Shown here: positions 1 through 64,000 of the stretch, one piece after another | Position numbering within the stretch: position 1 is the stretch's first letter | Layout of the letters: the number at the start of each line of letters is the position of its first letter | Source of the DNA: Solanum dulcamara | Lineage: Eukaryota; Streptophyta; Magnoliopsida; Solanales; Solanaceae | Length of the DNA stretch: 64,000 bases | NCBI RefSeq assembly: GCF_947179165.1 | Contig: NC_077247.1 | Location: forward strand, 41,026,935-41,090,934 | Reading direction: 5' to 3' | Program-made: the position numbers and the translations under genes | The notes under the pieces: model-generated | Databases searched by the model: none | Seen by the model: the letters and a program-made list of their open reading frames with translations, nothing else | What the model was told of the DNA's origin: nothing

Positions 1-141
1 TTGATTATGACAAGCCCACATTAGTATTCTTAAGTCTTCCGCTGATGAATAAATAAGAAATGAGACCAAGTGGTTCTCTTAGAAGCCAGAAATAGTTTCT
101 GAGTGCCGGCCACGCCTAGGGTACCCTCTCGGGGCGTGACA
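1..141 (+). mobile_element. 3' end of a Ty3-gypsy-like LTR
   Basis: The last 140 bases of an LTR, ending in GGGGCGTGACA. The stretch with CCAAGTGGTTCTCTTAG and the final GGCGTGAYA closely match the 3' end of the LTR at 33674-35973, so it belongs to the same family. No tRNA primer-binding sequence follows it, so this is a 3' LTR or solo LTR; the rest lies outside the window. Confidence 0.75.
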
Positions 142-942
142 GTAGTTCTTAGATATGCAGGAGGAAGAGATGAAGAGCATAATTGGTCCCACTAGGCGTG
201 CCAAATTTGTTTGCAACAAATTTTTGTGGTGCTGAAAATTAACTGCAATCAAAATAAATAAAAGAAAAAAGTAATTTTATTGATGAATCTTTGTGAGTAC
301 AATTCCGTTGTTCTCTTGATTCTTCTCTCCTAATATATTTCCGTAATTCGAGGGCCGACAGTAGCATATTTCTCGAATGTAGGAGGATGTAGACTTCCTT
401 AAGATATGTTTGATCTCCGGGAACGTCGGAAATCACTTCGTCATTTCAAGTCGATCTCTAGAAAAAACTCTGTTGACCACTCCTTCGAAGAACTATGTAG
501 TTGGTGTTGTAGCCTTTCTCCAATGCTTGCAGAATGTCCTAAGATAATTATGTAACCCTTCTATTTATAGTTGTAGGAGGGAGGCAGTCCAAATGTGGAT
601 GAACTATTTTGCCTTATTCTGATTGGTTCTTATAAGTCTCAAAGTTTATCACAAATACTATATGATAATGTTGTTTTTTGATTGGTTGTTGAACTTTGAC
701 CAGAATCACCACATCATTTGAACACGTGGCATCCGCTTGTTGGTCTTTAACTTGACTGGAATGCCAAGTCATCTTGACATGTGGCATGAGCTTGGACCTC
801 AGGATGAAATGAACCTTGTACTTGAATTTAATAAAATGGACTTATGCATTTGTGAAACCCAAATTAACTATTCATTCCAAATGAACATGAATTTAATCCA
901 ACTTTTGTATGAATTAAATTCAATAAAATTTACGTGTCTACA
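142..942. other. intergenic, no gene seen
   Basis: AT-rich flank of the LTR. Only short open frames without family resemblance on either strand; nothing I can assign. Confidence 0.5.
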
Positions 943-1130
943 GATACATCACGTAAAGTGATTTATCCGATTGATATATTGCGCAAAGTGATGTATCCGA
1001 TCGATACATCGCGTAAAGTGATGTATTCGAGAATAAGGATTTTTGTAATTTTTTTAAATGGTAGAGAATTTTAGAGAATATAGTAAAATAACTTTTGTAT
1101 TTAGCTAATTTTTCCAGAAAAATAACCCTG
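943..1130. repeat. palindromic tandem repeat, short copy
   Basis: Units of about 35 bases built on a hairpin with arms GATACATCAC and GTGATGTATC around GTAAA, repeated with drift. The downstream 100 bases also match the longer copy at 14860-15330, so both are copies of one dispersed repeat. Confidence 0.8.
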
Positions 1131-1181
1131 CTCAAAATACGAAAAAACTTATAAAAATTTGAACTCGATGAACTAAAAAAG

Positions 1182-2092
1182 GGAAAAGACTCAAATATAC
1201 CATCAAATTTTGAAAAAATGCTCATTTATATCATCCATTAAAATTTTGGCTCATTTACGTCATTGCCTTTTGAGAAAAGGCTAATTCATGCTATTACTTT
1301 TTAACTCCGATTTAGCAAAATCACTTGTTACACGTGATCAATTATAATTCAGTCACGTTATTAATTTTTATTTTCTTTTTTTTAAAAAAGCCAAAATTCT
1401 AAAATCATTAAATAACTAAAAAAAACACCCATATTTAAAAAAATTATATTCCAAAAAAATGAAAATCAGTCAAATTTTTTTGAAAATCTGCTTTGATTCA
1501 TGTTTTGTTGGTGTTTTTGACAATAGATTCTTGATCCCTTATTTTTTTTGAGACAACGTTCAAAATTTCAAGTGATTTGAAGCTGTGGAGAAAATTCTAC
1601 CATTAAAGGATGTTGAAGTTCTAAAACTTTGAAGAAATTTCATTTGAGTTTTGTTGAGTTAGGTTGAATTCAAGCTCAACAGTTATTGGGTTTTGATATT
1701 TAGCTAGAAGGAATACTACTCTTGAAATTTGAGGTAATTTCGTGAAGAATTGAAGAAGTTGGAAATTTCGAAGTTTTTGGTGTTCTTCATGTGTTCTTGA
1801 GAAAGAAGAGGCAAAAAGAGTATATTTGATTCAAAATCTCAATTGAAAATTGTTAAAAGTTGTTTGGGATCTTGTTGAGTTATGTTGGCTTTTTAAAAAT
1901 AAAAAAAAATTAATGACATGGCCGAATTATAACTGGCCACGTGTAAAAATGATTGTGTAAAATCGGAGATAAAAAATAATGGCATGAATGAACTTTTTCT
2001 CAAACGACAATGGCATAAATGAGCCAAACTTTTAGCGGATGACATAAATACGCTTTTTCTCAAAATTCAATGGCATATTTAAGTATTTTTCC
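1182..2092. mobile_element. foldback DNA element with about 190-bp inverted ends
   Basis: The left end (GGAAAAGACTCAAATATACC onward) matches the reverse complement of the right end for about 190 bases with modest divergence. No coding frame lies between. The flanks are similar A-rich 9-mers that could be a worn target duplication, so a MULE-type foldback element fits best. The centre (about 1400-1900) is unique AT-rich DNA. Confidence 0.75.
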
Positions 2093-2289
2093 AATAAAAA
2101 ATAAACAAATTTATCAAAAGAATTGTGGAAACATTTCAAATATAATTATAAAATACAATTTTGACATCATTAGTTAGAGAAATACCTATCAAAATACAGT
2201 TATAATAATTCTAATAGACTATTTACTTCGATCTTTGCTTATAGATATTGTGATTTGTTACTATCGTGTAAAAAAAATTATAATTATGA

Positions 2290-2720
2290 TAATTGTTAAT
2301 TTAAAATATAAAGATATTATGAAAAAAATGCAGTTAAATTACTGAAAAAATTATTTGACTTACGAAAGATTTCACATAATAAGTTGGGATGTTGGAGTGT
2401 ATAAAAGCTAAGTTTAGTGCATAGATACAATTTCAAAGCCACATAGGGGGTTAGGACAATTGCCATCAGATACTGCTATCTTATCATCCTAAAGTCCACT
2501 TCAAACATGTGTTTAATTCTATGCATGTTATTAACCTCGTGTGATCTTTCTTAAAGTCAACTATAGCTCCCAAATACCTAGTAGCCTATAATTCCCCCTA
2601 GACTCCCTAAATAATCCATATGAGTACCACAAATTAAATAAGCTAGCTCTTCATCCATAAAAATTATATATAGTCAACATAGGATAAATATGTTCGAATT
2701 TGAAATAGTACTATTGTAAT
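2290..2720 (+). repeat. upstream block of the polygalacturonase array, copy A
   Basis: Closely matches 9399-10015, the DNA upstream of the intact polygalacturonase gene, including the run through CTAGTAGCCTATAATTCC and the stretch before TAGTCAAC. No polygalacturonase exon follows within reach, so this is an orphan promoter-proximal copy. Confidence 0.8.
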
Positions 2721-3529
2721 GCCACTCCATCATCATGCCACTTAGGCACCACGTGACAATTTGTGTCATGCGGAAGGATTATATAGAACGAATGTTGCGC
2801 TAGTCCTTGGTAGAAGATTCTCGAGATATATGGATAATTTTTTTAGAAGATCTTAAAATTTCATAAATTTATATAGAAGATCCTTGAAATATTCTAGTTG
2901 TGTAGAATATTCGAGAAAATGAACTTATTTATAAATATGTAAGGACTTGTATAATAATTACCTATTAACCCCTAGATGAGTAGTATAAATAGAGGGGCAT
3001 CTGAACAAGGATGTGTTTGGTAAGAAGGAAAATATTTTCTTGAAAAATAAGTGGTTTTTTATTAATTATTTTTTTAATTTATTTTTCTATACGTAAGCAA
3101 AAAAAATTTGTATATAATATAGACAAATATTATGAGAGATGGAATAAGGTAGGGGTGTGAGGTAGTACTGGAGATGGGATGTGTTGGAGGGTATCAGAAG
3201 GGATGATTAATATGCATAAAACGTCACTTATGAAATTTATCTTTTCTACTTTCATTAGAAAAGTCATTTTCTTTATTCGTAAGGAACATGTTTTTCTCTA
3301 GAAAAAACATTTTCCAAAAAAATTGACCAACAAAAAATAAGGAAATTGGACCCAAAACACCCAAAGTTATGACTGATATTCAAACTCTGCACCAAAATTA
3401 GATCATTAACAAGCTCTCTTTATCGGTTCCTACAATTTTAGAGAATCTCGATAACAAAAATTAGTAGTTGTTGGAGATCCAACGAATAATGAAATATGTT
3501 TTCTTATAGTAGTAATTGATATAGTTGGA
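2721..3529. other. intergenic, no gene seen
   Basis: AT-rich sequence with no recognisable coding frame. It contains a poly-purine-rich stretch around 3000-3350 resembling worn MITE sequence, but I cannot fix its ends. Confidence 0.4.
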
Positions 3530-3660
3530 GGCCAACATGGATTGTGGTGCAGTGATGAGACTGATTTATTTTCAATCGGAGATTTTGGATTCGAGCTCAG
3601 AATATGAAGAAAATCTTGTTGGTAGCGTCACTCCCAAATGAACCATGTAGTGCACGATAT
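3530..3660 (+). mobile_element. tRNA-derived SINE-like fragment
   Basis: Contains an A-box-like GATTGTGGTGCAGTGAT and a B-box-like GATTCGAG, followed by GAAGAAAATCTTGTTGG. The same arrangement occurs in the SINE insertion at 8203-8552. Ends are not defined. Confidence 0.5.
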
Positions 3661-4187
3661 GGCATACGTGGGATCCCTACATACATACACTAGCCATGAT
3701 AATTCCAAATTCTATTCAGAAATTATTATTGTTATTCCATGGATCAAGCTAATCCATTTCGTGAAGGTTACTTCACTTAACTCTCACGAGTTAGAGATGT
3801 GGCAATCATACTTGTTATAATTAAGACAATAGTAAAGCAATTAAGTTTGTAATGTGCGTGGTAGAGGGGGAACTAATGCGCTTGTTTCTGCAGTTCCACT
3901 TGGAATATGGTTGTCCCAAATTTTGTTGAAGCAAAAAATGAGAATTTTTTCATGAAATCCAGCTACATTTATTCTTGTTTTATATCCTCAATACTAGGAA
4001 ACTTTTACTATATATATATACTTCATTCTTCTTCAGAACCGCCCAAAAAAATAAATGAAACATTTGATTGATTAGGTACAGAGAGATTTATATATGATCG
4101 ATCACCATATATCAAAAATAAATAAAATCTCGTTGCTGAAAGTCTCAAGAACTGATAGATGATAAAAGATAGTCTAACAACATATAT
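3661..4187. other. intergenic, no gene seen
   Basis: AT-rich DNA without a supportable gene. A short TATATATATA run lies near 4011. Confidence 0.4.
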
Positions 4188-4371
4188 GGGAAACCTCGGT
4201 ATACTAAGATTCCGTTATGCGCGAGGTCAGAGGAAGGATCGGACCACAAGGATCTATTATAGATAGTCTTATCATGAACTATTTCTGCAAGTGGCTATTT
4301 CTAATGCTTGAACCCCTAACCTTCTGATCACATGACATCAACTTTGCCTGTTACACCAAGACCAACAAAAT
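4188..4371 (-). mobile_element. TS-type SINE, diverged
   Basis: Reverse-strand copy of the Solanaceae TS SINE. It shows the family's A/B-box end (rc of TGATCACATGACATCAAC and TGCTTGAACCCC) and its body (GGATCGGACCACAAGGATC). It is more diverged than the copies at 23780, 28974 and 47828. Confidence 0.75.
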
Positions 4372-4844
4372 AATCTGAAAAAAGGACTATACATAGATAA
4401 TTAAATTGATTAGCCCTAGTTTCTTTCACATGGAAATAATTCCCAATTTCCAAGAAGTCTAGCTAATATATATAGTTAAGGGAAAAAAATGATCGATATT
4501 AACTTCCTAAAACATAGTACTGCCAGATAACAAAATAGAGAAAATTTGTTCAAAAGAAATTAAGAAGAAGGGAGGATGAAAAAGTTGTTTCTGGAACATG
4601 AAAAAAAACAATAAAGGATTCAAGATAGCTTGACGACCTTAATTACCACCAATCACTGGAAAAGAGAAAAGAATAAAAGAACATGTAGGAGAAGAAACAA
4701 TTTCCAAACTGGGTAATTAATTAGAACTAATTTATATTCCTAATTAATCTAGAATATTCCTATTTTTACCATATATACGTGATACGTCCCCATCCCCACC
4801 TCTACCCTGCCTCCGAAAAGGAGAAAAAAAACAAGAAGATATCA
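4372..4844. other. intergenic, no gene seen
   Basis: AT-rich spacer between the SINE and the second upstream block of the polygalacturonase array; no gene or defined element. Confidence 0.4.
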
Positions 4845-5365
4845 AATCTCGAGCATCAAATTTTTGAATTTTGATAGTAAATTTAGATATAAAATTTTAA
4901 AGTTTTTTTTTTTAAAAAAAAATCTGTATATAATTGGAAATTAGGTAAATAATACTATAAATTAAAATAATTGATAATTCAAAATATTTTAAAGGTAGAT
5001 AAAAAAAAGTTACAGCTAAATTAAAGAAAAACTTATTTGATTCACATAAATTGAGACGGAAGAATAGGTAAAAAAATGCATACATATATGTTGTGAATTT
5101 GTTGCGCGACTTTACTATGTCAAAGTCACATGGGGAGTTTTGAACAAGCATGTGATGCATGTTATAATTACTTCTAAGTTGTAAATACTTCAACATGTGT
5201 TTAATTCAATGCATGCTATTTTCCTTGTGTGATTTCGCTTAAACAAAACTTTCCATAATTATCCATATAAGTACCACAAATTAAATAAACTCTTTATTCA
5301 TAAACAATAAATAGTCAACTTAGGATAAATATATTCGAACTTGAAATAATACTCTATCTACCTTA
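4845..5365 (+). repeat. upstream block of the polygalacturonase array, copy B
   Basis: Second copy of the block also found at 2290-2720 and 9399-10015. It breaks off where the copia fragment begins (about 5370). The homologous region of copy C from about 10015 to 10735 (rest of the promoter and first half of exon 1) is missing here. Confidence 0.8.
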
Positions 5366-5371
5366 ATCGAT

Positions 5372-6371
5372 CTATTTTATAAAAAATCAGAGTAATGTTT
5401 GAAGAATCTGACTTGCCTTCTCATTGCAGGAAAGAAGAATATATATACATGAGTTTTAGTCTCCTACTCCTAAAATCTCTCCTAAAACAATATTCTGAGA
5501 ATATCATATTCCTATTATATATTCTACAATATCTAATAGAATACCACATCTCTCACAAACATAGATACACAGTATAAACTTACTATATTTACAAAGATCT
5601 TTACTTTAATACCTCCCCTCAAGTTGGCGCATGAAGATTTTAAATGCCCAACTTGCAAATAAGGTAATCAAACCGATGCTTTCCTAATGCTTTTGTAAAA
5701 ATATCAGCGATTTGCACTTTAGAGGAACATATGCTGGATGAATATTGCCTTTTATTATCTCTTCTCGAAGAAAATAACAATCTATTTCAATATGTTTCGT
5801 CCTTTCATGAAATACTGGATTCTTTGCTGTATGTAGTGCTGACTGACCATCACAATATAGTCTTATTGGAGTAGGATGTGTCACCCCAAGACTAAACAAA
5901 ATTCCCTTTAGCCACTTCAATTCACAAGTTGTGGTGGCCATAGATCTGTATTCAGCTTCTGCTGATGACCTGGACACTATTTGTTGCTTCATAGTCTTCC
6001 AAGATATTGATGAATTGCCTAAGAGAACAAACCACCCAGTGAGAGATCGTCGTGTTAACGGGCAACATACCCAATCTGAATCGCACCATCCATATAGCTT
6101 CAAATCACAAGTACTATGCAATAAAATACCTTGTCTAGGTTTTCCTTTCAAAAATCGAATGACTCGTAGCGCAGCTTCCCAGTGTTCTTCTTGTGGGCAA
6201 TGCATAAATTGAGATAGTACATCCACACCATAGGACAACTCTGGTCTAGTGAAGCACAAATATATGAGACGGCCTATCAATCGTCAATACCTCTCTGGAT
6301 CAGCAAGTGGACGTCCTTCGGCTAGTGCTAACTTGTGGTTTGACTCCATAGGAACATTTGTAGGTTTGGCT
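5372..6371 (-). mobile_element. Ty1-copia fragment: end of pol (RT/RNase H) plus part of LTR
   Basis: Read on the minus strand, 6371 to about 5640 encodes the end of a copia polyprotein: PMESNHKLALAEGRP, then YLCFTRPELSYG of reverse transcriptase, then the RNase H segment with KQQIVSRSSAEAEYRSMA, YCDGQSALH and the KHIEIDCYFLREE stretch. One in-frame stop (about 6281-6283) and a stop near 5684 show decay. A purine tract (TTGAGGGGAGG) at about 5610-5620 precedes AT-rich sequence that would be the LTR start. All of gag, protease, integrase and most of reverse transcriptase are absent. The fragment abuts polygalacturonase exon 1 at 6371/6372. Confidence 0.85.
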
Positions 6372-7428
6372 CAAGAGCAAGGCTATTACTATGCGCATTG
6401 ATGGGACTCTCTTAGCTCCATCTGATTATAATGTTATTGGCAATTCCGAAAATTGGACAAAGTTTGAAAAAGTCAACAGTGTCTATCTATGGTGGAACCT
6501 TTGATGGTCAAGGTTCTGGTCTTTGGGCTTGCAAGAATTGCCCTGAGGGGACTACGGTTCGTTAATTAAGTTTTTCATGGAAAATGTTTTTCAGTGTTTG
6601 TCATGATGAATAAAACATAGGAGTAGCAGTTAATTAGATGATCAATTAATAAAAAGTTAAGATAGTTATAAATAAATAAAAAAAAGACTTTCACAATAAG
6701 TGAGGAATTTTCCCCCATGTAGACAGAAACTAAAATTAGGATAAAATGAATTCCTCATGATTTTTTTTTGTTTTCCATAAAAATAATTTCCGTCGTACTT
6801 TTTTGACTCCACATTGCTTAGGGAGTTAAAAATGAACTCTCTCATAGGTTGACTAGCGTTTTGGATAGAATTAGGTCCAAAGTCAAAATCCAGATTCGTC
6901 CTAATCATCGCTTTTTAATTTTACCTAAAATATAATTTTGGTGCAGGCATTGACTTTTTACAACTCAAACAGTATTATAATGAGTGGAGTAACCGTACAA
7001 AATAGTCAAAAGTTTCAAATATTGGTAGAAGGATGTCATAACGTGAAGCTACAAGGAATGAAGGTATTCGCTCCAGGAAATAGTAAAAACACTGATGGAA
7101 TTCATGTAAAATGGTCATCAGGAGTTAGCATCATGAACTCACATATTGGTACTGGAGATGATTGTAGCTCTATTGGCCCTGGAAATTCTTACTTACGTAT
7201 TGAAGGCATTGCATGTGGCCCTGGCCATGGAATAAGGTTTGGAACATATTTATTGAAAACAAGATTATTATAATTTTTTTAATTTATCTTTTCAACTAAA
7301 ATGTATGTCCAAAACCTGACGTTGTAATTGCAGCATTGGAAGTTTAGGCTGGAAAGTACGAGAGTTGGGAGTCCAAAATGTGACAATTAAGAGTGTGACA
7401 ATTAGAAAAACCTACCAATTGCTTATAA
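6372..7428 (+). pseudogene. polygalacturonase pseudogene (copy B)
   Basis: Near-identical to parts of the intact gene at 10500-12022. Exon 1 starts only at the equivalent of base 10742, directly after the copia fragment, and carries a small deletion near 6480 that shifts the frame. Exon 2 (6947-7236, 290 nt) has the same length as in the intact gene and keeps NTDG, GTGDDC and GPGHG, although the residue after GDDC is Ser instead of Ile. Exon 3 begins normally after an AG at about 7333 but jumps within the equivalent of VTF directly to the last codons of exon 4 (KPTNCL, stop). That removes about 440 bases including intron 3 and the RxK motif. It cannot make a functional enzyme. Confidence 0.9.
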
Positions 7429-7907
7429 TTTTTTTTAGATAAATTTGTTTGTATAATATTATACTGTATACTATCACAGAATGAAATTGAAGTTGTGATT
7501 ATATTACAAAAAATGTTCGATTGTAATGTTAAAAATTTAATATGTACCTCATGTATCAATTAATGTTAAATGAATATCACATTCCTATTTTGCCAGCTTC
7601 AGAGTAAAGAAAAGTTGGACAAATTACTACTATTAGCTAGCCCAACTTATAAAATCTACCAAATTAATTTGGCCATAAATTCTATTTTTCTTATCGATCA
7701 GCTATTGCCTAGGGAGGAACTCCATTGGGCACGACGTTATAAACATGATTTTCTATTTATTTGTCCTCTCAAATTAACCGCATCTTTATTCACATGTTTC
7801 AACTTCTACTTAAAAAGTGACTTCAATCAAAAATTGCTAGGAACAACTTCAATTTTTTGATCTAATTTTTCTCTTGTTACAAAAAGACCAATCTTGAGAA
7901 ATTAAAT

Positions 7908-8063
7908 ATGGGTTGGTTCCTTCCTATATGTCTCATAAAGGCAACAATGTGTGTTCAAATCCACATAATGAAAGAGGAGAAATTTATGGCTTGGTTCCTT
8001 CCTGTATGTCTCATAAAGGCATCGACGTGTGTTCAAAACCACATAATGAAAGAGGAGAAATTA
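7908..8063 (+). repeat. two-copy 78-bp tandem duplication
   Basis: Two adjacent units starting ATGGGTTGGTTCC and ATGGCTTGGTTCC and each ending GAAAGAGGAGAAAT. The matching region downstream of the intact polygalacturonase (about 12378-12450) has a single unit, so the doubling followed the gene duplication. Confidence 0.85.
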
Positions 8064-8202
8064 AATTACCAGTTTTAAAAAATGTAAGGAAGTATTTTTG
8101 CTTTATTTTTGACAAAAAAAAAGGTTATCTTTTTTTTTACCATTTCCGAAAGTAATAGAAAAAGTAGGATGAAAAACGATGAGATAGAAACTTATGATTT
8201 GA

Positions 8203-8552
8203 CCTGCATGATTTGTGGTGCAATGATGCGTTGTTTCACCCTTAATTAGAGGCTTCAGGTTCGAATTTTTGGTATAGAGAAAAATCCGTTGGGAGCGTCA
8301 TGATCTAGGGGCAAAGCTACTGCCATCCAAGGATGGTCAGGTGAACACCCTTTGCCGGAAAATTACATCATGTGTATAGGTTAAATTTTGGGTTTAATGA
8401 ATACATATTTAATTAGAGATTTCAAGTTAGAGATTTCAGGTTCGAACCCTTGGCATGAAGAAAATCATGTTGGGAGCATCATCCCTAAAATGAGCCCTGC
8501 GCAATCCAAATTTAGTCAGTGCGGATGAAAAATAATAATAATAATATAAAAA
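8203..8552 (+). mobile_element. SINE insertion (compound) with 15-bp target duplication
   Basis: Flanked on both sides by AAACTTATGATTTGA (8188-8202 and 8553-8567). It contains two copies of a tRNA-like module with GGTTCGAA B boxes (about 8270 and 8450), each followed by a GTTGGGAGC.TCAT motif, and ends in an (AAT)n tail. The paralogous region after 12560 lacks it and shows the uninterrupted target, so the insertion happened after the locus duplicated. Confidence 0.85.
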
Positions 8553-8567
8553 AAACTTATGATTTGA

Positions 8568-9398
8568 AATTTTTGAGTTTGAAATGTTTGGGTGTTGTCA
8601 ATTCTTCTTCAAAATTATTTAGTGAAGCAAAATCCCGAGTTGAGCTCATTTGTAGTTGAATGGATACAATTTCGTTCGAAAACACTATTGAAACTCGCTT
8701 ACGATTGAGCTCAAAATTGAATTCACTGCAACAAGTAAAGGAGTTTGCGAACAATAATATAGTTATCGTTATATTATACTTAGAAGTAATAATATAATAT
8801 GGATATTTATAACCAACACTCTATACAAATCCTGAAATCCTATCCCCGCCAAATTAGTGAAACATTGTTCACCAGGATAGAAGGCCAAGGCTATAGCGAC
8901 TCTAAATGCATTGACATTAACTCAATTGCCATTAAATATTTTTGCGGCAATATAAGAAAAATTTATTGCCACTAAATGTCTCATTTGTGGTAGTGATTTT
9001 TTAAAATTGAAATTTATTTCCTTTGGGTTTTATAGGAATAATTTGGTTACATCTTAAGAATATTGAATCTCATTTTGGGACGTTTTGATAGAAGATTGAT
9101 GTGGTTTGAAATGAAATTTTAATCAAACTCAAAGTGGATTATGTTCAACTATTTAACTCATTTTGACTCAACTTAACTCACTCAAAATCTATAACTTTTG
9201 AACGAGTTAATGAGCCGCATATTTATTAATTCAACACAATTTTTAATCCATCTATATTGATCAGCTTAACAGTTGCATCACCTATGCAAAAAGAAGACGT
9301 GAAAAGGGAGTTACTGCATATTTCTTGCTTGCATGCATGCACGTATCCTTGTGTTTTGGGATTCCATGTTTCATATTGACTTTTTAAAATGCACGATT
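8568..9398. other. intergenic; possible CACTA end near 8995
   Basis: No gene seen. The first 80 bases match 12580-12660 and belong to the polygalacturonase duplication. A motif TTTGTGGTAGTG ending at 8995 looks like the terminus of a CACTA element, but I could not find its partner end. Confidence 0.4.
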
Positions 9399-10015
9399 CA
9401 AATCTCAAACATCAAACTTTTGAATTTTGATGGTAAATTTAGATATTTATTATTATTTTTAAAAATAAAATTTAAATAGTTGGAAATCAGGTAGAAAGTA
9501 CTATATGTTATAATAATTGACAATTCAAAATATTTAAAAGGTGGATGCAAAAATTACATTCAAATTAATAAAAAAAATTATTTGACTCTTAAAATTTAAA
9601 ATGTGCCACATAAATTGAAACAGGTGAAATATATAAAAAGTCAGTACATAAATGTTGTAAATTTGATGTGCGACTTGACTATTTCAAAGCCACCTAGCTA
9701 GGGAGTTAGGACAATTGCCATCTTCAGATATATCTATAATGCATCCTAAAGTCCACTTTTATTTGGGTTCTGAGTTTTGAACAAGCATGTTATTACTTCT
9801 AAGTTGTAAATACTTCAACCATGTGGTTAATTCCATGCATGTGATGCTTAAACAAAACTATAGCTCCCAAATACCTAGTAGCCTATAATTCCTTATAGAC
9901 TCCCAAATTAATCCATATGAGTACCACAAATTAAATAAGCTCTTTATCCATAAACAATTTATAGTCAACTTAGGATAAATCTATTCGAACTTGAAATAGT
10001 ACTATAGCTACCTAA
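9399..10015 (+). repeat. upstream block of the polygalacturonase array, copy C
   Basis: Third and complete copy of the shared block, lying about 0.5-1.1 kb upstream of the intact polygalacturonase start codon. It probably includes distal promoter sequence of that gene. Confidence 0.75.
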
Positions 10016-10499
10016 TGACTTAGCTCCTAATTCATTCGTAAGCAGTTGGCTATCTAGATATGTCAATATCAATGGTGATCCATTATTTCGAATTAATTCT
10101 ATGAATGTAATGTTATTTTGCCAAAAATTGGCTACATAAGCATTTTGAAGCAAGTGGGAAGAGGAAGGTTGCAAAACGTTATTTTTCAATGTTTGTAACA
10201 CAACTAGGTGTCAACAATTGCCAACTCCATGTGATTGCATATGTTGGATAGTTATCTGAAGCCTTATTTTCCCAAATACCCAACATGACCAAATATGAAG
10301 AAAATTAACCTAACTTTCATTGAAGTCTAAAATTAAGCAACAATTAAAAATCTTTACATTCATGAAAGTACAACGTGAAATCTAATTCACTCAGCCTATA
10401 AATACCCCTCTAAACTGCTTCAATTCCTCATCACCTCCATTTATAATTTGATCAGTTCCTTCCAAAAGCTTTAATTTGTAGCAATTTCTCCTTGGCAAA

Positions 10500-12022
10500 A
10501 TGAGTCCCTTAGCAATTTTTTCACTTTTCTTCCTCTTCATATTCAACTCATCATTAGCAGCAAATACCAATAATATGTACAATGTCCAAAATTATGGAGC
10601 AAAATCCAATGGAAAAACTGATTCATCAAAAGCCTTTTTGAGTGCATGGGCAGTAGCCTGTGCTTCTACTACCCCCTCCACTATTTATGTGCCACGTGGA
10701 AATTACTTGATTCACAATGCATACTTCAATGGACAAACATGCAAGAGCAAGGCTATTACTATGCGCATTGATGGGACTCTCTTAGCTCCCTCGGATTATA
10801 ATGTGATTGGCAATTTCGAAAATTGGATAAAGTTTGAAAAAGTCAACAGCGTTTCCATCTATGGTGGAACCTTTGATGGTCAAGGTTCTGGTCTTTGGAA
10901 TTGCAAGAATTCCAACAAGAATTGCCCTAAGGGGACTACGGTTCGTTAAGTTTTCCATGGAAAATGTTTTTCATTGTTTGACATTATGAATAAAAACTAT
11001 ATTCCGAAAACATATCCATAGTGCCAAAGAAAGAATTGAATATTATGTCAAACTAGCAAAATCACCTCTTTCTAATTTTACGTTAAATTTTTGTGCAGGC
11101 ATTGACTTTTCACAACTCAAACAATATTATAATGAGTGGAGTAACTGTACAAAATAGTCAAATGTTTCAAATTTTGGTAGACGAATGTCGTAACGTGAAA
11201 CTACAAGGAGTGAAGATATTTGCTCCAGGAAATAGTCCCAACACTGACGGAGTTCATGTAAAATTATCATCAGGAGTTAGTATTATGAACTCACATATTG
11301 GTACTGGAGATGACTGTATCTCTATCGGCCCTGGAAATTCTAACTTATGGATTGAAGGCATTGCTTGTGGCCCTGGCCATGGAATAAGGTTTGAAACTTA
11401 ACATAAAATTTATATTTATTAAAATGTATTTATTTATCTTTTTAACTAAAATGTATGTCCAAAACTTAACGTTGTCGCAGCATTGGAAGTTTAGGCTGGA
11501 AACAGCAAGAGTTAGGAGTCCAAAATGTGACAGTTAAGAGTGTGACTTTCACTGGAACAACAAATGGTGTGAGAGTGAAAACTTGGGCAAGGCCTAGCAA
11601 TGGCTTTGTTAGAGGTGTTCTCTATCAACATATTGTTATGGTTAATGTTAAAAACCCAATAATAATTGATCAAAATTATTGCCCTAATCATGAAAGTTGT
11701 CCTCATCAGGTATTGATTAAACAAATTGTAATTTATTTATAACACTAGATCATGTTCCCTTACCTTATTAATCTAATTATATTGTTGCTTTTTTTCTTTT
11801 TAGGGGTCAGGTATAAAAATAAGTGATGTGACATATGAAGACATACGTGGAACATCGGCTACAGAAGTTGCAGTGAAACTTGACTGTAGCAAAACTAATC
11901 CATGTAGCGGCATAACACTTGAAGATGTGAATCTTAGTTACAAAAATCAACCGACTCAAGCTTCATGTGTTAATGCTAGAGGAAGAGTTTCTGGTTTAGA
12001 AAAACCTACCAATTGCTTATAA
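10500..12022 (+). CDS. polygalacturonase, glycoside hydrolase family 28
   Basis: Secreted pectin-degrading enzyme that hydrolyses alpha-1,4-galacturonan in cell walls. Four exons joined by GT-AG introns (10500-10940, 11099-11388, 11481-11709, 11804-12022) give 392 residues, the usual length for plant exo-type members. Residues 1-21 form a signal peptide ([12 protein letters not shown] core). The GH28 signatures are all present: NTDG at 195-198, GDDC at 217-220 with catalytic Asp218/219, GHG at 240-242 and RVK at 275-277 (RIK in many relatives). There is no long propeptide before the catalytic domain. A pseudogene copy lies at 6372-7428. A TATA-like TATAAATA stands about 100 bases before the start. 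Exo-type activity and any pollen role are inferred from length and general resemblance, not shown. Confidence 0.93.
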
Positions 12023-13099
12023 AAAAAAGATTAGATAATAATTTGTTTGTATAATATCATACGAATGAAACTAAAATTGTGATTATATTATAAGAATATT
12101 TGATTGTATGTACTACCTCATGTATCAAATATTAATGTTAAATGAAATGTATCGCATTTCTATTGTTATGATAAAAAAAATCACCTAATTTTCCAGCTCG
12201 TACGAATTTTTTTTTACTAATTTACCAAATTTGGCCCTAATTAAACTCTGTTTTTCTTATCAATCTATTTATTTGTCCTCTCAAATTAACAACATCACTA
12301 TTCACTTGTTCCAATTCCACTTTTAAAAAATGACTTCAATTAATAATTGCTCGGAACAGCTTGAAAAAATAAGTACTATAGCATAATTCCTTCCTATATA
12401 TCTCATAAAGGCATCAAAGTGAGTTCAAAATCACACAATGAAAGAGGGGAAAATCACAAGTTTTAAAAAAAATAGGAAGTTTTTTTTTTGAGAAAAATGT
12501 TTTTTTTTTGTTACCATTTTCGAAAGTAATAGAAAAGTAGGACGAAAGACGATGGAACAAAAGAGAGAGACTTATGATTTAAAGTTTTCAAGTTCGAAAT
12601 ATTTGTGTACGTGTTGCCAATTCTTCGTCAAAATTATTTAGTGAAGCTTATTAAACCTGGGTTTGAGCGGGCAAATCTTTACAAAAGAATGCTTGAAATT
12701 GGTAAAATGTCTTTGAAGATTCTACTTCTAATTATCTGTGCTTAATTTGGTTGAAGTGTTATCATTCTCTGTTGTGCTATGTGTAGAAATTCTGATCCAA
12801 CACCATATAATAAGTTTTGTCTTTCATTGGCATGTGATGTATATGGCTTGTCAATAATATTGGTTGTAACATGTAATTAATACAAGCTTGGACTTTCAAT
12901 ATTTGCTTGAATGTTATTATTAGTTTCATATATTTGGCACCATGTAGACAAAAAGTCTTAGTTATTCATTCTGATTAAGGCAGCTGAACTTTTTTTTTTT
13001 AGTCCATTACTATTTGTGACGGATTTAATTTGACCTTTATCATGTCAAATATTTTGTGATGAATTAGCAAAATTCGTTTCTAATTGAGACGTCGTCACA
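12023..13099. other. 3' flank of polygalacturonase, no gene
   Basis: Up to about 12660 this matches the 3' flank of the pseudogene copy (7430-8200 and 8553-8640) and marks the right edge of the duplicated segment. Beyond it I see AT-rich DNA with no coding sequence. Confidence 0.6.
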
Positions 13100-13220
13100 A
13101 ATCTATCACAAGCATTGGTGACAGACTCATTATCACAAAAAAAAATCATGAAGATCGAGAAGTTATCACAAATTTGAATTTGTGATGGAACTGCGACAGA
13201 TTCTATTTTTTCTTGTAGTG
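13100..13220. mobile_element. terminus of a CACTA-type element
   Basis: Ends in TTTTTTCTTGTAGTG at 13220, the reverse complement of a CACTACAAGAAAA terminus. It is preceded by repeated TCACAAAT/TTTGTGA motifs of the sort found as subterminal repeats. The opposite end was not found. Confidence 0.55.
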
Positions 13221-14859
13221 CATAAAAGTCTCACATATTCTTATTTACATTCTACACACCTCAATAGTAATAAAATTATACTAATGAATAACAACAAAAT
13301 CAAAATATGTATTAATTTTTCATGAAACCACTGATTATAACAGTATGAAAAGAGCAGAGAAAGAGAATTTACCTTAGTGTTGCAGGAAGATGATGACGGC
13401 TCGACTGAATAAGTGAAAGTGATTAAAAATAATTTAGCTTGAAACTGAGAAGTTTGAAGCCAAAATTGCAAAGCAGAACCCCATCATTGTTATAGAAAAC
13501 AAGAAAAATATAAGGGATCCACTTGTCCCTTTTTAAAAAAATATCAAGACGTGAATAATTTTCTCTCCTCATTCTTTTCAAGTAATTTTTTAGTAGGTCA
13601 ACGATTCACTCATGAATTAATGGATAAAATTGGTAAATAGCCATTTTTAACATTTGCTATTAAATATTAGTCATTATTTTAAAAATTATTAATGTTTTCA
13701 GTAGGTCAACTGTTCTCTGTTTCAATTTGTTTGATTTATTTTTTTTAGTCCCGTTTTAAAAAAGAATAATCTTTTTTTCTTTTTAGCAATTTTTTAATTT
13801 CAATTTTCTATATGACATATTTAAAATCATAAGATTAAAAAAAAATTAATACATTTAACATATCTTTAATTTTAAGATCATAAAATTCAAAATCTTTTTT
13901 TTATTTTCTTAAACTCTGTATCAACTTAAAATAGGCCAAACAAAGTATTATATTTAGATTTTAGATGAGAGCCAAAACTCGCTGTACTGTACTTGTAAGT
14001 TGTTGCAGCTTACAGTTTGCAGCGTGCAAATAGAGCCAAACGTATCGTTGTTGAGGGGAATTGTTCATTCTCTGTTTCGCCATTTCTGTGACTCAGATAT
14101 CTCTTTTGTAGTTGTACTACCTTTTTTTTTTTCGTTCTAATTTATATGTCACTGTTTAATTTGACATAAAATCTATGAAAAAAGTTAACTGTTTGAAATT
14201 TATAATGTAAGAGAAATATTAAATATTTATGTAGCTATATATTTAACTTAATCACAACATTATAAAAGGAAATGTTAGACCTGTTACTATGAATTATCTT
14301 TCTCTAACTTTGACAAAATCAAATTGATTTTCAGAAATAATTTTGGGCAATATGCAATTGATTCTCAAAAGCAGGGATGTTAAACAAGATCTTGTTAGAC
14401 TAATGGGTCTAAGTTTAGAGAAGCAACCGGGTGAGGCCACTTTGGGAATAAGTATCTATTTATTAGCTTAGCCCAAAGTATTTCACCTCATCAATAATTT
14501 AGTTGATATATAGTTCAAATTAATCAATGAAAAATTATATTAAAATATTTTTTTATTTTTTATTTGATATATTATATATATTCATAATAATAAAAAATAT
14601 TATTTACTAAATATTTACAAAAGAATAAATAAGGTGATGAAAACTTAGTAAGAATTTAGGACGTTGAATTATAACCTGCATTTTAGTCTATTTCATCTTA
14701 ATTAACACTTTGGGTTGATGAATATAACTTATTCATATATTAACTCAATTTATTTATATCCGCTCAAAGTTCAATGATCCATATGACACCTCTAATGAGA
14801 TTAAATGATTGTTTACGGTAAATTCTCTCTGGTCATTTGCATTTCTTCCCCTATTTAAT
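13221..14859. other. intergenic, no gene seen
   Basis: AT-rich, with a fragment near 14130-14300 that resembles one end of a Stowaway-like MITE (TTCGTTCTAATTTATATG). No gene supported. Confidence 0.4.
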
Positions 14860-15330
14860 TAGAGAAAACTACATAAATTGAATCCATTAGTAAAACTATT
14901 TACCTAAATTAGACCCAACTTAAACTATTTAATAAATTTTACCTAAATCTCATAGTGATTTTTCTCAATTACACTCTATTCCTACTCTTTTAAAAACTAC
15001 CCAAAATCTCTTTTTTTTTGTGGAATCCGGATACATCACGTACATCCTAATACATCACATAAAGTGATGTATCCGACTAATTCATCGCGTAAAGTTATGC
15101 ATCAGACGTCTTGATACACCACGTAAATGATGTATCCAATCGATATATCGCGTAAAGTGATGTATCTGACGTCCTGATACATCACGTAAATTGATGTATC
15201 CGATCGATACATCGTGTATAGTGATGTATCAGAGAATAGGAAAGAATAAAGATTTTTGTAATTTTTTTAAATGGTACGGAATTTTAGAGAATATGGTAAA
15301 ATAAGTTGTGTATTTAGGTAATTTTTTCCT
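14860..15330. repeat. palindromic tandem repeat, long copy
   Basis: 15029-15230 holds about six units of the ATACATC.CGTAAAGTGATGTAT palindrome with spacers such as GACGTCCTGATAC. The following 100 bases match 1031-1130. The preceding stretch (AAACTATTTACCTAAATT) is probably the left part of the same dispersed repeat. Confidence 0.8.
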
Positions 15331-15620
15331 TAATGAACTCATGGCCCAAAATATTTACGCACCTACCCAACTTTCTCTTTTCTTATTTCGCGCATAACAT
15401 AAGCATCACAACTATGAATTAATTCTCTGTGATACTCCGTTGGTATATTGATACCATATCGATATCATATAGGACTGAGGTTAATCCTCTGTGATACTCC
15501 GACTGTATATTGATATCCTATCGGTATCATATATGATTGAGCTGTTTTTTAAGAAATAAACAAGAAACAATTAAGAGAAATTATGAAAGTCACAATTTTA
15601 TTTATTAAACTCTAAATTAG

Positions 15621-15673
<53 letters not shown>

Positions 15674-15742
15674 ATTTTCTTTCTCTTATTGCAATAAAAT
15701 TGTATCTAAATGATGACTCTTTATAAACTGTTTTTAAATTAA
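15331..15742. repeat. degenerate repeat plus (AT)n microsatellite
   Basis: Two diverged units around GATACTCCG...TATATTGATA (15430-15545) recur in altered form at 18760-18990 on the other side of the CACTA element. An (AT)n tract of about 46 bases lies at 15623-15669. No gene. Confidence 0.6.
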
Positions 15743-18724
15743 CACTACTAGAAAAATGTAAATTACCTGGGGATTCTATTTGGAGATTTTTTCCGCAGAA
15801 ATTTCGGATTTTCATGCGAAAATATGAAAATTTTGAATTCTAGAATTTATTACATGAAAAAATATTTCCCCCGAAAAATTGGTAGTTAAATTTGACGCCA
15901 TTTGACGCAAAACTGTTACCTGGGAAATTATTTGGGGCGACTAATTTGCAAGTACCATTTTTATAGGTAAATTCGCAAGTAATTAACAAAAACTAATTTA
16001 TTTGTCAATTTGTATGAAAATCCAAAGTTACTTACAGATTTAGCTAGGGATACTTACTGGGGGATTTACCTAGGGATATTTTTTATCTGTGATATTACAT
16101 GGAGATTAAGTTATACGAATTTTGCTGGAGATTTATTTCCTAAGAATTTACGTGGAAATTTTATACGTGTGTGAATTTAGCTGAGATTTTTTGGGGAAAA
16201 CTTACTTGTAAATATGCATACGGAAAAATTTACAGAGAAATCACATTGCCGCAATTTTAGCTGGAAATTTTTACCTAAAAGTATTTTATTTGGAGATTTA
16301 CGTGAAAATATTTAAAGAAATTAAAATTATAATAATATAAAAAAGATAATGACATCATAAATGAATTTTATTGTTAAATATTTACTTTTTATTTCCAAGT
16401 CAAATAAATTATTATATAATAATATCACTCTAATAAGGTGTTAAAAAGAAAAGGTATAAAATAACACTTGAATTATCATACTTAATTAATTTAATTATTT
16501 ATAGAAATTCCATGCACATTTATCATTTTTTTAAAAAAAATTATATGTAGTTAAAATTTAATTCCATATAAGAATCAATGGTCACATATTACAAATCATA
16601 AAATTATATGGCTACTTAATGATCTAGTAGAAAAATAACCATCTTCAATGATACATGTTCTAAATAGAAAAATCTCCTTTTTGATAACAAACGTGGACAG
16701 AGATTTCATCTAAAATATTTATCCTTATTTCTAAAATTCATTAAAAAAAATAAACACATAAAACCTTTTTATTTACAATTTTAATTTGCCTAAGTCTAAA
16801 ATAAAAATTTGGGGTAGTGAAAGAAGAAGGAAAAATATGGGAGAAGATTAAAAGATGGGAAATCAAACTCCACCAACAAACTAAAAGTTCATGTGTGTGT
16901 GTCTGTGCGTGTATATATAGGTTATATAATTTCTTTTTATATGATTTATTTTTATTCTATTTGTGTTCTTCCTTCTAAAATAAGTGCTGAGTTTTTAAGA
17001 TTTTGTTCCATAAAGGTAAAAATATATATTGTATTTACATTAAATAAATTAATGCAAAACATATGAAAATATTATAAAATCTTAACGATAAATAACTAAA
17101 CAATAAAGTAGAAGCCTACTATATGATCTTAAGGAAAGTTAGTAAACATATATTTTGCAAATCTCAAATAAGTATTGTCTTTTTATTTTTATGATATACT
17201 GCTTCTTTATTTTAATTGCAGTATTATTATTGAGTTCTTTTTGAAATCCAAGAAATAAAATGTAAGTTAAGGCACAAATGTATATGGTAGTTTTATGCAA
17301 GTTTTTTGGGAGAAAAATAAAAAAAACCTCATTTCTTTTTTTAATCTTGCAAGAAAAATATTATGGGCATTTCGTGTTTATATATTACTATTTCTTATCA
17401 TTATCCTTTGAAATTAGTAACTCTTATTTATGTATCTGGTCTAAACAAAATGTGTGCATTTCATGAAGTTTAAAATAAATAAAAGGAAAGTACTAATAAT
17501 TTTCTCACAACTATCTTAATTAGTTAAATCGGAAACAACCGTCCTATCTTGGTAGAAGTCAGGTCTACGTACACTTTATCCTCTCCAAACCTCACGTTGT
17601 GAAATTTCACTGGGTCGTTGTTGCTGTTGTTATTGTTGTTGTTGTATCTTAATTAGTTAAATGTTACATCATATTACATAGAAAACTTTTCGTTTTCTAT
17701 ATTTCATTACATTCTTATTGAGTAATACTTAATATATAATTGCAATAGAGAAAAAGGAATAATTATATTAGACATATTAAATTATTTTACCTCATAAAAT
17801 TAAACTATGCATCTAATAATCTTCATTATAGATCTTTTTTCTACAAAATCAAATTAAAAAAGACAAAAAAATGACAAATCAAAAAGACAAAAGATGAAGC
17901 ATAAGGAAAAATGAAAATAAAATAATCATCATATAAGTCTCAAAATAGATTTTTATAAGAGTGATTTTAAGTTGTCATCAATTTATATATTAAATTATTT
18001 AAGGATTATGAATATGAAAAGTTAGGAGCTATGAACATTATTAATATTAATTAAGAGTAGAATTTATGTATTAAGGAGATGATTTTATAAAATAAAATAA
18101 TTGAATGAAATGAGAGAAAAGGCCAAAAAAAAAAGAAAAAAATAAATATAAATGGAGGCCATAAAGAGGTATCACGTCACCTTGTCTATGATCCTCCTTT
18201 ATATATATATATATATAGATTGGGTTTCTTCCGGTTGTGGGCGGGTAAGGTATGTGGTGTGCATCTATTTGTGTTAAATCAACTAAAATAATAATTAATA
18301 GGGACATAATAATAAGAAGAACACATACTAACAAAAAATAATTAGGGGTATATCCAGAAAGCACTATAGTAAAACTAACATACGGAGAAATTAAATTAGA
18401 AACAAAACAATTATTGTTCTTTTGTTGCGGAATTGACTTGCAAAAACAATCGCTAGAAATTTTTTATCACCAATTTTTAGCGAAAAATTCTTGCAGACTT
18501 CTAGTATTTTTTTGCAAGAAAATCCGCAAGTAATTTACCTGTAGAATCAAAATCCCCAAATAATTTATTTGGGGATTTTAAAATCCCCAAGTAATAATTA
18601 CCTACGAAGGTATTTTCATCGAATTTATTTTGATAGAAAAATACGGAGAAAGCTTAGTTACCTACGAATTTTCGTATATAATTCCTAGGAAAATATCCAA
18701 GTAATTCACACTTTTTTGGTAGTG
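15743..18724. mobile_element. non-autonomous CACTA transposon
   Basis: Starts CACTACTAGAAAAA and ends in TTTTTTGGTAGTG, flanked by the three-base target duplication TAA on both sides. The terminal 300-500 bases on each side carry many copies of a subterminal motif (TACCTGGGGATT and relatives such as ATTTGGGGATTTT), as expected for transposase binding sites. The 2982-bp interior has no long open frame and no transposase match, so it must rely on a helper. It contains the SINE at 17530-17644 and a TATA-rich tract near 18200. Confidence 0.85.
17530..17644 (+). mobile_element. 5'-truncated SINE nested in the CACTA element
   Basis: Flanked by a perfect 18-bp target duplication, TATCTTAATTAGTTAAAT, at 17512-17529 and 17645-17662. 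The body includes AGGTCTACGTACACTTTATC and TGAAATTTCACTGGGT, and it ends in a (GTT)n-rich tail. It shares its 3' part with the stub at 21259-21301. Confidence 0.9.
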
Positions 18725-19799
18725 TAAAATATTGAAAGATTGAAACATATATCAATGGTACAATGACAATATGTAGATATACCGTAATGGTATCATGCAT
18801 GATTGAATAATCTCATCGAATGACTGAAGCAAACCTCAATGAAAACACTGCTCAGTTACTCTTTGATACCACCAGAATATATTATTCTTTGATGGTAACA
18901 AGGAGGAAGAAGCAGTCTTTCAATGAAGTTGTTGTTCAGTTACTTCTTGATACCATCAGAGTATATTCATATACTGTAAGATATTGTAATGGTATCAAAG
19001 AGGAAAAAAAGAGTGGACGCTGATGTTAGCGTCCGCAAATTTAAAATAAAAAAGGGTATAAAAGTAATGAGGTATTTATAGGTAAATATTTTATTTTTTG
19101 GGTTATAAGTGTTCTTTTTACATTTAATTATACGAATTTTTAACTTTTCTCTCTTAAAATAAATATTTTCTCTATCTCAATTTATGTGATGTAGTTTAAC
19201 TTGATATAAATTTACGATTTTTTTTTTAAGAAAAATATTATTTTTAAAATTTATAGTTTAAAATAAGTCATAGATATTTATATGACTATAAATTATTTCA
19301 TTAATAAAATTTATCAATTATGTCATTAAAAATAAAATGATCATCTTTAAATTTAATAAAGTAAATATAAAAATATACTATTTATTTTTTAAAACCGACT
19401 AAAAAGATAAATGATCATATAAATTAGAGGACAGGAAGTAGCTATTTTACGAAACATAAATTTTAAATTATACTTCACACTTAAAATTTATAAATCACGG
19501 TAGACATAAATTTAATTTTTGAAAGGCAAAAAATAAAAATAAAGATAAAAATTAAGGATTAGCAAAACGATAAAATTAAACATTTAAACTAACATTTGTA
19601 TAAGCAAAATAAAAAACAACTAAACTAAGAATCCGTATGAATTGACTTATAAATTGCTATTTAGCTTTTTTGAGTGTTTAATTAATTAATTTAAAATTAT
19701 TTTATATTTAAAATAATTTTTTAAAAAATAATTAAATTTATTTGACTTAACTTATTTAAAAAAAGGTAAATAAAATCACCGGGTAAGTAAATGAACAGA
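18725..19799. other. intergenic with worn repeats
   Basis: 18760-18990 resembles the repeat at 15430-15545. 19640-19760 looks like a fragment of the TTGGATTGACTTATAAG MITE family seen at 29510 and 60135. No gene supported. Confidence 0.5.
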
Positions 19800-19903
19800 G
19801 TGCACGAAAAACATTGAGAAGGTGGAGACTATCATATCTCTTTCTGACCCTTTTATATTCCCTACTGCCTAACTTTCAACCCCCAAAACCAAAAGTAATC
19901 ATC

Positions 19904-20119
19904 ATGTTTTCTGAATCATCATCATCAACACCACCTAAACCTTACTTCTTTCACCGCCCTCATCATTGTTCCCACCACCAGTATTTCAAAACATCATCAT
20001 TATTGAAGAACAATAATAATACTCGTCAGAAAAAACGTGGTGCTGGACATGATGTTTATATTCACGATGATGATGATGACGAAGAAGAAGAAATTAGAAT
20101 GGAGAGTATTAATTGCTAA
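19904..20119 (+). CDS. small ORF, 71 residues, unknown
   Basis: Starts at the ATG of MFSESSSSTPPKPYF. It is rich in Ser, His and Asn, with an acidic tail of Asp and Glu before MESINC and the stop. No domain, signal peptide or family match is recognised. It may be a short ORF inside the mimic RNA and not a real protein; the simple composition (ATC/GAT/GAA repeats) argues for caution. Confidence 0.25.
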   Translation: MFSESSSSTPPKPYFFHRPHHCSHHQYFKTSSLLKNNNNTRQKKRGAGHDVYIHDDDDDEEEEIRMESINC

Positions 20120-20186
20120 TTGATTTGGATCTCTCTTGCAAGAGTTTGAATGAATCACTCTTTCTAAAGTCACTTTTTTCCTTTGT

Positions 20187-20210
20187 GGGGAATCAAGCTT
20201 CCTGGTCCGA
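20187..20210 (+). promoter_or_regulatory. miR166 endogenous target-mimic site
   Basis: The sequence is GGGGAATCAAG, then CTT, then CCTGGTCCGA. Canonical miR166 is TCGGACCAGG followed by CTTCATTCCCC. The last ten bases of the site pair perfectly with miRNA positions 1-10. CTT is a three-base bulge exactly between positions 10 and 11. The first eleven bases pair with positions 11-21 except one mismatch at position 14. This matches the accepted rule for target mimics: intact seed, central three-base bulge, at most a few other mismatches. Confidence 0.85.
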
Positions 20211-20330
20211 TCCCTTTGCTATTTCAAGCAAACTCATCACTTTTTTCTACTATTAGCTACTAGATCTCGCTTCTGGGATACTCAAACTAGAAGAAGAACG
20301 TTTTGCTAACTTCTATATATCTGCAGGTGG

Positions 20331-21258
20331 GTTTAATTTGTTGTATTTATTTGCTTTTTTTTTCAGAAGTTTTTAGGTGTGTGGTGTTGGTGAAGTTTTT
20401 AAATGGATCTGTTGTATCCTAATGGTATCCATCTCTTAATTAATTATATTCACAAATGTTTTTGTTATTCATAACATAGATCGATCTTCAATATATTATA
20501 TATCATGATGAGAAATGAAGTTATTATAATCAAATATCAATTTAGGGTTTTATTTAATTAGATGCTGATTAAAAAGATCTCACTAAAGTACCTTGTATAT
20601 ATCTATGTATTATTACTTTTGTTGTAACTTGTAACGTATGATTAGCTTTGCTTAGGCAAAACGTGTATTATTATTGTATGAAAAGATCAACAAAGTACGC
20701 ATCCTTTGAATTCTTAGATTTTTAGACTTGTCTAAGTATAGTCATATGTATTAGGGAACATGTTTGGGGTTTAGATCCATGATTAAGAAGAAGAAATATA
20801 ATCACTGGGGTCGTCTTGGTACATGATTAGTAATTATTGATGTAGCAAATTACCGAACAAATCGAAATAGTACTAACCATTCATCTTTGGAAGTAATTAA
20901 ATGATATTCGTGAGCTGTTGTCATATAGTAGGCGTGATAGGATAAGCAAAGGTCATTTTATGAATTGGAAACCTCAAGGATTATTTTATCCCATCTATAT
21001 TCTTCATTCAATTGATAAGATAAAATAATTTTGAAATTAGCTAATACTTCAAATTAAATATGAATAAATTTCATCTTGAAGTTTCTTTTATCTCACTTAT
21101 CAAACGATTCCTCAGTAATAATTCTTGGACTTATTGAGATAATGGTAAGAGTCATTGGAATTAGTTCCAATGGCCAGGCAACAGATTTGAACTTTCAGGT
21201 GGTGATTTTGGCTTTACGTGTGGTTGGTTGGGTTTTTTGCCATTATGTTCATCATTAT
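20331..21258. other. intergenic, no gene seen
   Basis: May hold an intron or 3' part of the mimic RNA. 20935-21115 resembles one end of the GGATAAG-type MITE also seen at 31766-32154. No coding sequence. Confidence 0.4.
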
Positions 21259-21301
21259 ATACCCCACGATGTGGGATTTGAATTTCACTGGGTTGTTGTT
21301 G
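21259..21301 (+). mobile_element. 43-bp SINE stub with 16-bp target duplication
   Basis: Only the last 43 bases of the SINE family seen at 17530 remain (GTGGGATTTGAATTTCACTG, then GTTGTT). They are flanked by TTATGTTCATCATTAT at 21243-21258 and 21302-21317. Confidence 0.85.
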
Positions 21302-21317
21302 TTATGTTCATCATTAT

Positions 21318-22174
21318 GTAGTACGCGTGGATCTATTTATGTTGCTGGGATTGCTTTGAGCCTTGAGGATCATAATGTAAATACGTATATGAATATGGGA
21401 TGCATGTTTGAGTTAATATAGAATTGTAGATGAAGGACTAGGGGTATAAGCTAGTACGACAAATACCTACTCGTACGTACGTCTTGTTTTCATCCATTCA
21501 TATTTGTTAGAACCTGCAATCATCTCATTTAATTTAAAAGTCTAAGATGTTATACGAAATACACTTCTAAAATTACTTATTATGTATGTTTTAAGTATTT
21601 CTCCACATACAGATTTGATTTTTTTCATGGGTAAAGTATGTAGAAATTCTTTTGGTAATAGATGGTGTGAGAGTCGAACACATGAACTTTGCTTGCTAAT
21701 TTGGTATTATATTGAATCTATGATTATCTCATCTTAGAAGCTTGAGTTATTAAAGAAATTAATCCTAGTTTTAAGTTACTTAGTGAGATAACTATCCAGT
21801 TTGGCAGTTCAGAGCAAAAAAAATTTACTCCATCAATATTAGCCCAACTCATTATATGTTACGATATTAGACCTAAATCTTTTTTCTATTATAAAGTGGC
21901 TAAGCTTCTTGAGTTCTTTCGTTCGAATCCTCATCAATAAAGTGAGTTTAGATAGTCAATTAATTGACCTACTAATTTAAAGCTTCCTTCTCTCTACTTC
22001 GTGTTTCTCCAAGTTTGCTTCTCCTGTCAAATTTATATGTACAAAGAGGGGCATATTTTACATCTTAATAATTAATAGTGTACAAAAGTAAAAATGGAGA
22101 AGGAATCTAAAAGGGCAAAAATACAATTAATAAATTTTATCCTCCTACATATATAAATTAGCTTACAAAAAAAA
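21318..22174. other. intergenic, no gene seen
   Basis: AT-rich DNA without supported genes or defined elements. Confidence 0.4.
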
Positions 22175-22516
22175 AATGGGGTTCTTTATATCGAATCCAA
22201 ATGGAAGGCATTTGCCATTTATCAATAATAAAAGAACCTTCAGGATTTTTAGGCATTTGATAGAAGTCAATGTAGATGATTGAAATTGATGGAAGCTTTG
22301 GTTATCCCACTAAAACACAATGTCCTCTATATCTCTTCTTAGTTTCTTGTTGTAAGGAGCCCTCTCCTTAATCAAATTATGGACTACCAAAGAATTTATG
22401 TTCTTAATAAAATCTTGAAGACCATGATTAACGACGCCAAGTTCACACCCAAATGCCTTCATCTCTGCTATATCATTATTATCATAATGTATAGGGACAA
22501 ACAAATCAAATAACAT
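22175..22516 (-). pseudogene. fragment of an unrecognised plant protein, frameshifted
   Basis: On the minus strand, 22516-22310 reads as a globular segment (DNNDIAEMKAFGCELGVVNH, then IKERAPYNKKLRRDIEDIV) that ends in a stop. One codon later the same protein appears to continue in another frame with LPSISIIYIDFYQMPKNPEG and DKWQMPSIWIRYKEP. The two parts have balanced, non-repetitive composition unlike the surroundings. I infer one old coding exon broken by a stop near 22308 and a one-base shift. I do not recognise the family. No other exon was found nearby. Confidence 0.5.
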
Positions 22517-22701
22517 CTAATTGTAAGTGAATAAAAATTACTTTAGTTGAAGTTATACGTGAAATTTAGAAATAATAGTTACTATTATATAGAAATATCA
22601 AGATTCTTTATTTTTTTTACCGTTAAAAAAAGACCTCAAGCGTCAACAAGTGAATAATCAACACCAATATGTCCACTCCGTATTTTGTGCTAATTAAATG
22701 A
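22517..22701. other. short spacer
   Basis: AT-rich spacer between the coding relic and a MITE; nothing else seen. Confidence 0.4.
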
Positions 22702-22981
22702 TACTCTCTCCGTTCCTTTCGTTTCTTAATTCTTTTCTTTTTAGTTGCAATGATAAGATTTTGCACAATTTTTGAGAAAATATTAATTAAGAGTATTATT
22801 TAATTAATATATCTCTTATTAATTCTATAACTTTTAATTATTTTATGTGTTTGTTAATTTTAGAATAATTAATGTTAAAGGCAAAGTTGAAAAAAGACAA
22901 TTAATTCTCTCTTGATTGTATAAATTGACAACGACAAACATTTTTAGTATAAATGACAACCAATATGAAACGGGAGGAGTA
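22702..22981. mobile_element. Stowaway-like MITE
   Basis: Begins TACTCTCTCCGTTCC and ends with the inverted counterpart AACGGGAGGAGTA. The TA at each end fits the target duplication of Tc1/mariner-type MITEs. No coding capacity. Confidence 0.7.
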
Positions 22982-23779
22982 TATGAGAAAGGGATTTGAA
23001 GAGTTAAAATGGAACATAATTAAAGTCACCAAGTGTCAAAATAAAAATCGAAGGCAAGTTAAAGGAGTTGTCTATATGTATTTGGCCCCTAAAAAGTAAG
23101 GATATATAATACATAAATGTGTCATTTAATTTGATCTTAATTAACATTCATATTCTTCAATTTTGAGTGTGCACAAGTAGACACATGCGTTCTCAAGTTA
23201 AAAAATACGTTTATGAATTTATGAACAAAAACATGCATGTATTTGGCTCACTGCTTTCATGAGTGTACGAGTGTATCAGTACTCACTGCTGGCTAATTGC
23301 TTCTCAGTGTACTGTGTAAGCACTAATCCTTCCTTTTTCGATGTGGACGAATTTCCTTCTCATGTGTGCAATTAGTGTTTTTTTGTTCTCTGGTGTCTAT
23401 ATAGTAGTATGTCTTTTTCAAAAAAGTTGATGCCATTAAATTCAAAAAGTTTTGCTTTTTCTGGTACAATGGAGAGAACCATATTGTTTTGAGTCCATAA
23501 ATATATATATCATCATATCTTGTTAATTTCTTTTTCTGCTTCTTTCCGTTTTACGAGATGTGAGAGTGTTTGTTATTTAGTGCATATATATCCTGAGACC
23601 AATTCACGAAAGTAGGTACTCAAATAAGACATGTGGATTTAAAGTTTTGATTTGAAATCAGTTTTTATTTATAAAAATTGAACAAAAAGCAGAATTTTAA
23701 TTTTAAGTTTGTACTTTTTATTTTTTAAGTATTAATAAAATTGATCTATAAATTTAAATTTTATATATAAAAAAATCAT
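22982..23779. other. intergenic, no gene seen
   Basis: AT-rich DNA. A TATATATAAAAA stretch at its end is the target of the next SINE. Confidence 0.4.
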
Positions 23780-23960
23780 GAAGGAAGTCTTGGAGTAACT
23801 AGTAAAATTGTTGTCATGTGATCAGGAGGTCACGGGTTTAAGCCTTGGAAACAGCCTCTGACAGAAATGCAAAGTAAGGCTGCGTACAATAGACCCTTGT
23901 GGTCGGGCTCTTTCCTGGACCCTGCGCATATCGGGTGCTTAAGTGCACCGGACTGCCCTT
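23780..23960 (+). mobile_element. TS SINE, nearly full length
   Basis: Forward copy with an A-box region TGGAGTAACTAGTAAAATTG and a B-box GGGTTTAAGCC, then the family body (GCGTACAATAGACCCTTGTG, GACCCTGCGCAT, CACCGGACTGCCC). It is flanked by near-identical copies of TATATATAAAAAATCAT, which are the target duplication. RNA polymerase III promoter boxes are slightly diverged. Confidence 0.9.
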
Positions 23961-23976
23961 TATATATAAAAAATCA

Positions 23977-25318
23977 TCATTCATTACTAAAATATATTTA
24001 TTAGAAATCTGTTACTTCCATAAAATCACCGTTTCCAAATTTTGATAGTTTTTATAAATTGCGAAATTTTCAGAATATAAGAAAAATATAAATTTCGAAA
24101 TTTAAATTACATGTTCAAATGAAATTTCAACTTTAAATTATTCTAATTTAAAATGGTCATATCCAAACAGGCCCTCTTAAGATGTAGTGTTTGATATGGA
24201 GGAAACCAATCTTTTCATGTTTGATTGGTTGACCATATTTTTAAAGAAAAAAAATTCTCTAGAAAATAAATTTATTAAAAATAAAAAAAATGAATTTCCA
24301 ACTAAGGAAAACAAGATGTTGTTTTCATTTTTCTTTTTTTATCCCTCAATGGGAAGAAAAGAGCATCCATCCTTTTTGTTTTCTTAGTGCCTTGAACCCA
24401 CGATCATAGGATTAAAGGTGAGTAGTGTTTATCATTTGAACAATTTTTCTTACTAGAAAACAAGTTTCATGAATAGTATATACATTAATTATATCTCTTT
24501 TGTACCCCTATAGCCCCCCATCCTCACCGTACCCCTCTATCCCCAACCCCAAAGGATTTGCCTTCGATAATATAAAATAATTTTAGAATAATATTTTTTG
24601 TTTATGTATTAAGGAGTAGAAAAAAAATAAAAAATTTATTTATTTATTCAAAAGAACATTTTTCATAAAAATATATTTTTTTCCATACCATACACACCCT
24701 TTAAACTCCTCATCGAGTCATGAAGCTTCTTCTAGTAATTGAGTACTTCCACCATGCCAACCGATTGATATCCTGTGGAAGAAGCAAATTTCCAATTATT
24801 AGGATTTGAAAATGTTTTGACATGTCCATCCCCCAATATAGAGGTGGAGTCAACTAACTCATGATATAGTTTGGACAGGTAGAGAAAGTATGAAATTTTT
24901 AGCTAATTCATTATTAAATATTTATTGATTTAGCTAAATAAAATTAGCATGAATTTTTTGTTGTTTAGCTACAAAATTTTATGTGTCAGCTAATTCTTTA
25001 TTTTCCAGTACCAATTGTACTCACTGCTTATCATCATTACCTAGCTTATGGCTCCCTACTGTCGACAGCTTTTTCTCTTTTACACTTCACACCATTCATA
25101 TACACGTCAAAAGATTAATTTCGATGTACTTATAAAGGTGTCGAAAATATTTATATAATTATATCAACTTTGCAACGTAATTATATATATAGTTAGATAT
25201 CTATGATAAATATATTACTCAATCGGTCGAGCTAGCTAGTAAAAATGATGATTAAACTGCTATATATATATATCATTAACTAAAATTTATTTGCGATGTT
25301 TAGTTTGTTTATACGACT

Positions 25319-25377
<59 letters not shown>

Positions 25378-25673
25378 CTCATGAGTAATTAAATCTCAAG
25401 AAGATTTATATATAGAAATGAGCAGACTTTTAGGCACTACTAGAATTTGGAAATGAAGTATCTTTTTCTTAGATAACGAATTGACTTTTTTAAGTGTATA
25501 TTATAAAATATAAATGGGGATAGAGAACTACGTTGCTCTTTCCTGCTTGGTCTTTAAAGACAAACACATGCATTGAACATTGGAATGAAAATTGTCTTTT
25601 AGATCCTCCATTGCTCCATCACCACTAAAACCACAATTTTTTTTACACTATCACCACAAAATTCTCCTACACT
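23977..25673. other. intergenic with (TA)n microsatellite
   Basis: No gene supported. A (TA)n tract of about 55 bases lies at 25322-25376 and a shorter one near 25260. A CACTACTAGAA motif at about 25436 may be an isolated CACTA end. Confidence 0.45.
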
Positions 25674-26088
25674 TTATTTGGATGGTTGTTACGTATTGTT
25701 TCATAATGTATCGTATTATATTGTATTGTATTGTATCATATTATATTATTTTAATGAATATAGTGTTTGGATAGATTGTATCGTTCTCCGTCGTTACATA
25801 ATATCATACCTCTATGATTTGAATGATAAACTTACAAAAAAAAGTAGAGTATGGGGTAAAGCTACTCAGAAAATGTAGGAAAAAAGATGAAATATAATTA
25901 TTAAATGATAAATAAAGAAAAAATGAGAAGAAAATATTAAGGCAACAACGCGATACACCAAATCGGTCGTTACCTAACGATGGATTTAAACGATATGATA
26001 CAATATAATTTAAATAACAATCAAAACAAACATTGTATTTAGACTAACAATACAATAAAATACAACAGGCAACAACCATCCAAACAAG
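25674..26088. mobile_element. MITE with TTTGGATGGTTGTT ends
   Basis: The left end reads TTTGGATGGTTGTTACGTATTG; the right end is its inverted counterpart, AACAACCATCCAAACAA. The interior is rich in TATTG/ATACAA repeats and has no credible coding frame. Superfamily uncertain; no clear target duplication. Confidence 0.7.
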
Positions 26089-26647
26089 GTGGTTCATCAG
26101 TGCAAAAAAATTATTCAAACTCCAATCTTGAAATCGCAATAAAATTCGGATCTGAACATCTTAATAAATAGTTTTTTGAGTGGGTTGGTTTGTATTCATT
26201 AGAAACACCTAGATGAAGAGGATGATTGTAGGTGGAGGTGGACTAGTTTGGAGTTAAATTTCAGTTCCATAGTCGACTGGAAAAACATTATCTCGACAAA
26301 ATATATCACGTGTATATATCGTGTATATCATTGATCATACCCATATTTTCATGGATATAAGTGTGATATACATGATATATAGGAGATACAAGGGGATATA
26401 CACGGATGGAATTGTTTTCAACCTCGAGTTTTTAATTTGAAAATCGTAATATTCAAGCTTCTTAAGATATTACGGCCAAAAAGTAAAATCCATTCTTTTT
26501 TGGGGTACTACAGATAAAACTTCATTAACTAAACAGGAATGTAACGTTACAGGAAGTACGCACAGACCTATTTGGTATACAATATATGTTCACATGTCAA
26601 TCTTATAAAGTTATGCAAGTGTAGTTAACAATAACTACCATTTTAAG

Positions 26648-27295
26648 TAGGGCTGTACAGGGCAAATCGATAAACCACACCAAATCGACAAACCGAACCA
26701 AACCGAAAAAAAATCCGACTAGTGGTTTGGTTTGACTTGATTTGGTGTTTGAAAAAAAACCCGACCATTATAGGGTTGGTTTGATTTTAACTAAAAAAAA
26801 GTCAAACCGAACCCAAACCGACCCGATTATAGATATACTACTTTTAAATTATGTTATACATAAAAATATTTATTAAAATGTAATTTATAAAAAAAAATTA
26901 AAAATTTTTCATAATTTTTGTTTTCTTTCTTACATTTAGATTTGGACTTGAGAAGCCCTCAAGTCTTCTCAAGTCCAAATCTAAATAATATACAAAAAAA
27001 GCTCATCTTATAAAGTTATATTATAAAGTTAAAACTTCAAACAATATTCTGCCTCCATCTTATATGTTGATATTTTGTACTAAAACTCTTTTTAAGAAGC
27101 ACTGCTCTGTGTTTTTTATTAGATACTATGAAAAATCCGAAAAACCCAAAAAAATCTGAAAAACCCGAGAAAAATTGATATCGAAAAACCCGACTTTTAT
27201 TGATTTGGTTTGGTTTATAGATTTAATAACCCAACACAAATGATTTGATTTGGTTTGTAAAAAATCCGAATCAACCCGGTCTATGTACACCCCTA
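26648..27295. mobile_element. non-autonomous hAT element at the SAG101 stop codon
   Basis: Terminal inverted repeats TAGGGCTGTACA and TAGGGGTGTACA (right end, inverted), then repeated AAACCGAACC/TTGGTTTGG subterminal motifs. The 8-bp target duplication ATTTTAAG is perfect (26640-26647 and 27296-27303), the size expected of hAT elements. The right-hand copy overlaps the stop codon of SAG101 (27299-27301, minus strand). No transposase frame. Confidence 0.9.
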
Positions 27296-27298
27296 ATT

Positions 27299-30200
27299 TT
27301 AAGCATAACTTTGATATTCTTCATTTTCCATGTAAAAGGCCAAAGGCAAATTACTCAAACAGCTTAGAATATCTTGCCTATATTCTTGCCACCACTTCAT
27401 GAAGCTACAATGAGGCTGGAAAATCTCAGAGGATGCTGAATAGCTCCTTATCAAACTCATTGTATATTCCCCAAAATTAGCCAAATACGCTCTCGAATTT
27501 TCCTTCTCTTCTGGACTGCCTTCTCTCAGTCTTGTGGAACTTATAATAGCTTCCTCCACATATGCCCAAAAGCAAGAATCCTCGGTGAGGCTAACAGACT
27601 TCCTTCTATTGTTACCACTTCCAGACGGTTTGTCTTCTATCATCCATTTCTCTAACTGTTTATAGTGCTCAGATCTTCCGAGATTTACATAGTCTCTGTT
27701 CCCTGATTTCATATAGTATTCAGCTATGTCGAGTGGTTCGACCATCCTTCTATAGTTTGTCCCTGCATAAAGCCAACGAGTACGAAAAGCTGCCTCCTCT
27801 TTTTGTGGCATTTTCTCTACTTCTGCAACCATTATTTTCCAGTATTTAGTGAGGGTTCTTTGGTGCTTGACAATTTCTTGTCTGCTTTTGACTGCATCCC
27901 TGCTTCGTGACCCGCTGCATTTGAAACTATCATAGTAGCCTCCTTCATTCAGGGTTACTTTCTTGTAGCACTCTAGCCAAGCCATAGCTTCTTTCATTTT
28001 GTTTAGCTTCTTGCCAGGATCGAAGGCATTCCTCTTCTTTGAGAAAGATTCTTCCACTCTTTCCTTCACTTTGTTCCTAAGAGAGCTCATGTTACTTCTG
28101 TGCTGCCACGACCAATATATGCATATACAAGTTAGAAGAAAAGAAAAAAAAGGTTTAGAAACAAATTCTAAAAGTTTTACGAACATTATCTCTATTGATT
28201 TCCTTTTCATTCAACTTTAGCTCAAGATAAAGGGAAACTATACTTGCTTGCACTTTAGGGGTAAGTTTATTTTACCTGTCCAATTCTGATTGCTTCTAGT
28301 TGTAGATTGATGCCTGCTTGGAGTTGATTCACTATAAAGTCACACAGCTGAGAAGTTCCCTTACAGATTACTCTATGCTTGAGGTGTTCCAAAACCTGCT
28401 CATAGTCGAAATGCAAGAAACCATTGTCCTGGTGTGGGCTATTTGAGTTCATTTCCGTCATAAGATCCAAAACTGATTCAGGTTCCTCAAAACAAGAGCA
28501 GTCTGAATCTGAGCACAGCAGAAACATACCGAATGGCTTGAAAATACAAGATTGAGGAGTAGAACCAGTAAAGCCATTAGTAGGTGAAATTAAAAATCTT
28601 GGGATTGGATCTTGGTTTGAGACTACGTGCAAGAAGCTTGAATTCCATGATGGACGTTCTGATATGGCTTGTTGCAGGCCACTGTCACCAAGAAGGGGTG
28701 AACCAAACGTGATGCAAGTGGGACGCTTATTATTGTCCTTTGGAGAAATGTTAAGTAGCCAGAGAGTGAATAGAGATGCCACAGAACCTCCCAAAGAAAG
28801 TCCAGTGATTATTAGAGGACTGAAACTGTCCAACTGCACTCAAGCAGAATGAACAAAATATCAACATGAATAATATGAATAACAACGCTACTGCATCCCT
28901 AACTAACACCATAAAATCAATGCTTCAGACATAAGTAAGTTTTGGTCTCATAAAAGAGTTTCAAGTTCTCTATAAAAAAAAGGGCAGCTCGGTACACTAA
29001 AGCTCTCGTTATGCGCAGGGTCCGGAAAAGGGCCCGACCACAAGGGTCTATTGTACGCAACTTTACCTTGCATTTCTGCCAGATGTTGTTTCCAAGGTTG
29101 TTTCAAGTTCTCTATCTTGTCTAAATTTCCAGCATTACCATGTTAACATGATTCAAGGTATTCGAGTTTTTATTTTTCTGTTAGTTTACAGATATCATAT
29201 AACTGCACAATTACGACAAAGTTTATAGGCGAACTAATACTAATAAAAAGACACATTTCTTATATGGCAACTGAAAAGAAGCTTAGGATTTGTAAATTAA
29301 AAAGGAGATTTCTTCTTTAGCACCAGAATCTAACCAATCTAAAGACTCTAGTTATTTATCTTATGCAAATTTATAGAGCCACTTAAATGTAACACTCAGT
29401 TTAACATAGTGCATTGAAACCACATAATTCTTCATTTTAAACTTCCATCTCTCTTTATTTCTTGGAGATACTATGGTCAACAGTCAATAATTCACATGGC
29501 AAGACTAAGAGCCGTTTGGATTGGCTTATAAGTTGCTTATCAGTTGTTTTCAACTTTTTTTAGTGTTTGGCTGGCCAACTTAAAGTCATTTTGTGCTTAA
29601 AATAAGCCTCAATAAATAGTTGAGTTTATTTGGATGAACTTATTTTAAACAGTTTATAAGTTGAAAACAGCTTATAAGTCAACAAAAAAGAGTTGGTCTG
29701 CACCTACTTTTTTTTAAAACTTATAAGCAGTTTTCAACTTATAAGCTGCTTAAAAATAAGTCAATCCAAACAGGCTATAAATAACTAAATGCTCACTGTG
29801 ATTCAATTTCTTTGTCTTACTTTCTTTGTAGTTCGTTAAAAAAAAAAAAAGTTTTTTTCTTTTTGATAGTTTTACATGTGACATGCTTAAGACTATTAAA
29901 TAACATTTTGAGTACATTGTATGTGTCTTTAGTTTAAGACAATAAAAATTCTTTCTACTTTCCTAAACTCCATATCAAGTTAAAACGAAACAAACAAATT
30001 GAAACTGGGGTAGTAACATCTAGCACAAGTAGGGAAAGCTCAAGAGAAATCACAAGGAATATTATAATACCTGTTCTTTGAGGGCAGAGAGCTCATTCAG
30101 TAATGAGGCAAACAGGATTATTGCTGCTTTGTCAACTGAGAAATGAGGGTTGACTTTGGTAGAAATGAAGTCAAAAGGAGATTGGGAACCTTTAAGAGCT

Positions 30201-30556
30201 TCTGAAGAGACCATTTCTTTCTGAACAGAACAAGTAGGAGAGGATACAAAAGCAACAATAGCACCATTTGAATGATATGGGTAAACTTTAAGCAAAATAG
30301 GAACAGAGTTAGTTGGATTGTTCAAATACATATGACTGTTAAGGTCAGAGATTCTTGACCAAGAATCATGCAGTAGATCTGAGCTCACCAACAAATTTGC
30401 CAATTCTTGGCCACTGCTGAACCTGTGGAACAAGAATTTGAAAAGTTATGTAAAACAATCTTGAGAAATAAAGCAAAAAGCTTTGAACTTTTTGTAGTAT
30501 ATGCAATTGAAAACATAAAAGAATAAAATTGCCACTCACAAGGGAAACTGGCTCAT
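27299..30556 (-). CDS. SAG101: SAG101, lipase-like immune regulator of the EDS1 family
   Basis: Nucleocytoplasmic partner of EDS1; EDS1-SAG101 dimers work with the helper NLR NRG1 in TIR-NLR immunity. Four exons with GT-AG introns: 30540-30556, 30071-30422, 28276-28833 and 27299-28102, giving 576 residues. The first exon holds only MSQFP and two bases, chosen because it joins in frame to LFSSGQELANLLVSSDLL, the start of the lipase-like domain. That domain carries ITGLSLGGS with Ser136 in a GxSxG setting and QDPIPRF about 70 residues later. The fourth exon is the alpha-helical EP domain, with EPLDIAEYY and GRSEHYKQLEKWM. Intron 2 (1237 nt) contains a SINE and a MITE. EDS1 or PAD4 are less likely because of length and N-terminus. 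A hAT element has inserted at the stop codon, so the 3' UTR is transposon sequence. Confidence 0.93.
28974..29099 (-). mobile_element. truncated TS SINE in SAG101 intron 2
   Basis: Same family as 23780 and 47828 but lacking the A/B-box end. It is flanked by the perfect 16-bp duplication GTTTCAAGTTCTCTAT (28958-28973 and 29100-29115). It sits antisense to the window and in the same direction as the SAG101 transcript. Confidence 0.92.
29510..29776. mobile_element. MITE with AGCCGTTTGGATTG ends, in SAG101 intron 2
   Basis: The ends AGCCGTTTGGATTGGCTTAT and the inverted AAGTCAATCCAAACAGGCT flank a palindrome-rich interior with repeated CTTATAAG motifs. The same family occurs at 54706-56032 and 60135-60464. 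Confidence 0.8.
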
Positions 30557-31765
30557 CTTCTTGGCCTTTGGAGAATTTGATAAATCCCTGAAGGCCTAGC
30601 TAGCATCTAATATAAGTATAGTAGTAGAAGATATTGGACAAGAAGTTAACATACAAGGTTGGCAAATGAGGGGGGGAAAAAGGTTGGCAAATGAGAAAGG
30701 AATGAGGAAAGTAGATGTAAAGAACAAGAAGTGAATGTGTGGTTTAATTCTTGATTTTCCTTAAAATCCCACTCTCCAAGTCTACAAGTATAGCTAATAC
30801 TCTATTTACGTATTGACATGACATAAATTTTTTAAAAAGAAAATATTTTTAAAATTTATAATTTAAAACAAACTTATATTTATATGGCTGTAAATTACTA
30901 TATTAAGATTTTAAAAATAATAATTTTTAGTCAAATTATTTGTAGTTATAGAAGAAAATTACTTTTACTTTAAGATAAACTGAAAATGAAATGTTAGTCA
31001 CGTGAATTAGGACAGAGAGTATACATGAATAGTCGTAATTGAGAAATCTCAACAATAGTTCAATTAATTGACTAACTCAATTTTTGACTTATTGATAAAA
31101 AAATTTAATCCCACTTTATAATTTCCTCTCCGATTCCTCTTCCCCTCCCCCGGACACCAATAAAAATAAAAAAGAGAGAGCAGTCGTAATCAGTTAAACT
31201 TCGTAGATGTTTCGTGCTCAGATTCAGTTTCATCATTCTTCCAATCTTGAAGACATTTTTCTTCTCCAAGTTGAACAAGTCCTACACAAGTTAAATTATT
31301 GCCTAGTGTACTATGTAGACTTGAATTTGATAATTTGGGGAGGGGTTGGTGGGAGCAAAAGGATGATTCCATGATATTTAATTTTAAAGATGCAGGTACT
31401 AATATGAAGATAGTGAGTAATATATTTCTTTATATTTAACAATGTAAAAGCAAATCATATTTTATACTCTATGATATTCTAAAATTAAAACACACTTATT
31501 ATGGTGTTTTATTCAACTTTTGAAAGGAGAGAGAAGTAGACTCGTATAGTCGTCTTATTTTAAAATCTAGTAGTATCACAACTACAATGATTGTAACATA
31601 AAGCATAAAGTAGAATTTCTGCATGTCACGACATAATTTTCAAAGGATATAAGCCAATTAATTAGTTTGAAGAAGTTGCACTCTAACTTCCGTCTGCATA
31701 TATATCACATTATAACATGAATAGTCTCCAATATTCCACTAGGGATAACCAGTAACTCATATCCC
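30557..31765. other. SAG101 upstream region, no further gene
   Basis: Contains the 5' leader and promoter of SAG101 on the minus strand; I could not fix the start of transcription. 30780-31020 resembles a worn MITE (GACATAAATTTTTT...). A 60-codon open frame near 31190-31372 has no family features and is not called. Confidence 0.4.
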
Positions 31766-32154
31766 TAGGTTTGTTTGGTTTGAATATAAATTATAATGGG
31801 ATAAATTGTGATGAAATTATTTTTTATTGAGTGTTTGATTTGTTGCATTTAAAATAATATGCATTATGTAAATTTTAAGAATAAATTATTTGTTTATGAA
31901 AATATCTTTTATGAATATGAAAAGTGATGTATAAAAAGGATTTAAAGGAATATTTTTGCCGTTTACCTACTTTATCCTGGATTAAGTTATCCCGAGATTA
32001 CTATACCACTCAAAAGGAAGGATAACTTATCCTAGTCATAATTATTAATACTGGGATAAGTTATCCATACTTTGTAACCAAACAAACAATTGAAGGTTAC
32101 TAAAAATTTATCCCAAAACTATTTTATCTTATCCACCACACCAAACAACCCCTT
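31766..32154. mobile_element. MITE with AGGTTTGTTTGGT ends
   Basis: The left end AGGTTTGTTTGGTTTGAA and the inverted right end CACACCAAACAACCCCTT form imperfect inverted repeats. The interior has repeated GGATAA/TTATCC motifs. Related to a fragment at 20935-21115. Confidence 0.65.
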
Positions 32155-33673
32155 ATTGTTAATTTGTGGCTCCGGTGTTTACATCAAGCTAAATTGGTAT
32201 CATAGATAAATAATAGATTAAGGTGATCATATATACTATTGATTAATATTGTTTGGACTATTCAAAAATATCTACATATGAACGACAAATGTCATGCGTT
32301 CATTGGCCGTAAGTTTTTTGGTCATTGAAATCTTCAAACTTAGTGTGGTATATGAAACAATCATGATATAACTATAGTTTTTATTAATAAAAATACAGAA
32401 GAAAAAAAGGTCACGGAATATTTTACATTTCATCATTTTTTAAATTAATTTTTTTAACTCATTGCTGAATGATCCCTAAATTAGCTCTGAATAGTACTCA
32501 ACTACTCATAGAGTACCAAAACATATATGTAACTGGTGAAAACATGACAAGACAATATAACATGTGAAATTCTAAAACGATTCAAAAGAATAGATTCAAA
32601 CTTGATCTAAAATACAAATTAGAGAAACAAGGAGATGACATGCTGATAAAACCAATGATGGGTCAAGTTGGACGAATTGGACTATGACCTATTATTTAGC
32701 ACAATTTAAAAAATTTGATGTGAAATTTAAAATTTTAGTAATATGTATAAGTTTGAAACTAAAAAAATGATGGGTCAAGTTGGATTAATTGCACTATAAC
32801 CTATTGTTTAGCTCATTTTAGTCTATTTCAACTTTGAGCAGGGTTGACAATGACCCATTTATTACTTATGCTCAGCTTGTAATCGTAGAGCCTGAGCTAG
32901 ATGATTTGCCTCCATTCAAAATATATTAGGGGCTTTCGCTTTTGTCAGATTTAAAGTTGTATTAAAAGTCCTCCATCTCAAATTCCATCATCGCAGCTAT
33001 TCAGTTACACACATATTACATATTTGGCTAATTATATAAAATGGTGTCAAATTAACACAATCAAACCTTACTCCATATGTTTAAAATGATACAAATTTTA
33101 GTTGAAGTGTCTAAGTAAAATTTTATATCAATATATGACTTCATTTCTAATTTTACTACACTACATGACACATACATACATGTAAAAGCATTTTCGATCA
33201 TAATTCAATCATTTTATATAATTAAAACTATGCAAAAACATAACATTTAAATTAGTACCCATCGATAAGTGAAAATACATAAAGGTAACATTTTTTTTCT
33301 ATTCATACATGTCACACGAGTGTTCACGGATTTCAACCCCAAAAGATTTATTACTACCTGTGTGAATTGAACGAACTTAAAAGTACAACCAGCTTAAGCT
33401 GGTTTTCCACCGATTTTTTAGTGTTCGTCCATTTCTAGCAAAGTCTAAAGGACATATTCGTTGCCGATTTTGGGTTCTGATGGAAGATACTGCTGAGGTT
33501 ATACACCAAGTACACACGTGATTCTGCTCTTAAGAAGTGTACGCGCAATTCAGCTCTGGAAAAACTCCCTGAGGTCCAGAGAGAGATGAAGTTTATAGTC
33601 AACCTCTGCCTCTCAGATTTATGGAACCTCTGTGACACATAAAGAAATATCCAATCTAAACAAGTCTCGATAA
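32155..33673. other. intergenic with a 110-bp imperfect duplication
   Basis: Two units beginning TGATGGGTCAAGTTGGA lie at about 32655 and 32768. The rest is AT-rich without genes. Confidence 0.5.
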
Positions 33674-35973
33674 TGTTATACCCTGGAAATTTTCAAAAAT
33701 ATCCCTAGAGGATAACACACCCACATAACATATCATCTCTAACTTTTTTGGCCAATCTGAGGTTGGAATATCGATCAGGAGGAAAAATCATATGAAGAAG
33801 TGGTCTCGATTAAATTTTAAGCCACCCGGGTCAAAAAATAATTTTTCGAGGCAAAAGCAGCTTAACCAGAATAGTGCGCGACATGTCCGCGTCACGAATC
33901 TTCCCCCACCTAGTTCATTTTCTCACTCTGTTCATAAAAAGCATTTGACAAGTGCGTTATATGTGTCGCGTGACTTTTGTATATAAATTGCATTTGACAA
34001 ATGAGATTTATGTGTATTTTTTTCATACGTTTTTCAATTTCATTGAGGGGCATTTTGGTCTTTTTCTCACCCCGCCTATACTTAACCTATGACTTATATA
34101 CGTAGTTTCGACCTTATAAGGGTTTCTCAATCCATTCCTTAGACTTTTTACGCATTCAAGCAAAAAAAACTAGGGCTAAGGAAAGGAGAAAGGGCTAGGG
34201 TTCAAGAATTTCAAGCCAGAATCTTGCTAGTTTGATTGCCTGTCTTCATCCCAGGTATGTAAGGCTTTGGATTGAGTTAGTCCACGTGCCCTACATCTAA
34301 ATTCTATCGATTTTTGAGAATGAGTTAAGTCTAACCTAGTTTCTTGAATTCTGAATGAGTTAACTCTTCTTCTATTGAGTTTCGTATAATTATGCATTGA
34401 GATTATCATTATTTTCTATCTCTCAATTGAGTGGAATTGTTGTTCATGGCTACTTTCCCATGAACTCTAGTTGATTTGATGATCATGACTTTTACATGTA
34501 TATTTTGAGTTAAGATAATGACTTTTATGCACTGACAAAGAGAGTGATTTGAACTAATAGTGTGTATATATATTATTGAGTCTAAATGAGTATGAGAGTC
34601 GAGCATAATTGATTGAAATTGAGAAATAGTTTTGATGAGATGTGAATGATCTTGAAGACATATTTTACTGAAAGAACTTGATGATTTGAGCATGAGCAGT
34701 GATTTCAAATGAGTTTGAGATTTCATATGAATTGAGTTCTTGAGTCATTCACGATTTTATTGAGTTTTAAAGCATTATTTGTGAAAGTCTTAAATAAGCA
34801 TTAGTAGAACATGAGTTGAGTTTGAAAGGTTCTTAAACTTCTATTATTTTGAACATGAGTATTTCAAGTATAAATGATTGTTTGAGATAGAGTTTTGAGA
34901 AGATTTGATTGAGTTGATAGCATGTTTTTTTAAATGAAAAAGCATGATGATTTGAGATAAGACTGAGTTTGAAAAGGGTCCAATGAAACCAGATGAGATG
35001 ATTTGAATATTTTACCTGATAGATATGAACATCATATATATTGGAAGTAGTATTGAGCAACGATTTGGGTAAGAGTATAGTTACAACTCAAATTCCATGA
35101 ACTACGTAGCCAGCGTAGGATGAATGGTTAAACCTCTTAAGTCCTAAAACGATAGACTTTGATTGATTGTGGATCTAATTATTGTAATTCGTCCCTTACA
35201 TGTACATCACTCGCTCATATGATTATGGTTGTCAGTTAGAGAAACTCTCAAATAATAATACAAAATGAATGATTTGATTTGATTGAGATTGCATACGATT
35301 TTAAAAACTACAATTGAGTCAATTGAAAGACATTGCATATTTTTTTAACTTGGGTCTTTATTGAGTTGAGTTATTTTCAGGGCTGAGTCCCTTGAGTTGA
35401 GTTTAATATCTTTGAGTAAGTTTCCTTTCATCTATATTACGTACTCATACATTCCACGTACTAACGTTTATTTAGAACTGCATCGTTTAATGATGCAGAG
35501 ACAGGCTCTAGAGATCGTCAACAGTCGCACCATTGAAGATATGTTCATATTCAGTTGATTGGTGAGTCTTCCCCTACATTCGGAGGATACCAATTATGGC
35601 ATTCTAGCTTTGAGTTTAGTCTTTTTATTTTGCTTTGAGGTAGCTATAAACCTGTCATTGGCACCATTTAAACAGTAGCGACAGATGCTTTATAGACTAG
35701 ATAGAGATGGGTTGTTTGAGTATTTCTATTCCTTAAATTGTTCTTGTGAGACTATTCTCATGACATAGATTGGAGTTTGATTTGTTGGCCTATGACCGCT
35801 CGTTCTTGAGTTGGATTGTTGATCCGATTTACCCACCTATTTATCTCTTTATTATAAGTCTTTTATTGACTGAATGAATGGACAGATATGTGATTAGGCC
35901 AAGTGGTTCTCTTAGGAGCCAGTAATGGTTTTTGAGTGCTGGCACGTCTAGGGTACTCTTTCGAGGCGTGATA
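33674..35973 (+). repeat. 5' LTR
   Basis: Begins TGTTATACCCTGG and ends GAGGCGTGATA. It lacks a stretch of about 45 bases present in the 3' LTR near 41010-41055. It shares its 3' end with the LTR remnant at 1-141. Confidence 0.85.
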
Positions 35974-35990
35974 AACTTGGTATCATAACA
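35974..35990 (+). other. retrotransposon primer-binding site
   Basis: AACTTGGTATCATAACA directly after the 5' LTR, complementary with mismatches to the 3' end of initiator tRNA-Met (expected TGGTATCAGAGC). Confidence 0.7.
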
Positions 35991-38900
35991 CAGAGTTCAA
36001 GAGTCCTAGAGTGTCTATGAAGTCTTTTCTAGTACAGTCTTACTTGTGGGTGTGTCGTACACCAGATTATAATCAGGAGGCTATAAGACATTAGGAATTA
36101 TTTCAGTTCTTTCATATTCTGAATTCATGCGATAGAGTTTAAATCTATAAAAGTTCTCTTCTTATTCGTTCGTTGCTCAAATCCGTCTGACTACCTCTCA
36201 TACTCAAGGTGGTTAGAACAATAAATCTCAGATTCTTATTGATGAATTACTTCCAGATAAAGTATTTAGAGAGTAAAGGGATGACACCAGGCTCAAGAGT
36301 AGCCGATTAGTGTGCTTAAGTCTATTAATTCGAAAGAATACACTCTTATTCATTTGAATAGTCCATTGAGCCAAAGCAAGATATACTCCCAGACTTTTCT
36401 CCTTAAACCTTGCTTCAGATGTTATCTTTGAGAGGAAAATTATGTCTTAAATTGCTTAGTGTTACCACCCCAGAGAATGTGATTTGAGGTATTATAAGCA
36501 ATAATTGGTAGAATTATCGTAGAGCTAGAAAAGTGGAGTTAAAGAGTAGAAACCAAATAGTAAGAAGGGTGGTCGGATGAGGCATGTAACTATAGTTATG
36601 TACCTATAAGGTATGATGGGGTCATAAGTAAAGTCCCTTTTGATTTTGACTAAAGAGTAGTAAGTATCGTCTAACTTTCATGATAAGAGGAAAAGTAAGA
36701 GTTGTCAGTTAGAATGAGTTAGAGTAAGAGTTGTCAGTTAGAATGAGTTAGAGTAAACTCGAACCAAGAGAGAAGTTTTATGTTGAGGTGTCTTTGTGTT
36801 AGTAAAGACCTAATATATGTGTTGAACGAAGGAAGGAGTAGTCATGAAATGATATATCTAAGCTAGGCTTATGATTTTGAATAGAAAGCCCCATGTTATT
36901 TAGAGGGATATGAATATAATTAGGGAATGAGGTGTAATAAATGGGTAAATAGTACTTAGGTTATGAAAGAAGACAAGGTGATGAATTATAATTAGACAGT
37001 TAGTGAGACGGGGGTCGATTACTTGTCATGAGTTCTTAGTAGGAGATTATTTCGTAATTTCAGCTAGTAGTTGTAAGTTGGTATAGTATATGAGCAGTGT
37101 GTGATATGAGTGTTAGTACTACACCCTAAGCTTGAAATTGAGATGAGTGGTGTAAAGAAAAAGGGGATAGCATTATGAGTGTGATAGTGCTGGTTTTAAG
37201 ATTTGATTTAGTAGGCTTGACATGACGTATGTGAAAGATCAGGATATCACCTTGTAAGAAGTGTAATTCTAAGAGTGTGGTGTATGTGACCCTTAGATGA
37301 AAATAGTTAATTGAGGCTAAGTCATTTGGTAAGAAGAGGCTTAAGATGTGTATCCGATGTAAAATAAAGTTGTATGAGGCTCTAATTTTATGAGTTGCTT
37401 TGGATAACTAGTTAGTATCCTTTAGCTGCTAATTTGGAGAAGGTTGGATGTGAGTTTTTCTTTTTATTTAGTATCCATAAGAATTGGGTCGGAGGGAGGT
37501 ATATATAGATAATGATGAGTCTTCTGCTATAGTTCAAGTTTCCTTCAACTAAGTTAGGAATATGTGAACCTAGAAGATGAGTGTTAGCTGGCTAAAGAAA
37601 AGAGGTTAGATCATAAGAATTAGAGAAAGTGGATGTGTATGCCAATAAGAGCAGCAAGTATAGAAAGATGCCTAAAAGATAAAAGGAACTTAAGAGAAGT
37701 ATCTTAGAATGAGGCCCAGTAGAGTTTGGTATCTTCGGGTATAGTATAATCGGAGGGTTTAAGCGTACTTGTGAATAGTAATACTCAATCATGTGGAGCA
37801 GTGTTCTTATAGTTAAGTGTAGAAAATCAGTCCGCAGACTCAGAGTAGTGACCTTCGAGCTAAGGGGGATATGATGAGGTAATGAACTAAAGTGGATCTT
37901 GAGTTTTAAGAAGTGATGAGTTGACCAGGATAAGACATCAGTAATTTCCATCTCTTATATTTCTTATACTGTAGTCGAGGTGATACCATACACTTTTCAT
38001 GTGTATGAGAGCCATATCCGTGGCTCAGACCCATGTACTTTATATTTATTCATATTCATGCTCGGCTCCTAAAGTGAGAAGTGCTAACTTCCTTCAGCAA
38101 TCTCGATCTTATTCCTTGAATCTATGAATTTCCAGTCATATGTTATATGGGACATGATAAATGCTTTCATGTTTCAGAGTACGCTCAATTTCATAAACCC
38201 GTGATAGGATTTAAAAGGCTAGTGAGATCATGTTACATTATGAATGTTCTCGGATTAGATTTCTTGAATGAATCATACTTATGATCTGTCGCTCTAAGCC
38301 CTTCTAGTGATTTTTTCTTTTCAATATTGATAGCGATGTTAATGATAGTAGATGAATGGTGGTAGATGGGAGAGAGTGGATTGTTATGATGTCCTTATTC
38401 TATTTAATGTTATAGACGTGGAGGAAAAGCGAGATGGGATCTTGTTGTGCGAAATAGATAGGTAGGAGTATTTGAGTGTACCTCTTGGTAAAAGTTAATA
38501 CAATTGTCAGTATAGAGGTGAAAAGATTGGCGTGTGAATTCTTAAGAGATATTGACTTCAAAGAATTCATAAAGTGATTTCAATGATAGGCTTGCATGTG
38601 TGGTGGCCATTATATGAGTAATTGCAGTAGGCTATTGATGATTTCATGTTGAAGGTTTTTATTTCAAGTAAGGGTATTGGGATGGTTATAGAACTAGGCT
38701 TGAAGGTGATAAGGATGATATGTGGATGAATACACGATGCATTAAGTGCTTCTTGATTTGGACTCGAGGTTGGTTGAATGTAATGGAAATGAATAGTACT
38801 CTTGAGATGAGGTTCTCTATAAAGGTATAAAATATGAAGCTTGTGGTTTAGATTAGCATAATTATATTATGTGTAGTACCTTACGACTTAGCATTAGGCT

Positions 38901-39490
38901 TGAACATAATAAGAGCATGCAGTTAGACTTGGAGTCCTAGGCCTTGGTGAAGGTAGCCATATGTATCCTTATGGGAGTTATGAGTTGCAGCCGAGAAAGA
39001 GTTGTATATAGAAAAAAGAGTATTTAATCTCAAAAGCTATCAGTCATGTCGCTTAATTCATAGTGACCATACTTTTATATCAGGATCATAAGGCTCTTTT
39101 CCGAAGTTATAAGAAATTTCGATGAAAATATTAGAGATTATAGCCCTTCTCTCATTTTTTGTTTCAATGTTGATGTTGAAGGTAATATTCCTATTTCTAT
39201 CTCTAAGATAGTACCTTTTTGAGTTTGAGTAATTAAGTGAGTTATTCACGAGCTTGGGTCTTTGAGTTCTTGTATTGCATTCGTGCCTTCCGATGATTAT
39301 ATTGATGGTAATATTCATTTTTCCTATCTTAGAGTTGATGTTCATTCCGAGTTTAAGTGCATGATGAGTATTCTTGCGTCCGAGTAATGATGGGTTGATT
39401 GTTTGAGTGTTTGAGTATCTGAGTTCTTGATTTGCGCTCGTGCCTTGTGCAATTTCATAGATTGGTCATCATTCGAGGATGAATGATTCC

Positions 39491-39503
39491 AAGGGGGAGA
39501 TAT
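39491..39503 (+). other. retrotransposon polypurine tract
   Basis: AAGGGGGAGATAT ends exactly where the 3' LTR begins, the expected position for plus-strand priming. Confidence 0.75.
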
Positions 39504-41812
39504 TGTTATACCCCAAAAACTTTTAAAATACCCCTAGAAGATAGCTCACCCGCAAAACTTATAATTCTTAATTTTTTTTGCCAATTCGAGGTCAGAATAT
39601 CGATCAGAGGAAAATCATGTGGAAAAGTGGTCTCGATTTAATTTTAGGCCAACCGAATCAAAAGATAATTTTTCGGGACAAAAATAGCCTAACCAGAAGA
39701 GTGCGCGATAGGTACGCATTGCGGACCTACCCCCACCTAGTTCATTTTCTTACTTTGTTCATAAAAAACATTTGGCAAGTGCGTTTTATGTGTTGCGCGA
39801 TTTTTGTACATAAATTGCACAAATGCAATTTATGTGTTATTTTTTGTATGCTTTTCAATTTAAGTGAGGAGCATTCCAGTCTTTTTTTCACCCCTCTTAT
39901 ACTTAACTCATGACTGATATAAGCAGTTTTCGACCTTATAAGGATTTCTAAACCCATTCCTTAGACTTTTTACACACTCAAGCAAAAGAAACTAGGACTA
40001 AGAAGAGGAGAAAGAGCTAGGGTTTAAGGATTTCAAGTCAGAATCTTGCCAGTTTGATTGTCTAGCTTCATCCCAGGTATGTAAGGCAAATCACAACGTT
40101 GGATTGAGTTCATCCACACGCCCTACATCTATATTCTACCGATTTTTGAGAATGAGTTAAGACTAACCCAGTTTCTTGAATTGCGAATGAGTTAATTCTT
40201 CTTCTATTGAGTTCCGTATAATTATGCATTGAGATTATCATTACTTTTTATCTCTCAATTGAGTGAAATTGTTGATCATGGATACTTTCCCATGAACCCT
40301 GGTTGATTTTATGATCATGACTTTTACATGCATATTTTGAGTAAAGATAATGAATTTATGCACTGACGAAGAGAGTAATTATATATATATATTATTGAGT
40401 CTAAATTAGTATGAGAGTTGAGCATGATTGATTGAAATTGAGAAATAGTTTTGATGAGATGTGAATGATCTTGAAAGCATATTTTACTGAAAGAATTTGA
40501 TGATTTGAGCATGAGTAGTGATTTCAAATGAGTTTGAGTTTTCATATGAATTGAGTTCTTGAGTCATTCATGATTTTATTGAGTCTTCAAGCATGACTTG
40601 TGAAAGTCTTAAATAAACATGAGTTGAGTTTAAAAGGTTCTTAAAATTTTATTATTTTGAACATAAGTATTTCGAGTATAAATAGTTGTTTGAGATAGAG
40701 TTTTGAGGAGATTTGATTGAGCTTGATAACATGCTTTTTTAAATGAAAAAGCATGATGATTTGAGATGAGACTGAGTTTTGAAAAGGGTTCAATGAGACC
40801 AAATGAGATGATTTGAATATTTTACTAGATAGCTATGAGCATCATATATTTAGGGAGTAGTATTGGACATCGATTTGGGTAAGAGTATAGTTTTAACTCA
40901 AATCTCATGAACTACGTAACCAGCGTAGGATGGATGGTTAAACCTCTTAAGTCCCAAAATGATGGACTTTGATTGATTGTGGATCCAATGATAATGATTC
41001 GTCCCTTACCCTGGTAAAGTATTGAACGGGTGTGGCAACGTCACCGCTTTGTTGTACATCACTCGTTCATATGGTGATGGTTGTCAGTTAGAGAAACTCC
41101 CTGATAATAATACAAAATGAATGATTTGATTGAGATTGCATACGATTGAGTCGATTTGAAAAACTTTGATTGAGTCAATGAAAGTCATTGCATATTTTTG
41201 AACTTGAATCTTTATTGATTTGAGTAATTTTCAGAGTTGAGTCCCTTGAGTTGAGTTGAATATCTTTGAGTAAGTTTCTTTTCAACGATATTACATACTC
41301 GTACATTCCACGTACTGACGTCTATTTGAAACTGCATAATTTAATGTTGCAGAGACATGTTCTAGAGATCATCAACAGGCGCATCGTTGAGGATCTGTTC
41401 ACATTCAGCTGATTAGTGAGTCCTCCCCTGCATTCGGAGGATACCACTTATGTCATTCTTGCTTTAAGTTTAGCCTTTTTATTTTGATTTGAGATAGCCA
41501 TAAACCTGTCATTGGCACCATTTAGACTGTAGTGATAGAAGCTTCATAGACTAGATTGAGATGGATTGATTGAATATTTCAATTCCTTAAATTGTTCTTG
41601 TGAGACTATTCTCATGACATAGATTGAAGTTTGATTTGTTGGCCTATGACCTTTCTTTCTTGAGTTAGATTATTGATCGGATTTGCCCACCTATTTATAT
41701 CTTTATTTTAAGCTTTCTGCCGATTGAATGAATAAACGGATATGTGACCAAGCCAAGTAATTTGCTTGGAAATTAATAATGATTTCTGAGTGTCGGTCAC
41801 ATTTAGGGTAAT
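39504..41812 (+). repeat. 3' LTR with damaged terminus
   Basis: Collinear with the 5' LTR, but the last 20-odd bases (equivalent of CTCTTTCGAGGCGTGATA) are missing or reduced to AATGATA after ATTTAGGGTA. Confidence 0.8.
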
Positions 41813-42803
41813 GATAATTGTCTATCCACTATTATTAGTGTGGATTCTCACCTTAAGTAGAAACATAAAATATTGAGTTATTCTATCCGCGGGACTCGTG
41901 CTATTTAATATTAGTTTCTAAAAAATAAAACATGAAAATTGATTGAATGCCTCAAATTTTACGTGCCTAGTATTATCATATATCATTTTCCCAAAGAAAT
42001 AGGACAAGATTTAAATTAAATCATGTGATATTTTTTTTTTAATTAACATTTTTTTTAAATCATGTGATATGCAATAATATTGATATATGAAAAATATTTT
42101 TATATCAATTCATGGTTTAGAGTTTAGTCATGTGAAATAAAATAATAAAATAAAATCATTTCAAAATGCTCACAGTCTTTAACAACAATAAATATATACA
42201 TTAATTAAGAGAGTTAATTTTTTACGGACATTAGTTAATTTTCATTGAAGACTTTAGTAGAATTTACAAAAAGTGCTAAGCTATAATTATCACTAAAAAC
42301 TTATTTAGCGGCAATTAAACTATTGTCATTAATTAAAAATATCTAAAAAATATTTTTTTTTTACGTAGTATAATGATCACTTGCCCTCCATAGCACCCCG
42401 ACGAATTTTGAAATATTTGAATGTTATTAAGAAGTGCAATACGTGCTAACTAAATTAATTTACGTACAAACAAGAGCTAATGATAAGAAGGATATTACGT
42501 GAAAACAATGATAAGCATATAAATGTATTGGAATTGATGTTAGTGTTCAAAGAGAACCCTAAGGTTAGAAGAAGTTGAAAACAATAGGAAGGACTTAAAT
42601 TTCAAGCGAACATGTACCAAATCAGGTCATTATTACCTAAATGGTCCTTGAACTTTGTGTTAAGGGGAAAAAATCAAGCTGCCCAATTTGCCCCTGCAAC
42701 GACCAACCGACTTCCCGTTCCATTTTTCAACCTATTTGTACGAACTTGGCGGCAATACTTTGAAAGTGTAGCACGATCTTTGACAGTTTAGTGGCAAGCT
42801 GAA
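41813..42803. other. intergenic and UVH3 promoter region
   Basis: AT-rich DNA with no gene until the UVH3 start. TTGGCGGC at 42746-42753, about 55 bases before the start codon, is one base from an E2F consensus site (TTTGGCGC/G). That would suit a DNA-repair gene but is only suggestive. Confidence 0.45.
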
Positions 42804-45800
42804 ATGGGTGTTCAAGGTCTCTGGGATCTCATCGCCCCCGTTGGTCGCCGCGTCTCCGTCGAGACCCTCGCTGGGAAAAAGCTGGCAATCGGTAACTTCA
42901 GCTTCCTTTAACCCTAACCCTAATTAATACTAGTCACTGATCATACTGTGTGAAAATTGTTATTTATCAGATGCGAGTATATGGATTATACAATTCATGA
43001 AAGCAATGCGAGATGAAAAGGGAGAAATGGTGCGGAATGCTCACATTTTAGGATTTTTCCGTCGAATTTGCAAGCTACTCTACCTTCGGACTAAGCCAGT
43101 GTTTGTATTTGACGGAGGCACGCCCGCCCTGAAGCGCAGAACAGTGATCGCACGTCGCCGCCAGCGGGAAAATGCTCAGGCCAAAATTAGGAAGACGGCT
43201 GAAAAATTGCTCCTTAATCATGTGAGTCCCTCAATTATTTGGAGTTATGTGTTGAAGACCTAGAACATATGAGTGTACCATTTTTAGAACAACTTAAGTT
43301 TTTTGATAAGAAGGGTCACACATTTCAATATGCTATAGGTGTTTTAGTCACTAACAAAGTATTTTCACGGCTTAGGAGCATGTTACAAACCTAAACAACC
43401 TTTCTCCTTATCTGTAGGATGAGATGGTCCATCAAAGTGAACAATATGTTTGTTTTTCTATTCTTGGTCACATAAGTGCTTGTGATCAATGCCGTGGTGG
43501 ATTATCATGCGGGCAGATGAGAGAACCGATAATAAAACCATTATTTCCTTGATTCTCTGTTTTGTTGACAATGGAAATTGGTCGTGTGTTATCTAACTTA
43601 AAATGCACTCAATTCATCAGGAACCTCATTCTGTTAAGTATTTTACAGTTTGCATGATGTTGAATAACTTTTCTTTATCCATTTCTAATTGCAGCTTAAA
43701 GCAATGAGGCTCAAAGTGTTGTCTGTGGATCTGGAGAACCAGAGGAAACTGAATGATGCAAAGGGTAAAAAGGTTATCACAGAAGCAACTGGAACTATGG
43801 AGAACATGGCCGAAGGAAATGGCTTGGTTACAGAAAATTATGACAAAGAAGCACTGGATGAGATGTAAGTTATAGTAGTCAGTTGTGTGATCGTTTTTTA
43901 TTTTTTGACAAGTTACATAATTGTATGACCTTGTCGCTTTCTACTTGAATGTGGAAATAAAAGATTCTGACACTCAGTTTGACAAGTTAATTAAGGTTGG
44001 CAGCTTCTATTCAAGCAGAGGAAGACTGGAATTTTGCTGATGATGCATCAACATTTTGTGCTGCAGCTCCTACTGAAAATGATAACACCGATGAAGACGA
44101 AGAGATGATACTGGTTAGCATCAACTGCTTGTTGATTTCATTTTCATCTTTACATGTCAGATTCAGATTGTGCATGGTGCTAGTGACCACTTTATTTGAG
44201 TAGGAAAATGATTTCGACGCTTTTGGTCTCAATACACCTATAGTTGTGTGTGTTATAAAGCTAACAGGTCCGTTGATGCCTCTGGTGCTGGAAATCTAAA
44301 TAATTTTTGGGTTAGGATTATGCATTCATTTTCTACTATTTCAATCCACGGACTTGATTGCATACATGTAATTGTGATGCTTGTGTTATTATTTGACGAG
44401 GTTATGAATAGATTTTTTCTCTTACTAACCCCCAAACTCTGTATGCAATGTGCAGCCAGCAACACAAGGAAAAGTTGATCCTTCTGTTTTAGCTGCTTTA
44501 CCTCCATCTATGCAACTTGATCTCCTTGGTCAGGTAATGGTTGTTCTTTTACTTGCGGAAGCAGTATCCAGTTAGTACTCCCTCAAAAGGGAGACAAACG
44601 AACTGTGTGCGCTGAATTTTCTCTCTTTGTGTTATCAATTAATAAATTGTTTGCCAGATGAGGGAGAGATTGATGGCTGAGAACAGACAAAAGTATCAGA
44701 AGGTCAAGAAGGTACATCATTAAGTTTTCTTGCACATCAGTGCATAATGATTACACTTTCTGCAATTGTTTCTCTGGTTTTTCGGGCTTGTATCTTCTTG
44801 TGATATGTACCTTTTGTAGTTTAAAGTACAAAATTTATAGTTTGCGCACAGCATTTCATGTTTGAGAACACAATATCTCAATATTATATACTAGTCCTTG
44901 TTTGTGAGTTACATTAGATGGATCATGATGATGTCTCCTAAACGATCTATTTATAAAAAGTTTTTCGTCAGGTTGATGGTTTAGTTAGTACTTCTCTCAC
45001 ATGTTACGTAATTTGTGATGATAGACTTCTGACATTCTTTAGTCCTTTTCCAGGACTACTGGGCTTACAATTTTTTCTGTTATATTGTTCAATTATGTCA
45101 GTTGTGGTTGCAAGGTTAAGAACTGATGCTGTGTGCCTTTTGATACATTCTTTATCTTTTTCATTCTAATTCTCTAGATGCATCTCTCAGGCCCCGGAAA
45201 AGTTCTCAGAACTGCAAATACAAGCTTATCTGAAAACTGTTGCTTTTCGACGCGAGATAGGTGAAGTGCAGAAAGCTGCTGCTGGAAGGGGAATAGGTGG
45301 TGTGCGTACTTCAAGGATTGCTTCTGAAGCAAATAGGGAATTTATTTTCTCCTCATCTTTTACTGGGGACAAAGAGTTAGTAACAATCATTTGGTTTACT
45401 CAAGTGATTCATTCATTTTCCTTTCCTTGCTTAAATCATCATTGTCCACTAAAAAAATTGCATGTTGGTGTTTATCAGTGTCCTTGCATCTGCTGGAGAA
45501 GATCAAATTAGTAAGAAGTCAAGTGAAGTACAAACAGAAAATAATTTGGCAAATGTTGCGAGTGATGCTTCTACAAGGAAATCTAGTAATGTGCTTGAAT
45601 CGATTGTGACTGAGCCTGAAAGGGCATTTAACGATGATGTGGAAACATATCTGGATGAGAGGGGTAATCTTCGGGTCAGCAGACTGAGAGCCATGGGTGT
45701 TCGTATGACTCGAGATTTACAGAGAAATTTAGATATGATGAAAGAGATCGAGGAGGAGAGTATGTCCAGAAACAAAGATTTTAGCGATGTGCCTACTATA

Positions 45801-48800
45801 AGTGACACTGATGTACATACCCCTGGAAATGTCTCTGATACAATTTCGCATCTGAACTCATCCAATCCAGATGATGATGGGAAGGCTTGTTTAAACAACA
45901 AACATGAAGAGTCTGAGTTGAGAAGTGGGACTACAATTCAGATATCTTTTGAAGATAATTTTGAACATGATTGTGCCAATGATGATGATGATATATTTGC
46001 GTGTTTAGTGGCAGGTGATCCAGCGATGGAATTTCCAATGGATCTTTCCCCCTCCAAGAAACAGTCTCTAGATTCTGCTTCGGACGTTGAGTGGGAGGAG
46101 GGAGTGGTTGAAGAGAAGGGTGACTTGCTAAGTAATAACTCTCAAGGGGAAGGTCAGGCTCCACTGGAGAAAGATGGCCTGGATGATGAGGCTGAAATAG
46201 AATGGGAAGAAGGATGTTTAGACATTTGCGAGGAGCCTCCCTTACTTCCACTGGATTCAAGAAGTGCTTATAAAGGTGCTTTGGAAGAAGAAGTCAATTA
46301 TCAGGAAGCAGTAAGGAGGAGTCTTGAGGATATGAGAGATCATAGATACATAGATAAATCTCATGAGAAAGAGATGTCCGAAGAAGCTATTCAAATAGTT
46401 TCTCAGGGTATAAGTATTGAATCTGTTAGTCAAGAGAACAACTGTCTAAAGGTACACGAAATTCTTCAACAGAAAGATTTACCATCTGAAATTCAGACTG
46501 CTGACTTGCATGATACTGTACTTGAGATGGATATTCCAGGGAGTAATAACTGTTTGGGGACCCATTTGAGAGAACAATTTCAAGCTAATTCTGGTTACGG
46601 AAATATGCAGATTGAAAAAGAAATCAGTCAGGCTGACAGTAATTTGCAGACTGAAAAAGCAACCACTCATACTAACAGAAATTTGCATTGTGACATACAT
46701 ATGGAACCGACCATTCCACTTGATGGATCAGAGGTTGACATGATTAAAAAGAAGATAACAGATACCACTGTTGAGGTTTCGAGTAACAGCAACACAAAAA
46801 GTGTTTCAGATGTTACTTCTATTGAACAATCAACTTTTAATGAATCACCAAATGCAATAACCACTGATGCCCAACAATATGAATCTGGCGCAGCCACACA
46901 TCATTATACACATGAGTCGACAGAACTCACCAAAGCTTTCACCAAGGATTTTACAACTGATATCAATAGTGCACAAAACCTAGACGTGGAAAGTGCTTGT
47001 GATGGCCCATTATTTGAGAGATTGGGCAATTTGGATTCTGCAAGTGGAAAAGAAGATCGAAAAGTTATGATGGCTAGTTTGGAGGAGGAGATGCATGTAT
47101 TGGATAAAGAGCGTGAAAAACTAGGAGATGAGCAGAGAAAGCTTGAGCGTAATGCAGAGGCTGTTAGCTCTGAAATGTTTGCTGAGTGTCAGGTAGGTTT
47201 TAGATGATTTTTTTTTTCAATGCAATTATAAACCTACTTTATTTCCCAATAACACATTTTCTTAGTTGGAAGTTGTTTTATCACTAGGGAGTAGGAATTT
47301 TTGGTTGAGGTGTTCCTTGGCCATTTTATTTAGTTTCTCTCAATTTTGCCGGAATGTGCTAGGTGGGTGTGATTACAAATTGATCCTTAGTGATATCAGT
47401 TCAGTTTTGTTATTGTCATGCCATAAAGTTAGGGATGACAATGAGGTAGGGTGGTGCGGGTTCGGGGCGGGTTTAGAGCTATGCGGTGCGGGTTGAAGTA
47501 ATTATTTTTAAAATTAATCCGTGCAGGGTGGGTTGCGGGTTTAAGGTACCAAATAATAACCTAAAGAAAATTAAATCTTTGTAATTACTAAAAATCAAAG
47601 ATATAAACTTTTTATATTAAACTTTGACTTTAGTTTTAACTTTTTTTAAAAAAAATTAAACTAGATGTGTCGAGTGAATTGTTAGTTGTTGAAATGTTAA
47701 TTAGAAACAATTAAGAAATAATTGTTGAAATGTTAACTAGAAACAATTAATTAGTAGTTGATGTTGATTAGTGGAAAAATGGAAAAAAATATGAATTTTA
47801 TTTTTCATATTAAACTCAATTAAAAAATAAAAAAAAGGGCAGCCCGGTGCACTAAAGCTCCCGCTATGCGCAGGGTCCGGGGAAGGGTCCGACCACAAGG
47901 GTCTATTGTACGCAGCCTTACCTTGCATTTCTGCCAGAGGCTGTTTCCAAGGCTTGAACCCGTGACCTTCTGGTCACATGACAACAACTTTACCGGTTAC
48001 TCTAAGACTCCCCTTCAATTAAAAAAAAAAACTTAAAAATTTATGCTGGGTGAGGCGGGTTGAAAATGAAATAAATTGTCATGCGGGGCGGGGCAATTTA
48101 AAAAATTTGCAGGTTGAGCTCAACCGCCCCGCCCCGCCCCATTGTCATCCCTACATACAGTCTGTTCTATCTCAATGATTTTTTTGCACCAACTCTTTGG
48201 GTGTAATGTTTCTAGGATATAAGATCATGCCTTTTGGATGTAATGCTTCTAGGCTAAGATTATGCTTTGTATTGGAGTATCTCTTATTTAAATCACGTAA
48301 TTAATTGGTGTATCCTGGTTAGTTTATCAACTTGACATCCGAACGTGCACGTAATTAATTGGTGTATCCTGGTTAGTTTATCAACTTGACATCCGAACGT
48401 GCGTGATTGTTTTTTGCTTAGTGACTTAGGCTTTTATAGCAGATTATAGAAATATCTTTGAACAAATATTTATATAGATATATCTTTCCTTATCAAAAAA
48501 GTACCTTTTCTTTTTCCTGCTCCAGCTTGCTGGTCCGGAGTCATCTTCTTTGTTGTTGTCCTCGATTCCTTTTCCCTAATGTTTTTTGGTGAAATGGTAT
48601 TATTATTAGTTCAATTCGTCTGATTTACCTCTTTCTCTATGTTAGGAGTTGCTCCAAATGTTTGGCTTGCCATATATCATAGCTCCAATGGAAGCGGAAG
48701 CCCAATGTGCTTACATGGAACTTACAAATCTTGTTGATGGTGTGGTTACTGACGACTCTGATGCATTCCTGTTTGGTGCTCGAAGTGTATACAAGAATAT

Positions 48801-51800
48801 TTTTGATGATCGCAAATATGTGGAGACATACTTTATGAAGGTTCATCATCGATTCACCAGTGTTTTGGATACTCTTCTTTCCCTTAAGTTTGTCTCTCTG
48901 CAACTAGGTTTCTACAGCTACAGTTGTTTAGGTCATTTTCTTAACGATCCCCCCCCCCCCCCTTCCACTGCAATGCTTGTAGTAAGAGGAATTGTTTTTC
49001 TTTTTGTGATCACTATCACAACCACTTCCCACCCCACCCCGCCCAAAAGAAAAAGAATAAAAAATGAGTGTAAGAAAAGAAAAAGGGTTTTGAGGTTGGT
49101 GGTACTCTAGGCCAAAAAAAAAAACGAATAAAAAATGAGATTAAGAAAAGAAAAAGGTTTTGAGGTTGGTGGTACACTATGGGACCAATGTTTCATTTCT
49201 TAGAGAAGATTGTAGTTTCCTTTCATTTATAATACTTGTGGTTGATCACAAATCTGCTGTTCATTAGGATGTGGAGAATGAGCTTGGGTTGGATAGAGAA
49301 AAAATAATTCGTATGGCATTGCTCCTTGGGAGCGATTATACTGAAGGAGTGAGGTAAGCCTGTTTCTATGGCTCTTTTACAAAGTGTTATATCCTGCTAA
49401 CCAGGTATCTCTGCCTCTCTTGTTGACTCCGACAATTAGTCTTGTTTGCATATTCTCATCAGGAGCAATATATAGTATAGTTCTTTTACATGAAGCATTT
49501 AATTATGTCTGAGATATTTGGAAGTCCTCATCCATTCTTTCTTCATGGTGCAGTGGGATCGGTATTGTTAATGCCATTGAAGTTGTGAATGCATTTCCTG
49601 AGGAAGACGGTCTTCAGAAATTTCGTGAGTGGGTGGAATCGCCAGATCCATCCATTCTCGGGGTGCTTGAAGCACAGGCAGGTTCCAGCTCTAGGAAGAG
49701 AGGGTGTAAAGTTGGTGATCCTGATATGAATTGCTCAACCAGCAATTTGGAAGGCAATACCGCGGCCAATGAAAATGTCCCCGAGTCCGAGGACAGAGCT
49801 GAAAAGTTGAGGCAAATTTTCATGAATAAACATGTAAACCAATTGTGCCTTTTTGGTTCAAATCTATTTGTCTATTTGATTGGAAAAGCATGACCTCACT
49901 CTTTCTTTATGCTGGGATCGTGTTCACAGAGAAATATTAGTAAAAACTGGCATATTCCTTCCTCGTTTCCGAGTAATGCTGTAATTTCAGCATATACGTC
50001 TCCGCGAGTTGACAAGTCAACAGAGCCTTTCGCATGGGGGAAGCCTGATGTTTCTGTTCTTCGCAAGTGAGTTATACACTATATTTTCCTTCGAAAGGTC
50101 TAATGAAGATTTAGGATTTATATATGACTCTTAATGAACATTTACTTGTTGCAGAGTTTGTTGGGAGAAATTCGGCTGGAGCAGCCAGAAGGCAGATGAA
50201 TTGCTATTACCGGTCCTGCAAGAGCACAACAAACATGAGGTTGATCCTTTTTCATATTCTTCTACCTCTGTCTTATTCAAACAGTCTTTCTTGCTATCGA
50301 AATCTAAAATAAATAAATATATGGAAATAAATTGTGTCCACCGAAATAAAACAAATGGATAGAGTAACCATGTCAATTGGCGTGATCCATTCGAAATAAA
50401 GGATTGGTTTATATGATAAGAAAAATATCAATATATCACTTTTGTATTGTTTCTGAATGATCTGCACTTACTATTTACTTCATTTTGTGGTAATTTGTCT
50501 GATTGGAGAAAGAGGAAGCTGATGAAGACCTTTTCTCTCACTGTTCCTTTGTGTATTGATGTAGACACAACTTCGACTGGAAGCCTTCTACTCTTTCAAT
50601 GAGAGATTTGCAAAAATCCGTAGCAAGAGGATAAATAAGGCTGTTAAATATATGACTGGGAACAAATCCAGTCATTTAATGGATAGAAGTGTACAAGATG
50701 CTCCTGGAAGCTTTAAAAAAAGAGTAGTAAAATCTAATGATATGAACGAGGAAAAGATAGAGGATCCTCCGAGGGGACTAGAGTCTGCTGGTGCTGATTA
50801 TGAGGAGACTACAACAAAAAGAAGATCAGTTGGAAAGCAGTCAAGAAAAAGGAAAGGAGGGCATCTGCAGCCTGAACATTTGGAACCACCAGAGGGAGCA
50901 GGAAGCAAGCGAAACACCAGTAAGAAATCAAGTGGTAGTATAGGACGACGGATAGAAACAGCTCGATCGGTGCGGAAGGCAAGTAAAAAATCCTGTTCCA
51001 GATCCTCCAAAACAAGCTCCGAGGGGGAAAAAGATAGTGATATAGAGCAACAATTACAAATCGAGAATCTTGAAAAGCCAAATCAAGCCAGAAGAGTACG
51101 TCCTTTTCCTGCAATATTAATTGTAGTTTAACTCTTAATGACCACACCTTTTTGAGCGAAATTTACAGACATTAACAATAGCTTTTGAGAGCTCATCTAG
51201 ATACTATATTTTGTGATAGTATAGGGAAGGTACTCACTGCATTGGTGCTAATGTCAAGTCACCTTTGCCTTGTTTAGTGTTCCCCTAACCTCTACTGAAT
51301 TCCTATCCATAAAGAATTAGAGTTGAATTATTCCATTCTCTCAGGTCTAATACTTTCAAAGCCACTTCTGGAAGTCCTATGTTTATGTTTATGATATTTT
51401 GTTTCTGCAAGTCCTATATGTATGGTGTTCATAATATCTTGTTACATGTGATGTATGAAATATTACTCATGGTTCGTATTACATGTGAAAATTGTTGATG
51501 ACATGGTTTGGTCGCATGTTGTCTTAAATTCTTGATTCGTTTGTGATCACTAGAATTTGCAATTTCAACATTCTCTCTGGAGTTGATTGCTAGTATATGC
51601 ATGTATTTTGAACAAAATCACATACTTTTAAACAAAATGACAGTAATTTTTTCTGCATATTCACTGTTCAGGGGAAGGGAACTTTCTCTCTATTATCAAT
51701 TTCTGTTTTATTTACTTGAAACTTCTCCAGTTCATGACTAATATTTTTTCCATTTCGTTCTAATTGAAATTTCAGTCAGAGCGTCATCGGAAAATAGTAA

Positions 51801-52462
51801 ATTACTGTGAGAAGAGAGATGATGAGTCTGACAAAGCTGACAAAGATGATGGAGATTCTACTACTGAAAAGTTAGAAAGGAGAGAATCAGGAGCAGATGT
51901 GGGCATAGCTGAACGTTATCCTGCTGATTCTAGTAAGATGAATGAGAATGATGCAAGTAATGATTACTTCCCACAAGAACTATCAAACCTTGAAACAAGT
52001 GCTGGTGTTGATACAGGTGGGGCAGAGATGGAAGCTACTGTTCAGCCAAGTTTTGATGAAACATATGATCCTATTCCTGGGGATCTTTTGTCTAAGGAGT
52101 ACCTTAAAATGGGGGGTGGGTTTTGCTTAGAGGAAAATGATGGAGATATGGAGCATGAGATAAATGCTTCTAGCCCTATCTTATCAGTTGAGTGTTCAGA
52201 TATTTATAATTCTTCTCAGCTTTTGGGAGATGAGAATTGTAGTAATGCTTCAAACCAATTGGTTTCTCGCCCCTCAAGGAAAACAAGTGAGAAGCATTGT
52301 GAAGCATGGATAGGTGCATCTGAAATTGAGCAAGATTTAAGTAACACAACTAATATTAAGGTATCACCACACCTAGAAAATATGGAGAACAATGATTATG
52401 TGTCCAGTTCGGTATTTCTTCGTGCAATGCCAAATTTGAGGAAGCGGAAGAAGAATAGCTGA
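42804..52462 (+). CDS. UVH3: UVH3/XPG, structure-specific endonuclease of nucleotide excision repair
   Basis: Makes the 3' incision at UV and bulky lesions, working with TFIIH in the nucleus. Fifteen exons: 42804-42891, 42971-43221, 43695-43864, 43996-44113, 44456-44533, 44658-44711, 45191-45375, 45479-47192, 48646-48840, 49268-49353, 49554-49833, 49930-50066, 50155-50239, 50565-51095, 51776-52462. All junctions are GT-AG and in frame, giving 1552 residues. The N domain starts MGVQGLWDL with Asp30 and Asp77. A long acidic spacer carries two EWEEG motifs (519-523, 556-560) and a ubiquitin-interacting motif near 584-600. The I domain has E902, E904, D923, D925 and D974 in [16 protein letters not shown] box, QLRLEAFY (1149-1156), and a basic LRKRKK tail follow. 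FEN1 and EXO1 are excluded by the spacer. Confidence 0.95.
47430..48153. mobile_element. hAT-type MITE in UVH3 intron 8
   Basis: Ends TAGGGATGACAAT and the inverted ATTGTCATCCCTA, with GGGGCGGGGCGG subterminal repeats. Flanked by CATAAAGT (47422-47429) and CATACAGT (48154-48161), an 8-bp target duplication with one change. It carries a TS SINE inside. Confidence 0.88.
47828..48014 (-). mobile_element. TS SINE nested in the intronic hAT MITE
   Basis: Complete antisense copy from GGGCAGCCCGGTGCACTAAA to the promoter end, with a B box (rc of GGCTTGAACCC) and an A-box region. It is flanked by TCAATTAAAAAA on both sides (47816-47827 and 48015-48026). Confidence 0.92.
48294..48401 (+). repeat. perfect 54-bp tandem duplication in UVH3 intron 8
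   Basis: Two identical units starting CACGTAATTAATTGGTGTAT and ending CATCCGAACGTG, directly adjacent. No divergence is visible, so the event is recent or the copies are being homogenised. Confidence 0.92.
48950..48962 (+). repeat. poly-C run in UVH3 intron 9
   Basis: An unbroken run of about 13 C just after the exon that encodes the I domain. It is a likely length-variable site and a possible sequencing weak point; it lies within an intron, so it does not affect the protein. Confidence 0.8.
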
Positions 52463-53121
52463 CGATACCAGTGCTCGGTGTAGGTAATCCTTTGTATATG
52501 AAGTAGGTTAGCATGTAATTCCTTCTCATATTTCGCATTAAATGCCTGCATCACGTGGGACTTCCCACCTTGTATGATTTTTGTATAAGCAGATTAATTA
52601 TTGAATCCATCTGTCTTGCAACAGATAAGGTTCCAAGTTGCATAGCTGGTGCTTACTGCTTAGTGATGAACTAACATGTATTCATGAGTGTTACAAAGTT
52701 GTTCATGTACATGACTTTTTGGTCTTGCTAATACTTATTGCCAGAAGTTCAAAGAGAAGAAGTATCTTTCTGTATTTCTGGCAAGAACTATCATCCTTAT
52801 ACTTCTTCTCCCGATTTCCTAGATTCGTGATGGGTTATTAATAGTTTTGGGAGATAACAAGTTCTATGTTACAGAAACCTCAAACAACTGGAAATAGGGC
52901 TCTTACAAAGGTGGGCTGATGGGACGTCTGGTGACTTTCACCGGTTAGTTTATTTCCTTTTGAGTCCATATTTGATGGTTATCATCAGAGGTGATGTCCG
53001 AGGTAAGTTTACTTAAATATTTTAGTTGGAGGTTCCACATGGTTTTTCTTTGTAATGATGGCAGGAAGTAGTGTCATTCTTTACTCGCATATTTGTGTGT
53101 ATCAGTGATTAATGCTGCTGT
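52463..53121. other. UVH3 3' flank, no further gene
   Basis: Holds the 3' UTR of UVH3; the exact poly(A) site is not evident. No coding sequence recognised. Confidence 0.45.
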
Positions 53122-53232
53122 CTCTATAGATGGCCAATCCTACATAAGCATCTTTCGTATTCTTGATCTATCTAGTACCCACATGTGTACACAAGAAAAG
53201 TAGCCACTATGTAGGATTGGCCATCTATAGAG
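53122..53232. repeat. perfect 25-bp inverted repeat with 61-base loop
   Basis: Arms 53122-53146 (CTCTATAGATGGCCAATCC...) and 53208-53232 are exact reverse complements. The loop contains a secondary short palindrome around ACATGTGTAC. Nothing known matches it; it could fold into a long hairpin if transcribed. Confidence 0.9.
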
Positions 53233-54229
53233 AAAAGGGAAACAGAATATCATAACTTCTTCCCATTGCTGTGGGAGGAAGAATTAAACAATTGAGGACT
53301 TTGTTTTTTCTCGCAATGTTTTAGTATATTTGTCAAATGCATTGGTTATAGTTGAAAAAATCGTGATGAGGACCTGTTCCAAGTTGTCGCCCTACATGAA
53401 AAAAGCTACAACAGAAAATAACAAATGCATATGTTGGGACATGAATCAAGCAAACTCTATTTCTAAATTGTGTTTGGGGGTGGTGTTGGTCACAGTTGGT
53501 GGGACGGTTGCTCCCCACTACCAATTGTCTCTGGATAAATTGAACTTAATAGCTAATAGTGTCTGTATCAAAGCAATGAATACAAGATGTGCATGTTATA
53601 CACACATTTATCACTTACCAATTACCATAATTAGGTGACGTGTATTTCCACACTAATTAGTGAAGTTACATTAATTGATTTGTTACAAAATTATACTTGG
53701 TGCAAGTACCGAGTATTTTCCTGTGGTCTCTGTGAATGTATTGATGATTGTGGATAATCCTTACAAGTGGCAAAAGGTTGTGGCTGAATTAGAATATTTT
53801 ATCACACTTTGAATGGCCCAAAAAAGAGCTCTTCAAACATTAAAGATTAGATAGTCGCAAACCAAATTATGGAAGCCATGAAACAATATTTTCGATGCAC
53901 GCAATAGTCTAACTTAGAACTTCATAAAATTATATATATGACGGGCTAAGTATGGTAAGATCTAAAAATATGGATTCATTTTGGTTATAAGCTTGAGCCA
54001 AGTGATGTTGAGAGTAACATTCTCAAATATAAATATACTATTAATTAATGATGATTAACATTAAAAGTTTATGCGCAAACGTATATCACTCATCTTTTTA
54101 ATTCACTATAAGATGGATAATTTTACTTTGTTTAAATAAGGTGATTCACATGTGTCAATATATACCATCTTTCTTCATTTTAAAAGTCGGCAAAATAAAA
54201 TTTATTTCATTCATCACCGTCTATTTTGT
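53233..54229. other. intergenic, no gene seen
   Basis: A 100-codon open frame at 53330-53638 has no family features and is not called. The remainder is AT-rich. Confidence 0.4.
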
Positions 54230-54499
54230 TACTTCCTCCATTCCATATTAAGGAAATTTTTGAGGAATTTTTTATTGTTCAAAATTCAAGATAGATGTTT
54301 GAATTTTTTTTTATATTTTTCCTTTCATTTATTGAAGTTTTCTATTTTTTAGGAGATAAATTTCATTACTTGCAAAGTTATATTTATGATTTTACAAAGA
54401 CCAATAGTGAAAAGTATGGTTTAAATTATGTCTTTGAATATTTTTCTTAATATGTGTGCATTGCTTCATAAATTCACTTAATATGAAATGGAGGGAGTA
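54230..54499. mobile_element. Stowaway-like MITE
   Basis: Ends TACTTCCTCCATTCCATATTA and the inverted TAATATGAAATGGAGGGAGTA, about 20-bp inverted repeats with TA at both borders. No coding capacity. Confidence 0.82.
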
Positions 54500-54705
54500 C
54501 TTATTTAATTCAATTTTCCAAGATTTGGCTTTAAGTTTTATCTTATTTAACGATGAAACAAATACATATCAGCCAGTCGTATACAATTTTACTCTAATCT
54601 AAAAAGTAACTACAGTACTAATTTTTTCAGTTTTAAATGCTATATATTAATGCACTCGAATTGAATTCCAAAAAAATTGTCCCAGTTGGAATGACTTTAT
54701 AACTT

Positions 54706-56032
54706 AGAGTCCGTTTGGATTGACTTATAAGTTGTTTTCAACTTTTTTGAATGTTTGGCTGGTCAATAGATTGATAAAAGTACCATGTGAAATCTTCAAT
54801 TCTTTTTTGACATCTTTTTCTTTGCTTTGACTGCTTAAAGTCATTTTGTATTTAAAATAAGCCATTGATGGACTTATTTTAAGCAACAAACAGCTTATAA
54901 GTCAAAAAAAATAAGCAGTTTTCAACTTATAAGTTATTTAAACAGAGAAGGGTCTAAAATGCCCCTCAACTATTCAAATTAGTACAAAACTACCTTTCAT
55001 CCACCTTTCGGTCCCCAAATACCCCATGACGTCAACCTTTTGGCTCAAAAATACCTTTGATATTAATCATTTGGCTCATATTTGCCCTTATTTTTGACAA
55101 CTCTCCTAACGTAAAATCATTAAATATTTATTTATTATGTTGTCTAATCTGAGTGAGCCAAATTTAAACTATTCTCAAATAAATAACAAAAATCACATAT
55201 AATTCATATTTTGACCTAATACGCTTGAAAATAATATTTCAAAAAATATTAATTTCATGATATCTTTCTATTGGCCTATTTTAGATTAATACCCAATTCA
55301 TTATAACTCAATTCATAACTGGGGATCTATCTAAAATTCATGCATGAATGTCCATTTAAAAAAATATTATTATATTTTATTAACATAAAATTTTCTATTA
55401 ATTATTCAATTGTCTTGTCCATTCCCTCTTTTTATTCTTTTTTAATTTCTTATTCTTAATTAGAATATCAGAGACTCAAACTTAAAATGAACCTAGATAT
55501 TCATATTCTTTTAATTTATATTATTATTATGGTGGGGGTAAGGGTGTGGATAGGAGAAAAGATTATTTTTTTATTCGTTTTTTTTTTAATTTTGGGTACA
55601 TGCAAAAGAAAAGATGCTATTAAATTATCTTCTAATTGAACTGATTATTTCTATATGAATGTCTTCATTATTTTCTTTCTTTTTTCTCCCTTATTTTGTC
55701 ATAAGTTTAAAAAAATTAAAATTTAAAATTGTGGACAAGATTTCAAGAAAAAAAAAGTGGAAGAGAGAGGAAGTGAAGGAATGGCAAGGTGATATTACTA
55801 TTTAACGGATAAGAACCTAAATTACTCTTAAACTATAGGATGTGGTACAATATTGCCTTTTCATCCACCTGATGAGTGTGACCGTTAAAAATAAAGATAT
55901 TTTTTAGCCAAGAGGTTGACGTCAGGAATATTTGGGAGCCAAAAGGTGGATAGAGAATAATTTTATACCAATTCAAATAGTTAAAGGGCATTTTAGGCCT
56001 TTCTCTGTTATTTAAAATAAATCCATCCAAAC
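54706..56032. mobile_element. MITE of the TTTGGATTGACTTATAAG family, split by a nested element
   Basis: The left part (AGTCCGTTTGGATTGACTTA at 54707) and the right part (ATAAATCCATCCAAACAAC to about 56032) are the two ends of one MITE. They are separated by the foldback element at 54943-56007. Also contains about 65 bases of extra sequence near 54770-54835 compared with the copy at 29510. Confidence 0.75.
54943..56007. mobile_element. MULE-type foldback element with perfect 9-bp target duplication
   Basis: Inverted ends of about 130 bases begin CAGAGAAGGGTCTAAAATGC on the left and, inverted, CAGAGAAAGGCCTAAAATGC on the right. TTATTTAAA is duplicated exactly on both sides (54934-54942 and 56008-56016); a 9-bp duplication is typical of Mutator-like elements. 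The 1065-bp element has no transposase. Confidence 0.92.
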
Positions 56033-56528
56033 AACACTTGGTCTGCAATTCATTTATTTTGTGCATTTTATTGTAATTTATCTTTACCCAAATGGTGTAG
56101 CATGAAAAGATTAATATAATGTTCTTTCCTTCTACGTGTAAGGTAAGTTACATATATATAATTTTTATTTTTATTATTACTGTTATTTTAGACTCACTGT
56201 GTAACACTAATTTAGAAATTAGGTACATATCATGTCTATAGTAAGCTTAGACTGATTGTTCAATAAGTAAATTACCTTAAGTAATATGAATTGTGTTGGT
56301 ATATTAAAACTGTCTATCTATATAATTTTAACTAGTAGAAGAACTTCCTCAGTTCAATAATGTTCCAAAATGCCCTGTTAATTTTGTGATCTTTAACATA
56401 TCATATGATAGATTAAATAAGGAAAAAAATATTCTTCTCTTATGAAAATTAAAAAGAAAAAACAAAACAAACAAATCAAAGAGCGAATAAAAGAAAAGTT
56501 CTAAAGAGAGGGAGTCGCTTAATTCATC
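56033..56528. other. intergenic, no gene seen
   Basis: AT-rich DNA between the nested elements and the motif cluster upstream of the ATL gene. Confidence 0.4.
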
Positions 56529-56603
56529 ATCTGGGCCCCTTCCGAGATCTAAATGAGGCCCACGTTACAAAACGGGCCTAGCGGGAAACGTAAATAAAGC
56601 CCA
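56529..56603 (+). promoter_or_regulatory. site II and E2F-like motif cluster
   Basis: Within 75 bases lie four TGGGCY-type (site II, TCP-binding) motifs: TGGGCC at 56532, GGCCCA at 56557, a GGGCCT at 56574 and AGCCCA at 56598. GCGGGAAA at 56581-56588 is the reverse complement of the E2F consensus TTTCCCGC. Such pairs are typical of promoters active in dividing cells. A (TA)n stretch near 56897 and the ATL gene follow. Confidence 0.55.
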
Positions 56604-57376
56604 TTGTTACCAAAATTTACGCGCGTTATATTTGGTGCGTGCGAATATTTCAAACTTGTTTTTTCTTACTACTTTCTCTTTTTCCTTCTCTCTTTTCTCT
56701 TTCTCTTTTCTGCTTTTTCCTTTTGATTTTATCGGGAAGTAAAAAGAGCAAATTGTGCTGTTTCTTTTTGGCATTCTTTACTCTTTATTCTTGGAGACTA
56801 GCGACTAGTCCCTGCCTGCCTTTGGCTTTGGCTCTAGCTCTTCCAAATCTGTCTCTTTCTTTTTCCAGTTCAGAACACCCCCCAAATTTGTCAGTATATA
56901 TATATATATATATATATAGTTGTATGTATACTTATCTTGGCCAAGAGCTGTATGAGATATTCAGAGAAACATAGAGAGTTGTTCATGCTCAAAGATTCAA
57001 ACTTTCCTCTCTTTTTTTCTTCCCATATAAGAGGTTCTAAGATCCACCTTAATCCTGGATTCTTGTTTTTGCTGGGGCAAGAAAAGATTCCATTTTTTCA
57101 AAGGGTCTTTGAGTATTCAGTCTTGGTTGCTAATAGTGGCTACTTGGGTGTTTTGTCAGCTAAAGAATTGGCCTTTTATCTTTTTCTGTCTTGGTAATTT
57201 GTCATCATCTTTCTGTTATTGTACAATTCTTGAACAAATTGCTGCTTTAAGAACCGGCCAGCTTGCTGCAAGGCTGCAACCTCTAATGCTTTGAAGGAAG
57301 TCTTTTATTCTTGAGATAAGTGAAATTCTTTTAAGAAATTCCAACTTTGGTTTCTTGGAATGTGCCAAGAATCAAG

Positions 57377-58540
57377 ATGGTCTGTTTATTTACAGAAGTT
57401 AGAGCACGAAGTTTGGATTTTGGGCATACCCATTTGAAAATGTCTTGGATTCACCATAAAAAAAGTGGTGTCTTTGCACATGCCCCTTCTCCATCTTCCC
57501 CATCTCATTCTTCATTTGGTGCAAGTTCTAATTTTCACAAAGCACCAAGCCTTCCTCCATCTTCTTCTGGGAACAAATTTAGTCCAGCTGTTCTTATCAT
57601 TATAGTCATACTAGCTGTTATCTTTTTCATATCAGGTCTTCTCCACTTGCTTGTTAGATTTCTTATTAAACACCCTTCTTCTTCTTCCTCACCATCATCA
57701 TCTCAGTCTAATAGACAGCCAGAAGTTTCTAGCTCTGAGGCCCTGCAAAGACAATTGCAGCAGCTTTTCCATCAACATGACTCTGGTCTTGATCAAGCTT
57801 TTATTGATGCATTACCTGTCTTTGTGTACAAAGAGGTTGTTGGTCCTACTAAAGAGCCCTTTGATTGTGCTGTTTGTTTGTGTGAATTCTCTGAAAAGGA
57901 CAAGTTGAGATTACTCCCAACTTGCAGCCATGCTTTTCATATCAACTGCATAGATACTTGGCTCGTAACAAATTCAACATGCCCCTTATGTAGAGGAACC
58001 CTTTTCGATCCCGGATTCTTAACTGGTTTTGATTTTGATGACTCCATAGAAGAAGATGGATGTGCTGGTAATAGAGATCATGTGCTGTCTGCTGCTCAGA
58101 AAACAATTGAAATTGAGGAAAGTGTAGTGGATAAAGCAACCTTTCCTGTTAGACTTGGTAAATTTAAAAAATTAAATGTTGGGGCAGAGGAGGGAGAAGG
58201 AGAGAGTAGTAGTAGTAATTTGGATGCTAGGAGATGCTATTCATTGGGATCATATCAGTATGTGGTTGGTGATTTTAATCTTATGGTAGACTTGAGCAGT
58301 GAGCAAAACACGTACAATGTGAAGCTTGCCAAGTTGCGTGAACGGTGTGCCAGTTTATCAATAGAAGGTGATGGGGAAGGGAAAAGGATAGGTATTGGAA
58401 CGAAGACGGATAGCTTCTCCTTTTCCAAGATTTGGCTTTGGTCGAAGAAGGGTAAATTTGCAAGTTCTTCAGAATCTCAATTGGAGAATCCACGTCCTAA
58501 TATGGACTTTCCATGGTTGGCAAAAACAGAAGGCAATTAA
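57377..58540 (+). CDS. ATL-family RING-H2 E3 ubiquitin ligase (ATL46/ATL47-like)
   Basis: Membrane-anchored E3 ligase passing ubiquitin from E2 to substrates; substrates unknown. A single exon gives 387 residues from the ATG at 57377. The in-frame ATG at 57440 (MSWIHHKKSG) is an alternative start 21 codons later. A Ser/Pro-rich region precedes a transmembrane helix (about 71-97, AVLIIIVILAVIFFISGLL), then a GLD-type motif (GLDQAFIDALPVF). The RING-H2 is complete: C164, C167, C183, H185, H188, C191, C202, C205, with the ATL-typical Pro/Trp setting (DTWLVTNSTCPLC). The long C-terminal tail ends PWLAKTEGN. Family placement is certain; closeness to ATL46/47 is from remembered motif similarity. 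A long leader with short upstream ORFs lies between about 56900 and 57376. Confidence 0.92.
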   Translation: MVCLFTEVRARSLDFGHTHLKMSWIHHKKSGVFAHAPSPSSPSHSSFGASSNFHKAPSLPPSSSGNKFSPAVLIIIVILAVIFFISGLLHLLVRFLIKHPSSSSSPSSSQSNRQPEVSSSEALQRQLQQLFHQHDSGLDQAFIDALPVFVYKEVVGPTKEPFDCAVCLCEFSEKDKLRLLPTCSHAFHINCIDTWLVTNSTCPLCRGTLFDPGFLTGFDFDDSIEEDGCAGNRDHVLSAAQKTIEIEESVVDKATFPVRLGKFKKLNVGAEEGEGESSSSNLDARRCYSLGSYQYVVGDFNLMVDLSSEQNTYNVKLAKLRERCASLSIEGDGEGKRIGIGTKTDSFSFSKIWLWSKKGKFASSSESQLENPRPNMDFPWLAKTEGN

Positions 58541-60134
58541 AGGGCATTCTGGTTTGGTTTCTTTGTTGATCTTTTTGTTATATGATGGCATAGATGTAAT
58601 GAGATTCCTTGAGATGCTACATGTTAAAAAGCTTAGATTGTTGAGTTGATCCATACTTGTATGCTGTGATTGCTTGTATTTGATTTTTATCTCTTGTAGT
58701 CCTACAACATATTCATCTCTTCTTGAACCGATTTTCTATTGGAAACAGTTAAAGTCCACGTACATTCCGCCCTTTTTTTTTCGGACCAGTCGTGGGATGA
58801 TACTGAGTATGTTGTTGTTGAAGTCCTACGACAGCTGCCAAAGTTACTTCATATCAATATGGTTAAGAAGCATTCATATATTCAGAAGTATGAGGTTCTA
58901 TCTTTACAGATGATTAGGTAGGGTCAGAGTTGATGCACGATATTGCCTATGTAACAAACGACCTTTAACATGACTAGAAATTGGAAATATAGCTCCTTTA
59001 GAAGTATCCTGTCTGTCCTCAACCATATAAAGCTTGTGTGCTGTTTAATGTTTTTAGAAAAGAAAGGTAGTCTAGATTCTGAGAACAACTGACTGCTGTA
59101 TTTTCCTCATTGTTTTAAACAATTTTTGAGTTAGAGTTGCGTATCGATTGATTTAGTTCGATTTTGAAGTTTTTCGATTTGACTTATTGATTATTGGTTT
59201 AAAGGCATGTCAAACTGTTATAAAATTATTAAGATATTGACTTATCGATTATTGATTTATCAATTATTGGTTCGTTATTGGTTTAACTATTAAGATTTGA
59301 TTTAAAAAACCATTAAAAATCACTTAGAAATAAGATACAAGTCAAATGAATTATGCACATGAGTTGATAAATTGTGTCTTGTTCAAAAGCAAATGTAAAA
59401 TATTGTATAATAATCAAAAATTTGAGATAGCAAAAAATAAAAGTATAAAATCTAAACCTAAGTGAAGAATTTTATATATCGAATGTTGGTAATAAATATA
59501 AATTATTAAGTTACTATTCGGTTATCGGTTAAATCGTTAAAAAAAAATTAAACTGTTAAGAATCGATAATTTGATAATAAAAAATTAAAACTATTACCAA
59601 AATCACTAAACGAATAATTTAATACTGATAAATTAATATCTTTTTTTTTATTCAATTTATCGATTGACTGTGAGCGACTTATTTTAAATCTCAAAAAAGT
59701 GAAACTCCACTAGGTTATCTTGATTCCTAGTAAATGAAAGAAAGATTCTCTTTGTTAGCTGTTTGAACATAATTTTGTTTGTGATGTGATAGTGGTGGGA
59801 TCCAAGAAAGCTGTTTCTGTAGGATTAACCCTTTACTGGAAACCACGAATAGTGGCATCACCATGTCATTTGACTTCTTGAAATAGTCACGGTTAGATTT
59901 CACCCTACTATCTTTATTTTATATTTTTTTGTTCTGCTGCCAAGTAACACTAAACATGGTTAATCTTTACAATTACTAGGTTGATCCCTTGACTATGCCA
60001 TTAACTCTACTTGGGCGGAAGATGTAAATATATCCTTCAACTTTTGTGATTTAGAGTTATATATCACTTGTTAAATAAGTGGCGTACATATATCTTTGCT
60101 TTTTAATAAAGGTAACATATATATATCCTCCGAA
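58541..60134. other. 3' flank of ATL gene and intergenic repeats
   Basis: The 3' UTR runs at least to about 58700. 59110-59690 holds a worn repeat rich in GATTTATCGATTATTGG-like motifs with inverted counterparts. No gene supported. Confidence 0.45.
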
Positions 60135-60464
60135 AGTAAATGTTTGTATGATTTAACTTATTTTAAACAGTCTATAAGTTGAAAATAATTTATAAATTAA
60201 AAAAAAATAAGTTGAGGTAGTTCAATTTATTTTTTTGGGCTTATAAACTATTTTCAATTTATAAGCTGTTTTAGATAAATTAAGCCAAACAAACTTTCAA
60301 CTTATTTTTTTAGCTTATAAACAACTTATAAGCTAAGTCAAATAGATTCAATTATTTTATGGATTTATTTTAAGCACAAAATAATTTTAAGTTGATCAGT
60401 CAAATACTCAAAAAAATTAAAAATAATTTATAAAAAATTTATAAGTCGATCCAAACGGACTCTA
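60135..60464. mobile_element. MITE of the TTTGGATTGACTTATAAG family
   Basis: The right end ATAAGTCGATCCAAACGGACTC is the family's inverted terminus. The interior repeats CTTATAA/TTATAAG motifs as in the copies at 29510 and 54706. The left end is worn. Confidence 0.65.
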
Positions 60465-61423
60465 AATATAATTAGTGTTACTTTGAATTATGGAAATTAA
60501 TCATAGTTTGATAGTTAAAGTATGGTGAATCATTGTGGGAGTTGGGTGCTCAATTCGAAGTGACAATATTTCTGCTTCCTGGTCTTGTTATATATATTAC
60601 GGTATAATAAAAGCAGAAATTAAGCAGCTACATGACGGATGGAAAAGAGAAGAATTGAATAGTAAGTTTGGTGTATTCACGTGGATGGCCTACCAAAAAT
60701 ATGCATCACTCCAGCCATTTGGTAAAGAGAGCAATATTTTCGTAAAAACTTATTCTCAGTGTTTTCAACAAGGTCAAACTCATTGGTGACCCCTTAAAGT
60801 TGGCATCAACTTTCACTTAGACACTTAAACCAGGAGATGTTTATTTTAAACACCTAATGTAAGGGTCTGATGTGTCATGTTGACACTTTTTAAATAATCT
60901 GAAGTTGGAGTCAAGAACGTGTATTACACTTTCGTCCATATGGATTAGTTGACCAATTATATCATGTCAACACTGTCTTCTTTACACGTCATATAGCTTT
61001 AAGATTAAATGGTCAAAAGTTGATCTTCAACACCATTTTCTCTCCATTGTCTCTTCAGTTCAAAGGCGAAACCCATCTTCAAGTTCACCGATCAAAACCT
61101 AGGTAAGTATATGAAAGTTCAATCTTTCTTGATTTTCATTCAATTCTTAGTTAGTACTAACTGTTATGTTAGTTTATGTTGCCAATTTCCAGGTTTAAAG
61201 GTTGAAATCAAGTGTTGGAGATTGCATTTTTGTTGGGCGTTTTGACATTTCTATCAACTACTTCTTGTGTTTGCATGTTTCATCCTTGAAGAAGAAGGTG
61301 TATGTTCTGGTTGTGTCCACTCTCTGTTAGCATTTTTCCACTAAGTTTTTTTTTTTGAAATTGCACTGATAAAGTAAGGGGCTTTTTGAGTATTTCCTTG
61401 TGTTGGGGTCTTCTTTTTGAGAT
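60465..61423 (+). other. 5' portion of the MULE, including a probable leader intron
   Basis: 60786-60900 (GACCCCTTAAAGTTGGCATC...) has the look of a Mutator-like terminal region, though its partner lies beyond the window. AAAACCTAG/GTAAGT at about 61100 is a strong splice donor in the leader of the transposase gene. Nothing is recognised in 60465-60785. Confidence 0.45.
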
Positions 61424-64000
61424 ATGGACGACTATATATTGACATGTTTTCATCATGGGGGTCATGTTATCGCAGACCCTAACCCTATTTACAGAGGATA
61501 AATAGATGTATTTGCCATTGTCATTGATAAATATCATTTTAGCCTTGTCGAGTTTCTTTTATACATTGAAGACCTTGGGTACACAAATGTGAAGGGTTTT
61601 TACAGTCAAAATGAAATTAACAATGAATATGTTCAAGTTACTTCTGATATTCAGTTGTTAGACTATGTGAAAAACTTAATAGCTGGTGATGAATTTCATG
61701 TTTATGTGGTCCATGAAATTGATGAGTTAGAGAAATTGTCAACTCCAGCTGGTCTTTTAGCATGGCCAGACTCTGTTGATATTGGAAATGTGGAGAATGA
61801 GGCTGTTTCAGATGTGAATGAGACTGAGGATATTTCAGATGTGAATGAGTCAGATTTGCATAGTAGTGACCAGATATAAATGTCATTCCTGATGAAGATG
61901 GTTCAGATGTTGATGAAGAATTGAGATCTTTTAGATCTGAAATGAGGAATAAAAGAAATCTTAATCCTAAGAGAAAAAAGAAAGTACCTGAAGAAATACC
62001 AGTAGGTGAAGCTGGTATTGATAGAGGCTTTGAAGATATTGAAAGAAATAAGAAGGATAGATATGTTGGTAGATTAGGAGGAGATGAAGAGTATATTGAT
62101 AACTCAGACTGTGATAGTGATAATAGCACAGATGTGGTAGATGTAGAAGTTGTTAGGGGTGTTGATCAATCAGGAAGAAGGAAGAGTAAAAATGTCAGGT
62201 ATGATGTTGAATGTGAAGTTACTATTTTTGAACTTGAAATGATTTTTAAAAATGCTAAACAATTTAGAAAGGCTTTGATAAATTATGCAGTAGGAAATAA
62301 TTATCAGATTAAGTTAAGGCTTAATGAAATTCATAGAGTGAGGGCTAAATGTAAATTCAAAGAAAAATGCAAATGGTTGTGTTATGGTGCAATTGATAGA
62401 GATTATGATAACTTTTTGATCAAGAACTACCATCCTATACATAAGTGTTCTCCATCAAATAAGAACAAAATGTGTACAAGTAAATTCCTAACAAACAAAT
62501 TCAAGGATGAAATAACTAAACAATCATCCATAAAGATTTGGGAAATACAAGAATTGTGCAGGGAGAAGTTAGAATTGTATGTGGGTAGGACCATCTGTTA
62601 CAAGGCAAAGCTAATGATTCTTAGAGAATCCATGGGTGACTGGAATATGAAATTTGCAAGATTATGTGATTATGCTGAGGTTATAAAATAGACCAATCTT
62701 GATAGTTTTATTTTTTTAATAATGGATAGAGAAACTGCACCAGAAAAGAATTTGTTTGTATACTTCTATGTGTGCTTGGATGCATTGAAAAGGGGGTGGA
62801 AGGAAGGATGTAGAAGAATAATAGGATTTGATGGATGTTTCTTAAAGGGTGCTTGCAAGGGTGAACTTCTAGTAACAGTTGGCAAGAATGGAAACAATTA
62901 GATGTTTCCTATAGCCTAGGCAGTTGTAGATAAGGAAACTACGCATAGTTGGAGTTTCTTTATCAATTACTTGAAAGAGGACATGTAGTTGGGTACTGGA
63001 CAAGGTCTTACTGTGATGGCAGATATGCAAAAGGTAATTACCTATTACATTTGCTAAAGCTATTAGATTATCTATTAAGTATTGAATTGCATTTTATTTT
63101 CTTTGCAGGGTTTTCATGCAACTGTTGATGAACTGCTACCAAATGCTGAAGTTAGAAGGTGTGCTAGACATATTTGGTCTAATTGGAATCAAACCTGAAA
63201 GGGAGAGAAAAGGAGAAAACAATTTTGGAGATGTTCAAAGGCAAGTTTCGAAGTGAAGTTCAAGGATGAGCTTCATAAAATGAGCAAACTTGGTAATGAT
63301 ATTTGTGCTGACTTATTGCATTATCCAAAAGTGTCATGGGTTAGGGAATTCTTTCAAGAGCATTTCAAATGTGATGTAGTTGAAAATAACATGTGTGAGA
63401 CCTTTAACTCATGGATCATATCATGTAGACACAAATCTATAATAATCATGCTGGAGAAAATTAAGAGAAAGATAATGACAAGAACTATGAAAATGATTAA
63501 GTTTGCCAACACCTGAATATCTGATATTGCACCTATGGTGCTAGACTTATCTTAGAGGAGAATAAGGACAAGTCTAGGACATGCAAGGTGCTTTGGAATG
63601 CTGATGTTGGGTTTGAGATTGGAGAAAGAGAGTACAAGTATACAGTTAACTTGGCTGATAGAGTTTGTAGTTGTAGAACTTGACAACTGAGAGGCATTTC
63701 ATGCCAACATGCTATTTCTGCTTTGTGCCACATAGAACAGGAGCCTGACCCTCTTGTGGAGCATTGGTATAAGAAGGATACCTTCTTAAAGGCTTATAGT
63801 CATTTCATCCAACCAATTTCAAATATGAAGATGTGGCCTGAAACTAACAATCCAAGGATTTAACCTCTTGAACCTAACCAATGCTTGACAGACCTGCAAG
63901 AAATAGAAGAAAGGACAAAGATGAACCAAGAAAGAAGTATGGAAAAATGTCCAAACAAAGGGTGAAACAGACTTGCTCCATATGTAAACAATAAGGTCAT
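61424..64000 (+). pseudogene. MuDR-type (Mutator-like) transposase, decayed, runs off the window
   Basis: Begins MDDYILTCFHHGGHV, the N-terminal MuDR domain, with LVEFLLYIEDLGY and an acidic linker. Then comes the DNA-binding region (FKNAKQFRKALINYAVGNNY), and the MULE catalytic domain with IGFDGCFLKG and TVMADMQK supplying the first two acids. A 75-nt GT-AG intron (63034-63108) precedes GFHATVDELLPNAE and CARHIWSNW. A SWIM zinc finger (CSCRT stop QLRGISCQH, near 63670) and the start of a zinc knuckle (CSIC) follow. Broken by stops at 61499, 62689 and several in 62900-63850, and by frameshifts near 61870, 63535 and 63885. Not functional. Confidence 0.9.

Follow-up and report, generated by a model that had tools for sequence, protein, structure and literature searches.

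A candidate endogenous target mimic of miR166 beside a small open reading frame in Solanum dulcamara

A 64,000-nucleotide stretch of the Solanum dulcamara genome (the window) was analysed, and at positions 20187-20210 a site was found that pairs with miR166 around a three-base bulge at the slicing position. Judged from its letters and pairing, this site is a candidate endogenous target mimic (eTM) of miR166 that probably works as such. In the genome, of 942,432,443 bases in 32 contigs, the window begins 41.03 Mb into contig C11, which is 63.3 Mb long.

We infer transcription of the site, its binding by Argonaute, the absence of cleavage and an effect on HD-ZIP III. Argonaute loaded with miR166 would encounter the site in a polyadenylated transcript that crosses about 19.9-20.3 kb from left to right, and the three-base bulge opposite miR166 positions 10/11 would block slicing. 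Because of this block, the uncut RNA would hold miR166 and would thereby spare the HD-ZIP III mRNAs.

Pairing of the site with miR166

On the plus strand, positions 20187-20210 have the letters GGGGAATCAAGCTTCCTGGTCCGA. The miR166 sequence used as the query, TCGGACCAGGCTTCATTCCCC, was afterwards matched in the same genome. The site is made up of the following features:

20187..20210, plus strand: miR166 target-mimic site with a central bulge, from sequence and pairing
20198..20200, plus strand: the bulge, three bases (CTT), opposite miR166 positions 10/11
20199-20201, plus strand: equivalent alternative bulge (TTC), opposite miR166 positions 9/10
20194..20194, plus strand: the single mismatch, C for G, opposite miR166 position 14

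Positions 1-10 of miR166 pair faultlessly with the site and positions 11-21 pair with it except at position 14, so that the original prediction, which had also placed a CTT bulge at 10/11, was right to the base. One refinement concerns the drawing of the bulge. A break at position 9 or at position 10 costs one mismatch and a break at position 11 costs two, and the bulge can be drawn at 9/10 at the same cost as at 10/11 because a C flanks the two T on each side. The predicted energy of the duplex between the site and miR166 was -31.2 kcal/mol, compared with -44.1 kcal/mol for a perfect miR166 site and -37.4 kcal/mol for an HD-ZIP III-type site.

The eTM rules used for tomato decoys (PMC6355781) confine the bulge to positions 9-12 and its length to 2-4 bases, and ask for perfect pairing at positions 2-8 and for ≤4 mismatches outside the bulge. 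The site pairs perfectly over positions 2-8, within a perfect run of 1-10; its bulge of three bases lies within positions 9-12 in either drawing (CTT at 10/11 or TTC at 9/10), and the mismatch at position 14 is the only one outside it. The duplex energy is also under the cut-off of -25 given in that source, but was computed by a different program.

A copied fragment of an HD-ZIP III target was considered as the origin of the site and rejected. All four C of the miR166 3' end are paired by the site, whereas this CCCC pairing is missing from the HD-ZIP III-type site with which it was compared, so that simple copying of a target does not explain it.

A further criterion for an eTM is that its cognate miRNA be encoded by the same genome, which was found here. 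The antisense 19-mer of miR166 had 11 exact matches in the S. dulcamara genome and three with two mismatches, and the exact 21-nt miR166 was present in seven of the eight loci examined. In the remaining locus (L002, G000:C4:6889507-6892525), position 20 differs from miR166. When pieces of the eight loci were folded, six gave a clear hairpin holding the mature strand, and no clear hairpin was observed in the piece folded for L001 or L006. As a separate observation, L002 forms a MIR166-like hairpin with a mature strand ending in CCTC rather than CCCC, a miR166 variant.

The surrounding exon and the small open reading frame

The site lies in a region, 19885-20330, whose GC content of 0.363 exceeds that of its upstream (0.207) and downstream (0.284) flanks and which also holds an open reading frame (ORF):

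19885..20326, plus strand: candidate first exon (inferred), a GC-richer island with the ORF and the site, ending at a donor
19904..20119, plus strand: 71-aa ORF (MFSESSSSTPPKPYFFHRPHH...ESINC), with one homologue in the protein collection

When donors were scored with splice weights, CAG/GTGGGT came out highest in 19850-21600; the intron would begin at base 20327. For the start of the exon, a TATA-like stretch near 19850 allowed only a guess. The GC-richer island and the donor would fit a first exon carrying the mimic, which would then lie about 116 bases before the exon end. The island is not unique, because GC is equally high again at 21100-21500. A MIR166-like hairpin at the site was also considered, and was rejected on an Rfam scan, in which no family reached its threshold anywhere in the window, and on the ordinary fold of 19904-20330, which was no better than that of shuffled sequences (z -0.20; 40 of 100 as good).

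In the original prediction, the locus had only a small ORF and was taken for a dedicated regulatory RNA. The miR166 mimic stands by sequence, and "only a small ORF" understates the locus because the 71-aa ORF has a homologue, P0001. This protein has 87 residues, comes from Logan (longest contig 1,882 bases) and is identical to the ORF in 37 of 54 aligned columns (E 1.1e-14). The transcript is therefore perhaps an mRNA that encodes a small protein and has the mimic in its 3' UTR, and the ORF may be coding, as its comparison with P0001 suggests.

On this basis, the locus could be mainly a 71-aa small-protein mRNA, with the miR166 site in the 3' UTR as a second function or a by-product, and the binding of miR166 may then act mainly on the translation or stability of the mRNA itself. 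The start and the N-terminal block are shared with P0001, with gaps in whole codons, and the site begins 67 bases beyond the end of the ORF. The same ORF has 101 aa if begun at an upstream TTG. Several results weaken this reading. P0001 was the single candidate (1/1) when the protein collection was searched with the ORF, and a two-sequence profile search (90 candidates) returned P0001 again and nothing new. The whole-codon gaps are a weak sign of coding because they are expected of anything detected as an ORF. No Pfam family exceeded its cut-off for the ORF (best 16.3 bits against 27). The C-terminal part differs between the two proteins, and the alignment of the longer P0001 tail to the window DNA downstream was not significant, since 255 of 1,000 shuffles were as good. 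ORFs of this length are also common: 24 of at least 60 aa, gene exons among them, overlap 10000-32000. We consider it rather unlikely that the locus is mainly a small-protein mRNA.

A combination of both functions, a bifunctional Solanaceae gene in which one mRNA provides a conserved small protein rich in His, Asp and Glu and a miR166 decoy in its 3' UTR, is a somewhat more doubtful proposal. If true, it would couple translation of the protein to the release of HD-ZIP III. The reading preferred here, that the site works as an eTM of miR166, is weighed below against two origins without selected mimicry.

Chance resemblance and descent from a MIR166 gene

That a site of this form might have arisen by chance, in DNA under no constraint, and might have no function is suggested by the false positives that eTM predictions can generally be presumed to include. 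With independent bases of the window's composition, the expected number of sites of exactly this form is 6.4e-8 for one window and 9.5e-4 for the 942 Mb genome. In addition, 1,787 windows of 64 kb were simulated, each base being drawn from the two preceding ones, and both strands were searched with 22 miRNAs. Twenty sites with ≤3 mismatches were found over the 22 miRNAs; none had ≤1 mismatch for any of the 22, and none with ≤3 mismatches was for miR166. Under the same criteria, 20187-20210 was the sole site in the real window for the 22 miRNAs tested. The assertion that a chance match of this quality is very unlikely is thus borne out, and the site has its bulge, seed and 3' pairing where a mimic requires them. 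Chance resemblance is accordingly an improbable account of the site.

When the bulge bases and position 14 were left free, the resulting pattern, GGGGAATNAAGNNNCCTGGTCCGA, matched the window once at ≤3 mismatches, while 100 shuffles gave no match. No exact match to it was found in GTDB genome contigs or in viral contigs. A protein search with one plus-strand frame running through the site found no relatives. Under much looser rules (bulge 1-6, ≤3+2 mismatches), one further place in the window was obtained, 49764-49790, which fails the eTM rules.

In a repeat check inside the window, 19701-20700 matched itself plus one 27-base stretch. At 18857-19034, some 0.9 kb before the ORF, inspection by eye showed a pair of similar stretches around 'ttac..ttgataccaccagaatatatt', together with a short inverted repeat (ggacgct...agcgtcc). 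These may be a small transposon remnant, and for this reason the surroundings of the site are perhaps not repeat-free.

Descent of the site from an inverted MIR166 gene fragment, in place of selected mimicry, is highly improbable: TTGT, the four bases upstream of the site, extends the match to the antisense of one MIR166 locus (L003), but four extra matches at one of eight loci are weak evidence (about 5% by chance, a hand estimate), the other flank has no match, and both the ordinary fold of 19904-20330 and the Rfam result for the window speak against it.

Genomic position and relation to known miR166 decoys

The site is flanked by polygalacturonase sequences on the left and a SAG101-like gene on the right:

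about 6370-7270: second, partial polygalacturonase copy
10500 to about 12022: polygalacturonase gene, left of the site, with GH28 in pieces 10500-10949 and 11093-11401
pieces at 27299-28839, minus strand: SAG101-like gene, right of the site, with EDS1_EP and Lipase_3 domains in two pieces

For the first piece of the SAG101-like gene, the four best solved relatives were SAG101 chains. The partial polygalacturonase copy lacks its first part, and its protein pieces are about 75-85% identical. Within 5687-7270 it adjoins a minus-strand ORF that resembles a Ty1/copia RNase H region. Farther to the right, exon-like ORFs on the plus strand at 42934-53635 resemble what we take to be a large XPG/Rad2-type nuclease gene, and ORFs at 61502-63793 resemble what we assume to be a Mutator-type transposase. 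Tomato gene ids from the TAPG cluster of polygalacturonases to Solyc02g067660 run in steps of ten.

In PMC6121401, tomato TAPG1-3 are Solyc02g067630/640/650, on the plus strand of chromosome 2, and TAPG2 spans 1,523 bases; the span 10500-12022 here is the same, 1,523 bases. The tomato SAG101 genes are given as Solyc02g069400 and Solyc02g067660 (PMC10834447; both also in PMC11855271). Polygalacturonases and SAG101 are thus in the same order as in tomato, and the locus therefore points to tomato chromosome 2. Going by gene order, the site most likely lies between a tomato-type TAPG cluster and the counterpart of Solyc02g067660. The exact tomato counterpart is uncertain because the second SAG101, Solyc02g069400, is also near a polygalacturonase, Solyc02g069480, which is a few ids away, on the minus strand and listed with no cluster in the available part of PMC6121401. 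The polygalacturonases of the window are clustered, unlike this singly listed gene. Chromosome 2 is indicated whichever SAG101 is the counterpart. A further 10 kb to the left of the window gave no polygalacturonase match, so the layout of the cluster is not exactly that of tomato. In the literature searched, no mention was found of the six tomato gene ids possible between Solyc02g067650 and 067660.

The original prediction mentioned a miR166 target mimic from tomato, and such an RNA does exist. It is slylnc0195, predicted with psMimic as an eTM of miR166 (PMC4683531). TYLCV is reported to induce slylnc0195, with lower miR166. Knock-down of slylnc0195 by VIGS reduced HD-ZIP III transcripts and increased the virus, and its transient expression in N. 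benthamiana raised the transcripts of miR166 targets (PMC4683531). A later re-analysis of a susceptible tomato line reports no predicted miR166 eTM (PMC5987537).

The densities of tomato lncRNAs are given as 1.37 per Mb on chromosome 1 and 2.51 on chromosome 2 (PMC4683531). On the assumption that lncRNAs were numbered along the chromosomes, number 0195 would fall on chromosome 2, with unplaced scaffolds ignored. The locus and slylnc0195 are thus alike in the miRNA, in the mechanism and in chromosome 2, which is indicated for the former by its neighbours and for the latter by the assumed numbering. They are unlike in that the tomato study kept only transcripts scored as non-coding, whereas the locus has a 71-aa ORF with a homologue. 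Because of its position, identity with slylnc0195 is plausible, and the locus may well be slylnc0195 or its orthologue.

Decoys of miR166 are already a known kind, with examples in Arabidopsis, rice, citrus and tomato, and the mechanism is not new. The Arabidopsis ath-eTM166-1 and the rice osa-eTM166-2 (Wu et al. 2013) are described as functional on overexpression in PMC8005961. According to PMC4683531, ath-eTM166-1 has a mid-site bulge, and leaf shape was altered and miR166 targets were increased. Both are, like the locus, miR166 mimics; they are from other species and were compared by description only. In sweet orange, the lncRNA csi-eTM166 is reported as a mimic of csi-miR166c (PMC8215657, PMC8861278), which likens it to the locus as a mimic of a miR166, by description and not by sequence. 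For cucumber, a lincRNA is listed whose pairing with miR166 lacks a central bulge (PMC4370693), and the available part of a cotton eTM study leaves miR166 unmentioned (PMC9368808). A literature search with pieces of the site found no mention of its letters. The mimics of miR399, IPS1 and At4, have a three-base bulge at the slicing position in a transcript with only short ORFs. The bulge of the locus is of the same type, whereas the miRNA and the transcript differ.

If the site is real and conserved, it would provide a miR166 decoy known to the base, whose position is defined and open to deletion, and this decoy would be a test of the part played by natural mimics in HD-ZIP III dosage and leaf polarity. 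If the locus is slylnc0195, it would also bear on begomovirus resistance. The linked small ORF is the more interesting point of the locus; it raises the question of whether the published 'non-coding' decoys include small-protein mRNAs.
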